Below the pieces are notes generated by a model. That model searched no databases and was not told where the DNA came from. It worked only from the letters and a program-made list of their open reading frames with translations. DNA of 64,000 nt. Source: Methylobacter sp. BlB1. GTDB lineage: Bacteria > Pseudomonadota > Gammaproteobacteria > Methylococcales > Methylomonadaceae. Shown one piece after another: positions 1-64,000 of this stretch; position 1 is the stretch's first letter, and each line of letters begins with the position of its first letter. The stretch spans positions 1-64,000 of the forward strand of contig NZ_JADMKV010000002.1 in NCBI RefSeq assembly GCF_015476545.1, read 5' to 3'. The translations under genes were made by a program, and so were the position numbers.

Positions 1-310
1 TTTTTGTCAAGAATCGCTATTTCCGCTTTCCGGACTCGCGCCATGAAAATTTTAGACGAGCCAATAGAAAAAATTCCCAGCGTAAAGGCAACATCAGCAA
101 TTCAGCCCTAAATCTCTTGAATCAGCCAAAGAATTTGCAAGGCAATAACAGAAGCATAGATAAACTGTTAGAGGCTTTTTAACCCGTTTGGCTTTAATAA
201 AATTTTTATAGGAGGTGACTGGCGACTTCAGCAATTACGAAGACTCTAATTGAGCCGTCGAGAATGCAGAGAGCCTTAGTAAAAATATATTTGTCGAAGA
301 GTTAAATTCA
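1..310. other. intergenic, no gene recognised
   Basis: AT-rich stretch with short frames only, none with a recognisable protein and a ribosome-binding site. It may be the flank of a gene outside the window or decayed sequence. I see no tRNA, repeat or clear terminator. Confidence 0.5.
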
Positions 311-340
311 TTGCTAAAAAATCTAATTTATCTATATACT
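311..340 (+). promoter_or_regulatory. putative sigma-70 promoter of the cold-shock gene
   Basis: TTGCTA at 311-316 and TATACT at 335-340, spaced by 18 bases. Transcription would begin near 347 and leave a leader of about 230 bases before the cold-shock start at 576. Long leaders are known for cspA-type genes. Position and use are inferred. Confidence 0.4.
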
Positions 341-575
341 GTGACCAGCATTTATGCGTATCTTTCTACTGGTTTTGATTTCTCTGTATCCCGCTATAGG
401 CCGAATAACAGGGGGTTTCAACCCGGTCAAAATATTATTCATTAAGTTTTGCTCCGCCAGTATTTTAAGTTCTACCATTGGATGCAGTGAGACGTTTGAG
501 CCGGCTTTATTGTTAAGGCTGGGATTTATAAAGCCAACAGAAATTGGCGATTTTTTTTAAGTTTAAGAGTGAAAT

Positions 576-785
576 ATGTCAGAGCAAGTCGTAGGTACCG
601 TTAAGTGGTTCAATGATGAAAAAGGGTTTGGATTTATTGAACAAGAAGGTGGTAAAGATGTTTTTGTTCATCACAGTGCAATTAACGGCACCGGCCGCAA
701 AACCTTGCGCGAAGGCCAAAAAGTTACTATGCAGGTAACTCAAGGTCAAAAAGGCCCGCAAGCTGAGAATGTGACCCCAGCGTAA
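576..785 (+). CDS. CspA-family cold-shock protein
   Basis: A 69-residue single cold-shock domain (OB fold) protein that binds single-stranded RNA and DNA and melts mRNA structure. Both RNA-binding motifs are present: KGFGFI near residues 16-21 and VFVHH near residues 29-33. The N-terminal GTVKWFN is typical. Length equals the family norm. A GAGTG element lies a few bases before the ATG. It stands alone between a long leader and a strong terminator, so it is probably monocistronic. Which paralogue it corresponds to (cold-induced or constitutive) cannot be told from sequence. Confidence 0.96.
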
Positions 786-799
786 CCAACCCCAAAATC

Positions 800-834
800 A
801 AGCCCAAAAGTCGATAGACTTTTGGGCTTATTTT
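800..834 (+). terminator. Rho-independent terminator of the csp gene
   Basis: Perfect 13-bp stem (800-812 with 817-829), loop GATA, followed by A and TTTT. It begins 14 bases after the csp stop codon. Confidence 0.9.
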
Positions 835-1084
835 GCATGCGAAATAACTGCCGGTTCGCTTCGGCCATGCATTGGGAGCTAAAACCTTTTCAGGTTTATT
901 TATTAAAGCTTCCCTGTACTATTTGATATAGTCATTGTTGGCATTCTCTCATTTAGCGAGGCCGCTGTCTTGCTTATAGACTTTCTCGCAGGCCTTGCGA
1001 TTCTCTGATTGCGGCCGCCCAGCTACCGTTTTTTCAGCAAAAGTCAGATTTATACCAAACCGATACGGTAACGGAGTCTTTGCC

Positions 1085-1558
1085 ATGCCTGAGTTTTCCT
1101 TAAACACAAACTGGCTGATCCCTGCGCCTGTTGAAGCCGTCTGGCCGTGCCTGATCGATACTGAAAATTGGCCGTCCTGGTGGAAATATGTGATATCGGT
1201 TGAGGAAATAGAATCGGGAGATGCGTCCGGCATCAACAATATCAGGCGTTATTACTGGCGCACCTGCTTGCCGTACACGCTGATGCTTAATTTATGCGTC
1301 ACTGAAATACAGCCTCGTCGTTTTATCGCCGTAAAGGTTGATGGCGATCTGCAAGGTCATGGCTATTGTCAATTATGCCCGGACTCCACTAACAGCCGCA
1401 CTGAAGTTGAATTCAGATGGCAGGTGCAAACCTGCAAACCCTGGATGAACCGATTTGCGACATTAGCCGCGCCGATTTTTGCATGGAACCATGCACGCGT
1501 CATGAAGTCTGGAGAAGAAAGCTTGATCCGACACCTGTCAACGGTTAAAAATTTATAA
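1085..1558 (+). CDS. SRPBCC (START/Bet v1-like) family protein
   Basis: A 157-residue protein whose N-terminus (a strand, then 'P.EAVWPCLIDTENWPSWW') is the usual opening of the SRPBCC/polyketide-cyclase fold, a hydrophobic ligand-binding helix-grip domain. Later Trp- and Arg-rich strands and a C-terminal helix fit this fold. No catalytic motif is recognisable, so the ligand is unknown. The frame opens upstream at 995, but the ATG at 1085 is preferred: an ACGGAG element lies about ten bases before it and the family domain begins within a few residues. It is followed by ettA after 64 bases on the same strand. Confidence 0.7.
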   Translation: MPEFSLNTNWLIPAPVEAVWPCLIDTENWPSWWKYVISVEEIESGDASGINNIRRYYWRTCLPYTLMLNLCVTEIQPRRFIAVKVDGDLQGHGYCQLCPDSTNSRTEVEFRWQVQTCKPWMNRFATLAAPIFAWNHARVMKSGEESLIRHLSTVKNL

Positions 1559-1622
1559 ATAACATGGAATAATAGTACACATCAGGTTACCCTTTATCAA
1601 TTTACAACTGATACGCAAAAAT

Positions 1623-3290
1623 ATGGCGCAATACATATATTCAATGAATCGGGTAGGGAAAATTGTCCCGCCCAAAAAATACATACTCAAAGATATTTCG
1701 CTATCCTTCTTTCCCGGCGCCAAAATCGGCGTGCTGGGTTTGAACGGTTCCGGTAAATCGACATTGCTGCGAATCATGGCCGGCATCGATAAAGAAATCG
1801 AAGGTGAAGCGATTCCGCTAAAAGGCACTAATATCGGTTATCTGCCGCAGGAGCCGCAATTAGACCCCAATAAAACCGTGCGCGGCAATATAGAAGAAGC
1901 CGTTGCCGAAACCAAATCGATCCTGGACCGTTTTAACGAAGTCAGCAATGCTTTTGCCGATCCTGACGCCGATTTCGACGCCTTACTGGCAGAACAGGCC
2001 GAACTGCAGGAAAAGATTGAAGCGGCCGGCGCCTGGGAACTGGACAGGAAACTGGAAATTGCGGCCGATGCATTGCGCCTGCCGGACTGGGATGCCGATG
2101 TGACCAAATTATCCGGTGGCGAAAAACGCCGCGTCGCCCTGTGCCGGTTGTTGCTATCCAATCCGGACATGCTGCTGCTGGACGAACCCACCAACCATTT
2201 GGACGCCGAATCGGTCGCCTGGCTGGAACGCTTCCTGCACGATTATCCCGGCACTGTCGTCGCAGTAACGCACGACCGTTATTTCCTGGATAATGTCGCC
2301 GGTTGGATTCTGGAACTGGATAGAGGCTCGGGCATTCCATGGGAAGGCAATTACTCCAGCTGGCTGGAACAAAAAGGCCGCCGCCTGGAACTGGAGGAAA
2401 AGCAGGAATCTTCCCGCCAAAAAGCCATGAAAGCCGAGCTCGAATGGGTGCGTTCGAATCCCAAAGGCCGTCATGCCAAAAGCAAGGCCCGTCTGGCGCG
2501 CTTTGAGGAATTGTCATCCCAGGAAGTGCAAAAACGCAATGAGACTCAGGAAATTTATATTCCGCCCGGTCCACGCCTGGGCGATGTCGTGATCGAAGCG
2601 GATAACATCAGCAAGGGCTTCGGCGACCGGTTGCTGTTTAACGGCCTGAGCTTCAAACTGCCGCCGGGAGGCATCGTCGGCATTATCGGACCTAACGGCG
2701 CAGGTAAAACCACGCTGTTCCGTATGATGGCGGGCCTGGAGCAGCCCAGCTCAGGTTCGCTGACCATGGGACAAACCGTGCAGTTGGCCTATGTTGACCA
2801 GCTGCGCGACAACATGGACCCGAACAAGACCGTCTTTGAAGAAATTTCCGACGGTTTGGATATGATTACGGTCGGCAGGTATGAAACGCCTTCGCGCTCT
2901 TATGTCGGGCGTTTTAACTTTAAAGGCGCTGATCAGCAAAAACGCATCGGCGAGCTTTCCGGCGGTGAGCGCAACCGCGTACATTTAGCCAAGCTGCTGA
3001 AAACCGGCGGCAACGTATTGCTGCTTGACGAGCCGACCAACGATCTCGACGTTGAAACCTTACGCGCTCTGGAAGAAGCCTTGCTCGCCTTCCCCGGCTG
3101 CGCCGTGGTTATCTCGCATGACCGCTGGTTCCTGGACAGAATCGCCACGCACATGCTGGCCTTTGAAGGCGACAGCAACGTGGTCTGGTTTGAAGGCAAC
3201 TATCAGGACTACGAAGCTGACCGCCATCGCCGTCTGGGCAGTGATGCGGATAACCCTCACCGGTTGAAATACAAAAAGCTGGCTCAATAG
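1623..3290 (+). CDS. ettA: energy-dependent translational throttle protein EttA (ABC-F ATPase)
   Basis: A 555-residue cytosolic ABC-F protein with two ATPase domains and no membrane segment. Domain 1 has Walker [10 protein letters not shown] (near residue 39), signature LSGGEKRRV and Walker [12 protein letters not shown]. Domain 2 has GPNGAGKTT (near 358), LSGGERNRV and [11 protein letters not shown]. The linker between them is the charged P-site tRNA interaction motif. EttA binds the ribosomal E site and gates the first peptide bond according to ATP/ADP level. The N-terminal MAQYIYSM and the length match EttA and not Uup or YheS. No strong ribosome-binding site precedes the ATG; the start rests on the family N-terminus. 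Confidence 0.96.
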
Positions 3291-3300
3291 TGTCAGTCGT

Positions 3301-3325
3301 ATGGAGCGGGAATAACCCGCTCCAT
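3301..3325 (+). terminator. hairpin after ettA, probable terminator
   Basis: 10-bp perfect stem (3301-3310 with 3316-3325) beginning 10 bases after the ettA stop. No T-run follows, so Rho-independent function is uncertain. Confidence 0.45.
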
Positions 3326-3329
3326 ACCC

Positions 3330-3396
3330 AATGCCGTTAAGTTAAGCCGTTCGTGGTGAGCTTGTCGAACCATGAATGGCTTAACTTAACGGCATT
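3330..3396. repeat. REP-like nested palindrome
   Basis: A 19-bp perfect inverted repeat (3330-3348 with 3378-3396) encloses a 29-base core with GTTCG and CGAAC arms around TGGTGAGCTTGT. Cores of this type (TTCG...GTGAGCTTGTCGAAC) recur in intergenic DNA of many proteobacteria as REP-like elements. It lies between the convergent ends of ettA and tusC, a usual place for such elements, and could act as a bidirectional terminator or mRNA stabiliser. No second copy was noticed in this window. Confidence 0.55.
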
Positions 3397-3414
3397 GACA
3401 CCAGACCCGATCCC

Positions 3415-3771
3415 TTAGCCCGCAAACACAACGTCATACCGCTTCATCAGCCCGGCTATGTCCTTTCTGTAAAACTCCTGCACCGGCAGACATAAATCGC
3501 CCGGTTTCAACCCCCTCTCTTGCAGGGATTCAACTTCCGTATAAATATCATGCACATCATAGATTTCCAGCGCCTTAAAGATGGCGGCCGTATCCTTCAT
3601 GCCCGCAATACCGGGTTGCTGGCCGTTTTTCAGATGGAAAACCCCATCATCCAATAACAGGATCGCGACCTGCTGATCGAATGCCGCCGTGGTCAGAACA
3701 ATATCGAGCATTTCCTGAACCTGGCCGCCGCTGTGCGCCGGCTTGCGCAATACAAACAAATATTTTTTCAT
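3415..3771 (-). CDS. tusC: sulfurtransferase complex subunit TusC (DsrF-like)
   Basis: A 118-residue DsrE/F-fold protein matching TusC from end to end: N-terminal K-Y-L-F-V strand, central 'LLLDDGVFHL..GQQP' and C-terminal 'YDVVFAG'. In the TusBCD heterohexamer it supports relay of persulfide sulfur from IscS-TusA to TusE and MnmA for 2-thiolation of tRNA wobble uridine; in sulfur oxidisers the paralogous DsrEFH works in Dsr metabolism. The start lies 3 bases after the tusD stop, so the pair is co-translated. The third subunit, TusB/DsrH, does not follow: 3291-3414 holds only hairpins. Confidence 0.88.
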   Translation of the reverse strand: MKKYLFVLRKPAHSGGQVQEMLDIVLTTAAFDQQVAILLLDDGVFHLKNGQQPGIAGMKDTAAIFKALEIYDVHDIYTEVESLQERGLKPGDLCLPVQEFYRKDIAGLMKRYDVVFAG

Positions 3772-3774
3772 TTC

Positions 3775-4164
3775 TCAACCAAAAACGATGAAACGGTCAG
3801 CTTCCAGCGTAGCCTCAACCAATTGCCCCAGCCCTGAAATACGAAAGCCCTCAGCCAGATCATTATCGGCCTTGCCCTGCCTATTGCCTTCGTCCGTGCA
3901 CAATAAACCGCGCCGCTGGGCGGCAGAGATACAAACGACCAGGTCAATCTGATGCTGCCGCGCCAATTCACGCCACTGCGCAGTGAACTGAAGCTCATCA
4001 TCCGGGGGCGTGGCGTACCTGAAGGCATGATAGATGCCGTCATGATAAAAAAACACCCGAAACACTTCGTGCCCCTGTGCCAAAACGGCCTTGATAAACT
4101 GATAGGCAATATGGCCGGCGTTCGACTGATAAGGACTGGTATTAACTTGAATGGCAAATTTCAT
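3775..4164 (-). CDS. tusD: sulfurtransferase complex subunit TusD (DsrE-like)
   Basis: A 129-residue DsrE-fold protein. Cys78, in 'VVCISAAQRRGLL', sits at the same position as the persulfide-carrying cysteine of E. coli TusD. It accepts sulfur from TusA and passes it to TusE for the 2-thiouridine modification of tRNA. First gene of the tusDC operon, divergent from bepA. The start gives the usual N-terminus (MKFAIQVNTSPYQ). The missing tusB neighbour leaves open whether a TusBCD hexamer or a two-subunit form is made. Confidence 0.88.
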   Translation of the reverse strand: MKFAIQVNTSPYQSNAGHIAYQFIKAVLAQGHEVFRVFFYHDGIYHAFRYATPPDDELQFTAQWRELARQHQIDLVVCISAAQRRGLLCTDEGNRQGKADNDLAEGFRISGLGQLVEATLEADRFIVFG

Positions 4165-4223
4165 TATTAAAAGAATCGTTAGACATAGAATAAATACACT
4201 CGGCCCCCTCGAGAACAGCCTTG

Positions 4224-4253
4224 TTGATAGTGACGATCTTAGCCTATTATAAT
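4224..4253 (+). promoter_or_regulatory. putative sigma-70 promoter of bepA
   Basis: TTGATA at 4224-4229, an 18-base spacer, and a perfect TATAAT at 4248-4253. Transcription would begin near 4260, about 75 bases before the bepA ATG. Confidence 0.55.
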
Positions 4254-4335
4254 CCTATAAAATATCAATAGTCGGCTGTCAGGCCGTTATTTCATTGTTT
4301 TCGGAACCAATCCTGTCTCACTCAGTCTCATCGCC

Positions 4336-5793
4336 ATGAAATTTAAACCATCCGCTCTAACGCTGGCTTTGGGCCTTGCCCTGTTCCCTGCTGCACAGCA
4401 GGCTGTTGAAATTGATAAGATTGAATTGCCCGACATGGGCGATTCCTCAGGCGCACTGATCACCCCGGCGCAGGAACAGGAACTCGGCGCCGCTTTTTTC
4501 AGAAGCCTGCACAGCCAAGTTTCCATCAGCCAGGATGCCGAAATCCAGCAGTATATTGACTCTATCGGCAAAAGGCTTGCAACTAACAGTGATACCCCGG
4601 GTTATCCTTTCCATTTCTTTGTCGTCATGGAAAATCAAATCAACGCCTTTGCGGGTCCTGGCGGCTATATCGGCGTAAATTCCGCGCTCATTCTGACAAC
4701 TGAAGCCGAAAGCGAGCTGGCTTCGGTCATGGCGCACGAGGTTGCTCACGTAACCCAGCGTCATCTATACCGTGCCTTTGAAGCTGCCAGCCGTTTGTCG
4801 CTTCCCACAGCTGCCGCCACCCTGGCCGCTATTTTATTAGGCACACAATCGCCAGCGGCTGCACAAGCAGCACTCATGGCCATACAGGCCGGCAGTGTTC
4901 AGTTTCAAATTGACTTTACACGCGAACATGAAGCGGAAGCCGATCGCGTCGGCATGCAAACATTGGCGGGGTCGCAGTATGACCCGCGCAGCATGCCCAC
5001 TTTCTTTGAACGTCTGCAGCAATCCACCCGCTATTATGGGCAGGATGTTCCGGAGTTTCTAAGAACACACCCGGTTACCGCTTCGCGTATTTCCGATACC
5101 CGCGGCCGGGCGGAAACCTATCCTTATAAACAATACCCCGACTCGCTCGGCTATCAGCTGGTCAAAGCCAAGCTGCGCGTAATAACCGCAACCGATACTG
5201 CCGATGCCGTCAACTATTTTCAATCACGCTTGACGCAGGGCACCGAAGAGCAGCGCACCGTTTCCCGTTACGGCATGGGTTTGGCTCAGCTTCATGCGCA
5301 AAAATTCAAGGAAGCCGAAGCCATCTTTCGACAACTGGCCCAAGAACATCCCGAGCAGGCCCAATACGTAGCGGCGCTGGCCCGTACGCTGCTTGAAGCA
5401 AAGCATTACCCTGAAGCCCTTGCCCTCTATCAAAAAACGGTTAAACAATTTCCTGACAATGATGCCGTCAAGCTTGAATATATAACGTCTCTGTTGAAAG
5501 CGGGCAACCCCGAGGCGGCCCGCAAAAATCTAATGGCGTTGAGTCCTAAAATCCAGCAGCAGCCGATGTATATGCAGCTCCTGGCGCAAACCTACAGCGA
5601 TTTAAACCAACCGGCCGAATCGCATCGCTATCTTGCCGAATACTACTATATGACAGGACAAACCAGAGACGCTATCCTGCAGATCAAATTGGCCCAGAAA
5701 TCAAAAGACCTTAATTTTTATCTGTCCTCCATTCTTAACGAGCGCCTCAGTTTCTTTCTGAACGAGGAAGAAGAAGCCCGGCGTGACCGGTAA
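4336..5793 (+). CDS. bepA: periplasmic M48 metalloprotease/chaperone BepA
   Basis: A 485-residue protein with an N-terminal signal peptide (about 1-24), an M48 zinc protease domain with HEVAH at 134-138 and the downstream glutamate in 'REHEAEADRVGM', and a C-terminal TPR array (about 300-480) with repeats such as 'ARTLLEAKHYPEALALYQKTV'. BepA helps LptD and BAM substrates mature and degrades stalled outer-membrane proteins. Architecture and length match E. coli BepA (YfgC). It is a single gene with its own promoter, divergent from tusDC. Confidence 0.92.
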   Translation: MKFKPSALTLALGLALFPAAQQAVEIDKIELPDMGDSSGALITPAQEQELGAAFFRSLHSQVSISQDAEIQQYIDSIGKRLATNSDTPGYPFHFFVVMENQINAFAGPGGYIGVNSALILTTEAESELASVMAHEVAHVTQRHLYRAFEAASRLSLPTAAATLAAILLGTQSPAAAQAALMAIQAGSVQFQIDFTREHEAEADRVGMQTLAGSQYDPRSMPTFFERLQQSTRYYGQDVPEFLRTHPVTASRISDTRGRAETYPYKQYPDSLGYQLVKAKLRVITATDTADAVNYFQSRLTQGTEEQRTVSRYGMGLAQLHAQKFKEAEAIFRQLAQEHPEQAQYVAALARTLLEAKHYPEALALYQKTVKQFPDNDAVKLEYITSLLKAGNPEAARKNLMALSPKIQQQPMYMQLLAQTYSDLNQPAESHRYLAEYYYMTGQTRDAILQIKLAQKSKDLNFYLSSILNERLSFFLNEEEEARRDR

Positions 5794-5999
5794 AAATTTT
5801 GCATTGACTGGCAAAAGGCAATCACGTGTATTCTTAACGTTTACTTAATTGACTGCAATCTTTGCCAGCCATTTCTTACATTAGAAATCGCTAAAATTTC
5901 ATAACATAATGTATCTATTAACTATTTTCGAGCCGATACTATTTAACTTAAAAAATCATTTTTTTTGATGGACACTACTGTTTTTTTTGATATAGAATC

Positions 6000-6185
6000 T
6001 TCACCAGCTTAACGGAGTGAGCCCGGTTTAACGGCCGGCTAAGAGGAGGATAAGCCTTTCAGGCTATTGATAACAATAATAAATTAAGTAATTCTGCTTG
6101 AGTTAAGTTGTACAGAGGATCATAGAGTACAACAAAAATAATAAAAATAATAACACTCAGTACGCCCGCTCCATGCGGGCTTTTT
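6000..6185 (+). ncRNA. candidate GGA-rich small RNA ending in a terminator
   Basis: The 459-base gap between bepA and the receptor gene has no credible protein but has RNA-like structure. A 7-bp stem (6107-6113 with 6127-6133) shows AGAGGATCATAGA in its loop; further GGA motifs lie at 6014, 6045 and 6048 beside short GGCT/AGCC stems; the segment ends in a Rho-independent terminator (6164-6185). Repeated GGA in loops is the hallmark of CsrA/RsmA-sequestering RNAs. A weak promoter-like TTGATG/TGATAT pair lies at 5965-5993. It could instead be a long bepA 3' UTR. Confidence 0.35.
6164..6185 (+). terminator. Rho-independent terminator
   Basis: GCCCGC (6164-6169), loop TCCAT, GCGGGC (6175-6180), then five T. 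It points along the plus strand, so it ends a transcript from bepA or from the small-RNA candidate, not the minus-strand receptor gene. Confidence 0.75.
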
Positions 6186-6252
6186 ATTGCCTGCAATTTA
6201 TACAAACTTGTTTCAGATTTTCGAGCGTCCCTGCTCAGCTCAATCCGGAATT

Positions 6253-8568
6253 TTACATGCTCAAGCGCACACCGATCCATCCGGCCCTTGGCGCGCCGGG
6301 CGAGACAAAACGGCCGCTATTGAAAGCATCGCCCAAAACTTCATCAGCTTGCCCGTAGACACCGAAAGAGGCATAGTCCTTATCGAAAATATTATCCACC
6401 TTACCAAACAAGGCCAGGTGTTTATTGATCTTATATTCCGCCTTCGCATTGAACAACCAGTAACCGGCCAGCTTCGGAGTCGTATTGGCCTCATCGCCCC
6501 TAAAGAACTGATCACCGCTGTACAGGCCATCAATGCCCAACGAGAAACGTTTCCATAAATCGACACCGATCGACGCCTTGAAGATATGCTCGGGCATGCC
6601 CGGAATTCTATTGCCGCGCGTTACTTGAGCCGGCTCGTCTTCATCCAACGGACTTTGAATCGTAAAGCCATCCATAAAACGCGCATTCAGGTAGGTATAA
6701 TTGGCCGCAAAATGCCAGTCGTCAATGCCGCTGAACAACTGCGCATAATTAAGCGTAGTGCCGGCTTCTATGCCGTAACGGCGCGTTTGCCCGACGTTGC
6801 TGAAAAATCCTTCGCTGATGCTGTCGCCGCCGCGATTAAAGATGATATCGTCATGATTCACGGTATGGAAATAGCCCAGATTCCACTTCATGTCGCCTTT
6901 CTCCAAGAATTTATCAAAATTGCCGCGGAAACCGCCCTCCCAGGTTTTGGCCACGACCTGATCCAACGGCGGATCGGAAACAAACGCATTCGGCAGCCGG
7001 CAGGGATCATCCTCATCGGCACAGCTTAACTCCATCGGCGTCGGCGCCCGCGAGGATTCACTGTAACTGCCGTACATGCCGACGTTATCGATAATCTGAT
7101 AAGTAAAGCCGGCCGATGGATTAAAGCGCTCGAAACTATGCTTGCCGCTTAATTTGTCCTCGCCGTCGATGAACTGGTTGGCCATGGTGATGCTGACATG
7201 GTTATAACGTCCGGCCAATGTGACGGCCAGATCGTCGGTCACCGAGAATGTATCGCTCAGATAGAAGCCATAGATTTCGGTATTGGTATTCAGGCGCACC
7301 CTGGCGTCTCTGACCAGAATACCGCTGCCTATGGTGCCGCGGTCATCGGTCAGCTGCGCCAATTCGGTATCGGAACCAAAATGCACATCGGCATAATCAT
7401 AGCTGGCGCCGACTGTCAGATTGTTTTCATGCTCGAACCAGTCCTGCTTGAACATCGATTGCAAAGTGCCGCCCCGGCTGCGCATATTGGTTGCGCTGGT
7501 ATTATTGGTCGCGCCTTCCACGCTGTCGTCTTCAAGCACCTGGTTGCCGTTGATATCGACAACCGGAAATTCGCCTGACTCATCGCACAAAAAGCCGCTG
7601 TCATCTGCACAGCCATCAAAATCGCTGTCATCGCCGTTAAAGGTTCTGATCCGGTTCTGACGGAAATAGGCATTACCGCTTACTTCAATGTCATCAGTCA
7701 GGTCATAACTGCCTGACAGTTCGGAAAAGAACATGCGCGTAATGGTTTGGTCAGGATGCGTGAACACGGCTTTTCTGCCCAGACCCAGCAACTGCTCAGG
7801 CGCTGCGCCGTTGCCTTTCATATCGTTATCGTTGGCGGCCAGCGTTAAATCCAGTTCTCCGCGGTCGTTCTGCCAACTCAAGGTGCCTAAAACCTGCTTG
7901 GCGCGCGTCGGCGAGAAATCGCGCCAACCCTGTTCGCCGAAATTGTGCACATCGAGAAAATAGCCCCAGGTGCCGTTATTGGCGCCGCTGGTTAATTCTT
8001 CCGAATGCCGGTCCCATGAACCGCCGTAAACTTCAAACTGATGGCCAGGCGCCGAAAAACCAGTTTTGGTTTTGAGCGCTATGGCGCCGCCCAGCGTATT
8101 CAAGCCATACATCGGATTGGACCCTGGCACCAATGCCATCGTGTCAATCGCACCCTTGGGGATCAGGTCCCAGTTGACCGTATCGCCGAAGGGCTCGTTA
8201 AATCTGACCCCGTTCACATAGGTCGACAAGCCTTGCGGCAATCCCAGCAATGGCGAAGCGACAAAGCCGCGGTAATATATATCAGGCTGCAACGGGTTGT
8301 TCTGTGCTTCATTGACATGTACGCTGCCCAGATAGCGGTTGATATATTCATTCAGAGACAGACTCTGCGCCTTCTCCAACTGCTCGGATGTTACCGTCTG
8401 GATATTGGCCGGTATCTTGGCGGCCTCAACGCCACTGCCCGGCAATGGCGTAACGCCTACGACATCGATGGTTTCCAGCGTAACTTTTGATTGCTCTTCC
8501 GCCATAACGGCAGACAGCGAGGACAGGCTGAAAAGCCCGATCGCTCCATAAACAAGATTTTTTTTCAT
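6253..8568 (-). CDS. TonB-dependent outer-membrane receptor
   Basis: A 771-residue receptor: signal peptide (about 1-23, ending AVMA), TonB-box-like LETIDVVG, plug domain (about 45-155, with 'YYRGFVASPLLGLPQGL' and 'GLNTLGGAIALKTK'), then a 22-strand-type barrel ending in 'GWIGVRLSM'. It imports a large ligand across the outer membrane using TonB/ExbBD energy. One extracellular loop is Asp-rich with spaced cysteines ('DDSDFDGCADDSGFLCDE'), possibly calcium-stabilised. The start was moved 69 bases inside the open frame to the ATG at 8568, where a GGGGGA ribosome-binding site and a normal signal peptide begin. The ligand is unknown; no siderophore or cofactor gene is nearby. Confidence 0.9.
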   Translation of the reverse strand: MKKNLVYGAIGLFSLSSLSAVMAEEQSKVTLETIDVVGVTPLPGSGVEAAKIPANIQTVTSEQLEKAQSLSLNEYINRYLGSVHVNEAQNNPLQPDIYYRGFVASPLLGLPQGLSTYVNGVRFNEPFGDTVNWDLIPKGAIDTMALVPGSNPMYGLNTLGGAIALKTKTGFSAPGHQFEVYGGSWDRHSEELTSGANNGTWGYFLDVHNFGEQGWRDFSPTRAKQVLGTLSWQNDRGELDLTLAANDNDMKGNGAAPEQLLGLGRKAVFTHPDQTITRMFFSELSGSYDLTDDIEVSGNAYFRQNRIRTFNGDDSDFDGCADDSGFLCDESGEFPVVDINGNQVLEDDSVEGATNNTSATNMRSRGGTLQSMFKQDWFEHENNLTVGASYDYADVHFGSDTELAQLTDDRGTIGSGILVRDARVRLNTNTEIYGFYLSDTFSVTDDLAVTLAGRYNHVSITMANQFIDGEDKLSGKHSFERFNPSAGFTYQIIDNVGMYGSYSESSRAPTPMELSCADEDDPCRLPNAFVSDPPLDQVVAKTWEGGFRGNFDKFLEKGDMKWNLGYFHTVNHDDIIFNRGGDSISEGFFSNVGQTRRYGIEAGTTLNYAQLFSGIDDWHFAANYTYLNARFMDGFTIQSPLDEDEPAQVTRGNRIPGMPEHIFKASIGVDLWKRFSLGIDGLYSGDQFFRGDEANTTPKLAGYWLFNAKAEYKINKHLALFGKVDNIFDKDYASFGVYGQADEVLGDAFNSGRFVSPGAPRAGWIGVRLSM

Positions 8569-8742
8569 TATCCCCCCAAGCTTAAAAAACCGGTCATGGT
8601 AGCTGAACCAGCAGGGAGGACATAGACATGACAACAAAAAAGGAAAAATTCCTATATTCGGGCAATTAAATTACCATGCGGCAGATACAGGCTTATTGAA
8701 TTACTTAGGTTTTTATAACCATACAACAGCAGAGTATTTAGC

Positions 8743-8748
8743 TATAAT
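8743..8748 (+). promoter_or_regulatory. putative -10 element upstream of the ZIP transporter
   Basis: TATAAT with no convincing -35 hexamer; 52 bases before the ATG at 8800. No Zur- or Fur-like palindrome was recognised. Confidence 0.35.
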
Positions 8749-8799
8749 GCCAGGCACAATAACTATAACCATTCAGATCAGCTGAGGCAGGCCACGCTT

Positions 8800-9750
8800 A
8801 TGACAATCACAGTAAATACTGTCAATAAAATACAGCGCTACTTAGAACATCAACTAGTCCGGATAAAATCCAGCCAGAACTATCAAAAACTGCAGGCCAT
8901 GCCTCCATTGAAGCGCTGGAGCGTTGTAGCCGGACTGTTTTTATTGTCGCAGATAGCCCTGTTCGGCGCTTTGTATCTGATTTTCGGCAAAATCGTTGTG
9001 ATTGGCTTTTTCGCCAGCATTCTGGCTGGACTGGCGACCGGCATCGGCGCCCTGCCCGCCCTGTACTTTAAAAACATTTCAGTCAACCTGTTCAATGGCA
9101 TGCTTGGTGCGGCGGCCGGCGTGATGCTCGCGGCGACGGCCTTTTCCCTGCTGGTTCCCGGCATGACTTATGGCAACGAGATCTGGCCCGGCAACGGCAT
9201 TTACGTCGTCTCCATCGGCATGCTGATTGGCGGGCTGTTTCTGCATTATGCCGATCGCCAACTGCCCCATGTTCATTTCGAGACCATCTCAGATACGCAA
9301 CTGGCCTCGTTAAAAAAAATCTGGTTATTCATTATCGCTATTACGATTCACAATTTTCCTGAAGGCATGTCGGTCGGCGTCAGCTTCGGTTCAGGAGAGA
9401 TCAAAAACGGTGTGATTCTGGCTGTCGCGATCGCCCTGCAAAACATTCCCGAAGGTTTGGCCGTCGCCCTGCCGCTGGTGGGCCTCGGCTATAACCGTTG
9501 GAAAGCCATAGGCATCGCCACTGTCACCGGCCTGGTTGAGCCCGTGGGGGGCTTGCTGGGCATCACCATGGTCACGCTGTTCGAACCGGTACTGCCGGTC
9601 GCCATGGGATTTGCTGCCGGCGCCATGCTGTTTGTCATCAGCGAGGAGATCATTCCTGAAACGCATTCCGGCGGCCGTTCGCGTTATGCCACTTTCGCCC
9701 TCATGATCGGCTTTATCATCATGATGGTTCTGGATAACCTGTTGGGCTGA
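8800..9750 (+). CDS. ZIP-family divalent metal transporter
   Basis: A 316-residue inner-membrane protein with about eight transmembrane helices. The two metal-site motifs of ZIP carriers are present: HNFPEG in the helix IV region and NIPEG in the helix V region. ZIP proteins carry Zn2+, Fe2+ or related ions into the cytoplasm. The first 45 residues are a basic, non-membrane extension. A GAGGCAGG element precedes the ATG. The GDT1-type transporter follows after 106 bases, so this may be a metal-handling pair. The ion cannot be read from sequence. Confidence 0.9.
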   Translation: MTITVNTVNKIQRYLEHQLVRIKSSQNYQKLQAMPPLKRWSVVAGLFLLSQIALFGALYLIFGKIVVIGFFASILAGLATGIGALPALYFKNISVNLFNGMLGAAAGVMLAATAFSLLVPGMTYGNEIWPGNGIYVVSIGMLIGGLFLHYADRQLPHVHFETISDTQLASLKKIWLFIIAITIHNFPEGMSVGVSFGSGEIKNGVILAVAIALQNIPEGLAVALPLVGLGYNRWKAIGIATVTGLVEPVGGLLGITMVTLFEPVLPVAMGFAAGAMLFVISEEIIPETHSGGRSRYATFALMIGFIIMMVLDNLLG

Positions 9751-9856
9751 CAAAGATCCCTAACTTCCACTACAAACCAAACACATATATCGGCTGTCCG
9801 CCGCATCTGCCGGTGGGGCGGACGTTTGCCTTTCGTACTGTTTACAGAGACAAATA

Positions 9857-10555
9857 ATGGGTGAGCTGCAAAATTTCTTTCAAAACTATCTACAACACTT
9901 TCCAAATTATCTACAGCACTTTCAAAACTATCTACAACACTTTTTATCTCTACTGACTTCCGGCAACTTGGCTGAAATATCGGCCACGGCCGCAACCAGC
10001 TATGCGCTGATTGCAGCGGCTGAAATTGGCGATAAAAGCCAGCTGGTTTGCATGACGCTGGCGTCAAGGCATCGAGGGCTGCCGGTCATGCTCGGCGCCA
10101 TCACCGCCTTCGCTTTTTTAAACACGCTGGCCGTGGTTTTCGGTGTTGCTATCGCCGCCTGGCTGCCTGAGTATATCGTTGCCGCCACTGTCGCTTTCTT
10201 GTTTGCGGCCTTTGGCATTCATGCATTACGGATAGAAGAAGAGGATGAAGACGAGGAAGTCAAGGAAAAAAGCGGCCACGGCATTTTCTTTACCACGTTT
10301 CTGCTGATTACAGTGGCTGAATTCGGCGATAAAACGCAGTTGGCTGTCGTCGCTTTAAGCAGTACCGCCTCTCCTGTCGCCGTCTGGCTGGGTTCTACAG
10401 CCGCCCTCGCCTCAACATCGGCCCTTGGCATTCTGGCAGGACGCACTATCCTGCAGAAATTCCCGTTAACTCTGCTGCACAAAATCAGCGGCGCAATTTT
10501 TCTGATATTGGCTGCCCTTGCCGGCTACAGAGCTTATACGGATTACATGGGTTAA
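9857..10555 (+). CDS. TMEM165/GDT1 (UPF0016) family cation transporter with a heptad-repeat N-terminus
   Basis: A 232-residue membrane protein carrying the two family signatures: EIGDKS (first half) and EFGDKT (second half), each opening a three-helix bundle, with an acidic cytosolic loop (EEEDEDEEV) between them. Bacterial members such as MneA/Mnx export Mn2+; others move Ca2+. Unusually, about 45 residues precede the first helix and hold three 7-residue repeats of the type NYLQHFQ. The ATG at 9857 is the only in-frame start before the first signature motif. It follows the ZIP gene, which suggests shared metal homeostasis. Confidence 0.88.
   Translation: MGELQNFFQNYLQHFPNYLQHFQNYLQHFLSLLTSGNLAEISATAATSYALIAAAEIGDKSQLVCMTLASRHRGLPVMLGAITAFAFLNTLAVVFGVAIAAWLPEYIVAATVAFLFAAFGIHALRIEEEDEDEEVKEKSGHGIFFTTFLLITVAEFGDKTQLAVVALSSTASPVAVWLGSTAALASTSALGILAGRTILQKFPLTLLHKISGAIFLILAALAGYRAYTDYMG
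9878..9940 (+). repeat. 21-bp tandem repeat, 3 copies, coding
   Basis: Three direct 21-bp units at 9878-9898, 9899-9919 and 9920-9940; units 1 and 3 are identical and unit 2 differs at three bases. Each unit is seven codons, so copy-number change would keep the frame of the GDT1-type gene. Confidence 0.9.
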
Positions 10556-10977
10556 TAACGTAATCTTCTTAGAGAATAATGACCTGAGCATCCGTCGACT
10601 TAATCTATTAAGACTTTCACAGACTCCTTGAATTGATAGGGCACTTGAGCGAGCGGGCGGTGTCTGAGAGGTATGAAAAAGAAGCCTATTGAGTTGCCTG
10701 CATTACTGCAAGCAGCTGCTGATCCCGATCAATTCCATATTGATGCTCTATCTTCATCCGGCGCAATCATATGCCTGTGCTTTTTCAGATTAAGTCCTAT
10801 TCAAGGACTACTCCATCGACCGGTCATACCGTTCATCCCTTAGAACAGCGCTTACAGGAGGATTGTCCGGCCCAACAATTCCGAAATGCTTCGCTAATCA
10901 TGCGGCTTGCTTAACTTTTATCGTAAGCCTCTAATTTCGGTTCAAAAATTGAGGCTGATAAATAGAGGAGAGAGAAA
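10556..10977. other. 422-base intergenic region with one doubtful 56-codon frame
   Basis: Between the GDT1-type gene and a secreted-protein gene. A 56-codon plus-strand frame (10673-10843, beginning MKKKPIELPALL) has a TGAGAGG element only two bases before its ATG and no recognisable product. It may be chance or a gene remnant. Nothing else was seen. Confidence 0.4.
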
Positions 10978-11793
10978 ATGAAAAAATCGTTTTCACTATA
11001 TATGATGGCCTGTCTGCTTTTTGTCTCAGCCGGAGTGGATTCCGCGCCATCCATGAAAATCTACGGCATCGGCGGAGGAAACGGCCGCCAAGTAGATATC
11101 TTGAAACCTAATAATGGCGAAACGCAGCCGGAAATCACGGTTAAAGGCTCTAACGGGACGGCATGCATTAATATCGCCGGCCGATGGAATTTTTCGGAAA
11201 ATGGCACGTTTACCTGTCAAGCTGAGGGAGAACAGCCGTTTACTGACCCTATAAGCGACACGGGAACATTTGACATTCTGCAGAATGGTTGCAACATCAG
11301 CTATACGGGACCAGGCCCCGATCCAATCAAAAGAACCGGCCAGATAAACGGCAACATGGTCACTCTTTCCGGGGTACTTGTTGTTCCCGGAGCCGGCGTA
11401 ACGCTTTCTGAAAATAGCTTTACCGCGACAGGCGCAGTAAACGCTCCAGATGAGTTTACTTTAAGTGGTACGGGCCAAATCAGAGGCACGGACTCCGGCG
11501 TACCCTTTTCGTGTACATTAAACTCGATCGGTAAATTTACGCGGGATTCCGTGTTACGCAATCGAATAGAGTGTCTTCTGAATTGGGCGGAAAATAATTA
11601 CCCAGACTTATTTTCTCCGGCTGGAGCAACCTCGCAATTTCAACCGCCGTATACTTATCGCCATTATAGCCAGACAAACTCTTATGCAGGGGTTTCAGCC
11701 GACAACAACCATGTTTACTATCTGGGTCCTGATGGCGTTTTAGTCGATGTGGGTGATTTAGCGGGCTGGTTGACCAGGGCATCGTGTCAATGA
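10978..11793 (+). CDS. secreted protein of unknown function with a conserved C-terminal module
   Basis: A 271-residue protein with a clear signal peptide (about 1-23) and no membrane anchor. The middle (about 55-190) is Gly/Thr/Asn-rich beta-type sequence with four cysteines. The last 75 residues hold a module recalled from secreted proteins of other beta- and gammaproteobacteria: 'LNWAENNYPDLFSPAGA', an aromatic 'YTYRHYSQTNSYAGVS' segment, then 'HVYYLGPDG...DVGDLAGWL' and a terminal cysteine. No enzymatic motif is visible. GAGGAGAGAG precedes the ATG. It stands alone. Function unknown. Confidence 0.75.
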   Translation: MKKSFSLYMMACLLFVSAGVDSAPSMKIYGIGGGNGRQVDILKPNNGETQPEITVKGSNGTACINIAGRWNFSENGTFTCQAEGEQPFTDPISDTGTFDILQNGCNISYTGPGPDPIKRTGQINGNMVTLSGVLVVPGAGVTLSENSFTATGAVNAPDEFTLSGTGQIRGTDSGVPFSCTLNSIGKFTRDSVLRNRIECLLNWAENNYPDLFSPAGATSQFQPPYTYRHYSQTNSYAGVSADNNHVYYLGPDGVLVDVGDLAGWLTRASCQ

Positions 11794-11959
11794 TGCTGTG
11801 CCGGTTCGAGAGCGCATGTCCCTGGGCTTACATGTCCCGGCCAGGCCGCGCAGAGGACTGATCGTTGGACTTTCGATTCCTAAAAATGGTCAATTGTGAG
11901 GTAATGTAAAAGACGACTCCTGTTCTCTTCGGCTCAATCCGCCAGATGAGGAAATGATC

Positions 11960-12700
11960 ATGATGTTCAGAAAACTATCAATTGTGCTGATGATCCTTGT
12001 TGCTTTCCTAGTTAGCGAAAGTTCCTCGGCCCGTGACGGAGGCGGAGCCCGTGGAGGCGGCTTTGGCGGAATTCAAGGCGGCGGTTTTGGCGGAGGTCGT
12101 GGAGGCGGTATCAGTGGAGGTCATGGAGGCGGCTTCAGCGGCGGCTATAGGGGCGGCGGTTTTGGGGGGATCTACAGCGGTGGATTTAGTGGCGGCGATC
12201 ATCGAGGAGATTATGGCGGAAGCTATAGAGGCGGCGGCTTCAGGGGGATCTACAGCGGCAGATTTAGCGGCGGCTATGGAGATGTTCGCAGAGGCGGCTA
12301 TATCGGGCCAGGGCATAAAGTATATCCTTCTTATTATTACGGCGGTTGGGGATTTTACGCAGGTTACCCTTTCTTCTGGCCAGACTATTATTGGCCGCCC
12401 TATTATTACTGGCCTTACTATTCAACCCCTCCTTATTACTCCTCGACTATCACCCCTCCTGTTTACATAGAACAAGGGACTGCACCCAAAGTCCAGCCGC
12501 TTGAACCGGGCAGCTGGAGCTATTGTTCAAATCCCAAGGGATATTATCCCCATGTGAAAGAATGTCCGTCAGGCTGGGAGAAAATCGATCCTCAACCTGT
12601 CGGGCAAGAACCCGGCTATTGGTATTACTGCACCAGGCCAGCCGGTTATTATCCTTATGTCAGGAATTGCTCAACCAGTTGGCAAAAAATTGTTCCCTAA
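11960..12700 (+). CDS. secreted Gly/Tyr-rich protein with two GYYPYV-cysteine repeats
   Basis: A 246-residue exported protein: signal peptide (about 1-24), a low-complexity region of about 90 residues built of GGGF, GGIYSG and GGY units, a Tyr/Trp/Pro-rich middle, and two C-terminal repeats of the form 'G-W/Y-x-Y-C...P.GYYP.V..C...W.K'. The repeat is common at the end of secreted proteins in this class; its role is not known to me. Two overlapping start codons exist; the ATG at 11960 is preferred because GAGGA at 11947-11951 is too close to the ATG at 11954. It is followed after 14 bases by a lipoprotein gene, so the two are probably one operon. Confidence 0.75.
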   Translation: MMFRKLSIVLMILVAFLVSESSSARDGGGARGGGFGGIQGGGFGGGRGGGISGGHGGGFSGGYRGGGFGGIYSGGFSGGDHRGDYGGSYRGGGFRGIYSGRFSGGYGDVRRGGYIGPGHKVYPSYYYGGWGFYAGYPFFWPDYYWPPYYYWPYYSTPPYYSSTITPPVYIEQGTAPKVQPLEPGSWSYCSNPKGYYPHVKECPSGWEKIDPQPVGQEPGYWYYCTRPAGYYPYVRNCSTSWQKIVP

Positions 12701-12714
12701 CGGAGGCGTGCCCA

Positions 12715-13086
12715 ATGCGACAGATTCTGATAATCCTAATTTCTGTTTTCGTGCTCGGCGCATGCACGACAATGCCAAGCAGCCCGAGTATTTTAGTACT
12801 GCCAGGCACTGGTAAAAGCTACGATCAGTTCCATAATGACGATCAGTTGTGCAGGCGGCTTGCCTATAAGCAAATTGACGAATCGCAAAACCGGCCCGAT
12901 TCCGAAGAGGAAGGTCAACAAGATTATGACATCATTTACATTCAGTGCATGTACAGTCAAAACCATCGGGTTCCCGTGCCGGGAAGGCTGACATATGGTA
13001 CTCAGCAGGAATGGCTTGCGCCGCCGCCGCCAAATTTGCCTGCTCCGCGGCAGACAACCAAACCCAAGCCGTCCGGCAGCGACTAA
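12715..13086 (+). CDS. lipoprotein related to glycine-zipper family proteins, zipper missing
   Basis: A 123-residue lipoprotein: signal peptide with lipobox LGAC (Cys about 16). The motifs 'SYDQFHNDDQLCRR' and 'YDIIYIQCMYSQNHRVPVPG' are the two flanks of the common glycine-zipper lipoprotein family, but the Gly-zipper block that normally separates them is replaced by a short acidic linker (SEEEGQQD). The C-terminus is Pro-rich. The longer open frame from 12523 overlaps the upstream gene; the ATG at 12715, nine bases after CGGAGG, is clearly the real start. Probably co-expressed with the Gly/Tyr-rich protein. Confidence 0.8.
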   Translation: MRQILIILISVFVLGACTTMPSSPSILVLPGTGKSYDQFHNDDQLCRRLAYKQIDESQNRPDSEEEGQQDYDIIYIQCMYSQNHRVPVPGRLTYGTQQEWLAPPPPNLPAPRQTTKPKPSGSD

Positions 13087-13225
13087 GCGCCCATGGGCTC
13101 TGGCGCACTAGCTATTTGAGTAGCAGATCGGACTTTGAAAGCGATAATCTTCAAGCGCTGATGCGCCGTTGAGCCTGGCCTTGTGGCTTGGATCGGCAAT
13201 CCTCCCCTTTCAGGCAGAGGCGCAT

Positions 13226-13348
13226 TCAATCCCGATTATTTTGCATGATATTTTCATGATGATTGGGATCATGCCGATATTGCCCTTTGGTATTTTCACA
13301 GCCCCAAAGTAGCGCCAGTATAAAAAGCATTAGTGCTGATTGTTTCAT
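13226..13348 (-). CDS. 40-residue small lipoprotein
   Basis: Short minus-strand frame beginning MKQSALMLFILALLWGC, a compact lipoprotein signal sequence with lipobox LWGC (Cys17). The mature part is only 24 residues, polar and His/Asn-rich, ending QNNRD. An AAGGAG element lies seven bases before the ATG. The good ribosome-binding site and textbook lipobox make chance unlikely. It resembles other tiny envelope lipoproteins only in layout; no family recognised. It lies between the convergent lipoprotein and exonuclease genes. Confidence 0.6.
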   Translation of the reverse strand: MKQSALMLFILALLWGCENTKGQYRHDPNHHENIMQNNRD

Positions 13349-13456
13349 CACCCGCTCCTTAATCAAAAGATGGCACAGGGAGATAAACTAGCAGAATCTA
13401 TTGAGACGAACTATGCCTATTTTACTCAAAGAACGCTTAAGTTTCAGTCATTTAAA

Positions 13457-14836
13457 TTAACTATCTTTTAACAGGACCACCTTCGATGTTTTCAAAGCTT
13501 TGTTGAGAATAAGATAAGTATCTCGGTCAAACACCGGCTTTCCTGCGGCCAATAATGCCTGAACATCCGCTTCATTTTTTGCCGTACCGAGGCAGCACCA
13601 TTGATCAATGACATGCAGATCATCCCCCTCCCGAATGCCGATGGCGCCCGGATAAGGCCAGGCGGCGAGTTTAAGCCTGGTCATTGCCATCAATAGCCGG
13701 CCTGCATGAGCCAGCGGTCGTTCCTTGCCTACGCAAGCTCCCCGGCATTTTTTAAGCTGATGGGCAAAACAGGGGCGGTTTCCGGCTGTCTTCTCGAGAC
13801 CCAGCACACTCAAACAGAGCTGATGTTGATCGGCTAGACTGCGCAATGCTTTTTGCGCGTCGCGTTGGCTGTGGTACAAGCCATACAGATTGTCCTGGGC
13901 GCCAAAATCAAGATCGTCGGCCCAGGCCAATACCGGCCGCAAATGATCACCTTGTTGCTGAAGCTGCCAGGCGCACAGCGCCTTTTTCCTTCGCAACCGT
14001 TGATTGTGCGTCGGCAGCAATTGTTTGACCAGTTTGGCTTCGGTCAACAATGCGCCCAATTCGCCTGCCGTTTCAATCCAGTCGATCCGGCGTAACTGCT
14101 GAGATAGGCTCATCTCCTTATGGTGACGATGATCGGCGGAAAAATGCGACAAAACACGGCTTTTAATATTGACACTTTTACCTATATACAACGGCAGGTC
14201 ATTTTCGCCATAGAATAGATAAACGCCGGGGCCTTCGGGCAGTTCATGGATCAATAGCGGATCGATATGCGACGGCAGACTCGAACGATTGATCAACTGC
14301 CGGACCGTATCGTTGAGCTCTGATTCGGAAAATTTTTCCAAGAGCACATGCCAGAATTGGTGAATCAGCTGGGCATCGGCCAAGGCCCGATGGCGATCTT
14401 TGGTGATCAGGTTATGGCGTTCCATCAGACTGTCGAGATTATGATGCCTGTACTGGGGATAGAGCGCTCTCGATAACTTGACGGTACATAACACCGTAGG
14501 CCTGAACGTCATGCCCAGACGGTTGAATTCATTTTTCAAAAAGCCGTAATCAAAACGGGCATTGTGGGCAATGAACAGCCTGCCCTGTAACATCGCCTCG
14601 ACTTCGTCTGCCACTTCGGCAAACTTCGGCGCCTGTTCAACCATGGCATTGGTGATGCCGGTCATCTGCTCGATGTACGCAGGTATTCGGGTTTGCGGAT
14701 GAACCAACTGGCTCCATTCCCGAATGCCGTTTTCATCGACTAACACGATGCCAATTTCTGTAATACGGTCTTTAGTTGCAGAAGCGCCGGTTGTTTCCAG
14801 GTCGACAAAAGCCATCGGCTGTTTTATGGATATCAA
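13457..14836 (-). CDS. DnaQ-type exonuclease / GIY-YIG nuclease fusion (Cho/UvrC-like)
   Basis: A 459-residue two-nuclease protein. Residues about 7-175 form a DEDDh 3'-5' exonuclease: Exo I has D12 and E14 (FVDLETTG), Exo II is in HNARFDYGFL, Exo III is in HRALADAQ. Residues about 200-285 form a GIY-YIG domain (EGPGVYLFY...LPLYIGKSVNIKSRVLSHF), as in UvrC and Cho. The C-terminal part has a UvrC/Cho-like Cys-containing segment ('CFAHQLKKCRGACVG'). Likely role: incision or processing at damaged DNA. Such fusions are known in gammaproteobacteria but poorly studied. It stands alone; about 290 bases upstream are non-coding. Confidence 0.85.
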   Translation of the reverse strand: MISIKQPMAFVDLETTGASATKDRITEIGIVLVDENGIREWSQLVHPQTRIPAYIEQMTGITNAMVEQAPKFAEVADEVEAMLQGRLFIAHNARFDYGFLKNEFNRLGMTFRPTVLCTVKLSRALYPQYRHHNLDSLMERHNLITKDRHRALADAQLIHQFWHVLLEKFSESELNDTVRQLINRSSLPSHIDPLLIHELPEGPGVYLFYGENDLPLYIGKSVNIKSRVLSHFSADHRHHKEMSLSQQLRRIDWIETAGELGALLTEAKLVKQLLPTHNQRLRRKKALCAWQLQQQGDHLRPVLAWADDLDFGAQDNLYGLYHSQRDAQKALRSLADQHQLCLSVLGLEKTAGNRPCFAHQLKKCRGACVGKERPLAHAGRLLMAMTRLKLAAWPYPGAIGIREGDDLHVIDQWCCLGTAKNEADVQALLAAGKPVFDRDTYLILNKALKTSKVVLLKDS

Positions 14837-15126
14837 ACTTTTACTACTCTTTGAACAATAGCCTGGATATAGATCACAGGCTTAATTACAGCGAACGCAG
14901 GATTAAGCAATCACAGGAGATGCGTTGTCTGTGATAGTTTCCACGACCAAGGCATCAATGCTATCAGGAATATCCGCTTTGGGGGGTTAAATACCCATTA
15001 AGATGGGACGATTGTGCAGTAAGTTCCCTCTACAGGCAAACCGGTCAGCTCGGGCATTGCAGCGATTAGTATCGGGAAATCCCTGCACAGGCTTACATAG
15101 GTCCTGATAGTCTTACTTAAATACCA

Positions 15127-18021
15127 CTATTCATACTCCGACATAGGTGGGCAAGTGCATACCAGATGCCGGTCGCCATAAACATTATCGATACGCCCCA
15201 CTGGAGGCCAGTATTTATCGTCATGCTGATAGCTGGCCGGAAAAAAAGCCTGCTGTTTAGAGTAAGGCAGTGTCCATTCTTCCAGTAATAAACGGTGCGT
15301 ATGCGGCGCATTGCGCAATATATTGTTTTCAGCATCGGCCGTGCCGTCTTCAATGGCCTTGATTTCCTGGCGGATCGCGATCAGCGCATCGCAGAAACGG
15401 TCGATTTCAACTTTATTCTCGCTTTCGGTCGGCTCTATCATTAGCGTGTCGGCGACCGGGAACGAGACGGTCGGCGCATGAAAGCCGAAGTCGATCAGGC
15501 GCTTGGCGATATCGTCGACGGTAATATTGCAGGATTTCTTGAAGGCATGGCAGTCGATAATGCATTCATGAGCAACCCAGCCGTTTTTGCCGGTATATAA
15601 GATCGGGTAATAAGGCGCTAGCCGCCTGGCGATATAATTGGCATTCAAAATGGCTACCAGAGTCGCGCGTCTCAACCCGGCCGCCCCCATCATGGCAATA
15701 TAAGCCCAGGATATGGCGAGTATGCTGGCCGATCCCCATGGCGCGGCCGACACGGTGCCGATCGTGCCATATTTGCTTTGAGCCGGATTGACGCCCTTGA
15801 CCACCGGATGATCGGGCAGATAGGGCGCCAGATGGGCGCGCACGCCTATGGGGCCGACACCGGGCCCGCCGCCGCCATGCGGAATGCTGAAAGTTTTGTG
15901 CAGATTGAGATGGGCGACATCGGCACCGATTTTGCCGGGCCGGCTCAAGCCTACCAGCGCATTGAAATTGGCGCCGTCCAGATAGACCTGTCCGCCATGC
16001 TTGTGGATCAGGTCGCAGATGGTGCGGAATGATTCTTCATAAACGCCATGCGTGGACGGATAGGTAATCATCAACGCAGCCAGCGTGTCGTGATGCTCGG
16101 CGACTTTCGCCTGTAGATCATCAAGGCTGACATTGCCGTTTTCATCACAGGCCACGACAACGACCTTGAGGCCAGCCATAGTGGCGCTGGCAGGATTCGT
16201 GCCGTGTGCCGAAGCCGGTATCAGGCAGATGTTGCGCTGGCCTTGACCCGTGACTTCATGATATTTGCGGATAACCAGCAAGCCGGTGTATTCGCCCTGA
16301 GAGCCGGCATTGGGCTGCAGCGAAATGGCATCGAAGCCGGTCAGGTCGCAGAGCATATCCTCCAGTTCGGCGAACATTTGCTGATAGCCATGGGTTTGAT
16401 ACAACGGCGCAAATGGATGCAGACTATGAAACTCATGATAGGAAATGGTCTGCATGGCGGTGGCCGCGTTCAGCTTCATCGTGCAGGAGCCAAGCGGTAT
16501 CATTGAGCGGTCCAGCGCAATATCCTTCCGCGCCAATCGGCGCATGTAACGCATCATTTCGGTTTCCGAATGGTAGCGTTTGAATACCGGGTGCTCGAGG
16601 ATGTCATCGGTACGCAATAACGATTCGGGAATGCATTCCATTATCGATGCATCAAGCGCATTAATATCGGGCAGACTGGCAAAAGGCGATGAAAAGACCT
16701 GCCAGAGCGCTCTTAAATCATTGCGCGTCGTTGTTTCATCAAGCGAAATGCCGATATGGTCAGGGTCGACGACGCGTATGTTGATATGAGATTCGGCGGC
16801 ATGCGCGGCAAGGCGCTTGGCCCGGTGCGGAGTATGCACCAACAGCGTGTCGAAATAGCATTGGCTGATAACGTGGTGCCCTAATTGCCTGAGACCGGCG
16901 GCCAGAATTTCCGCATAACAATGCACGCGGCCGGCAATCAGGCGCAGGCCTTCGGCGCCATGGTAGATCGCATAAAAGCCCGCAATAACGGCCAGCAGCA
17001 CCTGCGACGTGCAGATATTGCTGGTGGCTTTGTCACGGCGGATATGCTGCTCGCGCGTTTGCAGGGCCATGCGCAGCGCAATCTGGCCGTGATTGTCTTT
17101 GGATACGCCGATGATGCGGCCCGGCACGGAACGCTTATAGTCGTCCCTGGTGGCAAAAAAAGCGGCATGCGGGCCGCCGTAACCCATCGGCACGCCAAAG
17201 CGCTGCGAATTGCCGACGACAATATCGACCCCGAAGGCGGCGGGCGGCTTCAGCAGCACCAGGCTCAGCAAGTCCGCCGCGACCGTAACCAGCGCCGATT
17301 TGCTATGGGCGATTGCGGTCATTTCGCCGAGATCATGAATTTCGCCTTTCGAACCCGGATATTGCACGATCAGCGCAAAGAAGTCCTGCTGCGCCAGATC
17401 CTGATGCGGATCGCCGACGATAACTTCATAGCCTAGCGAGTGCGCGCGGGTTTGAATAACGGCGATGGTCTGCGGGTGGCAGTCCTGATCGACGAACACG
17501 CTGTTGGAAGCGCTTTTCGATAAACGCCGCGACATGGTCATTGCTTCGGCCGCGGCAGTTGCTTCATCGAGCAGCGAGGCATTCGCCAGCTCCATGCCGG
17601 TTAAATCGATCACCATCTGCTGGAAGTTCAGCAGCGCTTCGAGCCGGCCCTGGCTAACTTCGGCCTGATACGGCGTATATGCCGTATACCAGCCGGGGTT
17701 TTCCAATACGTTGCGTTTGATCACGGCCGGCATGATCGTGCCGTAATAGCCCATGCCGATCATGGAGGTGAACACCTGGTTGCGTGCGCGCATCCTGCGC
17801 AGATATTTGAGCACGGCGCGTTCGCTGATCGTTTCAGTCAGCTTCAGCGGTTCGTCAGTCAGAATATCCGCCGGAACCGCCTGCTGGATGATGTCTTCCA
17901 GTTCATTCAAACCGAGTTCCGCTAGCATATCCTGAATTTGCTGCTGATCAGGCCCGATATGGCGATGGATGAAGTTGCCGCGCATTTCCAGTTTGTCCAG
18001 ACTGAGGCGAGATGAAGGCAT
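15127..18021 (-). CDS. gcvP: glycine dehydrogenase (decarboxylating), P protein
   Basis: A 964-residue full-length, single-chain P protein of the glycine cleavage system. It decarboxylates glycine with pyridoxal phosphate and loads the aminomethyl group on lipoyl-GcvH. The PLP lysine lies in '[17 protein letters not shown]' in the C-terminal half; the N-terminal half carries the duplicated, catalytically silent fold. Length matches the alpha-homodimer type, not the split gcvPA/gcvPB type. It begins 4 bases after the gcvT stop, so it is co-transcribed. No gcvH is present between or near them. Confidence 0.97.
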
Positions 18022-18025
18022 GGTT

Positions 18026-19114
18026 TTATCTCCGGTAGCGATGGGGGATAAAAGGCAATTCCGTGATCATGACCGGAAGCTGGTGGTCACGCACTCGTGC
18101 GTATAATGCCCTGTTGGAGTCCGGCGCCGGGTTGTGCAGCATCGCCATGGCGATGGGGCGGCCAAGGCTGGGGGAAAAACCGCCGCTGGTGACATGGCCG
18201 ATGGCCTCGCCCGCTTCATCGGCAATAATACAGCCTTCACGTACCGGTATTTTGCTTTCGACCAGCAGGCCGACACGGCTTTTCTCTGTGCCCTGCTTTA
18301 GCTGCGCCAGAATCCTGTCAGCGCCCGGAAACTGATCATGGCCTTTTTTGATCAGCCAGCGCAGGCCCGCTTCCACAGGCGTTATCGATTCGTCAAGTTC
18401 ATGCCCATACAGGCACAGGCCCGCTTCCAGCCGCAAACTGTCGCGTGCGCCGAGCCCTATGGGTTCCACCGCCTCTTCAGCCAACAATAAGCGGGCAAGA
18501 TGATCCGCCTGCTCGCCGACCACAGAAATTTCAAAGCCGTCTTCGCCGGTATAACCGCTGCGGCTGATTATGCAATGGATGCCGTTGATATCGTCTTCGC
18601 AAGCATGCATAAAGGATAAATCAGCGGCTGCCGCAGAGAATTTCTGCATGACCGTTGCCGCGGCAGGGCCTTGCAGAGCGAACAGTGCCCGATCAGTCAT
18701 TTCTTTGAAATAACAGCGGTGAGATAAATGAGTTTTAAAATGCTCAAAATCTTTTTCCTTGCAGGCCGCATTGACAATGACCATGTAGCCTGAAGGCAGG
18801 CGAGTCACGATGATGTCGTCAATAATACCGCCAGTGTCGTTGGTCAAAACGGTATAGCGCTGCTGGCAGGGAGCGAGTCCGGTGATATCGCTGGGCGTCA
18901 GCCTCTCCAGTTCGCCGGCGGCTGAATCGCCTTGGATCAGGCATTGGCCCATGTGGGAAATATCAAAGAAGCCGGCGTAATGACGGCAATGCAGGTGCTC
19001 GTGCAGCATGCCGTTGCGGTAGTGTAGCGGAATCCGATAACCGGCGAAAGGCACCATTTTGGCCCCTAGTTCAAGGTGAAGAGGGTAAAGCGGCGTTTGT
19101 TTTAATGTAGTCAC
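18026..19114 (-). CDS. gcvT: aminomethyltransferase, T protein of glycine cleavage
   Basis: A 362-residue folate-dependent enzyme that takes the aminomethyl group from lipoyl-GcvH, forms 5,10-methylene-tetrahydrofolate and releases ammonia. Family landmarks: '[18 protein letters not shown]' at the N-terminus, 'DISHMGQ', and '[18 protein letters not shown]'. The frame is open to a TTG at 19138, but the GTG at 19114 is preferred: GGAG lies eight bases before it and the protein then starts [10 protein letters not shown] as in homologues. First gene of gcvT-gcvP. A good promoter lies just upstream; I saw no glycine riboswitch. Confidence 0.95.
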
Positions 19115-19144
19115 AACACTATCTCCGCGTATCAGCAAGCCCCT

Positions 19145-19173
19145 AGTGTAACGCCGAAGATTGATTAAACCAA
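19145..19173 (-). promoter_or_regulatory. putative sigma-70 promoter of gcvTP
   Basis: Read on the minus strand: TTGGTT (19173-19168), a 17-base spacer, TACACT (19150-19145). Transcription would start near 19138, giving a leader of about 24 bases before the GTG at 19114, too short for a riboswitch. Confidence 0.5.
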
Positions 19174-19395
19174 GCCAATCAGCCTAACTTGTAAGTTGAT
19201 GGTGCCGAATGCGCATTTTATCGCTACAATAGCTGTAACCCTACAATTAAGAAGGAATTAATCCCTCGACGTCCATGGAGGCCCACCTTTGGCTTAACTG
19301 CTGAAATAGACCAAATTGCCTGAATTCGATCAAAACAGCTCGATACCTAGTGGTAGCGAAGAACAAACAACAAAAAGCGCAACCGTAATAATCCA

Positions 19396-20112
19396 ATGAC
19401 CAGCAAATCCGACCCACCTGATCCGGTAAACGAAAATAATTCATCACACATCGAACGCCGCAGGCAATTCCGGCGCGCCGCCGATTATCAGGCCGAGCAT
19501 TTTCAACACATTTTTTCCTCGTTTGAAACTTTCGGCAGACATGTTTTGCTGTTAGACAGTCAATCGCGTGTGTTGTATCGGTCTAAAAAGGTCGATGCCC
19601 TTCTGGAGAGCGATGCGATACCTTTGCGGTTGGAACCGAAATTCACTCTGCTCGACTCGTACAATGCAAAACAGTTCAAGGCATTTATCAATGGATTGGC
19701 GCAATCTCGTACCGTCGATTCGACTCCTTCGGCGCTTGATTCTCGACGGGCTAGAAGCTGTATTCTGCTGTTAGAGCGTGCTAATAGCTCTCCACTGTTA
19801 TTGGGCTGTTTTCCAATGCGGCGGCAATCGCCGGACGATGAGAACGGGTTAAAAATTATGGCGATATTGTGTGACCCCGGCTGTTATTCCGAAGAGCAAT
19901 GGCGGGCATTTCAGGATTTATTCAGCTTGACAGCCGCCGAGTTGCGGCTATGTCTGGCCTTGGCGGACGGTTTGTCATTGGCCGAATATGGTCAAAAATA
20001 CGATATCACCGACAATACCGCTCGCAGTCAGTTGAAAAAGGTATTCGAGAAAACCAATACCCGACGTCAGGGCGACTTGATGCGCTTGATATTTTTGCTG
20101 ACACGGCTATAA
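19396..20112 (+). CDS. LuxR-type helix-turn-helix transcriptional regulator
   Basis: A 238-residue putative regulator. The C-terminus (about 175-235) is a GerE/LuxR DNA-binding domain: 'LTAAELRLCLALADGLSLAEYGQKYDIT', then 'TARSQLKKVFEKTNTRRQGDLMRLI'. The N-terminal part (about 30-170) has PAS-like spacing ('FETFGRHVLLLDSQSRVLYRSKKVDALL') but no receiver aspartate and no autoinducer-binding pattern. It probably senses an internal signal. It is divergent from gcvT with 281 bases between the two starts, so it could act on gcvTP; that is only positional. Ribosome-binding site weak. Confidence 0.75.
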   Translation: MTSKSDPPDPVNENNSSHIERRRQFRRAADYQAEHFQHIFSSFETFGRHVLLLDSQSRVLYRSKKVDALLESDAIPLRLEPKFTLLDSYNAKQFKAFINGLAQSRTVDSTPSALDSRRARSCILLLERANSSPLLLGCFPMRRQSPDDENGLKIMAILCDPGCYSEEQWRAFQDLFSLTAAELRLCLALADGLSLAEYGQKYDITDNTARSQLKKVFEKTNTRRQGDLMRLIFLLTRL

Positions 20113-20204
20113 CTTTTCTGGACGCAGCCCAAATGGGTGATGACGGGCCTTAGCGTAATAAGAATTCTGTTTCTTGCAACCCGCATCAGCAACTTATAGC
20201 CTTA

Positions 20205-20241
20205 GCAGAATAACGCTGTCCATAAGACAGGCGTTATCTGC
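20205..20241. terminator. hairpin between convergent genes
   Basis: Imperfect stem GCAGA(A)TAACGC-TGTC / GACA-(G)GCGTTATCTGC with loop CATAA. It lies between the LuxR-type gene and the membrane-protein gene that face each other. No strong T-run; may serve both strands. Confidence 0.45.
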
Positions 20242-20344
20242 ATTCGTTTACGCTTTGAGGCAGCTCCCCTGCCCTAACCGGCTGCTTTAAGCCGAAAAAG
20301 CCTCTCAGCCACAACCGCAGCAAGCGAGCTACCATTCACCTCTG

Positions 20345-21391
20345 TCACTTCGTAAAAGCGATAAAACGCCGATATGGAGAACCCTGCTTCCAGGTAAAAG
20401 CTTCCGTGTAATAATGCATCAAAGCCAGATAGCCCAGCAAGCCGACAGTAATAACCTTGCGGAACTCTATGCCAAAGATGTAGTTGGTCATTAAATTAAC
20501 CGCCGCATCGCCATAGTTCTGCAAAGCAAACGCCAGCATAAAGGAAAGCGCAGGCAACACAACAAAAACATGGAGGTTGCAGCGAGCGGCGCAACGATAA
20601 ATGAAATTCTGTGGATGCGGATAATGCTTGTTGTAATCGTGCGTCACATAAAATACATAAGCCGTGGCATCATGGACCAGCCTTGGTACCAGAATGGCCA
20701 GAAAGTAATACTGCTGACTGTAAAGATAAAAACTGCTCAGCACCAGCAAGGTATTGGCCCAGAGAAACAGTTTTCCAAACGATGTAGTGACGTAGCGCTG
20801 GCACAAAACCGTACTCAATGCCAGGCCGATACACAAGCCGGCGGCCGCATGCTTGACCCATTCAGTCTGTTGGGCGTCCAGGGTGTTTTTCAGAAATATG
20901 CCGATGTAAACTACAATGCCGGCTGCCACGCTCAACCATAATAGCAGATAGAACGCCCATGCCGGCAGATGGCAGATGCTCCGCGCCACGCCATGCTGCT
21001 GTTTAAGCACATGGTAGACAGTCCAGCATGCCACAAGCACATAAAAAACCAGATAAGGAATAAACAGGCTGCCTATGCCGAAAAAAGCCGCAAGAGCGGC
21101 CGTCATCAAAATGATTTTCTTTTTGTAAAACTTCAGGTATTCCGTGTTGCTGGCCATGACAATGGCGCTGGCAACAATATGAGGCGTACCGAAAACAATT
21201 TGGAACAATATGAAATGGTGAGGACTGCTTGGTAGATATTGCTTTAGATATCCCTGCAAAAATCCGACATCAATCAGTTGCAGCAGCAAACAAGCAGGAA
21301 TGATGGCATACAATCCCAGCAGCAACCGGAACGAGACCGCCAGTTTATTTTCATGGGGCAAGTCTTGAATTGAAATCGTTTGCGCAGACAT
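20345..21391 (-). CDS. polytopic membrane protein with conserved-looking histidines, function unknown
   Basis: A 348-residue protein with about nine predicted transmembrane helices and a cytosolic N-terminus. Histidines cluster near helix ends: 'SPHH', 'GTPHIVAS', 'VYHVLKQQHG', 'LVHDATAYVFYVTHDYNKH' and, near the C-terminus, 'HYYTEAFTWKQGSPYRR'. Such His arrangements occur in membrane di-metal or heme enzymes, for example the Brp/Blh carotene-cleavage family, and H-Y-Y-x-[DE]-x-x-x-W-K motifs occur in several uncharacterised membrane families. I cannot assign a reaction. It is monocistronic, divergent from the HIT protein gene. Confidence 0.75.
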   Translation of the reverse strand: MSAQTISIQDLPHENKLAVSFRLLLGLYAIIPACLLLQLIDVGFLQGYLKQYLPSSPHHFILFQIVFGTPHIVASAIVMASNTEYLKFYKKKIILMTAALAAFFGIGSLFIPYLVFYVLVACWTVYHVLKQQHGVARSICHLPAWAFYLLLWLSVAAGIVVYIGIFLKNTLDAQQTEWVKHAAAGLCIGLALSTVLCQRYVTTSFGKLFLWANTLLVLSSFYLYSQQYYFLAILVPRLVHDATAYVFYVTHDYNKHYPHPQNFIYRCAARCNLHVFVVLPALSFMLAFALQNYGDAAVNLMTNYIFGIEFRKVITVGLLGYLALMHYYTEAFTWKQGSPYRRFIAFTK

Positions 21392-21477
21392 GAAACTACC
21401 TTTTACTATTTGTTATATTTTAAATAGCAAATTTCACCTATTTTTGAGTTTAATTCAAGCCTCAGTATATAAAAATC

Positions 21478-21894
21478 ATGACATTCCAATTACACCCTCT
21501 CCTCCAGCAAGACTGCATCGAAATCGGCCGGTTTGAGTTATGCCGATTGCTGATGATGAACGACAGCCAATATCCCTGGTTTATCCTGGTGCCTGAAAAG
21601 GCGGGATTGAGCGAGATCTATCAATTGTCAAAGCCGGAGCGGGAACTGTTAATGGAGGAATCCGGCTATCTGGCGGAAAACCTGGCCGCGCTTTACAAAG
21701 CCGACAAAATGAATATCGCCTCGATCGGCAACCTGGTGCCCCAACTGCATATACATCACATCGTCCGCTACCGGACCGATAAAGCCTGGCCGGCGCCCGT
21801 CTGGGGAAAATTCGACGCAATTCCGTACACGCAGCAGCAAATTTTAGAAAATCTCAAGCTTATTGAAGACCGGTTAGGCGACCGCTTGAATTAA
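21478..21894 (+). CDS. HIT domain protein
   Basis: A 138-residue member of the histidine-triad superfamily. The active-site region is 'LVPQLHIHHIVRYRTDKAWPAPVWG', the form seen in a proteobacterial HIT subgroup in which the last triad histidine is shifted or replaced. HIT proteins hydrolyse or transfer nucleoside monophosphates from phosphoramidate or dinucleotide substrates. It differs from the HinT-type gene at 28.6-28.9 kb in length and motif, so the window has two HIT paralogues. It is a single gene. Confidence 0.88.
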   Translation: MTFQLHPLLQQDCIEIGRFELCRLLMMNDSQYPWFILVPEKAGLSEIYQLSKPERELLMEESGYLAENLAALYKADKMNIASIGNLVPQLHIHHIVRYRTDKAWPAPVWGKFDAIPYTQQQILENLKLIEDRLGDRLN

Positions 21895-22297
21895 CCAGAA
21901 ATGTGGCAAAAACACGCCTTTTCAGGTTTCGCCATATTCATGCTTGTCCACTGTCCTGCTTATTGGCGGCGATACGTTTCTTTCATTGCGCCTTATGCCG
22001 CTCAGTGGTTTTGCGTTGCATCCGTTTCGAAAGCAGATGCGTTCATACTGTAATTCCGGAGGTTTTTTAAGCGCTATTTAACTCTCGATCTTTAATTAAA
22101 CATTGATTAAAAATATCGCCAGATTTACAGCAAACTTCGGATTTACCTGCAAATACTCTATAATTGGCTCTATTTTTGTTCATCTCCAGCAAAATTGTAT
22201 AAGCCGGAATGCACAAAAGCTTAATAACAATGCAAATTTAATTCTGTATAACTTAAATATCAGATCTGAATAGGCCTTTTCCAAACGACAATAGGCA
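21895..22297. other. 403-base intergenic region
   Basis: Between the HIT gene and nagZ. TATAAT at 22159-22164 is a possible -10 for the nagZ operon, but no good -35 is seen; the leader would be about 130 bases. No gene recognised. Confidence 0.4.
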
Positions 22298-23314
22298 ATG
22301 ACACATAACTATCCTATCGGCCCGATTATGCTGGATGTTGAGGGTTTGACCCTGACGCCGCATGAAAAAGAAGTCATAAATCATCCCAATACCGGTGCAG
22401 TCATACTTTTTTCGCGCAACTATGAAAGCCCCGAGCAAGTCACTGAACTGATCGCAAGCATTCGCGCTGCACGCCAAGGCGATCTACTGATTGCCGTTGA
22501 TCAGGAAGGCGGACGAGTTCAGCGTTTCCAGAAAGGTTTTACCCGCCTGCCGCCTGCGGCGCGTTATGCAGAAGCCCCTGAATTGGCCGAACCCGCCGGC
22601 TGGCTTATGGCTGCCGAACTGTTGGCTGTCGGCGTCGATTTCAGCTTTGCCCCCGTCCTGGATATTGATTGCGGCGTCAGCGAGATCATCGGCAACCGCT
22701 CATTTTCAACAGATCATGAACTGGCAACACGCTTGTCAAGCGCCTTCAGAAAAGGCATGCAGGCCGCCGGCATGGCCGCTACGGGGAAACACTTTCCGGG
22801 CCATGGCGCTGTAGCGCTGGATTCTCATCTTACGCTGCCCATAGATGAACGGGACATAGACAGCATCAGAAATAAAGACCTGCTGCCGTTCAAGCAACTC
22901 ATTACTGAAGGACTGGAAGGCATTATGCCCGCGCATGTGCTTTATCCCAACATCGATGCCAGCCCAGCCGGCTTTTCGCCGTTCTGGATACAACAAATTC
23001 TGCGCAGGGAATTAAACTTCAACGGCACCATTTTCAGCGACGACCTCACCATGGAAGGCGCCGCATCGGTCGGCGATTTCCCCGAACGTGCAAGGCTGGC
23101 ACAACAGGCAGGCTGCGACATGATACTGGTCTGCAATAATCCGCGCGCTGCAGAGCAGGTGCTTGAGTCGCTGCCCGTTACCCAAGATCCGCTCAGGGAA
23201 CGACGCCTCAACAGCATGCGGGGTAAGCCGCAAATGGACCGCGAGCAGTTAATGAACTGCGAGAAATGGCAAAAAATCTCAGATCAAATCAACCAAACTT
23301 TTAATCATGCTTGA
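22298..23314 (+). CDS. nagZ: beta-N-acetylhexosaminidase NagZ
   Basis: A 338-residue cytosolic glycoside hydrolase family 3 enzyme that removes N-acetylglucosamine from anhydro-muropeptides in peptidoglycan recycling, which also tunes AmpR-dependent beta-lactamase control. Signature: 'GKHFPGHGAVALDSHLTLP', holding the His/Asp pair that acts as acid-base in NagZ, and the nucleophile Asp in 'FSDDLTMEGA'. Length equals the bacterial NagZ norm. First gene of a three-gene operon: the hpt-like start overlaps its end by 8 bases. Confidence 0.96.
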   Translation: MTHNYPIGPIMLDVEGLTLTPHEKEVINHPNTGAVILFSRNYESPEQVTELIASIRAARQGDLLIAVDQEGGRVQRFQKGFTRLPPAARYAEAPELAEPAGWLMAAELLAVGVDFSFAPVLDIDCGVSEIIGNRSFSTDHELATRLSSAFRKGMQAAGMAATGKHFPGHGAVALDSHLTLPIDERDIDSIRNKDLLPFKQLITEGLEGIMPAHVLYPNIDASPAGFSPFWIQQILRRELNFNGTIFSDDLTMEGAASVGDFPERARLAQQAGCDMILVCNNPRAAEQVLESLPVTQDPLRERRLNSMRGKPQMDREQLMNCEKWQKISDQINQTFNHA

Positions 23315-23846
23315 AGAAATCAAACACGTACAGGCTACCGCCGATTTACTGCACAGCGAACAGGAAGTTGAGGCCGCCCTGGATAAAATGGCTCAAGAAA
23401 TCGATGCCGAACTCGCCGACCGCAACCCGTTATTCCTCTGCGTCATGAACGGAGGCATGGTTACAGCAGGCAAATTAATGACTCGCTTGAAGATACCGCT
23501 GACGCTGGATGCCATCAATGCCAGCCGCTATCAGAACCAGACCTCGGGAGGCCACATCGAATGGATTCTTAAGCCAGGCGCCCCGCTTAAAGACAGAACA
23601 GTTCTTCTGGTCGACGATATTCTGGATGAAGGCATTACATTAAAGGCAATTTACCAATATTGCCTGGAGCAAGGCGCCAAGGCCGTCTTTACCGCCGTAC
23701 TGGTCGATAAAATTCTCGATCATGAGAAACCGATAAAGGCAGATTTTGTCGGCCTGGAAGTTGAAAACCGTTACCTGTTCGGCTATGGCATGGACTACAA
23801 GGGTTACTTACGCAATGCAGCCGGCATTTATGCCTGTAAAGAATAA
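23307..23846 (+). CDS. hypoxanthine-guanine phosphoribosyltransferase
   Basis: A 179-residue type I phosphoribosyltransferase. The PRPP-binding loop is 'VLLVDDILDEGITL' (about 99-112), preceded by a flexible loop and followed by the purine-contact segment 'KADFVGLEVENRYLFGYGMDY'. It makes IMP/GMP from hypoxanthine/guanine and PRPP. The start overlaps nagZ, and the downstream gene makes hypoxanthine from methylthioinosine, so the enzyme closes the salvage route in the same operon. The annotation name hpt is plausible; the subgroup is not the E. coli Hpt. Confidence 0.9.
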   Translation: MLEEIKHVQATADLLHSEQEVEAALDKMAQEIDAELADRNPLFLCVMNGGMVTAGKLMTRLKIPLTLDAINASRYQNQTSGGHIEWILKPGAPLKDRTVLLVDDILDEGITLKAIYQYCLEQGAKAVFTAVLVDKILDHEKPIKADFVGLEVENRYLFGYGMDYKGYLRNAAGIYACKE

Positions 23847-23862
23847 AAACGAGGAAACTATC

Positions 23863-24609
23863 ATGACCCAATTGGCCATCATCGGCGGTACAGGTCTTAC
23901 CCAAATGCCTGAACTGAAAATCATCAAACGGGATCGGATCACCACGCCTTATGGATCGCCTTCGGCTGAGTATGTTACTGGCGAACTGAACGGCGTTGAA
24001 GTGGTATTCCTAGCCCGGCACGGCAATCCACACAGCATACCGCCTCATAAAATCAATTACCGGGCCAATATCTGGGGACTTAAGGAGCTGGGCGTCGAGG
24101 AAATCATTGCCGTGGCCGCAGTCGGCGGCATCACCGCTGAAATGGCGCCCGCCCATATTGCCATCCCGGATCAGATCATCGATTACACTTATGGCCGCAG
24201 CCATACTTTTTTTGAAGATGATGAAGATGCAGTGACCCACATAGACTTCACCTACCCTTACAGTCAAAAGCTGCGTTCGCGCTTGATCACTGCCGCAGCC
24301 CAAGCCAATATTAAAGTTTCCCCCCTGGGTACTTACGGTTGCAAACAAGGCCCGCGCCTGGAAACAGCCGCAGAAATTCAACGAATGGAACGCGACGGCT
24401 GCGACCTGGTCGGCATGACCGGCATGCCGGAAGCGGCTCTGGCCAAGGAGCTGAATATGGACTACGCCACGGTTGCTGTGGTTGCCAACTGGGCTGCCGG
24501 CAAAACCGAAGGCGAAATTACCATGGCGGAAATTGAACACCATTTGCATACCGGCATGGCTAATGCTGCTGAAATTGTGAAAGCTTTTATTGCCTTGTCA
24601 TATAGCTAA
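23863..24609 (+). CDS. S-methyl-5'-thioinosine phosphorylase
   Basis: A 248-residue PNP/MTAP family enzyme. The phosphate site 'IGGTG' and 'ARHG' and the ribose segment 'TGMPEAALAKEL' are present. In the base-specificity segment, MTA phosphorylases have an Asp; here 'VVANWAAGK' has Asn, as in Pseudomonas methylthioinosine phosphorylase, so the substrate should be a 6-oxopurine nucleoside. Products: hypoxanthine and 5-methylthioribose 1-phosphate. The open frame reaches back to 23746 inside hpt; the ATG at 23863 with GAGGAAA before it is the start. It links polyamine or quorum-signal by-product salvage with the adjacent hpt. Confidence 0.92.
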   Translation: MTQLAIIGGTGLTQMPELKIIKRDRITTPYGSPSAEYVTGELNGVEVVFLARHGNPHSIPPHKINYRANIWGLKELGVEEIIAVAAVGGITAEMAPAHIAIPDQIIDYTYGRSHTFFEDDEDAVTHIDFTYPYSQKLRSRLITAAAQANIKVSPLGTYGCKQGPRLETAAEIQRMERDGCDLVGMTGMPEAALAKELNMDYATVAVVANWAAGKTEGEITMAEIEHHLHTGMANAAEIVKAFIALSYS

Positions 24610-24678
24610 TATGGTATTGTTGAGTTATAGCATCAGCATCTGAATGAAAAAATAATCCGACAGACTGGCGCTTTAGAG

Positions 24679-24719
24679 CCTTTCAACTTAACAGTTAACG
24701 AAAACTGAAAGTTGAAAGG
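24679..24719. promoter_or_regulatory. long hairpin upstream of gltA
   Basis: 11-bp perfect stem (24679-24689 with 24709-24719) enclosing a second stem CAGTT/AACTG (24692-24696 with 24703-24707). No T-run on either side. It could end the nagZ operon transcript or be an operator next to the TATAAT at 24730. Confidence 0.5.
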
Positions 24720-24729
24720 GAGATCCGGA

Positions 24730-24795
24730 TATAATGAACAATTAGTGAGAGAATAGCTTGCGGTAACCTTGGTAGTCTTCAATTTCAAGGTTACC
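24730..24795 (+). promoter_or_regulatory. gltA -10 element and leader hairpin
   Basis: TATAAT at 24730-24735 (no good -35) followed by a 10-bp perfect stem GGTAACCTTG (24762-24771) / CAAGGTTACC (24786-24795) that would lie in the gltA leader, ending 25 bases before the ATG and just before the TTGGAGA ribosome-binding site. Confidence 0.45.
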
Positions 24796-24820
24796 TATTA
24801 GTTTTGGAGATTTAGTATAT

Positions 24821-26125
24821 ATGACCGATAGATTAAAGCCGCTAACCCCGGCTATATTGACCTTGGATGATAAGACTTACACATTGCCCACCTATATAGG
24901 AATTGAAGGTGAGAAAGCGATCGATATCTCCAAGCTTCGCAGCCAGACCGGTTATGTGACACTAGATGAGGGTTATGGAAATACAGGCGCCTGCGAAAGC
25001 GCCATCACCTATATTGACGGTGAAAAAGGCATTTTGCGTTACCGGGGCTATCCTATTGAAGAACTGGCTGAACATTCGCGCTTTGTCGAAGTCGCCTACC
25101 TGTTGCTGTATGGCGAACTGCCGACCGTGGAACAGCTGCAGCACTTCTCAACCGCATTGAATGACTCGTCAATCATTCACGAAGACATGCACCATTTTTT
25201 CAACGGTTTCCCGCGCGGCTCGCACCCCATGGGCATCCTGGCAACGATGGTCGCATCACTGTCGACTTTTTACCCGGTTTTCGACCGCCTCGATGAAGCA
25301 TCCGAAATACAGATTGTAGCGAATCTGGTTTCGCAGGTACGCACTATCGCGGCCTTCTCTTACAAAAAATCGATAGGTGAACCGCTGGTCTATCCATCCC
25401 ACACGCTATCCTACGTCCGCAACTTTCTGAACATGATGTTCGCGTCGCCGGTACGCGATTACCAACTGGACGATGATATCGTGCGCGCGATCGATATGCT
25501 GCTGATATTGCATGCCGACCACGAACAGAACTGCAGCACGTCTTCTGTCCGTACCGCAGGCTCCAGCATGGCGAATGTCTATGCCGTTATCTCGGCCGGC
25601 ATTTCCGCATTATGGGGACCAAGGCACGGCGGGGCCAATCAGGAAGTGATCAAGATGCTGGAGCAAATACATGCTGAAGGCGGAGACGGTACCGAATTCA
25701 TCAACGAAGCCAAAAACAAGTATTCGTCCAAGCGCCTGATGGGCTTTGGTCACAGGGTTTATAAGAATTATGATCCGCGCGCCACTGTACTGAAAAAACA
25801 TTGCGACGTGCTGCTCAACAAGCCTGGCATCAAAGACCCTCTGCTGGATATTGCCAGACGAATCGAAGAAGTCGCGCTGAATGACGACTATTTCATTTCT
25901 CGCAAGCTTTATCCGAACGTCGACTTTTATTCAGGCCTAATACTGCGCGCAGCCGGCATTCCTACCAATATGTTTACTGTCCTGTTTGCTATTGGCCGTA
26001 TGCCTGGATGGCTGGCTCACTGGCGTGAAATGATACATGGCGAGCGTGTTGCTATTTATCGCCCCCGTCAGATCTACGTCGGCGAATCCATACGCCATTA
26101 CCGCGATATCAAAGATCGCACCTGA
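24821..26125 (+). CDS. gltA: citrate synthase (type II)
   Basis: A 434-residue hexameric-type citrate synthase, condensing acetyl-CoA with oxaloacetate at the entry to the citric acid cycle. Landmarks: catalytic His in 'ILHADHEQNCSTSSVR', the second His in 'GPRHGGANQEV', 'GFGHRVYKNYDPRA' and the catalytic Asp in 'NVDFYSGLI'. Length and the N-terminal domain match proteobacterial NADH-sensitive enzymes. Monocistronic, with a structured leader upstream and a hairpin downstream. Confidence 0.97.
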   Translation: MTDRLKPLTPAILTLDDKTYTLPTYIGIEGEKAIDISKLRSQTGYVTLDEGYGNTGACESAITYIDGEKGILRYRGYPIEELAEHSRFVEVAYLLLYGELPTVEQLQHFSTALNDSSIIHEDMHHFFNGFPRGSHPMGILATMVASLSTFYPVFDRLDEASEIQIVANLVSQVRTIAAFSYKKSIGEPLVYPSHTLSYVRNFLNMMFASPVRDYQLDDDIVRAIDMLLILHADHEQNCSTSSVRTAGSSMANVYAVISAGISALWGPRHGGANQEVIKMLEQIHAEGGDGTEFINEAKNKYSSKRLMGFGHRVYKNYDPRATVLKKHCDVLLNKPGIKDPLLDIARRIEEVALNDDYFISRKLYPNVDFYSGLILRAAGIPTNMFTVLFAIGRMPGWLAHWREMIHGERVAIYRPRQIYVGESIRHYRDIKDRT

Positions 26126-26220
26126 CAATGACGTTCTATTGGCCGGTTTTAAAAGCTTGCTTTTGAGCCACAAACAAGCAAAACCGCATGCTGAAGCAAG
26201 TCTAAATACAGACTATCTTT

Positions 26221-26245
26221 GGGCGACCAGCCAAACCGGTCGCCC
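26221..26245 (+). terminator. probable gltA terminator
   Basis: 8-bp GC-rich stem GGGCGACC (26221-26228) / GGTCGCCC (26238-26245), then TTCTG. The T-run is short; it lies 95 bases after the gltA stop and 43 before the end of the opposing gene. Confidence 0.5.
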
Positions 26246-26288
26246 TTCTGAAGATTAAGCCCAGACAATTATCTTTTTCAATTAATAG

Positions 26289-26534
26289 CTAGAAGTCGAG
26301 ATCAGACTCGTCGAATTCAGACTCATCAAGACCATCTAACTGCTCTTTCAAGCGCTTCTTTTCCCAATAGATCTCGATCTTTCTGCGAGCATCCCTTTTT
26401 ATCGCTTCTTTTTCAACGCCATCGGAAAATGAAGCATATTCACTCTCTTCAAACAGCTCTTCATCTTCATGTTCGATGTCTGCGCTATTTCTTGAACGGG
26501 TTTTGACAACCGATTTTGAGGATGTTTTAGACAT
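26289..26534 (-). CDS. PA3496-family small acidic protein
   Basis: An 81-residue charged protein. The core 'RDARRKIEIYWEKKRLKEQLDGL' followed by an acidic end (DESEFDESDLDF) is the pattern of the PA3496 family, annotated as putative envelope-integrity protein; its role is not established. The N-terminal half is Ser/Lys then Asp/Glu-rich and probably disordered. The open frame runs to 26582, but the ATG at 26534 gives the usual MSKTSSK N-terminus and has a GTGAG element upstream. The rimK gene is 256 bases upstream on the same strand. Confidence 0.75.
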   Translation of the reverse strand: MSKTSSKSVVKTRSRNSADIEHEDEELFEESEYASFSDGVEKEAIKRDARRKIEIYWEKKRLKEQLDGLDESEFDESDLDF

Positions 26535-26790
26535 TTTTGAACTCACATTAAAGAACTTTTTAATTTCTACCATGATGAACACATGGATAAGAAAAAATTA
26601 CTATTACAATTTCAGCCTTAAATAGACTATTAACCTATATATTTTGTCAAGATTTATTTAAGAATTGTTTAAATCTTTGCTACAAGGACATCATAGTCAA
26701 GGATTAGTTTAACGCCATCCTTTTTAGCCCTTGGCCCATGCATTCCATCGCCGCCAGCTTCAGATTGACTTTTATGGGGTTGCCTAGCGA

Positions 26791-27732
26791 CTAGCCTTTA
26801 CCGCGCGTACGCGTACGGCTGGGGTGGAATGATGATTTATCTTTAACCGTTGCCAACGTTTCAATGCGTTTTTCAATAAATTGAATGATCAGATCAGCGA
26901 TATCCTTGCCGCTGGTTTGTTCGATACCACGCAATCCGGGCGATGAATTGACTTCCATAATTACAGGGCCGTGATTGGAACGCAGCATGTCCACGCCGCA
27001 GACATTCAGCCCCATGATTTTGGCAGCCCGCACAGCAGTAGAGCGTTCTTCCGGCGTCAATCGAACCAATGAAGCCGTTCCGCCGCGGTGCAGATTAGAG
27101 CGGAACTCACCTGCCGCACTCTGACGCCTCATGGCGGCCACCACTTTATCGCCAACCACAAAACAGCGTATATCGCTACCCTCGGCTTCCTTGATAAATT
27201 CCTGTACCATAATATTGGCTTTGAGCCCCATAAAGGCCTGAATAACACTTTCGGCCGCATTATGGGTTTCGGCCAATACCACGCCTATCCCCTGCGTACC
27301 TTCCAGTAATTTAATAACCAGTGGCGCGCCGCCCACTTGAGAGATTAAATCCTCAATATCATCCGGATTGTTGGCAAAACCGGTTACTGGCAAGCCTATG
27401 CCTTTTCGCGCCAACAACTGTATTGAACGCAATTTGTCGCGTGAGCGTGATATGGCTACCGATTCATTCAACGGGAACACATTCATCATTTCAAATTGCC
27501 TTAACACTGCAGTACCGTAAAATGTAACTGAAGCTCCAATACGGGGGATAACAGCATCAAACCCTGTCAGGTCCTCACCCCGATAATGGATGGATGGATT
27601 ATGCGAAGTAATGTTCATATAACAACGCAAAACATCCAAAACCCGTACCTCATGGCCGCGCGCCTCTGCGGCTTCAACCAACCGAGCGGTTGAATATAAT
27701 TTAGAGTTACGAGACAAAATAGCAATTTTCAT
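26791..27732 (-). CDS. rimK: ribosomal protein S6--L-glutamate ligase RimK
   Basis: A 313-residue ATP-grasp ligase that adds glutamates to the C-terminus of ribosomal protein S6. The N-terminus '[22 protein letters not shown]' matches RimK, followed by '[11 protein letters not shown]', the ATP-grasp segments '[11 protein letters not shown]' and '[17 protein letters not shown]', and the metal-binding '[14 protein letters not shown]'. The start was moved from a GTG at 27750 to the ATG at 27732, 11 bases after GAGGAA. The C-terminal tail is basic (RTRTRGKG). A second, distinct RimK-like gene lies at 34.0-35.6 kb. Confidence 0.94.
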
Positions 27733-28001
27733 AAAAAGGCAGTTCCTCACATATTAAGATAAATCATATTTTGTCATGAAATATCCAGGCAAGCATTAGA
27801 AATAACAGCAACTCAGCAAGGATCGCCCAGTTTTTTAAGATAAACTTAAAAATAAAAGCTTAAGGCACGGAATCATTAAGCAGGACAAAATAAAACGGCA
27901 ATTATCATTGTTCCCGTTAAAACGATGAGATAACAAAGAAAGGAATTTTTAAAAAACGCTTTTTTTTAAAATAAAAAACCACATCATTAATACGGAATTA
28001 C

Positions 28002-28541
28002 ATGTCCTGGCAAATAACCACATCTAACAGTAGAAAAGCGCATTTACAGCCCGGAAACATCGGTTTGATGTTGCTATTTACCAGCTTATTCAGCGGCTGT
28101 ACCTCGGTAACCACAGCACCCTCCATCTACAAATCGCCTTATCCTTACAAATCCCCCGCTTATTCTCATAGCGCGCCTTATAACCGGCCTTATACAGTGA
28201 AAGGCAAAACATACTATCCACTCCCTTCAGCGGAAGGCTATAAAGAACAAGGGATCGCTACTTGGTATGGTTCGGAATCCGGCAATCGCACCGCCATGGG
28301 AACACGTTTTAGACCGCACGGCCTGACAGCCGCTCACAGAACATTGCCATTACCGACCAAGGTACGTGTGACTAATCTGCGTAATGGTCGTTACGTTGAT
28401 GTAATAGTGAATGACCGCGGCCCCTTTAAAAACGGCATCTTGATCGATCTGTCAAAAGGAGCCGCCAGGAAAATCGGCTTGCGGGGGAATACAGAAGTGG
28501 AAGTCGAGTATCTGGAAGATCAAGCAAGCCTTAATGAATAG
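28002..28541 (+). CDS. RlpA-like double-psi beta-barrel lipoprotein
   Basis: A 179-residue lipoprotein. The N-terminal hydrophobic stretch ends in lipobox FSGC (Cys about 33); the N-region before it is long (about 20 residues). Residues about 83-172 form the RlpA double-psi barrel: 'GIATWYGSESGNRTAMGTRF', 'TAAHRTLPLPTKVRVTNL', 'VNDRGPF..GILIDLSKGAA'. The Asp of 'NDRGPF' is the catalytic residue in lytic RlpA. The C-terminal SPOR domain of E. coli RlpA is absent, so septal targeting by denuded glycan is unlikely. It may be a lytic transglycosylase or only a structural barrel. Confidence 0.88.
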   Translation: MSWQITTSNSRKAHLQPGNIGLMLLFTSLFSGCTSVTTAPSIYKSPYPYKSPAYSHSAPYNRPYTVKGKTYYPLPSAEGYKEQGIATWYGSESGNRTAMGTRFRPHGLTAAHRTLPLPTKVRVTNLRNGRYVDVIVNDRGPFKNGILIDLSKGAARKIGLRGNTEVEVEYLEDQASLNE

Positions 28542-28565
28542 GTAACCTTATTACTGCAAAAAGGC

Positions 28566-28904
28566 TCAGCCCGGAGGCCATTTCATCTGGCGTCCGCCCA
28601 ACAGATGCAAATGCAGGTGATAGACTTCCTGGCCACCCTGTTTATTGCAGCTGATTGCCGTTCTGTAGCCATTTTCAGACAAGCCTTCCTGCTTCGCCAA
28701 CTTTATGACGGTCTGCAACAGGCGGCCAGCCAGTTGGGCGTCATCCAAATCATTCAATGTGGCGATATGCGTTTTAGGGATCACGAGAATATGCACAGGA
28801 GCCTGCGGATTGATATCCCTGAATGCCAGAACATGCTCGTCTTCAAAAACCACATCGGGTTTAATTTCGCCCGCAACCATCCTGCAAAACAAACAATCAG
28901 CCAT
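28566..28904 (-). CDS. hinT: histidine-triad nucleotide-binding protein HinT
   Basis: A 112-residue HIT hydrolase of purine nucleoside phosphoramidates. The triad is 'EVYHLHLHLLGGRQMKWPPG' and the N-terminus has the usual 'DCLFCRMVAGEIKPDVVFEDE' with both cysteines. Length equals the HinT norm. It lies 23 bases downstream of recR on the same strand and is probably the last gene of the dnaX-ybaB-recR operon. Confidence 0.94.
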   Translation of the reverse strand: MADCLFCRMVAGEIKPDVVFEDEHVLAFRDINPQAPVHILVIPKTHIATLNDLDDAQLAGRLLQTVIKLAKQEGLSENGYRTAISCNKQGGQEVYHLHLHLLGGRQMKWPPG

Positions 28905-28927
28905 ATTTTTCCCCTTGAATATTGAAT

Positions 28928-29524
28928 CTAAATCTGTTTTCTTCCATTGAAGGCGTGCGATAAGGTGCTGCTGTCAATATACTCCAATTCTCCGCCCATC
29001 GGTACGCCATGAGCGATTCTGCTGGCCTGGACGTGATATTTTTTGGCCAATTCGCCGATAAAATAGGCCGTTGCCTCGCCTTCTACCGTTAAATTCGTAG
29101 CCAATATCAATTCCTTGACACTACCTTTCGCAAGCCGCTGTTCCAGCACATCCAGACCGAGTTCATCAGGACCGATGCCATCCAACGGAGATAATCTTCC
29201 ATGCAAGACAAAATAGCGCCCTTTGAACGCAGTAGACTGATCAATGATCCAGACATCGGCCGGATTCTCAACGATACAGATGACGGAGTCATCCCGTGAA
29301 CTATCGGCACAGATTTCGCAGAGATTATCTTCGGTCAGCGTACGGCACTCGCGGCAATAGACAATTTCATCAACAGCCCGCAATAGCGTCTCGGCCAGTA
29401 TTCTGGCTCCATCACGGTTGCGCTGCAGCAATTGGAAAGCCATGCGTTGCGCGGTTTTCGGCCCTACGCCTGGCAAGCAGCATAAATTCTGTATCAACTG
29501 CCCTAACAAGCCCCTTTTCTGCAT
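28928..29524 (-). CDS. recR: recombination mediator RecR
   Basis: A 198-residue protein of the RecFOR pathway that loads RecA on gapped DNA. Order of domains: helix-hairpin-helix ('[19 protein letters not shown]'), a four-Cys zinc finger ('[18 protein letters not shown]'), a Toprim domain ('[14 protein letters not shown]', '[16 protein letters not shown]') and a C-terminal Walker-B-like helix ('[16 protein letters not shown]'). It begins one base after the ybaB stop, in the classic dnaX-ybaB-recR order. Confidence 0.97.
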
Positions 29525-29525
29525 A

Positions 29526-29849
29526 TTAAAAAGGCATCTGGAACCCGGGCGGCAATGGAATGCCAGATGTTAGCTCAGCCATTTTTTCTTGCTTCATTTT
29601 TGCCACTTTATTGACAGCGTCATTAATGGCGGCCGCAACCATATCTTCCAGCATATCCTTATCTTCGCCTAGCAAAGAATCATCGATAGTGACTTTTCTG
29701 GCTTCCCGCTTACCGGTCATCAGGATGGTGACCAGACCGCCGCCGGCTTCCCCCATCACCTGCATGGAAGCAAGCTCTTCTTGCGCTTTTTTGATGTCTT
29801 CCTGCATTTTTTGGGCTTGCTGCATGAGGTTACCCAGTGCATTTTTCAT
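29526..29849 (-). CDS. YbaB/EbfC nucleoid-associated protein
   Basis: A 107-residue homodimeric DNA-binding protein with the family core: N-terminal helix '[22 protein letters not shown]', beta-strands '[23 protein letters not shown]' and a C-terminal helix '[17 protein letters not shown]', then Pro/Phe-rich end. It compacts DNA; its place between dnaX and recR is conserved in bacteria. The start lies 20 bases after the dnaX stop. Confidence 0.95.
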
Positions 29850-29869
29850 TGTCGCTCTCCTTTATGTTG

Positions 29870-31459
29870 TTAAACAGGCTCTATTGAGCCGGGCAGCACC
29901 CTGGCATCAAAATGTTCTTTCAAAGCCTGAATATTTTCGTCTGAATTAATAGCGTCAACAGCTGCCTGCTGCCTGTCTTCGCGCTCTTTAATCAACTGCA
30001 CCGCCGGCGTGTCAACCGCCACTTTTTCGGTATTGATCACCAGTTTCAGCGATGTGCCTCGATAACGCTGCAGAGCGCTTTGCAATTTTTCCTCTGTGAC
30101 CGCACTGCGTAGATGTTTGTGCCCCGGATCCAATATTAATGTGCAAACTTTGTCGTCAATACTGTCCAAAATGCAGTTATTGGCCAGCTCCCGCGTCATG
30201 CCGCCAATCTTCATGGCTACGACCATCCCTGCCCAATCATTATCTGTCCTATCAATCGCATACTCCTGAACGGACTCCGGTTTATTCAATGCGCTGACAG
30301 TCACTTGTGATGCCTTGGCTTCCGGCTTGGCAACTGGCCGGGAAACCTGAACCGGCCTGGCAAGATTCTGTTCTTGCGCTACCGGCCTGAAAGTCAGCAT
30401 GCGCAACATGACCATTTCGAAACCACTGCGCGGATCGGGCGCCAGATCAAGGTCTCTTTGCCCTATCAAACCGATCTGGTAATAGAGCTGGACATCTTCG
30501 GGCGTCAACCGCGAGGCTAATGCAGCGATCATTTCGGCGTCAAAATCATGATTGATTGCGCCGGGCACCTGCTGAATTAATGCTATGCGATGCAGGACCT
30601 GCAGGATTTGCTGCAAAACGTCGCCGAAATCGGGAGTCAAATTGGCGATTTCATTGATTTTATTAAAGATGGCCTCGGCATCGCTATCAGCCAGGGCTGT
30701 CAGCAGGTCATCGACAGGCTGCTGGGCGACCGTGCCTAACATGGCGCTGACCTGCTCAGTATTTACCTTGCCGTTACCGAAGACGATGGCTTGGTCCAGC
30801 AGGCTTAACCCGTCACGCATACTGCCATCGGCAGCGCGGGCCAGTAATTTCAAAGCCGCAATCTCAAATTCAATCCGTTCCTGCTGGAGTATGAATTCCA
30901 TCTGCTTGAAAATCTGGTCCGGCAGCAGACGCTTCAGATTAAACTGCAGACAGCGGGACAATACCGTTATTGGAATCTTATGTGGATCAGTAGTTGCCAG
31001 CAGGAATTTCACATGCGGCGGCGGTTCTTCCAGGGTCTTGAGCAAGGCATTGAAACTATGCCCTGACAACATGTGCACTTCGTCGATCAGATAGACTTTA
31101 TAACGGCCCTGATTGGGCGCATACTGGACATTATCCAGCAAGTCCCGCGTATCTTCGACCTTGGTGCGGGATGCCGCATCCACTTCGATCAAATCCAGAA
31201 ACCGACCTTCATCAAGATCACGGCAAACGCTGCATTGTCCACAAGGATTGAAATCCTGGAGATTCTGGCAATTGATGGCTTTGGCTAGAATTCTGGCAAT
31301 TGTGGTTTTGCCTACACCGCGGGTTCCGGTAAACAAATAGGCATGATGAAGTCTGTCATGCTGCAAAGCGTTCATTAACGACTTGACAACATGCTCTTGT
31401 CCGACAACTTCTGTGAAATTATGAGGACGCCATTTTCTGGCGAGAACCTGGTAATTCAT
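29870..31459 (-). CDS. dnaX: DNA polymerase III subunits tau/gamma
   Basis: A 529-residue clamp-loader ATPase. Walker A 'TGTRGVGKTT', zinc-binding cysteines ('CQNLQDFNPCGQCSVC'), Walker B 'YLIDEVHML', sensor 1 'FLLATTDP' and the oligomerisation domain are all present; a tau-like C-terminal domain follows after a Pro/Ala/Lys-rich linker (about 365-400). The open frame extends to 31522, into the SRP RNA gene; the ATG at 31459 gives the usual start MNYQVLARKWRP and avoids that overlap. It heads the dnaX-ybaB-recR-hinT series. I did not identify a frameshift site for gamma. Confidence 0.96.
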   Translation of the reverse strand: MNYQVLARKWRPHNFTEVVGQEHVVKSLMNALQHDRLHHAYLFTGTRGVGKTTIARILAKAINCQNLQDFNPCGQCSVCRDLDEGRFLDLIEVDAASRTKVEDTRDLLDNVQYAPNQGRYKVYLIDEVHMLSGHSFNALLKTLEEPPPHVKFLLATTDPHKIPITVLSRCLQFNLKRLLPDQIFKQMEFILQQERIEFEIAALKLLARAADGSMRDGLSLLDQAIVFGNGKVNTEQVSAMLGTVAQQPVDDLLTALADSDAEAIFNKINEIANLTPDFGDVLQQILQVLHRIALIQQVPGAINHDFDAEMIAALASRLTPEDVQLYYQIGLIGQRDLDLAPDPRSGFEMVMLRMLTFRPVAQEQNLARPVQVSRPVAKPEAKASQVTVSALNKPESVQEYAIDRTDNDWAGMVVAMKIGGMTRELANNCILDSIDDKVCTLILDPGHKHLRSAVTEEKLQSALQRYRGTSLKLVINTEKVAVDTPAVQLIKEREDRQQAAVDAINSDENIQALKEHFDARVLPGSIEPV

Positions 31460-31492
31460 TGCAGGCTCGAATTGATGATTATGAGTTTGGGC

Positions 31493-31602
<110 letters not shown>

Positions 31603-31693
31603 ATGAAACAATCAGCCGTAGCGGCTAAAGAAGTGCTATTATGATCGAATTTGCTTAATGATGCAAGCCCTGATGAAATATTTTTAAAAAATT

Positions 31694-32803
31694 TTAAGCA
31701 GGCCAGAGTATGACCGCCGCCCGCAGACGGTTTTTGCCAAAGCAGGACATGCGGTCAAAATCCTCACGCGCCACGGGAATATACTGGCAGTCGACCTCAC
31801 TTTGACGCCCCTCTTCCGGGTCCGGATCATGCATATACAAACAATCTTCATCGCTTCCGCTCATAACCACCCAGTGCGGTGCTTTCTTACGGTCCATGCG
31901 GAAAGTACTGATGAGCACCAGCGGTATCGCTCCGGCATTAAAGGCTTCAATCAAATCGTTTTGGGTAATATTGGCATAATGTATTTTTATGCCCTGCTCT
32001 TCGGCTTCGCGCTTAAAACCATTATCCACCAACTCGACAACCTGTTTTTTTTCCTCACTGCGTACACTATCTATAAACAGTGGCCCTGTCTGACTGATCC
32101 AGACTTCGACATTAAAATGCCGGCGCTTTGCCGCCAAGGCCAACCCCACCGGATGACAGCCGCCATGGCCGGACGTCATAAAGATCGTCGTCGCTTCGCG
32201 CCACAAATTGAGCTCTTCTTCCTGGGACGGCAGATACGTCTTGTTTAGTCCGTGCATGGCCATCATCAGCGAAGCCGGCCCGCAAGTAAAAGGCGTCGTT
32301 TGCCTCATCCAATGCACGGGCCTGTGCTCTAATGGCTCTCGATACCGGCGGATGCGCTTCTGGTAACGCAGCGCGTCTTTGTGGTCTTCATAATAATCAT
32401 GGTATACGCCGAACCTCTGAAAACCCAGTGCTTCATACAGATTAATCGCCGCTATATTATCAATGCCCACTTCGAGGCGCAGGTATAATCGACCATCCTC
32501 AATGGCTTCCTGTTCGCCTGCCGCCATGAGCAATTTGGCAATGCCGGAGCCGCGTTGCTGATGCGATACGGCCAGCGAATAGATACGGGCCAGGCGCGTG
32601 CCGGGATGATAGATAATCAGGATATAACCGACGATCCTGCCCTCCACTTCCGCCACCAGTAAAGCACGATGCTCCGTCGTTATCCAGTGCCGGAAACTGC
32701 GCCTGCTCAGTCTGTCGGTTTCAAAACTGGCATTTTCAAGCGCTACCAATTGATCAAGATCATCTGGCTCGGCATGTCGAATCAGGATATTGTTGATAGT
32801 CAT
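31694..32803 (-). CDS. GNAT acetyltransferase / C39-like peptidase fusion
   Basis: A 369-residue two-domain protein. Residues 1-150 are a RimI-like GNAT domain with the acetyl-CoA loop QQRGSGIAK (82-90) and 'NIAAINLYEALGF'. Residues about 165-369 are a papain-like C39 peptidase: Cys174 in 'TPFTCGPASLMM', His310 in 'PHWVVMSG' and Asp326 in 'MHDPD' make a full triad. Such fusions are predicted to modify and cleave the same peptide. The start overlaps the DUF2817 stop by four bases (ATGA), so the two are translationally coupled. The divergent RLAN-RimK gene completes a probable functional set. Substrate unknown. Confidence 0.88.
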   Translation of the reverse strand: MTINNILIRHAEPDDLDQLVALENASFETDRLSRRSFRHWITTEHRALLVAEVEGRIVGYILIIYHPGTRLARIYSLAVSHQQRGSGIAKLLMAAGEQEAIEDGRLYLRLEVGIDNIAAINLYEALGFQRFGVYHDYYEDHKDALRYQKRIRRYREPLEHRPVHWMRQTTPFTCGPASLMMAMHGLNKTYLPSQEEELNLWREATTIFMTSGHGGCHPVGLALAAKRRHFNVEVWISQTGPLFIDSVRSEEKKQVVELVDNGFKREAEEQGIKIHYANITQNDLIEAFNAGAIPLVLISTFRMDRKKAPHWVVMSGSDEDCLYMHDPDPEEGRQSEVDCQYIPVAREDFDRMSCFGKNRLRAAVILWPA

Positions 32804-33900
32804 GAAACTGATAGCCCCCGCAATGCTTGCGAAAACACCTGCCTTGCCCGAAACAGCGTCATTTCCTTCCAGGCTTGATCATCCGGACAGAAATGGTGCC
32901 GCATGTGCCTACTATGCTCTAAACGGGCTCGCTGGTTGTCCGGCTGCGCCCACACCTGATGATCGAGCAGCAAGACTTCAAAGAGTTGATCTGTTTTGAA
33001 CGTACCGAATTCCAGGGTGATATAGCAACTTCTCTCATTCATGACCGCATGCCAGGCATAATCCAGCAAGCCTATTTTGGGCACTGAACTGGACGTGCCC
33101 AAAGCCGGCAAGGCCACAGAATCGCCATACCAGCGGCGAGCCACGCTTGTGCCGAAACTATCCGGCTCATGGTCACAAATAATCTCACCGTAACCATAAG
33201 ATCCAAGCCCGGTATGCAAATCGATAACAGCCAGATCACGCTGTTGCAGGTCATATTTATCGATAAGATCTTCAACGACCCGTCTGCCATGCGCGGGCGC
33301 CTGCCCGCCATAGAAAGGACCGCTGGCGTCGACATATTGTCCGGCGCTGATAGCGCTTTCAAGCGATTCGCGCCCATACTTACGTTCCCAGTCGGCAAAA
33401 GCCGCCTGTCTTTGACCGGCATCGGCCAGAAATAAAATAGGGCGCAGCGACTCGTAGCCCGGATTTCTGGGCAACGGTTTGGAAAAATCGACCACGTTCC
33501 GATTCAAATCAACACCATCGGCATCACAGCGGCGCTGCCAGGCATAGCCCCAAGGCGTCAATGCATGAATCATTAACACAGCCGTATCAGCCGGAATACA
33601 GATATGTTCAGCAGCAATCAGGCGCAAATGGTCAATTTCCACCGCCGTACCGGCAAATCCTTCAATGCCATGCGTGCCGCCTATCAGCACCACCACTTTG
33701 GAAGCCTCTTCCGAGCCCAGCCAGACCGTATCGGTAAATAACTCCTCGCCTTCAGGCCCCGCCCCGGCGCAGCGATACGGCATATGTTTCTTGAAGCAGG
33801 ACAGCTGAGCCAGCGCCGCTTGCCAACGCTGCCTGCCAACTGCATAGCTGATTGGAAAAACATCTGTATCAAAAGCGGCGACGGGAAGAGAAGAGGACAT
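32800..33900 (-). CDS. DUF2817 family M14-like zinc metallopeptidase
   Basis: A 366-residue cytosolic protein with the layout of M14 carboxypeptidases: zinc ligands His77 and Glu80 in 'GGTHGIEGF', an Arg/Asn substrate site in 'DLNRNVVDF', third zinc ligand His229 in 'VIDLHTGLG', and the general base Glu297 in 'YITLEFGT'. The family is known as DUF2817; carboxypeptidase or amidase action on a small peptide or amide is inferred. No signal peptide. It is the first gene of a two-gene operon with the GNAT/C39 fusion and shares a 142-base divergent promoter region with the RLAN-RimK gene. Confidence 0.85.
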   Translation of the reverse strand: MSSSLPVAAFDTDVFPISYAVGRQRWQAALAQLSCFKKHMPYRCAGAGPEGEELFTDTVWLGSEEASKVVVLIGGTHGIEGFAGTAVEIDHLRLIAAEHICIPADTAVLMIHALTPWGYAWQRRCDADGVDLNRNVVDFSKPLPRNPGYESLRPILFLADAGQRQAAFADWERKYGRESLESAISAGQYVDASGPFYGGQAPAHGRRVVEDLIDKYDLQQRDLAVIDLHTGLGSYGYGEIICDHEPDSFGTSVARRWYGDSVALPALGTSSSVPKIGLLDYAWHAVMNERSCYITLEFGTFKTDQLFEVLLLDHQVWAQPDNQRARLEHSRHMRHHFCPDDQAWKEMTLFRARQVFSQALRGLSVS

Positions 33901-34042
33901 AATGATTACCTAAGAATTTTTCTTTAGCATAGCGCCAGCCAGAACAATATGAAATATTTTTCCAGCCCCAAAAAACTCCTTGTAGAAAAATCTGACTGGC
34001 TCCAAAATTATATTTTATCTTAATTTGAGGCTTTTGTTTGCT
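33901..34042. promoter_or_regulatory. divergent promoter region of the peptide-ligase cluster
   Basis: AT-rich 142-base gap between the divergent DUF2817 and RLAN-RimK starts. It must carry both promoters. I could not pick convincing -35/-10 pairs or an operator. Confidence 0.4.
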
Positions 34043-35596
34043 ATGGCGCGTACCATTCTGGTTGTCGATAATCTTACCGATTGGGGACCTTATTATCCCA
34101 GCGACCAGGTCATGGCCTTTGAAACCTATCTGGCAATCGAGCAAGGCGACCCTCAGCAGCGCACGCGCGTTATCAATCTCTGCAGCAGTTATCGTTATCT
34201 TTCAGACGGTTATTACTGTTCTCTGCTGGCCGAAGCCAGAGGTCATCACGTTATTCCATCTGTCAAGGTACTGAACGATCTGGGCAAGAAATCCTTATAC
34301 CGGCTACAGCTTGAAGACCTGTCCCCGACGCTGACGCGCACTTTTAAGAGTTACGGCAAGGAAACCGAAAGCGCTTCGTACCGATCGCCACTCGAAGACT
34401 TGTCCCAGACCTTGAATCGGGCCTTTAAAAGCCATAACCAAGACACTGACGTTACCCTGCAGACTTACTTTGGCACTACGTCCGATCCGGCTTTTAACGA
34501 ATTGGCAAGGCTATTGTTTGAACGCTTTCCTTGCCCGATCCTAGAAGTCACGCTACGTTTTCGGCAACAATGGGAAATCACCAGTTTAAAAGCCATCTCA
34601 CACCGCGGCCTGAGCGAAGAACAGGAAACGATTTTTGCCGAAGCACTGGACCAGTTCAGCAAAAAAGTCTGGCGCAAAGGCCGCGCCCGTAAAGCCGCAC
34701 GCTACGATCTTGCCATTCTGGTCAATCCGGAAGAAAAACTGCCGCCGAGCAACCTCGCCGCCCTTAAAAAATTCATCAAAATCGGCAGGCAGCTGGGCAT
34801 TGAAGTCGAATTGATATCGCAGCAGCACTATATCCGCCTGTCTGAATTTGACGGCTTGTTTATCCGCGAAACCACTGCCATAGATCATCACACCTACCGC
34901 TTTGCCAAAAAAGCCGAGGCCGAAGGCTTGGTGGTCATCGATGATCCTACCTCCATCCTGCGCTGCACGAACAAGGTTTATCTTGCCGATCTGTTTCGCA
35001 CGCATCGCGTTCCCTCACCCAAAACCTGGCTGCTGCATAAAGGCAATGCCGAACATCTGGATAAATTGGAAGTAGAAGCCGGCTTTCCGGTGGTCATTAA
35101 AATACCGGACGGCTCTTTCTCCCGAGGCATTGTTAAAGTTCATAACCGACAAGAACTGGATCTTAAAGTCGAGGAATTGTTTCAAAAATCGGCACTGCTT
35201 CTGGCTCAGGAATTTTTATATACGGATTTTGACTGGCGCATCGGCGTATTCAACAATAAGGCTTTATATGCCTGCCGTTATTATATGGTTAAAAACCACT
35301 GGCAGATTTACCGTCACGGCAGCAGCCGGACCGATAGCGGAAACTTTGATACCCTGCCGACTTTTGAAGTACCTAAAGCCGTATTGGAAGCAGCGCTAAA
35401 AGCCACACAGCCGATAGGCAATGGCTTGTACGGCGTGGACGTCAAGGAAAAAAACGGCAAGGGCTATGTAATAGAAGTGAACGACAATCCAAACATCGAC
35501 AGCGGCATTGAAGACAAATACCTGGGCGATGAGCTTTATGTATTGATCCTGACCGAATTCCTAAGGCGCATGGAGAACCGAAGCAAAGGCATATAA
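34043..35596 (+). CDS. RimK-like ATP-grasp ligase with RLAN N-terminal domain
   Basis: A 517-residue protein. Residues about 1-160 match the RimK-like ATP-grasp N-terminal (RLAN) domain ('VVDNLTDWGPYYPSDQVM', 'YRYLSDGYYCSLLAEARGH'). A linker follows, then an ATP-grasp domain (about 310-505) with 'VIKIPDGSFSRGIVKV', 'AQEFLYTDFDWRIGVF' and the metal-binding 'VIEVNDNPNIDSGIED'. The expected reaction is ATP-driven amide-bond formation between a carboxylate and an amino acid or peptide. Start at the ATG 34043, 12 bases after GAGG, rather than the TTG at 34025. Residues 86-139 are a tandem 27-residue duplication. It is divergent from the GNAT/C39 and DUF2817 pair. Confidence 0.9.
   Translation: MARTILVVDNLTDWGPYYPSDQVMAFETYLAIEQGDPQQRTRVINLCSSYRYLSDGYYCSLLAEARGHHVIPSVKVLNDLGKKSLYRLQLEDLSPTLTRTFKSYGKETESASYRSPLEDLSQTLNRAFKSHNQDTDVTLQTYFGTTSDPAFNELARLLFERFPCPILEVTLRFRQQWEITSLKAISHRGLSEEQETIFAEALDQFSKKVWRKGRARKAARYDLAILVNPEEKLPPSNLAALKKFIKIGRQLGIEVELISQQHYIRLSEFDGLFIRETTAIDHHTYRFAKKAEAEGLVVIDDPTSILRCTNKVYLADLFRTHRVPSPKTWLLHKGNAEHLDKLEVEAGFPVVIKIPDGSFSRGIVKVHNRQELDLKVEELFQKSALLLAQEFLYTDFDWRIGVFNNKALYACRYYMVKNHWQIYRHGSSRTDSGNFDTLPTFEVPKAVLEAALKATQPIGNGLYGVDVKEKNGKGYVIEVNDNPNIDSGIEDKYLGDELYVLILTEFLRRMENRSKGI
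34298..34459 (+). repeat. 81-bp tandem duplication inside the RLAN-RimK gene
   Basis: Two adjacent 27-codon units, 34298-34378 and 34379-34459, translating to related segments with shared LEDLS.TL.R.FKS. DNA has drifted more than the protein, so the duplication is old and under selection. Confidence 0.75.
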
Positions 35597-35604
35597 ATCC
35601 AAAG

Positions 35605-36963
35605 TCATGGCAAGTAAACGCGCCAACTCATGCCGCCCAACGCCTTGCTTTTACCCCCTTCCAGCTTGCCTCCCAGAAGCCCCGTTAATTCGTAGACTAC
35701 TGCCATGCCGATACCGTGCCCATGAATGTTTTCATCGGCCCGAACCCCTCTTTTCAGAATTTCCTTAAGCTTATCGGCAGGAATGCCGGAACCGTCATCC
35801 TCAATCTGCAGCAGCACCGAAAAGCCGGCATTGGCCTTCGGGTCATGAAACGAAACGCTGATGCTGATCTTCTGATGGCACCATTTACAGGCATTGTCCA
35901 GCAAATTGCCCGCAATTTCGTAAAAGTCGCCTTCTTCGCAATAGATCTGGCAAGGCTCGGGAACATCAATATCGAAAGCAATGCCTTTATCAATATAAAC
36001 TTTGCTGAGCGATGCGATAATTTTTTTAATGATGACCGCCACATCCACTGTTCGGGTAATCTGGTGCTCGCCTTTCGCGGCGGCTCGCTGCAATTGATAT
36101 TCGACAATTTCGTTCATGCGAAAAATCTGCTCTTGTACGATCTCCTTGTTATCGCTGAAAGACTCGGCGCACCCCCGCAGGATGGCCAGCGGCGTTTTCA
36201 GGCTGTGCGCCAGATCAGCCAGAGTATTGCGATACCGTTCCAAATGCGCCCGTTCACTGCTGATCAGGGCATTCAGATTTCCTGCCAAGCCTTGCAGTTC
36301 CGTTGGATAACGGCCGTCCAGCCGAGTTTTTTTGCCTTTTTCTATCTCCTCAAGATCCCTGACGACAACGCGCAGCGGCTTTAAGCTCCAGCGCAACACG
36401 GCAAACTGGATAAAAATCAGGACCAGTCCTATCGCCAGCAGCCAGAATCTCAACGCCGCTTTAAAACGCTCCACCTGGCCTTTTACAAACTCGGCATCTT
36501 CAGTCACGGTGAACGTATATTCGCGCTCCACATGGGCCCGGCTTTCCCAGATCACATCATAATGCAGCGCATAGTAGCGCCCCTGCTCATCCAATAAAAA
36601 AGCTGTGTCGCCCGCGCTTAATTCAGCCGGCGGCGCCACAGGGTCCAGACCGATAGCCGAAGCCGAATGCCAGACCAATGACGGCTTGCCCTTTTTTATT
36701 TGCTGAATAAATCCGTAAAGGCCTGACCCCGGATTGGTAAACCGGGGCTCAGGCAAATCGGCGGGCATAACCAATTGACCGGAATTCTTAAGATCGGCGG
36801 CGGATAGAAGTGAGTAAACCTGGACTTGCAATTTTTCCTTCAACACCTGCTCGGCACTTTCGCGAAAGCTCTGTTCAAGAACGACAGCCACCAGCGCAAA
36901 GAAAGCAGCAAGCACCAAACCGGCGGACACCAGCAATCGAAAGCTTAAAGATCTGGTTTGCAC
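35605..36963 (-). CDS. sensor histidine kinase
   Basis: A 452-residue inner-membrane kinase: TM1 (about 11-29), periplasmic sensor (about 30-170), TM2 (about 171-190), HAMP, HisKA with phospho-acceptor His253 in 'LADLAHSLKTPLA', and HATPase with N box 'NLLDNACKW', 'DDGSGIP' and 'GHGIGMAVV'. The layout is PhoQ-like. Start is GTG at 36963 with AAAGG six bases before it. It is the last gene of a PepSY-regulator-kinase operon and lies 64 bases after the regulator. The periplasmic signal is unknown; PhoQ-type members sense Mg2+ or cationic peptides. Confidence 0.92.
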   Translation of the reverse strand: MQTRSLSFRLLVSAGLVLAAFFALVAVVLEQSFRESAEQVLKEKLQVQVYSLLSAADLKNSGQLVMPADLPEPRFTNPGSGLYGFIQQIKKGKPSLVWHSASAIGLDPVAPPAELSAGDTAFLLDEQGRYYALHYDVIWESRAHVEREYTFTVTEDAEFVKGQVERFKAALRFWLLAIGLVLIFIQFAVLRWSLKPLRVVVRDLEEIEKGKKTRLDGRYPTELQGLAGNLNALISSERAHLERYRNTLADLAHSLKTPLAILRGCAESFSDNKEIVQEQIFRMNEIVEYQLQRAAAKGEHQITRTVDVAVIIKKIIASLSKVYIDKGIAFDIDVPEPCQIYCEEGDFYEIAGNLLDNACKWCHQKISISVSFHDPKANAGFSVLLQIEDDGSGIPADKLKEILKRGVRADENIHGHGIGMAVVYELTGLLGGKLEGGKSKALGGMSWRVYLP

Positions 36964-37027
36964 ACAATGCCTTTAAGGAAAAATAAGATACAAAGACGCA
37001 TTAAGCGTTTTTGTAAAAATGGTTATA

Positions 37028-37705
37028 TCAGGAAGGAATGATCGGCACGCGATAACCTCGGCCGCGCAATGTTTCAATGGGTTTCAACGTACCGTCAGGA
37101 TCGAGTTTTTTCCTCAAGCGGCCGATAAAGACTTCAATGACATTACTGTCACGATCGAAGTCTTCATCGTAAATGTGTGCTGTCAGAACGGATTTCGAAA
37201 CGATTTCGCCTTTACGGAACATCAGGTATTCCAGCACCTTGTACTCATAAGCCGTCAGCTCCAGCTTCACTCCGCCAACGGAGACTTCCTGCGCCACGGT
37301 ATCCAGTTCTATATTGCCGTGGCTCAAAACGGGATGCGCCAGTCCGGCGGAACGCCTGATCAAGGCATTTAGCCTGGCCAATAACTCTTCATAGTGGAAA
37401 GGCTTGACCAGATAATCATCCGCGCCGGCTTCCAGCCCTTCCACTTTCTCCTGCCATCGGCTCCTGGCCGTCAGGATCAGGATCGGTATTTTAATGTTGT
37501 TTTTGCGCAGGCGTTTGATCAACTCGATGCCGGAAAAATCAGGAAGCCCAATATCAACGACAGCTGCATCGAGCGGATACTCCTTGCCCATATAAAAACC
37601 ATCGCTGCCCGTATGAGCCGTATCGACGGCAAAACCTTTGTCCGCCAGGAACTCCTGGATCTGTTCGCAAAGGGTTACTTCATCTTCGACGACAAGAATA
37701 CGCAT
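37028..37705 (-). CDS. OmpR/PhoP-family response regulator
   Basis: A 225-residue DNA-binding regulator: receiver domain (1-115) with phospho-acceptor Asp51 in 'AAVVDIGLPDFSG', conserved Thr and Lys ('LTARSR', 'DYLVKPF'), then a winged-helix domain (about 128-222) with 'ELTAYEYKVLEYLMF' and 'VIEVFIGRLRKKLD'. GGAAG lies before the ATG. It should be phosphorylated by the adjacent kinase. The target genes may include the operon itself and the PepSY gene. Confidence 0.94.
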   Translation of the reverse strand: MRILVVEDEVTLCEQIQEFLADKGFAVDTAHTGSDGFYMGKEYPLDAAVVDIGLPDFSGIELIKRLRKNNIKIPILILTARSRWQEKVEGLEAGADDYLVKPFHYEELLARLNALIRRSAGLAHPVLSHGNIELDTVAQEVSVGGVKLELTAYEYKVLEYLMFRKGEIVSKSVLTAHIYDEDFDRDSNVIEVFIGRLRKKLDPDGTLKPIETLRGRGYRVPIIPS

Positions 37706-37721
37706 GTTTTTCTTCCTTAAA

Positions 37722-37979
37722 TTAACCGATTAACTCACCGGTCTCGGCATCAATCAAATAATGCTGAATACGTCCATCGGGTGTTAGAACTTTAATAACA
37801 TGGACTTCCCTGCCGTTAATTATCTCAGTTTGAGCGCCCAGCACTCTTTTACCGCCTTTTTTAATGATTTGTTTCGTAGCCTGATCCAGGCTGACGCGCG
37901 CCAGTATGACAGCGCTTTCCGCATAACAGACATTGGAAAATAACAAGACCAATGCGAGCAGTTTAATCAAATTTCTCAT
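37722..37979 (-). CDS. PepSY-domain periplasmic protein
   Basis: An 85-residue exported protein: signal peptide (about 1-20, ending CYA) then one PepSY domain (about 28-82: 'VSLDQATKQIIKKGG', 'INGREVHVIKVLTPDG', 'YLIDAETGELIG'). PepSY domains act as peptidase inhibitors or ligand sensors. It begins the three-gene operon, 16 bases ahead of the regulator, an arrangement common in gammaproteobacteria; it probably adjusts the kinase from the periplasm. Confidence 0.88.
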   Translation of the reverse strand: MRNLIKLLALVLLFSNVCYAESAVILARVSLDQATKQIIKKGGKRVLGAQTEIINGREVHVIKVLTPDGRIQHYLIDAETGELIG

Positions 37980-38111
37980 GGATGATCCAGAGCTTAAGTT
38001 ATTGTTTATTTAGCCATTGCCGAAAGTAACCGTGCCCGGATTTTTACAATCAGGAGAATACATTGAGCGGAAAGGATTTTAAATCACCATACTGAATCCG
38101 AACTGAATCCG

Positions 38112-39077
38112 CTACTGCAATGACATTCCTTTAACCATAGTGCCGATAGCTTGTCCGAAAGATGCACCCAATTTGCCTGCAATTCTGTCCAGCAATTGTT
38201 CCTGTTGTGTAAAATCAACTTTATTCTCGACGCCAATAACTTCCTTGGCAACGTAGTCATCATTACCAAACGCATCGGCAACGCCAAGCTTGACGCCTTC
38301 TTCACCGGTCCACACCAGTCCCGAAAAGAGTTCAGGCGCATCCTTAAGCCTGTCGCCGCGGCCGGCTTTAACAGCGCCAATAAATTGTTGATGAACCTGA
38401 TCCAGCAACCCCTGCATGTAGCGTGTTTCATCTTCTTTAGGCGGCGAAAACGGATCCAGCATGGCTTTATGCGTGCCTGCCGTCAGCAACCGACGTTCGA
38501 CGCCCAATTTTTCCATGACATTAACAAATCCAAAGCCATCCATGAGAACGCCTATGGAACCGATAAGGCTGGCTTGGTTGACAAAAATCTTATCGCTCGC
38601 TGAAGCGATATAATAGCAACCTGAAGCGCAAATATCGCTGACTACAGTGTAAATCGGCAAGTCAGGATGCTCTTTTTTTATCCTTCTGATTTCATCATAA
38701 ACATAGGATGATTGAACCGGACTGCCGCCAGGTGAATTGGCGTGCAGAATAATGCCTTTGGTATTCGTATCTTTTACCGCATTCTTCAGGCTTTTTATAA
38801 TGCTATCGGCATTGGCGTCCTTATCCTCCGCAATCATCCCGACTATATCAATAACTGCCGTATGCTCCTCAGTGTCGCCGCTCATACCCTCCATAATATT
38901 CGGAAATGTGAACAGGGTTAATATGACGCATAGATATAAGAATACAAGGGATTTGAAAAAAACGCTCCAGCGTCTTGCTCTTGCTTGCTCTGTAACGGCC
39001 GCCAAAGCCACTTTCTCAAGAACTTCACGCTCCCACCCGGCAGCCATTTTAATTTGGTTGTCTTGTTGATTTTCCAT
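38112..39077 (-). CDS. S49-family signal peptide peptidase, SppA/SohB-like
   Basis: A 321-residue membrane-anchored serine protease: one N-terminal TM (about 42-60) and an S49 domain. The nucleophile Ser is in 'DICASGCYYIASASDKIF', and 'ANSPGGSP' forms the oxyanion region; it is the single-domain (half-length) form that makes an octamer with Ser-Lys pairs across subunits. It degrades cleaved signal peptides or membrane fragments. The frame is open to 39179 but the ATG at 39077 is preferred since it overlaps the HAD gene less than upstream codons would and gives a usual N-terminus. Part of rluC-HAD-S49 operon. Confidence 0.9.
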   Translation of the reverse strand: MENQQDNQIKMAAGWEREVLEKVALAAVTEQARARRWSVFFKSLVFLYLCVILTLFTFPNIMEGMSGDTEEHTAVIDIVGMIAEDKDANADSIIKSLKNAVKDTNTKGIILHANSPGGSPVQSSYVYDEIRRIKKEHPDLPIYTVVSDICASGCYYIASASDKIFVNQASLIGSIGVLMDGFGFVNVMEKLGVERRLLTAGTHKAMLDPFSPPKEDETRYMQGLLDQVHQQFIGAVKAGRGDRLKDAPELFSGLVWTGEEGVKLGVADAFGNDDYVAKEVIGVENKVDFTQQEQLLDRIAGKLGASFGQAIGTMVKGMSLQ

Positions 39078-39085
39078 TACTTGAT

Positions 39086-39739
39086 TTAACCTCCAATAAT
39101 ATCCAGTAATTCCGTCGGCCGCTGTAAGCATATCAACGGATTGTATTGTTGCAATATGTCTTTTGAATGCGCTCCGCACGATACGGCGATTGATGAAATC
39201 TGTGCATTGAGCGCCATTTGCATATCGTGAACCGAATCGCCTACCATAAGAGTTCGCTCATTGGCGGCCTCCATATGCTGAATAATGTCCAGAACCATGG
39301 CGGGGTCGGGTTTCGAAGCGGTCTCATCGGCACAGCGCGTGATATGAAACAAATCTTCGGTTCCCGTCGCCTGCAGAGCCTTTTCCAAACCGGTTCGGCT
39401 CTTCCCGGTCGCTACAGCCAACTGAAAGCCCGCCCGTTTCAGCTGCACGAGCATCTCATAAACGCCTTCAAATAAATCATCCTGACTAGTTTGCCTTGCG
39501 AAAAATGCCTGAATGTAATAGGACATTAGCTGAGCCCGGATTTTTTCGTCGGCTTCCGGAAACAAGGTCCGTATTGCATTTTGGGTACTTAAGCCGATCA
39601 CATCCTTCGCCGCTTGCCGCTCCGGAACAGTGCAATTGCACGATGCCGCGGCTTGCTGCAAGCAACTGACGATCCAGTCGATGGAATCGACTAAAGTACC
39701 GTCCCAATCAAATATAATTAAATCAAACCTGTTCTTCAT
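39086..39739 (-). CDS. HAD-IA family phosphatase (phosphoglycolate phosphatase-like)
   Basis: A 217-residue HAD hydrolase: motif I 'FDWDGTLVDS' (nucleophile Asp), motif II 'VATGKS', motif III Lys in 'ETASKPDPAM' and motif IV 'MVGDSVHDMQ'. The cap domain is the small helical (type C1) one. Neighbourhood rluC-HAD-S49 is conserved in gammaproteobacteria. The substrate is not fixed; 2-phosphoglycolate, pyrophosphate or a nucleotide are possible. Its start overlaps the rluC end by 17 bases. Confidence 0.92.
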   Translation of the reverse strand: MKNRFDLIIFDWDGTLVDSIDWIVSCLQQAAASCNCTVPERQAAKDVIGLSTQNAIRTLFPEADEKIRAQLMSYYIQAFFARQTSQDDLFEGVYEMLVQLKRAGFQLAVATGKSRTGLEKALQATGTEDLFHITRCADETASKPDPAMVLDIIQHMEAANERTLMVGDSVHDMQMALNAQISSIAVSCGAHSKDILQQYNPLICLQRPTELLDIIGG

Positions 39740-40679
39740 TGCTTAATAATTCCTCCAGATCCTGCGGCAGAGGAGCGAAAATTTTCAATAATTCCCCGCT
39801 GACCGGATGCTGGAACTTCAGTTTCTGCGCATGCAAAAACAAACGTTTATAGCCTCTGCTCTTAAATGCCTTGTTGACCTCGTCTAGACCATAACGCTCA
39901 TCGCCGACAATAGGATGGCCCAACCAAGCGGCGTGCACACGTATCTGATGAGTACGCCCTGTTTTCGGCGAAGCTTCGACCAGCGTTGCATTTGGGAATA
40001 ATTTCAGACGCTTGAAAGCCGTTTCGGCCTGTTTGCCGGATTGACTGACGACCACCATACGCTCGCCGCCTTTATTGACATTCTTTTGCAGAGGTACAGT
40101 AACTATAGTTTGCTTCTTGGCCCACTGACCTGCCAGTAGGGCTACATAGGTTTTTTGAACCTGATCACTGCGGAAAAGTTCATGCAGCTTGCGCAAAGCG
40201 CTACGCTTCTTCGCTATCAACAAACAACCGGAAGTATCGCGGTCCAGCCGATGCACCAGCTCCAGAAAATGAGCCTCGGGCCTTATCTGCCTGAGACCTT
40301 CTATAATGCCCGAATTTACGCCGCTGCCGCCGTGGACGGCAAAACCCGAAGGCTTGTTCAAAATTAAAAAGGCATCATCCTCAAATAAAATATTTTTTTG
40401 CAGGGCATCCCTCAAATTCTGGCCGACAAATGTTTCCTCGGTTTTTTCCGATACCCGGACCGGCGGAATTCTGACGATATCGCCCGCTTCCAGGCGGTAC
40501 TTAACGTCCACACGGCCTTTATTGACTCTAACCTCGCCTTTGCGAACAATACGATATATGCGGCTTTTAGGAACACCTTTCAAGCGGGTAATTAAAAAAT
40601 TGTCCAATCGTTGATCACTATTTTCTTCCGTAATTTCGACAAATTGAACTTTTGGCGCGCTTTGTTCTTCTGAATTCAT
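39723..40679 (-). CDS. rluC: 23S rRNA pseudouridine synthase RluC
   Basis: A 318-residue RluA-family synthase: N-terminal S4 RNA-binding domain ('QRLDNFLITRLKGVPKSRIYRIVRKGEVRVN', given in short: residues about 22-80) and a catalytic domain with the active Asp in 'LVHRLDRDTSGCL', plus 'SPKTGRTHQIRVHAAWLGHPI'. RluC makes pseudouridine at 23S positions 955, 2504 and 2580 (E. coli numbering). It is divergent from rne with about 510 bases between, the same arrangement as E. coli. Confidence 0.94.
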   Translation of the reverse strand: MNSEEQSAPKVQFVEITEENSDQRLDNFLITRLKGVPKSRIYRIVRKGEVRVNKGRVDVKYRLEAGDIVRIPPVRVSEKTEETFVGQNLRDALQKNILFEDDAFLILNKPSGFAVHGGSGVNSGIIEGLRQIRPEAHFLELVHRLDRDTSGCLLIAKKRSALRKLHELFRSDQVQKTYVALLAGQWAKKQTIVTVPLQKNVNKGGERMVVVSQSGKQAETAFKRLKLFPNATLVEASPKTGRTHQIRVHAAWLGHPIVGDERYGLDEVNKAFKSRGYKRLFLHAQKLKFQHPVSGELLKIFAPLPQDLEELLSNEEQV

Positions 40680-41189
40680 GATATAGATAATACCAGCATC
40701 TCGTTAGGATTGATTCTTTAAATTGATGTAGAGCGATAAGGTTGCTATATTAAGCAAGTTTGAATATAAAAAACATACTTTTGCTCGGCAGATTTCCATG
40801 ACGAAACTGAACCGGCAACCCAACTGAAGATAAAACAGCCGATTACGATGCTGGGTCTTCAAATACGATTTTTCGGGTAGCGTTCGACCCATGACGAACG
40901 ATTTATAACTCCTGTTTAAGACAGAATTTACAACAAGACTGAAAAAAGAATATTTATTTGCTTAGTAGTTGTCCGTGCCAATTATCGTTGCCTTCACGTC
41001 TTGAAGGTCAAGATACCAACTGCAACGCTTAGATGACGGAAAAACAAAACCGTAAAAAAACAAGTCTGACGCGTTATTGGCCAGAAAAATGAATCTAGTT
41101 TGACCTTACAAACTTACTTAGCACTAGACCCTAACCCAGTCTGATCAGTAAATTCTGATAATGGAGCAGGAAACCACAAGGATAATTGA
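40680..41189. promoter_or_regulatory. rluC-rne divergent region with a long rne leader
   Basis: 510 bases without a credible gene. It must hold both promoters. In E. coli the rne leader is long and structured and serves RNase E autoregulation; here the AT-rich leader holds small hairpins such as CCTTCA-CGTCT-TGAAGG (40991-41007). A 62-codon minus-strand frame inside is judged spurious. Function is inferred from synteny. Confidence 0.45.
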
Positions 41190-43469
41190 ATGAAAAGAAT
41201 GCTTATCAACGCTACGCAGGCAGAAGAACTGCGAGTCGCATTGGTAGACGGTCAAAAACTGTATGATTTTGACATAGAAGTCCCTTCTAAAGAACAAAAA
41301 AAGTCCAACATATACAAAGGCATCATTACTCGCGTAGAGCCCAGCCTCGAAGCAGCATTTGTAAACTATGGCGCCGAAAAACACGGCTTTTTACCTTTTA
41401 AGGAAATTTCTTCCGCCTACCGCCAACCTCAAGAAGGCGCCGAAACCGAAGGCCGCCGCCCATCCATTAAAGACCTGATTAAAGAAGGCCAGGAAATCCT
41501 GGTTCAAATTGAAAAGGAGGAACGCGGCAATAAAGGCGCTGCCTTAACCACCTATATCAGCCTGGCCGGCACCTATTTAGTGCTGATGCCTAACAATCCG
41601 AAAGCAGGCGGCATTTCTCGCCGCATCGAGGGTGAAACCCGCAGCGAATTGCGCGAAGTCATGACAGCGCTGGATATTCCGGAAGGCATGGGCTTGATCG
41701 TGCGCACGGCTGGCTGCGGCAAAAACGCTGAAGAACTGCAATGGGATTTAAATTACCTGCTGCAGTTATGGGAAGCCATAGAACGCACTTCCAGCGAACA
41801 AACCGCGCCGTTTCTGGTGTTCCAGGAAAGCAACGTCATCATCCGCGCCCTGCGCGACCATTTGCGCGGCAATATCGACGAGATCCTGATAGACAACGAA
41901 TCCTCGTTCAAACTGGTGCAGAAGTTCCTGAAGCAGGTCATGCCGCACTTTTTGCCGAAAGCGAGACTGTATCAGGATGCGGTGCCGCTATTCAGCCGCT
42001 ATCAGATCGAATCTCAGATTGAGATGGCTTACGGCCGCGAAGTGCCTTTGCCTTCCGGCGGCTCACTGGTCATCGACCATACCGAAGCTTTGACCTCGAT
42101 CGATATCAATTCGGCGCGCGCCACAAAAGGCAGCGACATTGAAGAGACTGCTCTTAATACCAACCTCGAAGCAGCCGATGAAATTGCCCGTCAGCTCAGA
42201 TTGCGCGACTTGGGCGGCCTGTTCGTCATCGACTTCATCGATATGATGTCCAATAAAAACCAGCGTCTCGTTGAAAATCGTCTGCGCGATGCGCTGAAAA
42301 TAGACCGTGCCCGCATCCAGACCAGCCGCATCTCGCGCTTTGGTCTATTGGAAATGTCCAGGCAAAGAATGCGCCCGTCACTGGGTGATTCCACGCAGCT
42401 GCCCTGCCCGCGCTGCAAAGGCCAGGGCACTATCCGCAACGTAGAATCGGTTGCGCTGGCTGTGCTGCGTATTCTTGAAGAAGAAGCCATGAAAAAAGGC
42501 ACGGAAAAAGTCATCGCCCACCTGCCGATTGAGTGCGCCACTTTTCTGCTGAATGAAAAACGCCATGCCATTGAGCAGGTTGAATCAAGACTGAAAGTCA
42601 GCATTGTGATCCTGCCCAGCAAACATCTGGAAACACCGGCTTATGACATCGAGCGCATCAAGGAAAAGGATGCTATTGAAGAAAAACCCAGCTACCAGCA
42701 GATAAAAGAAGAAGAGATCACAATTCCGGAATTTGCCCAGCAAGTCAGGCAAAAAATCGAGAAGGCGGCTATCAGGGAATTTTTACCGGAATCCCCGGCT
42801 CCGATGCAAAAGAACGTTTCAGCCAGCCTGATCAAGCGCTTCTGGTATAAACTGATCGGCCCGAGCATTCTAAGCGCAGAACCCGAGCCCGAGAGAAAAG
42901 AAGCCTCGACCGGAGCTCCCGAGAAGACCAAAGGCGCAGATGAAACCCAGCCAAGCAGAAGCCGCGATAGCAGACGCGGCCCTCGCCCCAAGCGTGGCGG
43001 CCGCGGCCAGGACAGAAATGGCAAGCGCCCCTCTGAGGCTGCTGCTGGCGTGCCTGAGGCAAAAAGCGAGCCGGCTAAAAGCGAGCCTGTCGCAGAGCCA
43101 GAAGTAGCGGAAAAGCCTGCCGAAAATGCCGCACCGGTAGCGGAACAGCAAGCGCAGAAGCCATCCGGTGGCAGAAACAGAAGAGGACCTAATCGCAGAA
43201 GACCGCGTAATCCTAATTACAAAAAACCTGAATCCAATGGCGATACAAATGGCGAAATCCATGCCGTTTCAGAGGAAGCGCCAAGAGAAGCCCGAAGCGA
43301 ACCTCGGCCCTATGCTCACGATTTTGCTGAAAGAGCCGAAAAAATAGAGCGCCATGAGCCGCAGACCCACGAAAACACCAGTCAACCGGTTTCAGAATCG
43401 CCGAAACCTGTCGCTGAACCAAGGGCTAGAGTTGAACCCGTAACACAAGAATCTGGCTCCGACTCTTAA
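41190..43469 (+). CDS. rne: ribonuclease E
   Basis: A 759-residue endoribonuclease. N-terminal S1 domain (about 35-125), 5' sensor and DNase I-like catalytic domain with the metal-binding aspartates in '[11 protein letters not shown]' and 'FVIDFIDM', and the Zn-link 'CPRCKGQGT'. After residue about 510 comes a low-complexity Arg/Pro/Glu/Ala tail with Arg-rich RNA-binding patches ('[12 protein letters not shown]', '[16 protein letters not shown]'), the scaffold region of the degradosome. It is shorter than E. coli RNase E (1061). '[11 protein letters not shown]' before the tail is a possible membrane-targeting amphipathic helix. Confidence 0.95.
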
Positions 43470-43490
43470 TCGATCGGTTGCATTATGAAT

Positions 43491-43524
43491 CGCCGCGAAG
43501 CATAAAAGCTTATGCTTCGCGGCG
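43491..43524. terminator. bidirectional terminator between rne and dnaE
   Basis: 15-bp perfect stem (43491-43505 with 43510-43524), loop AAGC, in the gap between the convergent genes and 4 bases after the dnaE stop. T-runs are short on both sides. Confidence 0.7.
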
Positions 43525-43528
43525 ACCG

Positions 43529-46500
43529 TTACTTGTACTTAACTTCCACTTCGCTGGCTCCCGGCAGACGTTTCAGGCGCATAATCAATTCATCTGTTGC
43601 CTGCACACGCCACTCATCGCCAAGACGCACGGTTGCCTTCGCCTGGCGCGATTTGTAATTCATCAGCACCGGACACCCGCCGCCCTTGAAGGGGCTGAGC
43701 ACCGCACTTAATCTCTGCAGGAATGCATCGTCATGCTCTTCGGCCTGCCATGTCAGCTGAATCCCTCTGGCGAAAGCATCCCGGGCCTGATCCATGCTGT
43801 AGAGTTTCTCTACCGTCAAGCGCAGGGTGCCCAAATAATCGTCAACCGCCAGCGGACCTTCAGCGACCAGCAACGTATCGCGAGCAAAGATATCGCGATA
43901 TTTTTCATAAACATCGTTAAACGCCGCGATTTCGAGCCGGCCGGACCTGTCATCCAGCGTGGCAAACCCCATCATTTTTCCTTGCTTGGTCTGACGGGTT
44001 CTGATTTCCACGACCAACCCGGCAACTCGCGCTTCCATCTTGCCTTTCATGCCCCGTTGAGGGCCTGCGCGCTCGACATTGGCGGTCAAACTGGCTATTT
44101 TCCCATGCGTAAACTCTTTCAGTTCCGCCTCGTACTGGTCAATAGGATGACCGGTTAGAAACAGACCCAGCGTTAACTTTTCCGCTGCCAGACGATCCTT
44201 TTCAGACCAAGGCTCGACAGTAGTTGAATAAGCTTCGGTTTCTTCGACATTATTCTCGGCATTGACCGCCAGGCCGAACAAATCATTCTGGCCTGTCTGC
44301 GCCATCTTGCCGTGCTGCTCGGCCACTCTCAAAGCCGTAGACAACTCGGCCAGATGGCCGGCCCGATTATCGTCAAACTCATCGAATGCACCGGCGCGTA
44401 TGAGCGCCTCCAGCACGCGCCGGTTGACTTTTCTCAAGTCGACGCGTTTGCACAAGTCATACAAGCCGGTAAACGGACCGTTTTCATCCCGCTCCTTCAG
44501 CATGTCGTCAATGGCCGCCTGACCTACGCCCTTGATGGCGCCGATACCGTAGACGATGTGCCCCTTGTCATTGACGGTAAAGCGGAAATTGGACACATTG
44601 ATATTCGGCGGACAGATGGTCAGCTTCATCTGCCGGCATTCCTCAATCAGCACCACGATCTTGTCGGTGTTATCCATATCCGAGGACAGCACCGCCGCCA
44701 TAAACGCGGCCGGGTAATGCGCCTTCAGCCAAGCGGTCTGGTACGCGACCAACGCATAGGCGGCCGAGTGCGATTTGTTGAAACCGTAACCGGCGAATTT
44801 TTCCATCAAGTCGAAGATATAGGTCGCGATGCCTTCATCGATCTGATTCGCGACGGCGCCCTGCGTGAACACTTCGCGCTGCTTGGCCATTTCTTCGGGC
44901 TTTTTCTTACCCATCGCGCGCCGCAGCATATCCGCGCCGCCCAGCGTATACTGCGCCATTTCCCGCGCGATCTGCATCACCTGCTCCTGATACAGAATAA
45001 CGCCATTGGTCGGCTTCAGGATCGGTATCAGCAAGGGATGCGCGTATTCGGCCTTGGCCCCGTGCTTGACGTTGATATAATCGTCCACCATGCCCGATTC
45101 CAAAGGGCCGGGCCGGAACAGCGCCACCAGCGCGATAATGTCGTCAAAGCAGTCTGGCTTGAGCTTCTTGATCAGCTCTTTCATGCCTCGGGATTCGAGC
45201 TGGAATACGGCCGTAGTCTGGGCGTTTTTCAGCAATTCATACGAAGCAGGATCATCTCTGGGAATAGTCGTGATATCGACCAATGGCTCGCCGGCCTGTT
45301 TTTTCTTCTGATTGATCGTCTGCAGTGCCCAGTCGATAATCGTCAGCGTGCGCAACCCCAGGAAGTCGAACTTGACCAGACCGACAGCCTCCACGTCGTC
45401 CTTATCGAACTGCGTGACTAGGTTGCCGCCGCCCTGCTCGCAATACAGCGGCGTAAAATCGGTCAGTTTGGTCGGCGAAATTACCACGCCACCTGCGTGC
45501 TTGCCTGCGTTTCGGGATGTTCCTTCCAGAGCACGCGCCATATCGATCAGCGATCTGACTTCCTCCTCGGTATCGTAAAGCTGCTTCAGATCGGGGCTGT
45601 CTTTCAGCGCCTTATCCAGCGTCATGCCGATCTCGAACGGAATCAGCTTGGCCAACCGGTCGACAAAGCCGTAGGAGAAGCCCAACACGCGCCCGACATC
45701 GCGAATAACCGCCTTGGCCGCCATCGAACCGTAGGTGATGATCTGCGCGACGTGATCACGGCCATAATGGCGCGCCACATAATCGATCACTTCGTCGCGC
45801 CGATCCATGCAGAAGTCAACGTCGAAGTCGGGCATGGAAATACGTTCCGGATTCAGGAACCGCTCGAACAGCAGATCGAATTCGATAGGGTCCAGGTCGG
45901 TAATCTTAAGCGCGTACGCCACCAGAGAGCCGGCGCCCGATCCACGACCCGGTCCGACCGGAATCTGATTGTTTTTTGCCCACTGGATAAAGTCGGCGAC
46001 GATCATGAAATAGCCGGGGAAGCCCATCTGAACGATCACATTGAGCTCAACCTCCAGACGGTCGTAATAGGCCTGGCGATTTTCCTGATCGGTGCCCTTG
46101 CCGACGGCCGGGTATTGCACCAAACGCTCCTCCAGCCCTTTTCTGGCCGAATCGATCAGATGATCGCCCAGCGACACGCCGGCCGGCACCGGAAAATCAG
46201 GCAGGAAGTTCTCGCCCAGCGTCAGCTTCAAATTGCAGCGCTTGGCAATTTCGACCGTATTTTCGAGCGCTTCAGGAATATCGGCAAACAACGCCTGCAT
46301 TTCCTCGCTGCTGCGCAGATATTGCTGGTCGGTATAATCTCTGGGCCGCCGGGCATCATCGAGCACGCGCCCCTGGTTGATGCAGACCCGGACTTCATGC
46401 GCTTCGAAATCCTTCTGATGTATAAACCTGACATCATTGGTCGCCACCACCGGCAGATCGGCAGCCAGAGCCAACTCGACGGCTGCGGCTATGTAACGTT

Positions 46501-47032
46501 CCTCATCGGGCTTGCCGACGCGCTGCAGCTCCAGATAAAAGCTCCGGTCGAACAGCGCACCCCATTGCTCGGCCAATCGTTTTGCCAGCTCCTTGTTTTC
46601 GGCCAGCAAGGCCTTGCCGATATCGCCGCTCATGGCACCCGACAAGGCAATCAAGCCGGCATGATTGGCTTCTATCCATTCCTTTCTCAGCATCGGCACG
46701 CCCTGATGCTGCCCTTCCTGATAGGCTTTGGAAATGAGTTCGGTCAGCGTGATGTAACCCGTGTGATTGTTGACCAGCAAGGTCATCCGGAAAGGCGTCG
46801 CTGGCTCCTCCGGATTGAATATCAGCACGTCCGCCCCGCCTATCGGCTTGATGCCCTGCCCCAGCGCCGCCTTATAAAACTTGACCAGTGAGAACAGATT
46901 GGTATGTTCAGTCACCGCAGCAGCCGGCATGTTCAATTCGGCCAGACGCTTAACCAGCGGCTTGATTTTGACGATGCCGTCAACCAGGGAAAATTCGGAA
47001 TGAAGCCTTAAATGAACAAACGCGGGTTGCAT
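43529..47032 (-). CDS. dnaE: DNA polymerase III alpha subunit
   Basis: A 1167-residue replicative polymerase. PHP domain at the N-terminus ('FVHLRLHSEFSLVDG'), C-family polymerase core with the catalytic aspartates in 'PDFDVDFCMDRRDEVI' and 'GPGRGSGAGSLVAYAL', the tandem HhH region ('INVSNFRFTVNDKG...GIGAIKGVGQAAI') and an OB domain ('VAGLVVEIRTRQTKQGKMMGF'). Length and end match proteobacterial DnaE1. It extends DNA in the Pol III holoenzyme together with the tau subunit encoded by dnaX in this window. Convergent with rne. Confidence 0.97.
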   Translation of the reverse strand: MQPAFVHLRLHSEFSLVDGIVKIKPLVKRLAELNMPAAAVTEHTNLFSLVKFYKAALGQGIKPIGGADVLIFNPEEPATPFRMTLLVNNHTGYITLTELISKAYQEGQHQGVPMLRKEWIEANHAGLIALSGAMSGDIGKALLAENKELAKRLAEQWGALFDRSFYLELQRVGKPDEERYIAAAVELALAADLPVVATNDVRFIHQKDFEAHEVRVCINQGRVLDDARRPRDYTDQQYLRSSEEMQALFADIPEALENTVEIAKRCNLKLTLGENFLPDFPVPAGVSLGDHLIDSARKGLEERLVQYPAVGKGTDQENRQAYYDRLEVELNVIVQMGFPGYFMIVADFIQWAKNNQIPVGPGRGSGAGSLVAYALKITDLDPIEFDLLFERFLNPERISMPDFDVDFCMDRRDEVIDYVARHYGRDHVAQIITYGSMAAKAVIRDVGRVLGFSYGFVDRLAKLIPFEIGMTLDKALKDSPDLKQLYDTEEEVRSLIDMARALEGTSRNAGKHAGGVVISPTKLTDFTPLYCEQGGGNLVTQFDKDDVEAVGLVKFDFLGLRTLTIIDWALQTINQKKKQAGEPLVDITTIPRDDPASYELLKNAQTTAVFQLESRGMKELIKKLKPDCFDDIIALVALFRPGPLESGMVDDYINVKHGAKAEYAHPLLIPILKPTNGVILYQEQVMQIAREMAQYTLGGADMLRRAMGKKKPEEMAKQREVFTQGAVANQIDEGIATYIFDLMEKFAGYGFNKSHSAAYALVAYQTAWLKAHYPAAFMAAVLSSDMDNTDKIVVLIEECRQMKLTICPPNINVSNFRFTVNDKGHIVYGIGAIKGVGQAAIDDMLKERDENGPFTGLYDLCKRVDLRKVNRRVLEALIRAGAFDEFDDNRAGHLAELSTALRVAEQHGKMAQTGQNDLFGLAVNAENNVEETEAYSTTVEPWSEKDRLAAEKLTLGLFLTGHPIDQYEAELKEFTHGKIASLTANVERAGPQRGMKGKMEARVAGLVVEIRTRQTKQGKMMGFATLDDRSGRLEIAAFNDVYEKYRDIFARDTLLVAEGPLAVDDYLGTLRLTVEKLYSMDQARDAFARGIQLTWQAEEHDDAFLQRLSAVLSPFKGGGCPVLMNYKSRQAKATVRLGDEWRVQATDELIMRLKRLPGASEVEVKYK

Positions 47033-47272
47033 AAGTGTTTTTTTATCAGAATCAGGTAAGTAGTGCTTGCATCAAAGCGGGTAAAGCAGCGCGAAACAGG
47101 CAAGGCTTGAACAGCCAAGCCTATTTTTACCACGAAGCGCATGATTTTTAGAGCGGATATAAAGCCGGCGGCATACGTCTTTCATGGACCGATATTATAC
47201 ACTTTCAGCTTTACAGAGGGCTTCAGTTTCAGCAGCATGCCGATAAAAATATCCGCACCGCAGGCTTTAAAA

Positions 47273-47510
47273 AGTTATTCACAAAACCTGTGGATAACTC
47301 TGTGGATTGGTTGTTTTCTTTATCGCTTAATTACCGTTTTTATTACAGTTTTGTTAAATTGTACAAAAATAAACCAATACGGTAATTTTATTTTTATCAA
47401 TGACTTACAGCTCAATCTCTCCTATGCTGGAGTCTAGGTTAGCGCTCGCTAAGTCATTGATTTAGCCTGTGGGCAACTGATATTGAGTCAACACCACTTC
47501 CATAAACATC
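47273..47510. repeat. 352-bp tandem duplication, copy 1, with a DnaA-box cluster
   Basis: Copy 1 of a direct repeat with constant 352-base offset. The first block (47273-47378) differs from copy 2 at 5 of 106 bases; the last block (47447-47510) is also close; the middle has diverged. DnaA boxes: TTATTCACA (47275-47283), TGTGGATAA (47289-47297, reverse of the consensus TTATCCACA) and the near match TGTGGATTG (47301-47309). The gene-free gap between dnaE and hrpA is 834 bases. Confidence 0.85.
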
Positions 47511-47588
47511 AAGCTGATCCTTGCGTTGGATTTACTCAGTTTTTTATAGCGCTTCAGACAGGAAAACCAGATGTGGCTTTGTTGAGAT

Positions 47589-47622
47589 AAGCCTACCGGC
47601 AGGCATCCGATAGGCTTCTTTT
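47589..47622 (+). terminator. terminator-like hairpin between the two repeat copies
   Basis: Stem AAGCCTACCGG / CCGATAGGCTT (11 bp, one mismatch) followed by CTTTTG. Plus-strand orientation, but no plus-strand gene lies upstream, which suggests a short non-coding transcript or a decayed gene. Confidence 0.5.
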
Positions 47623-47624
47623 GC

Positions 47625-47860
47625 AGTTATTCACAAAACCTGTGGATAACTCTGTGGATTGATTGTTTTATTCATCGCTTAATTACCGTTTTTATTACAG
47701 TTTTGTTAAATTGTACAAAAACGAACCAATCCATTTATTCATTAATAATCAATAAGTTATACTCTAGCTTTAAGCCTGATTCAAGCCGGATAAATATGCG
47801 CTAAGTTATTGATTTAGGCTGTGGGCAACTGATATTGGGTCAATACTTTCCAAAAACATC
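47625..47860. repeat. 352-bp tandem duplication, copy 2, with a DnaA-box cluster
   Basis: Copy 2 of the direct repeat. Same three DnaA-box sites, at 47627-47635, 47641-47649 and 47653-47661, followed by the AT-rich TTAATTACCGTTTTTATTAC block. It ends next to the hrpA stop codon at 47867. Confidence 0.85.
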
Positions 47861-47866
47861 GGGTCT

Positions 47867-50800
47867 TTATCCTCTTTCATCCCAGGCCTTTTCCATGCGT
47901 TTTGCCGAAATCGGATAAGCCGTTTTAAGTTGCTGTGCAAACAGCGAAACCCGGAATTCTTCCAGCATCCAACGGTAATTATCCTGTTCGGGAATAACGG
48001 GCTCTTTTTTAGTCTTCTTCTCAACGTCTTTCCAGTAACGCGTCCAGTACCGATTTATTTCCTGCATTTTCTGCATGCTGTTATCGAGCTTATCGATACG
48101 GTAGAGAATCGCCCTTACATAACGCGGCATGGCTTTAAGCTGCTGGAACGGCGTGTGGCGGACAAAGCCCTCGTAGATCATAAACTTGAGTTGCTCATTG
48201 ATGTCCTGAACCATCGGATCGTTGACATTGAAGCGTTTAAGCTGCGCTTTGACGGCGCCATGCAGTTCCATGATCTCCAGAATGATCCTGCCCGCCTCAT
48301 TGGCAAACCCGACCAGCTCACCTTTATGCTGCTTTAAACTTTGTTCGAAAGCCTGCTGTGTGCGTATCGTCTTGCCTTCGACAAACACCGTGTACAGGAT
48401 CAAATAGAGCATATCGTCTTTATAGGAAGCCGCCGCGTCAGTCTCTATGATCGGATGCTTGGGCAACTGGTTGTAAGTTAATTCCGCAGCCGCCGACTTG
48501 GGCAGGTTTTTGACGACATATGTGCATTCCTTGCGCAGATAGAGCTGGAACAGGCGCATGAGCCCCGCCTGGTGCTGGCGCGCGGCTTTTTGCTCGGTAT
48601 CGAAAATGCGCACGCCGACGGCATCGCCTTCATCGACAATGGCCGGATAGCCAACAAATGCCTGCCCTTTCTGCATGAATTGCCAGGTTTCGGGCAGATC
48701 ATCGAATGCCCATTGTATGCAGCCGGTATAATTCAATTCATCGGCTGCCAGTTGATCAAAACTTTCCCCGGCCGTTTGGGTATATTTGCCTTGCAGCTTT
48801 TTCAGGTCACGGCCATAGTCCAGCAGTTTGCCCTCGTCGTCAATGACTCTGAAATTCATTTTCAGGTGCTCAGGCAGCGCCTCCGGATTCCAGGCATTGA
48901 GCGGTATCGCTTCACCCGTCAATTTTCTGAGCCGATTACTCAGCCATTCATAAAGCGAGCCTTTAAAGTCGGGCTCGATTTCAAGACATTGCTTGACGGT
49001 TTCCGGCACCGGCACGAAATGTTTTCTCAGGTTTTTAGGCAGCGATTTGATCAATGCGACCAGTTTTTCTTCCAGCATGCCCGGCACCAGCCAGTCGAAC
49101 GGCATCTGCGAAACCTGATTCAGCTGATGCACGGGAATGACGGCCGTGACGCCGTCTTCATCATGGCCCGGCTCAAAGCGGTATTGCAGCGCGATCGCCA
49201 GATTGCCTACTTTCTTGCTGTCGGGAAAATCCCATTCGCTGACTTGGCTGTCCTGCCCGCGGGTCAGGTCTTCCTTGGTCAGAAACAGGATTTTGGGATT
49301 TTCCCGTTCGGCGATTTTACGCCATTGATCGAGCGCAATGCCGCTGACGATATCGGCCGGCAGTTTCTTGTCGTAGAACTGATAAAGCCATTCTTCATCT
49401 TCGATCAGATCGACGCGGCGGCCTTTGTGCTGGATATAGCCGACTTCTTCGAGCAGCTTCTGGTTGGCGATAAAAAACGGCGCATTGCTATGGTAATCCT
49501 GATCGACCAGCGCCGAGCGGATAAAAATCTCGCGCGCAGCCTTGGGATCAACGCGTTCATAAGGCACTTTGCGGCCGGCCTGCAAGGTCAGGCCGAACAG
49601 CAAAGTGCGTTCATAAACGGCGCTGCGGCCGGCTTTCTTTTCCCAGTGCGGATCATAATAGCTTCGCTTGATCAGATGCTCGGCGCACTGTTCTATCCAT
49701 TCCGGCTCAATCTTGGCGACATTGCGTGCGTAGACTTTGCTGGTTTCGACCTGCTCGGCGGCCATGATCCACTTCGGCCGGGCTTTATGCAGGCCGGAAC
49801 CGGGGAAAATGAAGAACTTGAGGCCTCTGGCGCCCAGGTACTCGTATTGCTCATGGCGGAAGCCGATGTTCGACAGCAGCCCCGGCAGCAAGGCGCGGTG
49901 AATTTCTTCATAGCTGGCCTCGACCATATTCGGCTTCATTTTCAGTTCGCCTTTGATCACCTGCATGATCTGCGCATGGATGTCGTACCATTCGCGCATA
50001 CGGATATAGGACAGGAAATTCTCGGTGCAGTATTTGCGCAGTTTGTTGTTGGACAGATGCTTTTTCTGCTCTTCAAAAGTATTCCAGATATTCAGGATCG
50101 TCAGAAAGTCGGAATCCTCTTTGCGGAAGGCCGCGTGCTTGGCCTCGGCCTGATGCATTTTATCGGCTGGTTTCTCGCGCGGGTCCTGAATACTGAGGGC
50201 CGAAACGATGATCGCCACCTCGGTCAGACAATGCTGCTTCTCGGCCGCGATCAGCATGCGCGCCAGTTTCGGGTCGGTCGGGAATTTGGCCAGTTGCTTA
50301 CCGATCTCGGTCAGCTTGCCCTGTTTGTCGAGTGCATTGACTTCATGCAGCGCATTTTTGCCGTCGCGAATCATCTTGTCTTCAGGCGGCTCCACAAACG
50401 GGAATTTCTCGATATCGCCCAGATTCAGCGAGGTCATCTGCAGAATGACCGATGACAGGTTCGTGCGCATGATCTCCGGCTCGGTAAATAGAGGCCGGGC
50501 CAGATAATCGTCCTTCGAATACAGCCGGATACAGATGCCCTCGGCAACACGGCCGCAGCGTCCGGCTCGCTGATTGGCGCTGGCCTGCGATATTTTTTCA
50601 ATAGGCAGACGCTGGATCTTGCTGCGGTGGCTGTAGCGGCTGATTCGCGCATGGCCCGTATCGATCACGCAGCGTATGCCCGGTACGGTCAACGACGTTT
50701 CGGCGACGTTGGTCGCCAGCACGATGCGGATCTTGCCGCCTTTGGGCTTGAACACGCGCTCCTGTTCGCTGACGCTGAGTTTCGAATACAGCGGCAGGAT

Positions 50801-51760
50801 TTCATACTGGGTCGGATGATGCTTTTTCAATGAATCGGCCGTTTCGCGGATTTCGCGCTCGCCGCTCAGGAAGATCAGGATATCGCCGCGGATGTCCCGC
50901 TGCAGTTCATCGACGGCATCGAGGATAGCCTGCTGCAGATCATCGCTGGTTTCATCGTCCTCTTCGTCCCGTTGCTCTATCGGGCGATAGCGTAATTCGA
51001 CCGGATAAGTGCGTCCCGATACCTCGATAATCGGCGCATCGTTGAAATGATTGGCAAACCGCTGCGGATCGATCGTGGCCGAAGTAATGATCAGTTTCAA
51101 GTCGGGGCGCTTGGGCAGCAGCCATTTCATGTAGCCCAACAGGAAATCGATATTCAGGCTGCGCTCGTGCGCTTCATCGATGATGATCGTATCGTATTGA
51201 GTCAGATAAGGATCGTTTTGCGATTCAGCCAGCAAAATACCGTCTGTCATGAGCTTGACCAGCGACTCGGCATGAGTCTTGTCGTTGAAGCGGACTTTGT
51301 AGCCAACTGATTTGCCTATCGGCTCGCCCAGCTCTTCGGCTATCCGGTCGGCTACGGTGCGCGCGGCGATGCGCCGGGGCTGCGTGTGGCCGATAAATCC
51401 CGAAGCGCCGCGCCCGATCGACAGGCAAATCTTCGGTAATTGCGTAGTCTTGCCCGACCCGGTCTCGCCGCAGACGATCACGACCTGATTGACTTTAATC
51501 AGCTCGGCGATGTCGTCTTTCTTGCCCGTAACCGGCAAGTCGGGAAAATTAATCGCAGGAATACTGGCCAAGCGTTTATTGCGCAGGGCTATCGATCTTT
51601 CAATGCGGTTTTTCAGCGCGTTGAAGGGCTCGATTGGGTCTTTGCCTTTTTGACAGTCACTGCGCAACCTGTCCAGTTGCCGCTTGAATCCGTGCCGGTC
51701 CTGGCTCAGGCATTGAGGTAATCGGGAAGTGAGTTGTTTAATAAGATCGAGGGTGGACAT
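47867..51760 (-). CDS. hrpA: ATP-dependent RNA helicase HrpA
   Basis: A 1297-residue DEAH-box helicase. Motif I 'GETGSGKTTQLPKICL' (about 92-107), DEAH box 'DEAHERS', motif III 'SAT', motif VI 'QRAGRCGR', then HA2, OB and the long C-terminal DUF3418 region. HrpA processes mRNA and resolves stalled or collided ribosomes. The open frame starts at a TTG (51769), but the ATG at 51760 gives the usual MSTLDLIKQL N-terminus. Monocistronic; the duplicated DnaA-box modules follow it. Confidence 0.96.
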   Translation of the reverse strand: MSTLDLIKQLTSRLPQCLSQDRHGFKRQLDRLRSDCQKGKDPIEPFNALKNRIERSIALRNKRLASIPAINFPDLPVTGKKDDIAELIKVNQVVIVCGETGSGKTTQLPKICLSIGRGASGFIGHTQPRRIAARTVADRIAEELGEPIGKSVGYKVRFNDKTHAESLVKLMTDGILLAESQNDPYLTQYDTIIIDEAHERSLNIDFLLGYMKWLLPKRPDLKLIITSATIDPQRFANHFNDAPIIEVSGRTYPVELRYRPIEQRDEEDDETSDDLQQAILDAVDELQRDIRGDILIFLSGEREIRETADSLKKHHPTQYEILPLYSKLSVSEQERVFKPKGGKIRIVLATNVAETSLTVPGIRCVIDTGHARISRYSHRSKIQRLPIEKISQASANQRAGRCGRVAEGICIRLYSKDDYLARPLFTEPEIMRTNLSSVILQMTSLNLGDIEKFPFVEPPEDKMIRDGKNALHEVNALDKQGKLTEIGKQLAKFPTDPKLARMLIAAEKQHCLTEVAIIVSALSIQDPREKPADKMHQAEAKHAAFRKEDSDFLTILNIWNTFEEQKKHLSNNKLRKYCTENFLSYIRMREWYDIHAQIMQVIKGELKMKPNMVEASYEEIHRALLPGLLSNIGFRHEQYEYLGARGLKFFIFPGSGLHKARPKWIMAAEQVETSKVYARNVAKIEPEWIEQCAEHLIKRSYYDPHWEKKAGRSAVYERTLLFGLTLQAGRKVPYERVDPKAAREIFIRSALVDQDYHSNAPFFIANQKLLEEVGYIQHKGRRVDLIEDEEWLYQFYDKKLPADIVSGIALDQWRKIAERENPKILFLTKEDLTRGQDSQVSEWDFPDSKKVGNLAIALQYRFEPGHDEDGVTAVIPVHQLNQVSQMPFDWLVPGMLEEKLVALIKSLPKNLRKHFVPVPETVKQCLEIEPDFKGSLYEWLSNRLRKLTGEAIPLNAWNPEALPEHLKMNFRVIDDEGKLLDYGRDLKKLQGKYTQTAGESFDQLAADELNYTGCIQWAFDDLPETWQFMQKGQAFVGYPAIVDEGDAVGVRIFDTEQKAARQHQAGLMRLFQLYLRKECTYVVKNLPKSAAAELTYNQLPKHPIIETDAAASYKDDMLYLILYTVFVEGKTIRTQQAFEQSLKQHKGELVGFANEAGRIILEIMELHGAVKAQLKRFNVNDPMVQDINEQLKFMIYEGFVRHTPFQQLKAMPRYVRAILYRIDKLDNSMQKMQEINRYWTRYWKDVEKKTKKEPVIPEQDNYRWMLEEFRVSLFAQQLKTAYPISAKRMEKAWDERG

Positions 51761-51875
51761 CCAGTACAATCAAGGCAAATAAAACTATTATACGTTATGT
51801 GTCCTGTTTTGAATTTTATCAATGATCAGAGTGCGGCTCAGATCGGCCGCAAGCATTCGTAACAGAGATGAAGGC

Positions 51876-52148
51876 CTAACTTTTTTTGCAGACTGTATTG
51901 TATACCTTGAAGGATAGTATCGAGGCTGCCAGCACCAGCGTTATCGCGTTGGCGAATATAATGGCCTTATCGGAAATATAAACGCCATAGACAAGCCAGC
52001 ACAGCACGCCCAATGTGAATATACTGTACATGCTCAAAGACAGCGCTTCCGTATCTCTGGTTTTTATGGTCAATATGGCCTGCGGTAAAAATGAGGCTGT
52101 CGTCAATGTTGCAGCTATATAGCCAATAATTTCAGGCGTCACTATCAT
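51876..52148 (-). CDS. SemiSWEET sugar transporter
   Basis: A 90-residue protein with three transmembrane helices and the PQ-loop 'TTASFLPQAILTIKTRDTEALS' in TM1, the pattern of bacterial SemiSWEETs, which dimerise to move small sugars down a gradient. Length matches the family. The substrate is unknown. A GAGAACGACACC-type leader precedes the ATG. It lies alone between hrpA and a phosphoesterase gene. Confidence 0.88.
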   Translation of the reverse strand: MIVTPEIIGYIAATLTTASFLPQAILTIKTRDTEALSLSMYSIFTLGVLCWLVYGVYISDKAIIFANAITLVLAASILSFKVYNTVCKKS

Positions 52149-52216
52149 CGGTGTCGTTCTCTATAAATAGAATTTTTTATGAATATTTAGAAACAGTAAG
52201 GCATTGTAAAGCCGTG

Positions 52217-52951
52217 TTAGATAACCACGGTTCTGTTCAGTTCAAAGCCCGGTACTGTTTTTTTGCCGGCATATCCCCTAGGGTTGCATAATATTCGGGT
52301 GCCGGCTATCCGGTAATCGGACGAACTGTGCACATGACCGTGAAACCAGGCGTCGATCTCGTATTCATAGAACAAGGGCTGCAAGTCAAAGTCATTGCAA
52401 TAGGCTAACTTTCTAAGGGCATTCGGCGACTCATACCAACTCCATTGGGACGGCGCATGATGCGTAACTACAATGGTCTTGCCTGGAAATGGCTGGGCTA
52501 GTTCCTGCTCCAGCCATTCCTTCGAAATTCGATGCAATTGGGTAAAATCAGCGCTGTCAAATGACCTTCCTGCCAATCTGATTTTCTTGAAATCATTTAA
52601 GCTTTTGCATAAGGTATCGGCTTTTTCATCACCTTCAATAAACAGATCGGTCCACATCGTGCAGCCTAAAAAACGAACATCCTGGAATAAAAACTCGCTG
52701 TTCTCAAGAAATCGTACATTGCTGCCTTGGCACTGTTCTCTAAGCTTTTGCAGCGTTTCCTGATAGTCGTGGTAATAGAATTCGTGATTGCCGGCTACAT
52801 AAACAACGGGTTTATCCAGGGATTTCAGCCATTCCAGACCTTGTGTGCAAACTCCGATATCGCCTGCGGCAATAATAATATCGGCATCATTGGCCGACGC
52901 TTCCAGTGCCCCGAATTCCAAATGTACATCAGAAAAATAATTGATCCTCAC
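52217..52951 (-). CDS. calcineurin-like metallophosphoesterase
   Basis: A 244-residue di-metal phosphoesterase with all five family motifs: 'SDVHLE' (residues 7-12), 'AAGDIGV', 'AGNHEFYY', 'VVTHHAPS' and 'WFHGHVHSS'. No signal peptide, so cytosolic. Candidate substrates are phosphodiesters or a nucleotide; the subgroup is not identified. Divergent from ispG with 86 bases between starts. Confidence 0.92.
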   Translation of the reverse strand: MRINYFSDVHLEFGALEASANDADIIIAAGDIGVCTQGLEWLKSLDKPVVYVAGNHEFYYHDYQETLQKLREQCQGSNVRFLENSEFLFQDVRFLGCTMWTDLFIEGDEKADTLCKSLNDFKKIRLAGRSFDSADFTQLHRISKEWLEQELAQPFPGKTIVVTHHAPSQWSWYESPNALRKLAYCNDFDLQPLFYEYEIDAWFHGHVHSSSDYRIAGTRILCNPRGYAGKKTVPGFELNRTVVI

Positions 52952-53037
52952 GATTTAATCTGCTCAATGTCCTGTATGAGAGTATAATTTCCGGTTATTC
53001 TTTCAGATAACCGTAACCTTTTCCATAAAGATTTTAT

Positions 53038-54255
53038 ATGTCAATTAGCCCTAGAAAAATTACTCAGCAAGTATTAATCGGCAATGTTAAAGTCGGCGGC
53101 GGCGCGCCTATCGTGGTTCAATCGATGACCAATACTGATACGGCCGATGCTTCCGCAACCGTTAATCAGATTATCGAGCTGTCCAAGGCGGGTTCTGAAC
53201 TTGTCCGTATTACGGTTAATTCGGAAGAAGCGGCTAAAGCCGTCGCTGAAATCCGCAATCAATTGGATCAGAAAGGCTGCGATACCCCTATTATTGGGGA
53301 TTTTCACTTCAATGGGCATAAATTACTGGAAAAATATCCGGACTGCGCTGAAGCATTGAGCAAATACCGCATCAATCCGGGCAACGTCGGCCGCGGGAAA
53401 AGCCGCGACCCGCAATTCCAGCAAATGATCGAGTTTGCCTGCCGCTACGACAAACCGGTCCGTATCGGCGTCAACGGTGGCAGTCTCGATCAATCGGTAT
53501 TGACTCGCCTGTTGGAAGAAAACAGAAACAAAGCCAATCCTGAAGAACTGTCGGCCATCACCCGCGAAGCGATTATTGTTTCGGCCCTTGAAAGCGCGGC
53601 CAAGGCCGAAGAAATCGGCCTGGCCAAAAACAAAATCGTGCTGTCCTGTAAAATCAGTAATGTGCAGGAATTAATCAGTATTTATGAGGAACTGTCCAGA
53701 CGTTGCGATTACGCCTTGCATCTGGGCCTGACCGAAGCCGGCATGGGCTCGAAAGGCATCGTGTCTTCGTCCGCCGCGCTATCGGTGCTGATGCAGCAAG
53801 GCATCGGCGATACCATTCGTATTTCCCTAACGCCCGAGCCCGGTTCGGCAAGAACCCAGGAAGTCATTGTTGCCCAGGAAATCCTGCAAACGATGGGTTT
53901 TCGCTCTTTTACGCCGATGGTTATCTCCTGCCCTGGCTGCGGCCGCACTACCAGCGATTATTTCCAGAAGCTGGCGTTGGAAATTCAAACCTATCTGCGT
54001 GAAAGCATGCCGGTCTGGCGCAACCAATATCCGGGCGTTGAAACCATGGAAGTGGCGGTCATGGGTTGCGTGGTCAACGGTCCCGGCGAAAGCAAAAACG
54101 CCAATATCGGCATCAGCCTTCCTGGTACCGGCGAATCACCTGTCGCGCCTGTTTATGAAGACGGCGTAAAAACAGTCACCCTGAAAGGCGACCGGATTGC
54201 CGAAGAATTTCAGGAAATAGTACAGCGTTACATCGAATCGCATTACAGCGCGTAA
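53038..54255 (+). CDS. ispG: 4-hydroxy-3-methylbut-2-en-1-yl diphosphate synthase (flavodoxin) IspG
   Basis: A 405-residue iron-sulfur enzyme of the MEP isoprenoid pathway that turns MEcPP into HMBPP. The N-terminal TIM barrel begins '[19 protein letters not shown]'; the C-terminal [4Fe-4S] ligands lie in '[14 protein letters not shown]' and '[11 protein letters not shown]' with the catalytic Glu after it. Single-gene unit; a bidirectional hairpin follows. Confidence 0.97.
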
Positions 54256-54265
54256 GCCGCCATTC

Positions 54266-54292
54266 ACCGGCTGAATGCTGAATTCAGCCGGT
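54266..54292. terminator. bidirectional hairpin between ispG and the nnrS-like gene
   Basis: 11-bp perfect stem (54266-54276 with 54282-54292), loop GCTGA, ten bases after the ispG stop. Short T-content follows on the plus side (ATCTTC). Confidence 0.65.
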
Positions 54293-54300
54293 ATCTTCAA

Positions 54301-55476
54301 TCACCCTTCCTGACCGTCGATCCGGGCCGTAGTCAATATCGGCGCATAAACAAACACAAACAGCGAAAACGTCGCCAGCCAGGATAGCGTCGACACATAC
54401 ACGAGAACGCCGTACCAGTCCGGCAACGCTATCGGCAATAAAACCCTGAACAAGGCCGCCACATTGATCAACACAAATCCGATCGCCATGGCATTAGAAA
54501 CCCGAAGCGCCCTGCCGGTATGCCCTAACGACACGCGCGCCATCATGCCCAGCGTTAGCACGCCAATGCCGCCAACCGTAAAAGCGTGCAAGGCCAAAGT
54601 CGGCGCCACCAGCTCATAAGCGGAAAACGCCGTCAGTCCAAAGCCTAAAATGACCCAACCGTAGCCGATATAGAGCACCCACAATAACGGTACGTACCAG
54701 ATGCGCTGCACGTACCAGCCCGCCACTCTGATAATGTTAACGGCAACGGCCAGAACCGCTATCAGCGCCAAGACAATGCCCGAAATATTGAACAGCTGCA
54801 AGCCGAATACCAGTGCCGCCGCCGCAATCGACAGACCATCCATAATAGGATTTCTCACCACCCGCGCGCCTGGCAAGCCTCGCTCCGTGAAAAAAGGAAA
54901 GACGCGCCCGGCGATGACCAGAATCATGATAATGATAGTCGCAACAACCATCTGAATGCCCGGCCATGCGCTGTTTTCCTGAATGCCGAGAATCTCGGCA
55001 TGTATCAAACCATTGCCCAAGGCCAGCAGGAGCAAAAGCCCGATAAAGATCAGGTTTCTGTATTGGCGGACCTGCATGATCGGTTTGCTGATCTGGTAAG
55101 CCAGAGCCGGCAGGAAGGAAAAATCGATTAAGGCAATCAATGCATCCGGCAGGAGCCCGGCATAGAATGGCACGATGCGCCCGTATAACCATAACAGACA
55201 CAAGCCGGCCAATTGATCGCCGGTTAATGTAGGCCGGCCGGTCCAATTTCTAACCGCCGTCAATAAAAAGCCTGCAATCACGGCGACGGAATACCCGAGC
55301 AGCATTTCATGCGCATGCCAATAGGTATTGGCAAAGTAATTGCTCAGCGTCAACTCACCCTTGAAAATAGCGTTCCAGAGCACGATCAGAATCAGCGCTG
55401 ACAAGCCGGCTAATCCGAAGAACGCCCTAAATCCCAAGGCAAACAGAGGATAATCAAAAATAGTAGATGATTTCAT
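54301..55476 (-). CDS. NnrS family membrane protein
   Basis: A 391-residue polytopic membrane protein with about twelve helices and the NnrS signature elements: 'LFALGFRAFFGLAGL' at the N-terminus, 'WHAHEMLLGY' in TM3, 'AGRVFPFFTERGL' and 'LHAFTVGGIGVLTLGMMARVSLGHTGR'. NnrS binds heme and copper and protects against nitric oxide and nitrosative stress. The start was moved from a TTG at 55485 to the ATG at 55476. The upstream DUF455 gene ends five bases ahead, so they are one operon. Confidence 0.9.
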   Translation of the reverse strand: MKSSTIFDYPLFALGFRAFFGLAGLSALILIVLWNAIFKGELTLSNYFANTYWHAHEMLLGYSVAVIAGFLLTAVRNWTGRPTLTGDQLAGLCLLWLYGRIVPFYAGLLPDALIALIDFSFLPALAYQISKPIMQVRQYRNLIFIGLLLLLALGNGLIHAEILGIQENSAWPGIQMVVATIIIMILVIAGRVFPFFTERGLPGARVVRNPIMDGLSIAAAALVFGLQLFNISGIVLALIAVLAVAVNIIRVAGWYVQRIWYVPLLWVLYIGYGWVILGFGLTAFSAYELVAPTLALHAFTVGGIGVLTLGMMARVSLGHTGRALRVSNAMAIGFVLINVAALFRVLLPIALPDWYGVLVYVSTLSWLATFSLFVFVYAPILTTARIDGQEG

Positions 55477-55481
55477 GTCGA

Positions 55482-56276
55482 TCAATTTTCCAACCAGTCC
55501 AGTTCAGCATTCGAGAAACCTGCAATTATACGCATTTCTCGGTTAAATGGGCCTTTTGGTTTGCCGCCTTTGTAGTATTCCCTGATCAATTCACGATATT
55601 TCGCTTCGGACTCGTAGCCGTGCTGCCGGCAGACAAACTTAAACCAGTAGGAACCCAGCTCCACATGCCCGACTTCATCGGTTAAAATCCGAGTCAGGAG
55701 TGCTACACTGGTATCGTCGCCCAGTTTCTTGAATTTTTCAATGATGGCCGGCGTCACATCCAGGCCGCGCGCCTCCATGCAGCGCGGCACCATGGCTAGC
55801 CTAGCCAGCACATTATCGGCCGTATCCGTGGCATGTTCCCACAAACCGCTGTGGGCCGGCAGATCGCCATAATCGATCTGCATGCTCTGGAGATGAGCTC
55901 GAATCAATGCGAAATGTTGCGCTTCTTCATCAGCAACGCGCAGCCAATCCTGATAAAATTGATCGGGCAAGCCGCGGAAACGATAAAGTATGTCCCAGGC
56001 CAGATAAATAGCGACAAATTCAACGTGCGCAATAGCATGAAAAAAAGCGATGAGGCCGTCCGGAGTAGTCAATTTCCGCTGCGGCATATGGCGCGGCGCC
56101 AATAATTGCGGCCGGTCAGGAAACTTTACATTAACAATCGGCAATACCGGTCGATCGGAATCAAGGCTTAAACGTTGCGATTGCAATAATTGCCAAGCCT
56201 GATGCGTAAGCGCTAACTTTTCGTCGATATCAGCCCGATGCAAGCATGCTTCGGCAAACTCAAATATATTTTTCAT
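55482..56276 (-). CDS. DUF455 family ferritin-like protein
   Basis: A 264-residue protein of the ferritin-like di-iron superfamily. Metal-binding Glu/His pattern: 'IAHVEFVAIYLAWD' (E-x-x-H type), 'VADEEAQHFALIRAHL' (EExxH) and 'ILTDEVGHVELGSYWF' (DExxH). DUF455 proteins are uncharacterised oxygenase-like enzymes; a link to tRNA hydroxylases is only structural. The NnrS gene follows directly, which suggests a shared role with redox or NO stress, though this is only positional. Confidence 0.88.
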   Translation of the reverse strand: MKNIFEFAEACLHRADIDEKLALTHQAWQLLQSQRLSLDSDRPVLPIVNVKFPDRPQLLAPRHMPQRKLTTPDGLIAFFHAIAHVEFVAIYLAWDILYRFRGLPDQFYQDWLRVADEEAQHFALIRAHLQSMQIDYGDLPAHSGLWEHATDTADNVLARLAMVPRCMEARGLDVTPAIIEKFKKLGDDTSVALLTRILTDEVGHVELGSYWFKFVCRQHGYESEAKYRELIREYYKGGKPKGPFNREMRIIAGFSNAELDWLEN

Positions 56277-56298
56277 TAATCAAAGTGACAGTAAAAGA

Positions 56299-56673
56299 AT
56301 GAATAAAATTTTCGATTTCACTTTTCTATTAGCCTATTGCCTGTGTATCTACTGGCTTTCCGATCAACCATCATTGAAAGGCCCCGAGTGGTTCCCCCAT
56401 CAGGATAAGCTCCACCATGCCGGAATCTTCTCCATTATGGCGCTACTGGCCTGGCGCAGCTTCAGGCACTGGATCGAGCATCCTATTATACTCGCTATAC
56501 TCGCTGTTTCCTTTTGCAGTGTATATGGCATATCCGATGAATGGCATCAATCTTTTGTCGAGGGCCGGACGTCTGATGTCGCTGACTGGATTGCCGATAC
56601 CGTCGGCGCAGCCATGGCTATATTTTTGTTTTATAAGCTACGCATCCGCTCACAAGTTCGGATAAAATTGTAA
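56299..56673 (+). CDS. VanZ-like family protein
   Basis: A 124-residue membrane protein with four helices and the VanZ-family motif 'SDEWHQSFVEGRTSDVADWIADTVGA' in the second half, plus 'DKLHHAGIFSIMALLAW' before it. VanZ proteins are linked to low-level teicoplanin resistance or envelope changes; function here is unknown. Divergent from the DUF455 gene with 22 bases between starts. The GNAT-nitrilase pair follows 23 bases downstream. Confidence 0.85.
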   Translation: MNKIFDFTFLLAYCLCIYWLSDQPSLKGPEWFPHQDKLHHAGIFSIMALLAWRSFRHWIEHPIILAILAVSFCSVYGISDEWHQSFVEGRTSDVADWIADTVGAAMAIFLFYKLRIRSQVRIKL

Positions 56674-56696
56674 TCTTTTGTCTACGTTTATATCCC

Positions 56697-57296
56697 ATGT
56701 CCAAAAACATTCGCATTGAAAGATGTAGCGGCAAAGCGCTGGAACGATATATTCCAGAGCTGGCCCGTTTAAGAATTGAAGTGTTTCATGATTTCCCTTA
56801 TTTGTATGACGGCACTTATGAGTATGAAGAAAAGTATCTGCAGACTTATATCAATTGCCCGGAGAGCGTCATCGTTATGGCATTCGACGGCGATAAGGTA
56901 GTCGGTGCATCGACCGCCATTCCAATGAAATATGAAACGGATGAACTAAAAAAACCGTTTATTGAGCACGGCTACAACCTGGACGAAATTTTTTATTGCA
57001 GCGAATCAGTGTTGAACAAGGATTATCGAGGTCTCGGCATCGGCGTGCGTTTTTTTGAGGAAAGAGAGGCTCATGCCCGGGAACTGGGCGGCTTTAAGCA
57101 TATCTGTTTTTGCTGCGTGGAAAGGCCAGTCGACCACCCCCGCCGTCCGGCCGATTATGTGCCGCTCGATAAGTTCTGGAACAAACGCGGCTATTTCAAG
57201 CATCCCGAATTATCGACAACTTACAGCTGGAAAGATCTGGACGATGCTGAAGAGACCTCTAAACCGATGACATTCTGGCTGAAACATGAAAGTTAA
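56697..57296 (+). CDS. GNAT family N-acetyltransferase
   Basis: A 199-residue GNAT protein with the acetyl-CoA-binding beta-bulge 'ESVLNKDYRGLGIGVRFFEEREAHA' (about 100-125). The N-terminal part has a long 'LRIEVFHDFPYLYDGTYEYEEKYLQTY' substrate-side segment. In some bacteria such a GNAT is fused to a nitrilase; here the two genes overlap by 11 bases, which fits a split form of the same pair. Acyl acceptor unknown. Confidence 0.88.
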   Translation: MSKNIRIERCSGKALERYIPELARLRIEVFHDFPYLYDGTYEYEEKYLQTYINCPESVIVMAFDGDKVVGASTAIPMKYETDELKKPFIEHGYNLDEIFYCSESVLNKDYRGLGIGVRFFEEREAHARELGGFKHICFCCVERPVDHPRRPADYVPLDKFWNKRGYFKHPELSTTYSWKDLDDAEETSKPMTFWLKHES

Positions 57297-58149
57297 GATC
57301 GCTACCGCCCAATACGACATCAGCTTCCTGGAGAACTGGCAGAATTATCAAGCCAAAATTGAGCGCTGGGTTGGCGAAGCGGCCGAACAGGACGCGAAGA
57401 TTCTGCTTTTCCCCGAATATGGCAGCATGGAACTGGCCTCGCTGTTTCCTAAAGAGGTCTATTCATCGCTCAGCAAGCAGCTGGCGTCCATGCAATCCCT
57501 ATTGGATGACTATACCGGCCTGTTCCGGACACTGGCGCAAAAATACGGCTGTTATATCCAGTCCGGCACGTTTCCGGTGGAAATCGAGCCCAATGTTTAT
57601 CGTAACCGGGCTTATCTGTTCATGCCCGACGGCCGGCTCGATTACCAGGATAAGCTGATCATGACCCGCTTTGAGAATGAGCAATGGTTGATCAATAGCG
57701 GCGAGGAATTGAAATGTTTCGATACCGAATACGGAAGAATCGCAATCAATGTCTGCTACGACAGCGAATTTCCGATGCTGGCGCGAAAACAGGTTGAAGC
57801 CGGAGCCAACCTGATTTTGGTACCCAGCTGCACAGACACGCTCGCCGGCTATCATCGGGTCAAAATAGGCTGCCAGGCAAGGGCTCTGGAAAACCAGTGC
57901 TATGTTGTGCAATCTCCGACGGTAGGCGAAGCGCCCTGGTCCGAAGCGGTTGACGTCAATATCGGTGCGGCGGCCGTTTATACGCCTGTGGACCGCGGTT
58001 TTCCTGACAGTGGCATTCTGGCTATCGGCGAGCTCAACAAGGCGCAATGGGTCATGGCGGAAATCTCTCTCAGCGCTTGCGAGGCAGTCCGGCAACAAGG
58101 GCAGGTCTTTAATTACCGGGACTGGCCATTGCAACAAAAATTCAGTTAA
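57286..58149 (+). CDS. carbon-nitrogen hydrolase (nitrilase superfamily)
   Basis: A 287-residue amidase-type hydrolase with the Glu-Lys-Cys triad: Glu in 'LLFPEYGSMELA', Lys in 'YQDKLIMTRFE' and Cys in 'INVCYDSEFP'. Likely reaction: hydrolysis of an amide or ureido bond. Its start overlaps the GNAT gene by 11 bases, so the two act on linked substrates. A strong hairpin follows the stop. Confidence 0.92.
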   Translation: MKVKIATAQYDISFLENWQNYQAKIERWVGEAAEQDAKILLFPEYGSMELASLFPKEVYSSLSKQLASMQSLLDDYTGLFRTLAQKYGCYIQSGTFPVEIEPNVYRNRAYLFMPDGRLDYQDKLIMTRFENEQWLINSGEELKCFDTEYGRIAINVCYDSEFPMLARKQVEAGANLILVPSCTDTLAGYHRVKIGCQARALENQCYVVQSPTVGEAPWSEAVDVNIGAAAVYTPVDRGFPDSGILAIGELNKAQWVMAEISLSACEAVRQQGQVFNYRDWPLQQKFS

Positions 58150-58160
58150 CTGATGCTACC

Positions 58161-58195
58161 CAGTCGTTTGGTCGAAGAATTCGACCAAACGACTG
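58161..58195. terminator. strong hairpin after the nitrilase gene
   Basis: 16-bp perfect stem (58161-58176 with 58180-58195), loop GAA, 11 bases after the stop. It lies before the end of rpoS on the opposite strand, so may serve both directions; no long T-run. Confidence 0.7.
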
Positions 58196-58356
58196 CCGTA
58201 CTTTATAACATGGCAGTATTGCCATCATGCAATGCGAATATCCCCTGTGGCACAAGTTAATCCGTATCTATATGCATATTGATTGCGCTTGACTAAGGCC
58301 GCAACGCTCAGCGCAGCGAACAGAATCCGCCATGCGCGCAACATCAGTTCAGTTAA

Positions 58357-59319
58357 TCAAAAAATCGCCTCGAAAGAATAACCGTTAAACTCCAATATTT
58401 CTTTCAGTCTTTTTAACGAATCCATCTGAATTTGTCTAACACGCTCTCTTGTTACACCTAACTCTTGAGCGACCTGTTCAAGCGTTGCATTTTCATAACC
58501 GCATAGCCCGTAGCGGCGGCAAATCACTTCACGTTGCTTTTCAGATAGTTGAAATACCCAATTGGCAATATTCTTTTTAATGCCGTCTTCCTGTAATTTT
58601 TCGGTCGGCGACATCGTCTCGGCATCCGAAATCGTTTCTACCAAAGGTTTGTCAAAATCTTTCCCTCCGGGTATATCCACTGATGTGACCCGTTCATTGA
58701 GCTTGAGCATTTTTTTCACCACGCTGACCGGCTTATCGAGATACTCAGCGATATCCTCGGCGCTGGGCTCACGATCCATCAACTGGGCCAAATGATGCTG
58801 GGCTTTGAGGTAAACATTCATTTCTTTTACGATATGAATCGGCAATCGGATCGTGCGGGTCTGGTTCATGATAGCCCGCTCTATTGTTTGCCTGATCCAC
58901 CAAGTGGCATACGTTGAAAATCTGAATCCTTTATCAGGATCGAATTTTTCAACGGCGCGGATCAGTCCCAGATTGCCTTCCTCTATTAAATCCAGCAACG
59001 GCAGCCCTCTGTTCAAATAACGGCGGGAAATTTTGACGACAAGGCGCAAATTGCTTTCGATCATGATATTGCGGGCTGCTTCATCGCCTCGCAACGCTTT
59101 CTTGCCGTAGAATTTTTCCTGATCCGCGGTCAGTAATTGTGATTTGCCCAACTCGTTTAAATAAAACCGCGTCGCATCGAAGCTATTATCATTATGCGCT
59201 TCCATGGAAATTGCCTCGTCAACCTCCATCACTTCACCTAACACGGAATCTGTATCAAGTTCGTCGTCAAACGCTACACAAATATCATCGTCCAATACTT
59301 CACACATTTCTTCCTGCAT
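58357..59319 (-). CDS. rpoS: RNA polymerase sigma factor RpoS
   Basis: A 320-residue group 2 sigma-70. Domains: 1.2 ('[19 protein letters not shown]'), 2.1-2.4 ('[37 protein letters not shown]', '[16 protein letters not shown]'), 3 and 4.2 ('[19 protein letters not shown]'). It lacks the N-terminal region 1.1 of RpoD, which marks RpoS. It controls stationary-phase and general stress genes. A GAGGGGGG ribosome-binding site precedes the ATG. The nlpD-rpoS arrangement is kept, but a decayed nlpD copy separates the two. Confidence 0.95.
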
Positions 59320-59362
59320 ATACCCCCCTCTGGCTAATCGACCTGAGTCGAAACACCGTTAT

Positions 59363-59930
59363 TTTTGGTAAATAATTTAATGGATATGTTTTTTTCCATT
59401 ATTTCTTATTTCAAAATGCAGCGAAGTTTGCCCGGGTCCGGCTTCTCCAATATGGCCAATAATTTGGCATTTTTTATGGTTTGCCCTTCCGAAACCAGCA
59501 AACGGTTATTATTGGCATAAGCACTTAAATACATTTATTGTGTTTGATAATTCAGTAATTACCATAGCCAATCAAACCTTTTCCGCTATACGCAACTTTT
59601 CCTGCTCCAGCAGCGCTGACGGCCTGTCGATTTTTCCTCTGATATCAATTCCTTATGTTATTCGATTGAGTAAAGTTTTTATCGGTGTTTTCCTTTATCA
59701 ATCACTGCTAGTTTACTTTAACACTATTTTTTTATTGTCTGAAAAAAATAGCTTTTTTTGTGAACTACGTCCGTTTTTTTTGATAGGGTTGACCGCAGCC
59801 ACTGCACTATATCCTTGATCTGAATTGAATAATTTCAGTTTCCGGACAACCGCCAAAGCGTAAGTCGGCGGCAGGTGATTCCATAGCGCCAGACGTTGAT
59901 AGCCATGCCCGGAGCGCAAGCCGACCAAGT
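59363..59930 (-). pseudogene. decayed partial second copy of nlpD
   Basis: Minus-strand sequence aligned end to end with 60038-60607 of nlpD (offset about 676-680). It covers the second half of LysM through the M23 domain ('GLRSGHGYQRLA..N.LPPTYALAVVRKLKLFNSDQGY' and so on) but lacks the signal peptide and start, and holds small indels and stops. The best frame left is 86 codons (59713-59973). It is a tandem duplicate of about 570 bp lying between nlpD and rpoS. Confidence 0.88.
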
Positions 59931-59999
59931 GCACTGCCTGAATTAGTCCCGGAAAATTTGGTCGTATACACACACTGATTAAACTAAGCTTAAAAATTA

Positions 60000-60836
60000 T
60001 TATTTGCTTATAGACACTTGAGCAGGCTGGCGATGATTTTTGGGTAAATAATTTAATGGATTTACCGATTTTCCATTATTTCTTATTTCAAAATGCAGCG
60101 AAGCTTGCCCGGGTCCGGTTTTTCCAACATAGCCAATAACTTGGCCTTTTTTTATGGTTTGTCCTTCCGAAACCAGCAAACGGTTATTATTGGCATAAGC
60201 ACTTAAATACCTCTCATTGTGTTTGATAATCAGTAAATTATCATAGCCAATCAAGCCTTTTCCGCTATACGCAACTTTTCCTGCTTCAGCAGCGCTGACG
60301 GCCTGTCCTGCTTTTCCGCTAATATCAATTCCTTTGTTATTCGATTGAATAAAGTTTTTTATTACCTTTCCCTCTATCGGCCACTGCCAGTTTAACTTTG
60401 CTACTATTTTGTTATTGTCTGGAAAAATCAGCTTTTTTTGCGGCTTACGTTTGTTTTTTTTGATAGGATTGACCGCAGCCACTGCGCTATATCCTTGATC
60501 TGAATTAGATAATTTCAGTTTCCGGCCAATCGCCAAAACGTAAGGCGGCGACAGGCGATTCCACTGAGCCAGGCGTTGGTAGCCATGCCCCGAACGCAAA
60601 CCAATAGAATATAGGGTATCGCCTCTTTCTATCACATAGTATTTTGTTCCGGCAGTAATGCGTTTGGTATTATCTTCCGCCTCGATCTTGTTTTCTGAGG
60701 GTTTGGTCTGATTTTCAGAAGAATCAATGTCATAAGATTTTACCGGTTCAGAATTTTCATGTTCTGAACAGGCGCTTAATAGAAACACCAGCATCAGCCT
60801 TACAATAAAAACAGGCTGGGCATAACGAGAGCGCAT
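60000..60836 (-). CDS. nlpD: NlpD-like murein hydrolase activator lipoprotein
   Basis: A 278-residue lipoprotein: signal peptide with lipobox LSAC (Cys about 23), a Ser/Glu/Lys linker, LysM (about 65-110: 'KYYVIERGDTLYSIGLRSGHGYQ') and a C-terminal M23 domain ('GIDISGKAGQAVSAAEAGKVAYSGKGLIGYDNLLIIKH'). The M23 zinc ligands are altered as in NlpD (for example 'SAYANNN' where active enzymes have His), so it should activate AmiC rather than cut murein. Its start lies 3 bases after the J-domain gene stop. In E. coli the main rpoS promoter lies within nlpD. Confidence 0.92.
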   Translation of the reverse strand: MRSRYAQPVFIVRLMLVFLLSACSEHENSEPVKSYDIDSSENQTKPSENKIEAEDNTKRITAGTKYYVIERGDTLYSIGLRSGHGYQRLAQWNRLSPPYVLAIGRKLKLSNSDQGYSAVAAVNPIKKNKRKPQKKLIFPDNNKIVAKLNWQWPIEGKVIKNFIQSNNKGIDISGKAGQAVSAAEAGKVAYSGKGLIGYDNLLIIKHNERYLSAYANNNRLLVSEGQTIKKGQVIGYVGKTGPGQASLHFEIRNNGKSVNPLNYLPKNHRQPAQVSISK

Positions 60837-60839
60837 GAG

Positions 60840-61334
60840 CTATCTGGCCAGCAATATCTTCTTTGCCAAATTTATTTTCGCGGCCAGATAATCTGACCCG
60901 CCGCGGTCAGGGTGTATTTTCTGCATCAATTTGCGGTGAGCTTCAATGATTTCCTGTTTCGATGCGCCTATCTTCAACCCCAGCACTTCGTAGGCCTCTT
61001 CAGCCGTCATTTTTCCCGAAGAACCTGATGCACGCTGATACGATGACGCCCCCTGCCTGGCGGAATTAAACTCAGTCCATAATCTGTGCAGTTGAGGCGC
61101 ATAATGCAGCAAGACCGGTATTAATCTGAACAAAGAGGCAACAACGATGCCGACCAGGGCAAAAAGCCAGTTCAAGCGCCCGGTCGCGCCTAAATAAATT
61201 AAAATTATACCGACGAGCCCGAGACCGAGAGCTTTGATATAGCGGACCATCTGAACCGGCGGCGTTTTTAAAAACCTGCGCAGGACGAAAAATGAAATAA
61301 TGATTAGCAATAAAACCAGATAAATTCGAATCAA
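60840..61334 (-). CDS. membrane-anchored J-domain protein
   Basis: A 164-residue protein: two N-terminal transmembrane helices (about 5-22 and 35-65), a linker rich in Ser/Ala/Gln, and a C-terminal J domain ('AEEAYEVLGLKIGASKQEIIEAHRKLMQKIHPDRGGSDYLA') with the essential HPD motif. J domains recruit and stimulate DnaK. The layout is like TIM14/DjlA-type anchored co-chaperones. The start is TTG at 61334 (GGAG six bases before), not the TTG at 61352. It is the first gene before nlpD. Confidence 0.85.
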   Translation of the reverse strand: MIRIYLVLLLIIISFFVLRRFLKTPPVQMVRYIKALGLGLVGIILIYLGATGRLNWLFALVGIVVASLFRLIPVLLHYAPQLHRLWTEFNSARQGASSYQRASGSSGKMTAEEAYEVLGLKIGASKQEIIEAHRKLMQKIHPDRGGSDYLAAKINLAKKILLAR

Positions 61335-61443
61335 TGTTTTCTCCGGGATCAATATCCGTTTTCAAACCGCTTTTTCTTAGTGGCCTTATGAATAATACCT
61401 TAGAATAAGTCATCTCACGATAACAGCCTTAATATTTGATTCC

Positions 61444-61974
61444 ATGCAGAATGCCAAAATTCCAGTCCTGGGTTTTGCCGCTTTCAGCGGCACCGGCAAA
61501 ACAACTTTACTGTCGCAATTGATCCCGATTCTGAAATCCAATGGCCTGCGCGTAGGTTTAATCAAACACAGCCATCATGATTTTGAAATCGACAAGCCGG
61601 GCAAAGACAGCTTCCGCTTGCGGGCAGCGGGGGCTTCGCCTGTCATGCTGATATCGAAATCCCGGCGTGCCATTATTACCGAGATCACACCCGAAAAAGA
61701 GCCTAGGCTAGACGATCAGCTAAAGGTACTTGATCAGTCTGAACTGGACCTGATTCTGGTTGAAGGCTTTAGAACAGAACCATTTCCGAAGATAGAATTG
61801 CACCGCGCCTCGCTCAACAAACCGTTGCTTTACCCTGATGATACGCACATCATCGCAATCGCCTCGGATTGCGCCTTGGAAACGCCCCCGGAGCTGGTTC
61901 AGCTCGATATCAACCAACCTGAAATGATTGCGGCATTCATTCTGAATCAATTCATGAGAGGAAATTATGATTGA
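61444..61974 (+). CDS. mobB: molybdopterin-guanine dinucleotide biosynthesis protein MobB
   Basis: A 176-residue GTP-binding adaptor of molybdenum cofactor maturation. P-loop 'AFSGTGKTTLLSQLI' (13-27), then 'GLIKHSHHDFEIDKPGKDSF' and 'DLILVEGFRTEPFPKIE', all MobB landmarks. It aids MobA in making MGD. Operon with moeA, which it overlaps by 8 bases. Divergent from the J-domain gene. Confidence 0.94.
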   Translation: MQNAKIPVLGFAAFSGTGKTTLLSQLIPILKSNGLRVGLIKHSHHDFEIDKPGKDSFRLRAAGASPVMLISKSRRAIITEITPEKEPRLDDQLKVLDQSELDLILVEGFRTEPFPKIELHRASLNKPLLYPDDTHIIAIASDCALETPPELVQLDINQPEMIAAFILNQFMRGNYD

Positions 61975-63211
61975 CTTATGCAGTCAGGACACAAACCCGC
62001 TGTTATCACTGCCGGAAGCATTGGCCAGAGTCAGAGCAGCCCTGCTGCCTGCCGCCGGCTCTGAAAAGGTGGCTTTAAAAGACGCCTTGGGACGCACCCT
62101 GACGCAACCGGTTTACTCGCCCATCAATATACCTCATGAAAGAAACGCCGCGATGGATGGCTATGCCTTGGCCGCTAGTGACATAGCGCCGAATCAGCCT
62201 TTTTCTCTGCATTTAGCCGGCACCTCCTGGGCCGGAAGACCGTTTCAGGGACAACTGCAACCGGGCGAATGCATCCGAATCTTTACTGGCGCGGTATTGC
62301 CTGAACAGGCCGATACTGTCATCATGCAGGAGCAGGTGCGCGCCGACCGACAAACCATACATTTTCCGGCACAGGCACGGCCCTATCAGAATGTCCGCGA
62401 AATCGGAGAAGATACCCGGCAAGACACCTGTCTGATTGCCCCACCTAAAAAGTTGACTGCCGCGGATTTAGGATTGCTGGCCTCTGCCGGCGTTTGCGAG
62501 ATTACCGTCAAGCGTCGATTGAACATTGCTTTTTTCTCTACCGGCGATGAACTGACGGCCTTAGGCCAGGCGCTGCAAGCCGGGAAAATATATGACAGCA
62601 ATCGCTATATTTTGAGCGGCCTGCTGGCCGATCCAGGCTATAGCATAGCCGATAAAGGCGTGATTGCCGATGACCGCGACAAACTGGAAGAAAACCTTGT
62701 TGAAGCGGCCAAGAATTACGATGTCATCATCACAACAGGCGGTGCTTCGGTAGGCGAAGCCGATTTCGTCAAGGACGTACTGGCCAGCTGCGGCCAAGTC
62801 AATTTCTGGAAGATTGCCATGAAGCCCGGAAAACCCCTGGCATTCGGCAAAATCGGCAATTGTTATTTTTTCGGACTGCCCGGCAATCCGGTTGCCGTCA
62901 TTGCCACCTTTGACCAACTGGTCAAGCCAGCATTAAAGCAACTGGCCGGCGAGCCGTTTACCAAACCTCTACGATTGACGGCCATCTGCACAAGCTCGTT
63001 GAAAAAAGCGGCGGGACGGCAGGAGTTTCAGCGCGGCATACTGACCCAAAGCGATGCCGGCAAATTGCTTGTAGCCTCATCGGGAAAGCAGGGCTCACAC
63101 CTGCTCGGCTCATTCAGTCGTGCCAATTGCTATATTATCTTGCCGGCCGACTGCACGGGAGTGGAAGCCGGCGAGCAAGTGACCGTCGAGCCGTTCAGCC
63201 TGTTTGTGTAG
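61967..63211 (+). CDS. moeA: molybdopterin molybdenumtransferase MoeA
   Basis: A 414-residue enzyme that inserts molybdate into adenylylated molybdopterin. Landmarks: 'ERNAAMDGYAL' near residue 60, 'IFTGAVLPEQADTVIMQE', 'FSTGDEL', 'TTGGASVGEADFVKDVL' and 'PGNPVAVIATF'. Length is the MoeA norm. It starts inside the end of mobB. Together with mobB it implies at least one molybdoenzyme in the genome. Confidence 0.96.
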   Translation: MIDLCSQDTNPLLSLPEALARVRAALLPAAGSEKVALKDALGRTLTQPVYSPINIPHERNAAMDGYALAASDIAPNQPFSLHLAGTSWAGRPFQGQLQPGECIRIFTGAVLPEQADTVIMQEQVRADRQTIHFPAQARPYQNVREIGEDTRQDTCLIAPPKKLTAADLGLLASAGVCEITVKRRLNIAFFSTGDELTALGQALQAGKIYDSNRYILSGLLADPGYSIADKGVIADDRDKLEENLVEAAKNYDVIITTGGASVGEADFVKDVLASCGQVNFWKIAMKPGKPLAFGKIGNCYFFGLPGNPVAVIATFDQLVKPALKQLAGEPFTKPLRLTAICTSSLKKAAGRQEFQRGILTQSDAGKLLVASSGKQGSHLLGSFSRANCYIILPADCTGVEAGEQVTVEPFSLFV

Positions 63212-63217
63212 AATAGA

Positions 63218-63541
63218 TTAATAGCGCGGCACCGAATTGTCGCATTCGCAAGACCAGGCGTCGATGCCGCCTCTCAGGTTTGAAACCTTTTCAAAGCCGT
63301 AATGCGCCAGATAGTCGGCGGCCTGTTGGCTGCGCATGCCGTGGTGGCAAATCACGACTATGTCCTGCTGTCGATCCAGTTCATCGAGTCTGTATGGAAT
63401 TTGATTCAGCGGAACCGACACACTCTTTTCGATATGCGCGTACTGAAACTCATGCGGCTCTCTGACATCCAGCAAAAACAGAGGCTCGCCATTTTGGATC
63501 TTATTTTTCAATTCAATCGCTGAAATTTGTTTTACAGACAT
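63218..63541 (-). CDS. rhodanese-like domain protein (GlpE-like)
   Basis: A 107-residue single-domain rhodanese. Active-site loop 'VVICHHGMRSQQAADYL' has the sulfur-carrying Cys; the N-terminal 'LLDVREPHEFQYAHIEKS' is standard. Moves sulfane sulfur to cyanide or thiols. It starts nine bases after the aminotransferase stop, so the two are probably an operon. It could link to the thiolation genes tusDC in function only. Confidence 0.92.
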   Translation of the reverse strand: MSVKQISAIELKNKIQNGEPLFLLDVREPHEFQYAHIEKSVSVPLNQIPYRLDELDRQQDIVVICHHGMRSQQAADYLAHYGFEKVSNLRGGIDAWSCECDNSVPRY

Positions 63542-63550
63542 GATTACCTT

Positions 63551-64000
63551 CTATCTATTAATGAATCTTTCTAAACGGTGCATGGCAACAGCCATTCTAT
63601 CTATGGAAGTCGTATAGGCAAAACGGATGTAATGATTTGACTCATAGTCGCCAAAATCCTTGCCCGGCGTGATCGCCACGCCTTCGGCCTCTAAAAAATC
63701 CAGTGCGAATTGATAGCTGTCATCGGTAAATTTTGCACAATTGGCGTAAATATAAAAGGCGCCTTCCGGCTTAATCGGAATATCAAAGCCTAACCGCAAC
63801 AGGGTGTCATAGAGAAAATCGCGCCGGGCGGCAAACTCTGCCCGCCTGAATTCAAGCTCATCAAGCGTACGCTCATCAAAAGCGGCTAAAGCCGCATATT
63901 GAGAATGCGTGGGCGTGGAAATGAAAATATTCTGCGCCAGCCTCTCGGTGGCTTCAATAAACTCATCGGGCACAATCAACCAACCAATTCGCCAGCCGGT
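63551..64000 (-). CDS. class I/II PLP-dependent aminotransferase, C-terminal part
   Basis: Last 149 residues of an aminotransferase running off the window end. It opens with 'TGWRIGW', which in class I enzymes follows the PLP lysine motif by a few residues, and ends with the small-domain elements 'KPEGAFYIYANCAKFTDDSYQFALDFLEAEGVAITPGKDFG' (the substrate-carboxylate Arg in 'HYIRFAYTTS'). Fold type I aspartate/alanine-type. Substrate cannot be told. No internal start is proposed; the gene begins past 64000. Confidence 0.9.
   Translation of the reverse strand, partial: TGWRIGWLIVPDEFIEATERLAQNIFISTPTHSQYAALAAFDERTLDELEFRRAEFAARRDFLYDTLLRLGFDIPIKPEGAFYIYANCAKFTDDSYQFALDFLEAEGVAITPGKDFGDYESNHYIRFAYTTSIDRMAVAMHRLERFINR

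Follow-up and report, generated by a model that had tools for sequence, protein, structure and literature searches.

A ligase–acetyltransferase core and a separate hydrolase pair in Methylobacter sp. BlB1 that may act on a short N-acetylated peptide-like molecule

Three adjacent genes of Methylobacter sp. BlB1 were found to belong to two enzyme units: an RLAN-type ATP-grasp ligase with a GNAT acetyltransferase, which is the conserved core rather than the trio, and a GNAT-C39 fusion with a DUF2817 hydrolase, which is a separate, mobile pair. We put at about one in two the probability that both units act on a single small molecule, a short N-acetylated peptide-like compound, the former in its synthesis and the latter in its hydrolysis. 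One in five genomes sampled from the phylum (60 of 299) carries the ligase, nearly always with one acetyltransferase group, and no known product was found. The earlier open question is now narrowed to the ligase and GNAT, with an N-acetylated short peptide as the predicted product class, GNAT-C39 and DUF2817 as the predicted recycling pair, and DUF155 as an unexpected fourth associate.

Organization of the locus

In the window (the whole stretch of 64,000 nucleotides that was analysed), ORF calls and Pfam matches confirmed that the three genes of the initial annotation are in place and intact. The GNAT-DUF3335 fusion (31694-32803, reverse strand) carries a RimI/Ard1-type GNAT domain in its N-terminal part (about 32351-32791; Acetyltransf_1, 67.8 bits) and a C39-like cysteine peptidase domain in its C-terminal part (31706-32317; DUF3335, ‘Peptidase_C39 like’, 309.5 bits), both over the Pfam cut-offs. 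On the same strand, the gene previously called M14-like (32800-33900), encoding a predicted zinc metallopeptidase or amidohydrolase, matched DUF2817 at 286.8 bits, also over the Pfam cut-off. Its stop shares four bases, ATGA (32800-32803), with the GNAT-C39 start, which is the overlap reported before. A divergent intergenic region of 142 bp (33901-34042) is followed on the forward strand by the predicted amide/peptide ligase gene (34043-35596, 517 aa), in which an RLAN domain (PF14401; 34121-34645; 177.5 bits) precedes a RimK-like ATP-grasp domain (PF08443; about 34970-35503; 34.2 bits); both exceed their Pfam cut-offs, as expected for the RLAN-RimK type assigned to it. The ligase ORF is open from a TTG at 34025 (34025-35596), but the start is probably the ATG at 34043 rather than this listed TTG, because the consensus of the relatives opens with MAR. 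The gap fully contains no ORF of at least 32 aa, and therefore no precursor was found in it, in line with the earlier remark that none was seen nearby. Neither a sigma-70 promoter nor a terminator consensus match was found in the gap.

Active sites of the three enzymes

In the ligase, K312, K354, D467, E479 and N481 were kept in all 121 aligned sequences, the ATP- and metal-binding positions being assigned by analogy. RimK was the best sequence match among solved structures (1.6e-8), and a fold search with a predicted model of moderate quality (mean pLDDT 62.8) matched D-Ala-D-Ala ligase, RimK and LysX/ArgX. From its fold and residues, we infer ATP-dependent activation of a carboxylate and its joining to an amino acid. 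Membership in RimK, the family that modifies ribosomal S6, was rejected by score, the ligase reaching 32.1 bits against the cut-off of 331 of the S6 ligase model; the true RimK of this genome is encoded at 26791-27750 (473.5 bits). The RLAN domain was reportedly introduced by Iyer et al. in 2009.

The triad of the fused cysteine protease, described as intact, is indeed conserved: C174 was present in 91 of 92 sequences, H310 in all 92 and D326 in 84, with Glu in the other 8, and Q168 was likewise kept in 91. The bacteriocin-leader C39 family PF03412 was rejected (12.6 bits against a cut-off of 22), and the protein is without a fused ABC transporter domain. GNAT chains took up the fold-search matches of the GNAT-C39 model, so that the C39 half was hardly probed. 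In DUF2817, the M14 residues H77, E80, R124, N133, R134 and H229 were found in 64 of 64 sequences and E297 in 63; zinc ligands, Arg/Asn pocket and catalytic Glu were assigned by analogy. A sequence comparison of DUF2817 with solved structures returned weak matches only (best E 0.11).

The ligase and the GNAT are the conserved core

A GNAT gene adjoins the ligase in 38 of the 39 RLAN loci that were fetched, out of 62 RLAN genes detected in genomes other than that of the window. The partner was GNAT-C39 in 23 loci, a stand-alone GNAT in 14, a ligase-fused GNAT together with a GNAT-C39 in one (fusion seen in L163), and none in one (L141 has a ligase without a neighbouring GNAT); in a Pseudomonas aeruginosa record, no GNAT stands beside the RLAN ligase. 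DUF3335 was missing from 10 of the 60 RLAN genomes, and in all nine of these that were fetched a stand-alone GNAT lies beside the ligase. On the ligase tree, which includes five rows without a partner label, the partner switched between GNAT-C39 and GNAT alone at least eight times, seven of them forced by well-supported branches.

The co-occurrence proposed as a check was found for the ligase and GNAT-C39, RLAN being present in 50 of 51 DUF3335 genomes and within 10 kb in 48 of these 50, but not for DUF2817: 25 of the 60 RLAN genomes had strong matches to it, and in 14, of which 12 belong to one family, the gene lay no more than 10 kb from RLAN. The one DUF3335 genome without RLAN (G008) has the gene beside a 2-oxoacid dehydrogenase gene. 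Among 14 control genomes, DUF3335 matched in one, Methanosarcina acetivorans, and RLAN did not. A DUF2817 match counted as strong at E < 1e-50, a level reached in 44 of the 73 matching genomes, and the remaining 29 were left out as weak; RLAN was missing in 19 of the 44. The trio as one conserved unit was therefore demoted, DUF2817 being near RLAN in so few genomes and the C39 domain being dispensable. What stands of the scheme to ‘build, cap and remove’ is the almost inseparable ligase and GNAT and the intact hydrolase sites. Fisher values on family co-occurrence ignore relatedness. Genes in the fetched loci were called by a codon-bias script of ours, with 50 aa as the minimum length, and were not taken from annotation; the script missed the ligase of L146, which is present, whereas L168 holds none. 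Of 188 named loci, 80 were kept.

GNAT-C39 and DUF2817 form a mobile pair

DUF2817 was found beside GNAT-C39 in all 10 checked methanotroph genomes in which GNAT-C39 lies away from the ligase. Moreover, the two genes overlap by exactly four bases in 21 of 32 loci, with starts picked by the script. Of 44 methanotroph-like loci with sufficient flank, 13 have no C39 and no DUF2817 gene within 3 kb of the ligase (10 genomes searched; L065 and L103 not among them); the pair is about 8 kb upstream in L085. This survey also held 16 loci with less than 3 kb of upstream flank and three without a complete ligase, and its ‘Methylococcales-like’ label follows record title and list rank, taking in L093, which is titled only proteobacterium.

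Importers of peptides or amino acids and deacylases are frequent, though not constant, neighbours of the relatives of both hydrolases. Specifically, two DUF3335 proteins in L193 lie on either side of an ABC importer for oligopeptides, which comes with a gene for an AstE/AspA deacylase, and a run of ABC transporter genes in Sinorhizobium closes with a DUF3335 gene. DUF2817 relatives adjoin genes for an M20 aminoacylase, an Xaa-Pro peptidase and ABC transporters; others lie near ectoine-use genes, with amino-acid ABC genes and an Asp/Glu racemase, or next to Peptidase_C26 with an amino-acid-binding protein nearby. These settings were hand-picked from 5 of 13 DUF2817-only loci scanned and 6 of 124 plasmid records read, and about half were uninformative, namely L184, L186, L195 and two plasmid records. 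Identity was 33-41% where measured, and these remote relatives may not share the substrate of the window enzymes.

The GNAT is of the RimI/Ard1 type

RimI/Ard1-type GNATs acetylate the alpha-amines of protein and peptide N-termini. The window GNAT belongs to this N-terminal acetyltransferase group (RimI/Ard1/Naa) by its nearest structures and its [FY]Y-x-D signature. The top 16 rows of the fold search were all Ard1, RimI or Naa proteins (Z 21.4-23.8), other GNATs following from Z 21.4 down, and Y137, Y138 and D140 of the signature were present in 89, 87 and 85 of 92 sequences, respectively. A narrow text pattern picked up the signature in 6 of the 14 stand-alone GNATs and 16 of the 36 fused ones. 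Inspection by eye showed the wider [FY]Y-x-D form in every stand-alone sequence, and for the fused set this form was counted.

Against the RimI equivalog TIGR01575, the window GNAT scored 80.0 bits, below the cut-off of 86.4, and the top score in its genome was 141.4 bits. The RLAN-linked GNAT ranked first or second for this model in 20 of 20 genomes tested. RimI was also the best NCBIfam model for all 10 stand-alone GNATs scanned (of 14), which scored 64.3-85.0 bits, and two fused GNATs barely exceeded the cut-off (G070, 89.5 bits; G058, 87.4 bits). In a quick tree with several long branches, one branch (SH-aLRT 100) split 50 RLAN-linked GNATs, fused and alone, from 12 other top hits of the RimI model; these 12 were left of 20 fetched after three were lost to the length filter and five were dropped (four RLAN-linked GNATs themselves and one in a wrong frame). 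A GNAT of this type would suit a protein substrate no less well, which counts against the metabolite reading.

Links to NAGGN and DUF155

In one genome (G006), a complete operon for NAGGN (N-acetylglutaminylglutamine amide), with AsnO at 939 bits, Ngg at 944 and M42 at 614, all over cut-off, is followed after 1.7 kb, on the same strand, by genes for GNAT-C39, DUF2817 and DUF155. According to PMC8070244, an acetyltransferase/ligase and an amidotransferase make NAGGN, and the operon includes a peptidase. This neighbourhood was seen in one of seven sampled genomes with both Ngg and RLAN. Ngg exceeded its cut-off in 7 of 60 RLAN genomes versus 21 of 239 others, a co-occurrence not above chance, and the idea that the RLAN system replaces NAGGN where NAGGN is absent was unsupported, the two looking independent. 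No protein of the window's genome exceeded the Ngg (TIGR03103) cut-off (best 29.9 bits versus 569).

RLAN was found in 21 of 35 DUF155 genomes, all 21 of which also have DUF3335, and no constant partner of DUF155's own was found in the loci scanned. The human DUF155 relative, RMND1, is tied to a mitochondrial translation disease. A metabolite pathway leaves the DUF155 association unexplained, which counts against our preferred explanation. A widespread N-acetyl-peptide system, with its own RimI-like acetyltransferase group, a metabolite or a peptide tag as its product, a coupled protease-acetyltransferase, the M14-like enzyme as eraser and a functional link to DUF155 (a bacterial RMND1 relative), is a tentative extension.

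Proposed pathway and alternatives

The preferred reading, synthesis and turnover of one small molecule, builds on the observed families, intact active sites, ligase–GNAT pairing, GNAT type and separate hydrolase pair. In synthesis, the RLAN ATP-grasp enzyme would activate a carboxylate with ATP and add an amino acid, perhaps glutamate or glutamine by a guess from its RimK/LysX relatives. The RimI/Ard1-type GNAT domain would acetylate the free alpha-amine, as Ngg of the NAGGN osmolyte pathway acetylates and ligates within one protein. On recycling, amide bonds or the acyl cap would be cut by the C39-like domain and by the zinc enzyme DUF2817, the two being translationally coupled. What we infer is that all enzymes serve one compound, how large it is and what it is, and where each hydrolase cuts. 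The importer and deacylase settings of relatives and the NAGGN precedent also speak for this reading; the ligase loci without a neighbouring GNAT, the occurrences of DUF3335 without RLAN and the confinement of the NAGGN neighbourhood to one genome speak against it.

The main competitor, which we consider rather unlikely, is tagging of protein termini: the ligase would add residues to a cellular protein, at its C-terminus or on a side chain, in the manner of RimK on S6, while C39 trims an N-terminus, the GNAT caps the new end and the M14-like enzyme removes the added C-terminal residues. The closeness of the GNAT, by both sequence and structure, to N-terminal protein acetyltransferases, the RimK match and the RimK, LysX/ArgX and D-Ala-D-Ala ligase-like fold of the ligase, the joining of protease and acetyltransferase in one chain, and the DUF155/RMND1 association all speak for it. 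However, no candidate target gene recurs in the operons of the core genes (20 partners across 49 loci), several DUF3335 and DUF2817 relatives sit with small-molecule importers and deacylases, and DUF3335 is missing in 10 of 60 RLAN genomes, so that cleavage is no fixed part. Cleaving and capping have a precedent on actin, where ACTMAP strips N-acetyl-Met and NAA80 then re-acetylates the end (PMC11465159, PMC13367750).

It is improbable, in our judgement, that the functions are separate, with the ligase served by its own GNAT, and GNAT-C39/DUF2817 a general salvage system for dipeptides or acyl-amino acids that is divergent to it by chance in methanotrophs. The scarcity of DUF2817 near RLAN (14 of 60 genomes, 12 of one family), the 19 of 44 strong-DUF2817 genomes without RLAN and the 13 of 44 methanotroph-like loci without either hydrolase within 3 kb would suit such an arrangement, but DUF3335 without RLAN in just 1 of 51 sampled genomes is too tight for unrelated functions, and GNAT-C39 has the same GNAT group as the stand-alone GNATs beside other RLAN genes. 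ATP-grasp ligases and C39 peptidases are both known from RiPP and defence-type clusters, and a graspetide-like ligase could cyclise a ribosomal peptide from which C39 removes the leader. We regard this, or a defence/toxin cluster, as very improbable: the 142-bp gap holds no notable precursor ORF, no unassigned gene recurs among the operon partners (gene calls of at least 50 aa), PF03412 is below cut-off with the ABC transporter fusion absent, and none of the three proteins matched a PADLOC family at E 0.01 in a library of described systems only.

Comparison with known systems

The window ligase shares with the amino-acid ligases RimK, LysX, ArgX and MptN the fold class and the conserved Lys, Asp and E-x-N, but differs by its extra N-terminal RLAN domain and scores far below all equivalog cut-offs; a WR...HWQI motif region conserved in its group was not seen in aligned RimK. 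RLAN-linked GNATs share with RimI/Ard1 enzymes the best family model, the nearest structures and the LE-V and [FY]Y-x-D signatures, whereas they form a separate side of the tree, are often fused to DUF3335 and, in the window and in the 10 stand-alone cases scanned, lie below the RimI cut-off, which two fused ones just exceed. A GNAT, an ATP-grasp ligase and a peptidase are common to the NAGGN pathway (AsnO TIGR03104, Ngg TIGR03103, M42 TIGR03106) and the window genes, but here the ligase is RimK/LysX-like with RLAN and without an adjoining asparagine-synthase-like partner, the GNAT is RimI-type and the peptidase families are others. RimABK and RloABC of Pseudomonas likewise pair an ATP-grasp protein with a peptidase, although in the passages of PMC12239564 concerned the peptidases are retropepsin-like aspartic ones and no GNAT is named.

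Literature searches found no study of the cluster among the papers listed, in agreement with its earlier description as uncharacterised; the contents of Iyer et al. 2009 lay outside that search. ‘Undescribed’ would fail because GNAT-DUF3335 fusions are already in print, as a family in a papain-like classification that cites Iyer et al. 2009 (PMC10318531). Its passages on these proteins describe a domain fusion identical to that of the window and name neither RLAN nor DUF2817. The families are catalogued already, and the window cluster is another case of the known but uncharacterised GNAT-DUF3335 fusion.

Gene content and active sites

All three genes called in the initial annotation were intact open reading frames with Pfam matches, at the places it had assigned. 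The GNAT-DUF3335 fusion (GNAT-C39, DUF3335 being a C39-like cysteine peptidase) is encoded at 31694-32803 on the minus strand, and the M14-like peptidase DUF2817 at 32800-33900 on the same strand, the two genes sharing an ATGA overlap. Divergent to both is the gene of the RLAN/RimK-like ATP-grasp ligase, with a conserved start ATG at 34043. The domains of all three proteins scored above the Pfam cut-off, and none of the three proteins reached an NCBIfam cut-off.

Among relatives, the C39 catalytic Cys was present in 91 of 92 sequences and the His in all 92, with Asp in 84 and Glu in 8. The sole Cys-less sequence (locus L182) most likely stems from a truncated gene call, because the whole DUF3335 profile matches at that locus. 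The M14 zinc ligands and the Arg/Asn pocket were conserved in 64/64 DUF2817 relatives, and the ATP-grasp Lys, Asp, Glu and Asn in 121/121 ligase relatives. The ligase is 94% identical to that of Methylobacter luteus IMV-B-3098 and shares with it an insertion of ~28 residues within the RLAN domain (about 34300-34440 in the window); most relatives are near 490 residues. The insertion looks like a diverged in-frame duplication, since two overlapping profile matches were obtained; a repeat search found no DNA-level repeat of at least 20 bases there.

A bacterial small SRP RNA gene (31498-31594, minus strand; Rfam RF00169, 72.6 bits) lies between the GNAT-C39 gene and dnaX. The minus strand at 26791-27750, ~6 kb off the RLAN ligase gene, encodes a genuine RimK that scores 473.5 bits against the S6 glutamate ligase model. 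Its closeness looks incidental, because among the 80 named loci only that of M. luteus held a close RimK match outside the ligase itself.

A conserved core of ligase and GNAT

Across the 299 sampled genomes from the phylum, 60 had RLAN, 51 DUF3335, 44 DUF2817 (strong match, E < 1e-50) and 35 DUF155. RLAN and DUF3335 occurred together in 50 genomes against 10.2 expected with kinship ignored, and DUF3335 without RLAN was seen in one sampled genome (G008) and in one of 14 control genomes (Methanosarcina acetivorans). RLAN and DUF2817 occurred together in 25 genomes against 8.8 expected, again ignoring kinship. Counted by family, RLAN was found in 25 groups, with DUF3335 in 20, DUF2817 in 8 and DUF155 in 7. 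The linkage of three families implied by the initial annotation thus held for RLAN and DUF3335, which lay within 10 kb on one contig in 48 of the 50 genomes (exceptions: G006 and G169), but not for DUF2817, which lay within 10 kb of RLAN in 14 of the 25, 12 of these from one family.

The loci of 39 of the 62 RLAN genes found in other genomes were fetched, in most cases one or two from each genus. GNAT-C39 adjoined the ligase in 23 of these loci and a stand-alone GNAT in 14; one locus (L163) had both a fused GNAT and GNAT-C39 at the ligase, and one (L141) had no GNAT beside it, the GNAT-C39 of that genome being on a different contig. Ten RLAN genomes were without DUF3335, and in all nine of these that were fetched a stand-alone GNAT adjoined the ligase. 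The ligase tree required at least eight changes of partner type, seven of them forced by well-supported branches, and in the GNAT tree a single branch separated all 50 RLAN-linked GNATs from 12 other top RimI-model matches. The conserved core is therefore ligase plus GNAT, to which a Pseudomonas aeruginosa record is a counter-example, its ligase having no adjoining GNAT. Another partner set for the ligase family was seen on a Legionella adelaidensis plasmid (L171:41-3232), where a GCS2-type ligase gene and then an N-formylglutamate amidohydrolase gene come after the RLAN ligase.

The two hydrolases as a separate unit

Of the 44 named methanotroph-like loci whose upstream flank reached 3 kb or more, 31 carried C39 and DUF2817 beside the ligase; in the other 13, neither gene lay within 3 kb. 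GNAT-C39 was located elsewhere in all 11 genomes searched that lacked the pair at the ligase (10 methanotrophs and Parahaliea), and DUF2817 adjoined this distant GNAT-C39 in 10/10 of the methanotrophs. Because the pair stays together away from the ligase, and 21 of the 32 loci with both genes show an overlap of exactly 4 bases, DUF2817-GNAT-C39 is a separate unit, usually but not always divergent to the ligase. Outside the methanotrophs, HdN1 has all three genes; Microbulbifer and Marinomonas loci have ligase and GNAT-C39, with no DUF2817 in the fetched stretch.

Small molecule or protein terminus

The main rival to a small-molecule substrate is modification of a protein terminus, which the GNAT type favours. 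The window's GNAT, at 82.8 bits, is the second-best RimI-model match in its genome, between a top match of 141.4 bits and a third of 54.4, and an RLAN-linked GNAT ranked first or second in 20/20 genomes. RimI was the best NCBIfam model for all 10 stand-alone GNATs scanned (of 14), each below the cut-off; two fused GNATs were slightly above it. The predicted GNAT-C39 structure (mean pLDDT 89.0) was closest to Ard1, RimI, Naa10, Naa30 and Naa60 (Z up to 23.8), with phosphinothricin, tabtoxin and other GNAT acetyltransferases lower (Z about 20). RimI and Ard1 acetylate the alpha-amines of protein N-termini; the cap would therefore most likely be an acetyl group on a peptide or amino-acid alpha-amine. 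A DUF155 link points the same way. RMND1, the human relative of this RMND1/Sif2-Sif3 family, is tied to mitochondrial disease and mitochondrial translation. RLAN was present in 21/35 DUF155 genomes, all 21 also with DUF3335, and 13 of these had DUF155 no more than 10 kb from RLAN or GNAT-C39. Such proximity recurs in several lineages (L120, L146, L151, L155, L157, L159, L168 and L212-L214), for example in L155, where DUF155 immediately follows the ligase, and in L168, where it follows DUF2817; the single DUF155 gene of the window's genome is on another contig, adjoining an RlmJ-type methyltransferase gene. The protease-acetyltransferase fusion also favours a protein terminus and can be compared with actin, on which ACTMAP acts first and then NAA80 (PMC11465159, PMC13367750).

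The company kept by the hydrolases, however, speaks against a protein terminus. In G172 (L193), two DUF3335 proteins sit on either side of an ABC importer for oligopeptides that comes with a deacylase gene of the AstE/AspA type, and in Sinorhizobium an ABC transporter run ends with a DUF3335 gene; the 2-oxoacid dehydrogenase gene before DUF3335 in G008 says little, and neither of the two L194 neighbours scanned was informative. The DUF2817 survey took in 5 of the 13 loci with no RLAN close by, whose neighbours were scanned, and 6 of 124 plasmid records, which were read. The telling neighbours were M20 aminoacylase, Xaa-Pro peptidase and ABC transporters (two near-identical arrangements), ectoine-use genes (one plasmid record), Asp/Glu racemase with amino-acid ABC genes (another), Peptidase_C26 (L187), and an amino-acid-binding protein near a 656-residue fusion of DUF2817 with an ABC transporter ATPase domain (L192:5785-7752). 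Chemotaxis receptor, TctC/EamA, MR_MLE, sugar ABC with kinase, and dioxygenase neighbours were uninformative.

In one genome, G006, GNAT-C39, DUF2817 and DUF155 are found 1.7 kb behind a complete operon for the osmolyte N-acetylglutaminylglutamine amide (NAGGN), in the same orientation (L168/L256, G006:C1:231000-250900). AsnO (939 bits) and Ngg (944) come first, then a small gene, M42 (614) and two unassigned ORFs, ahead of these three genes; the RLAN ligase is at another site, next to a stand-alone GNAT. Among the loci fetched by then, Ngg was found in none besides the overlapping G006 stretches. Ngg was present in 7/60 RLAN genomes versus 21/239 others, so the two look independent in this sample.

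Proposed mechanism and known systems

The initial annotation proposed that the three genes build, cap and remove amino-acid or peptide tags on a small metabolite or a protein. The observed families, active sites, ligase/GNAT pairing, GNAT type and hydrolase unit would fit a scheme in which amino-acid units are joined by the ligase and capped at the alpha-amine by the GNAT, and in which C39 and DUF2817 reopen the bonds. The core pair of ligase and GNAT is common and directly testable. The GNAT-DUF3335 fusion is already in print (PMC10318531, citing Iyer et al. 2009), and a search of the open literature turned up no experimental study of clusters with RLAN, DUF3335 or DUF2817; the window's cluster thus belongs to an already known, uncharacterised kind. 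A working precedent for the proposed mechanism is the NAGGN pathway, in which, according to PMC8070244, Ngg carries out acetylation and peptide-bond formation, AsnO carries out amidation, and a peptidase is encoded within the operon.
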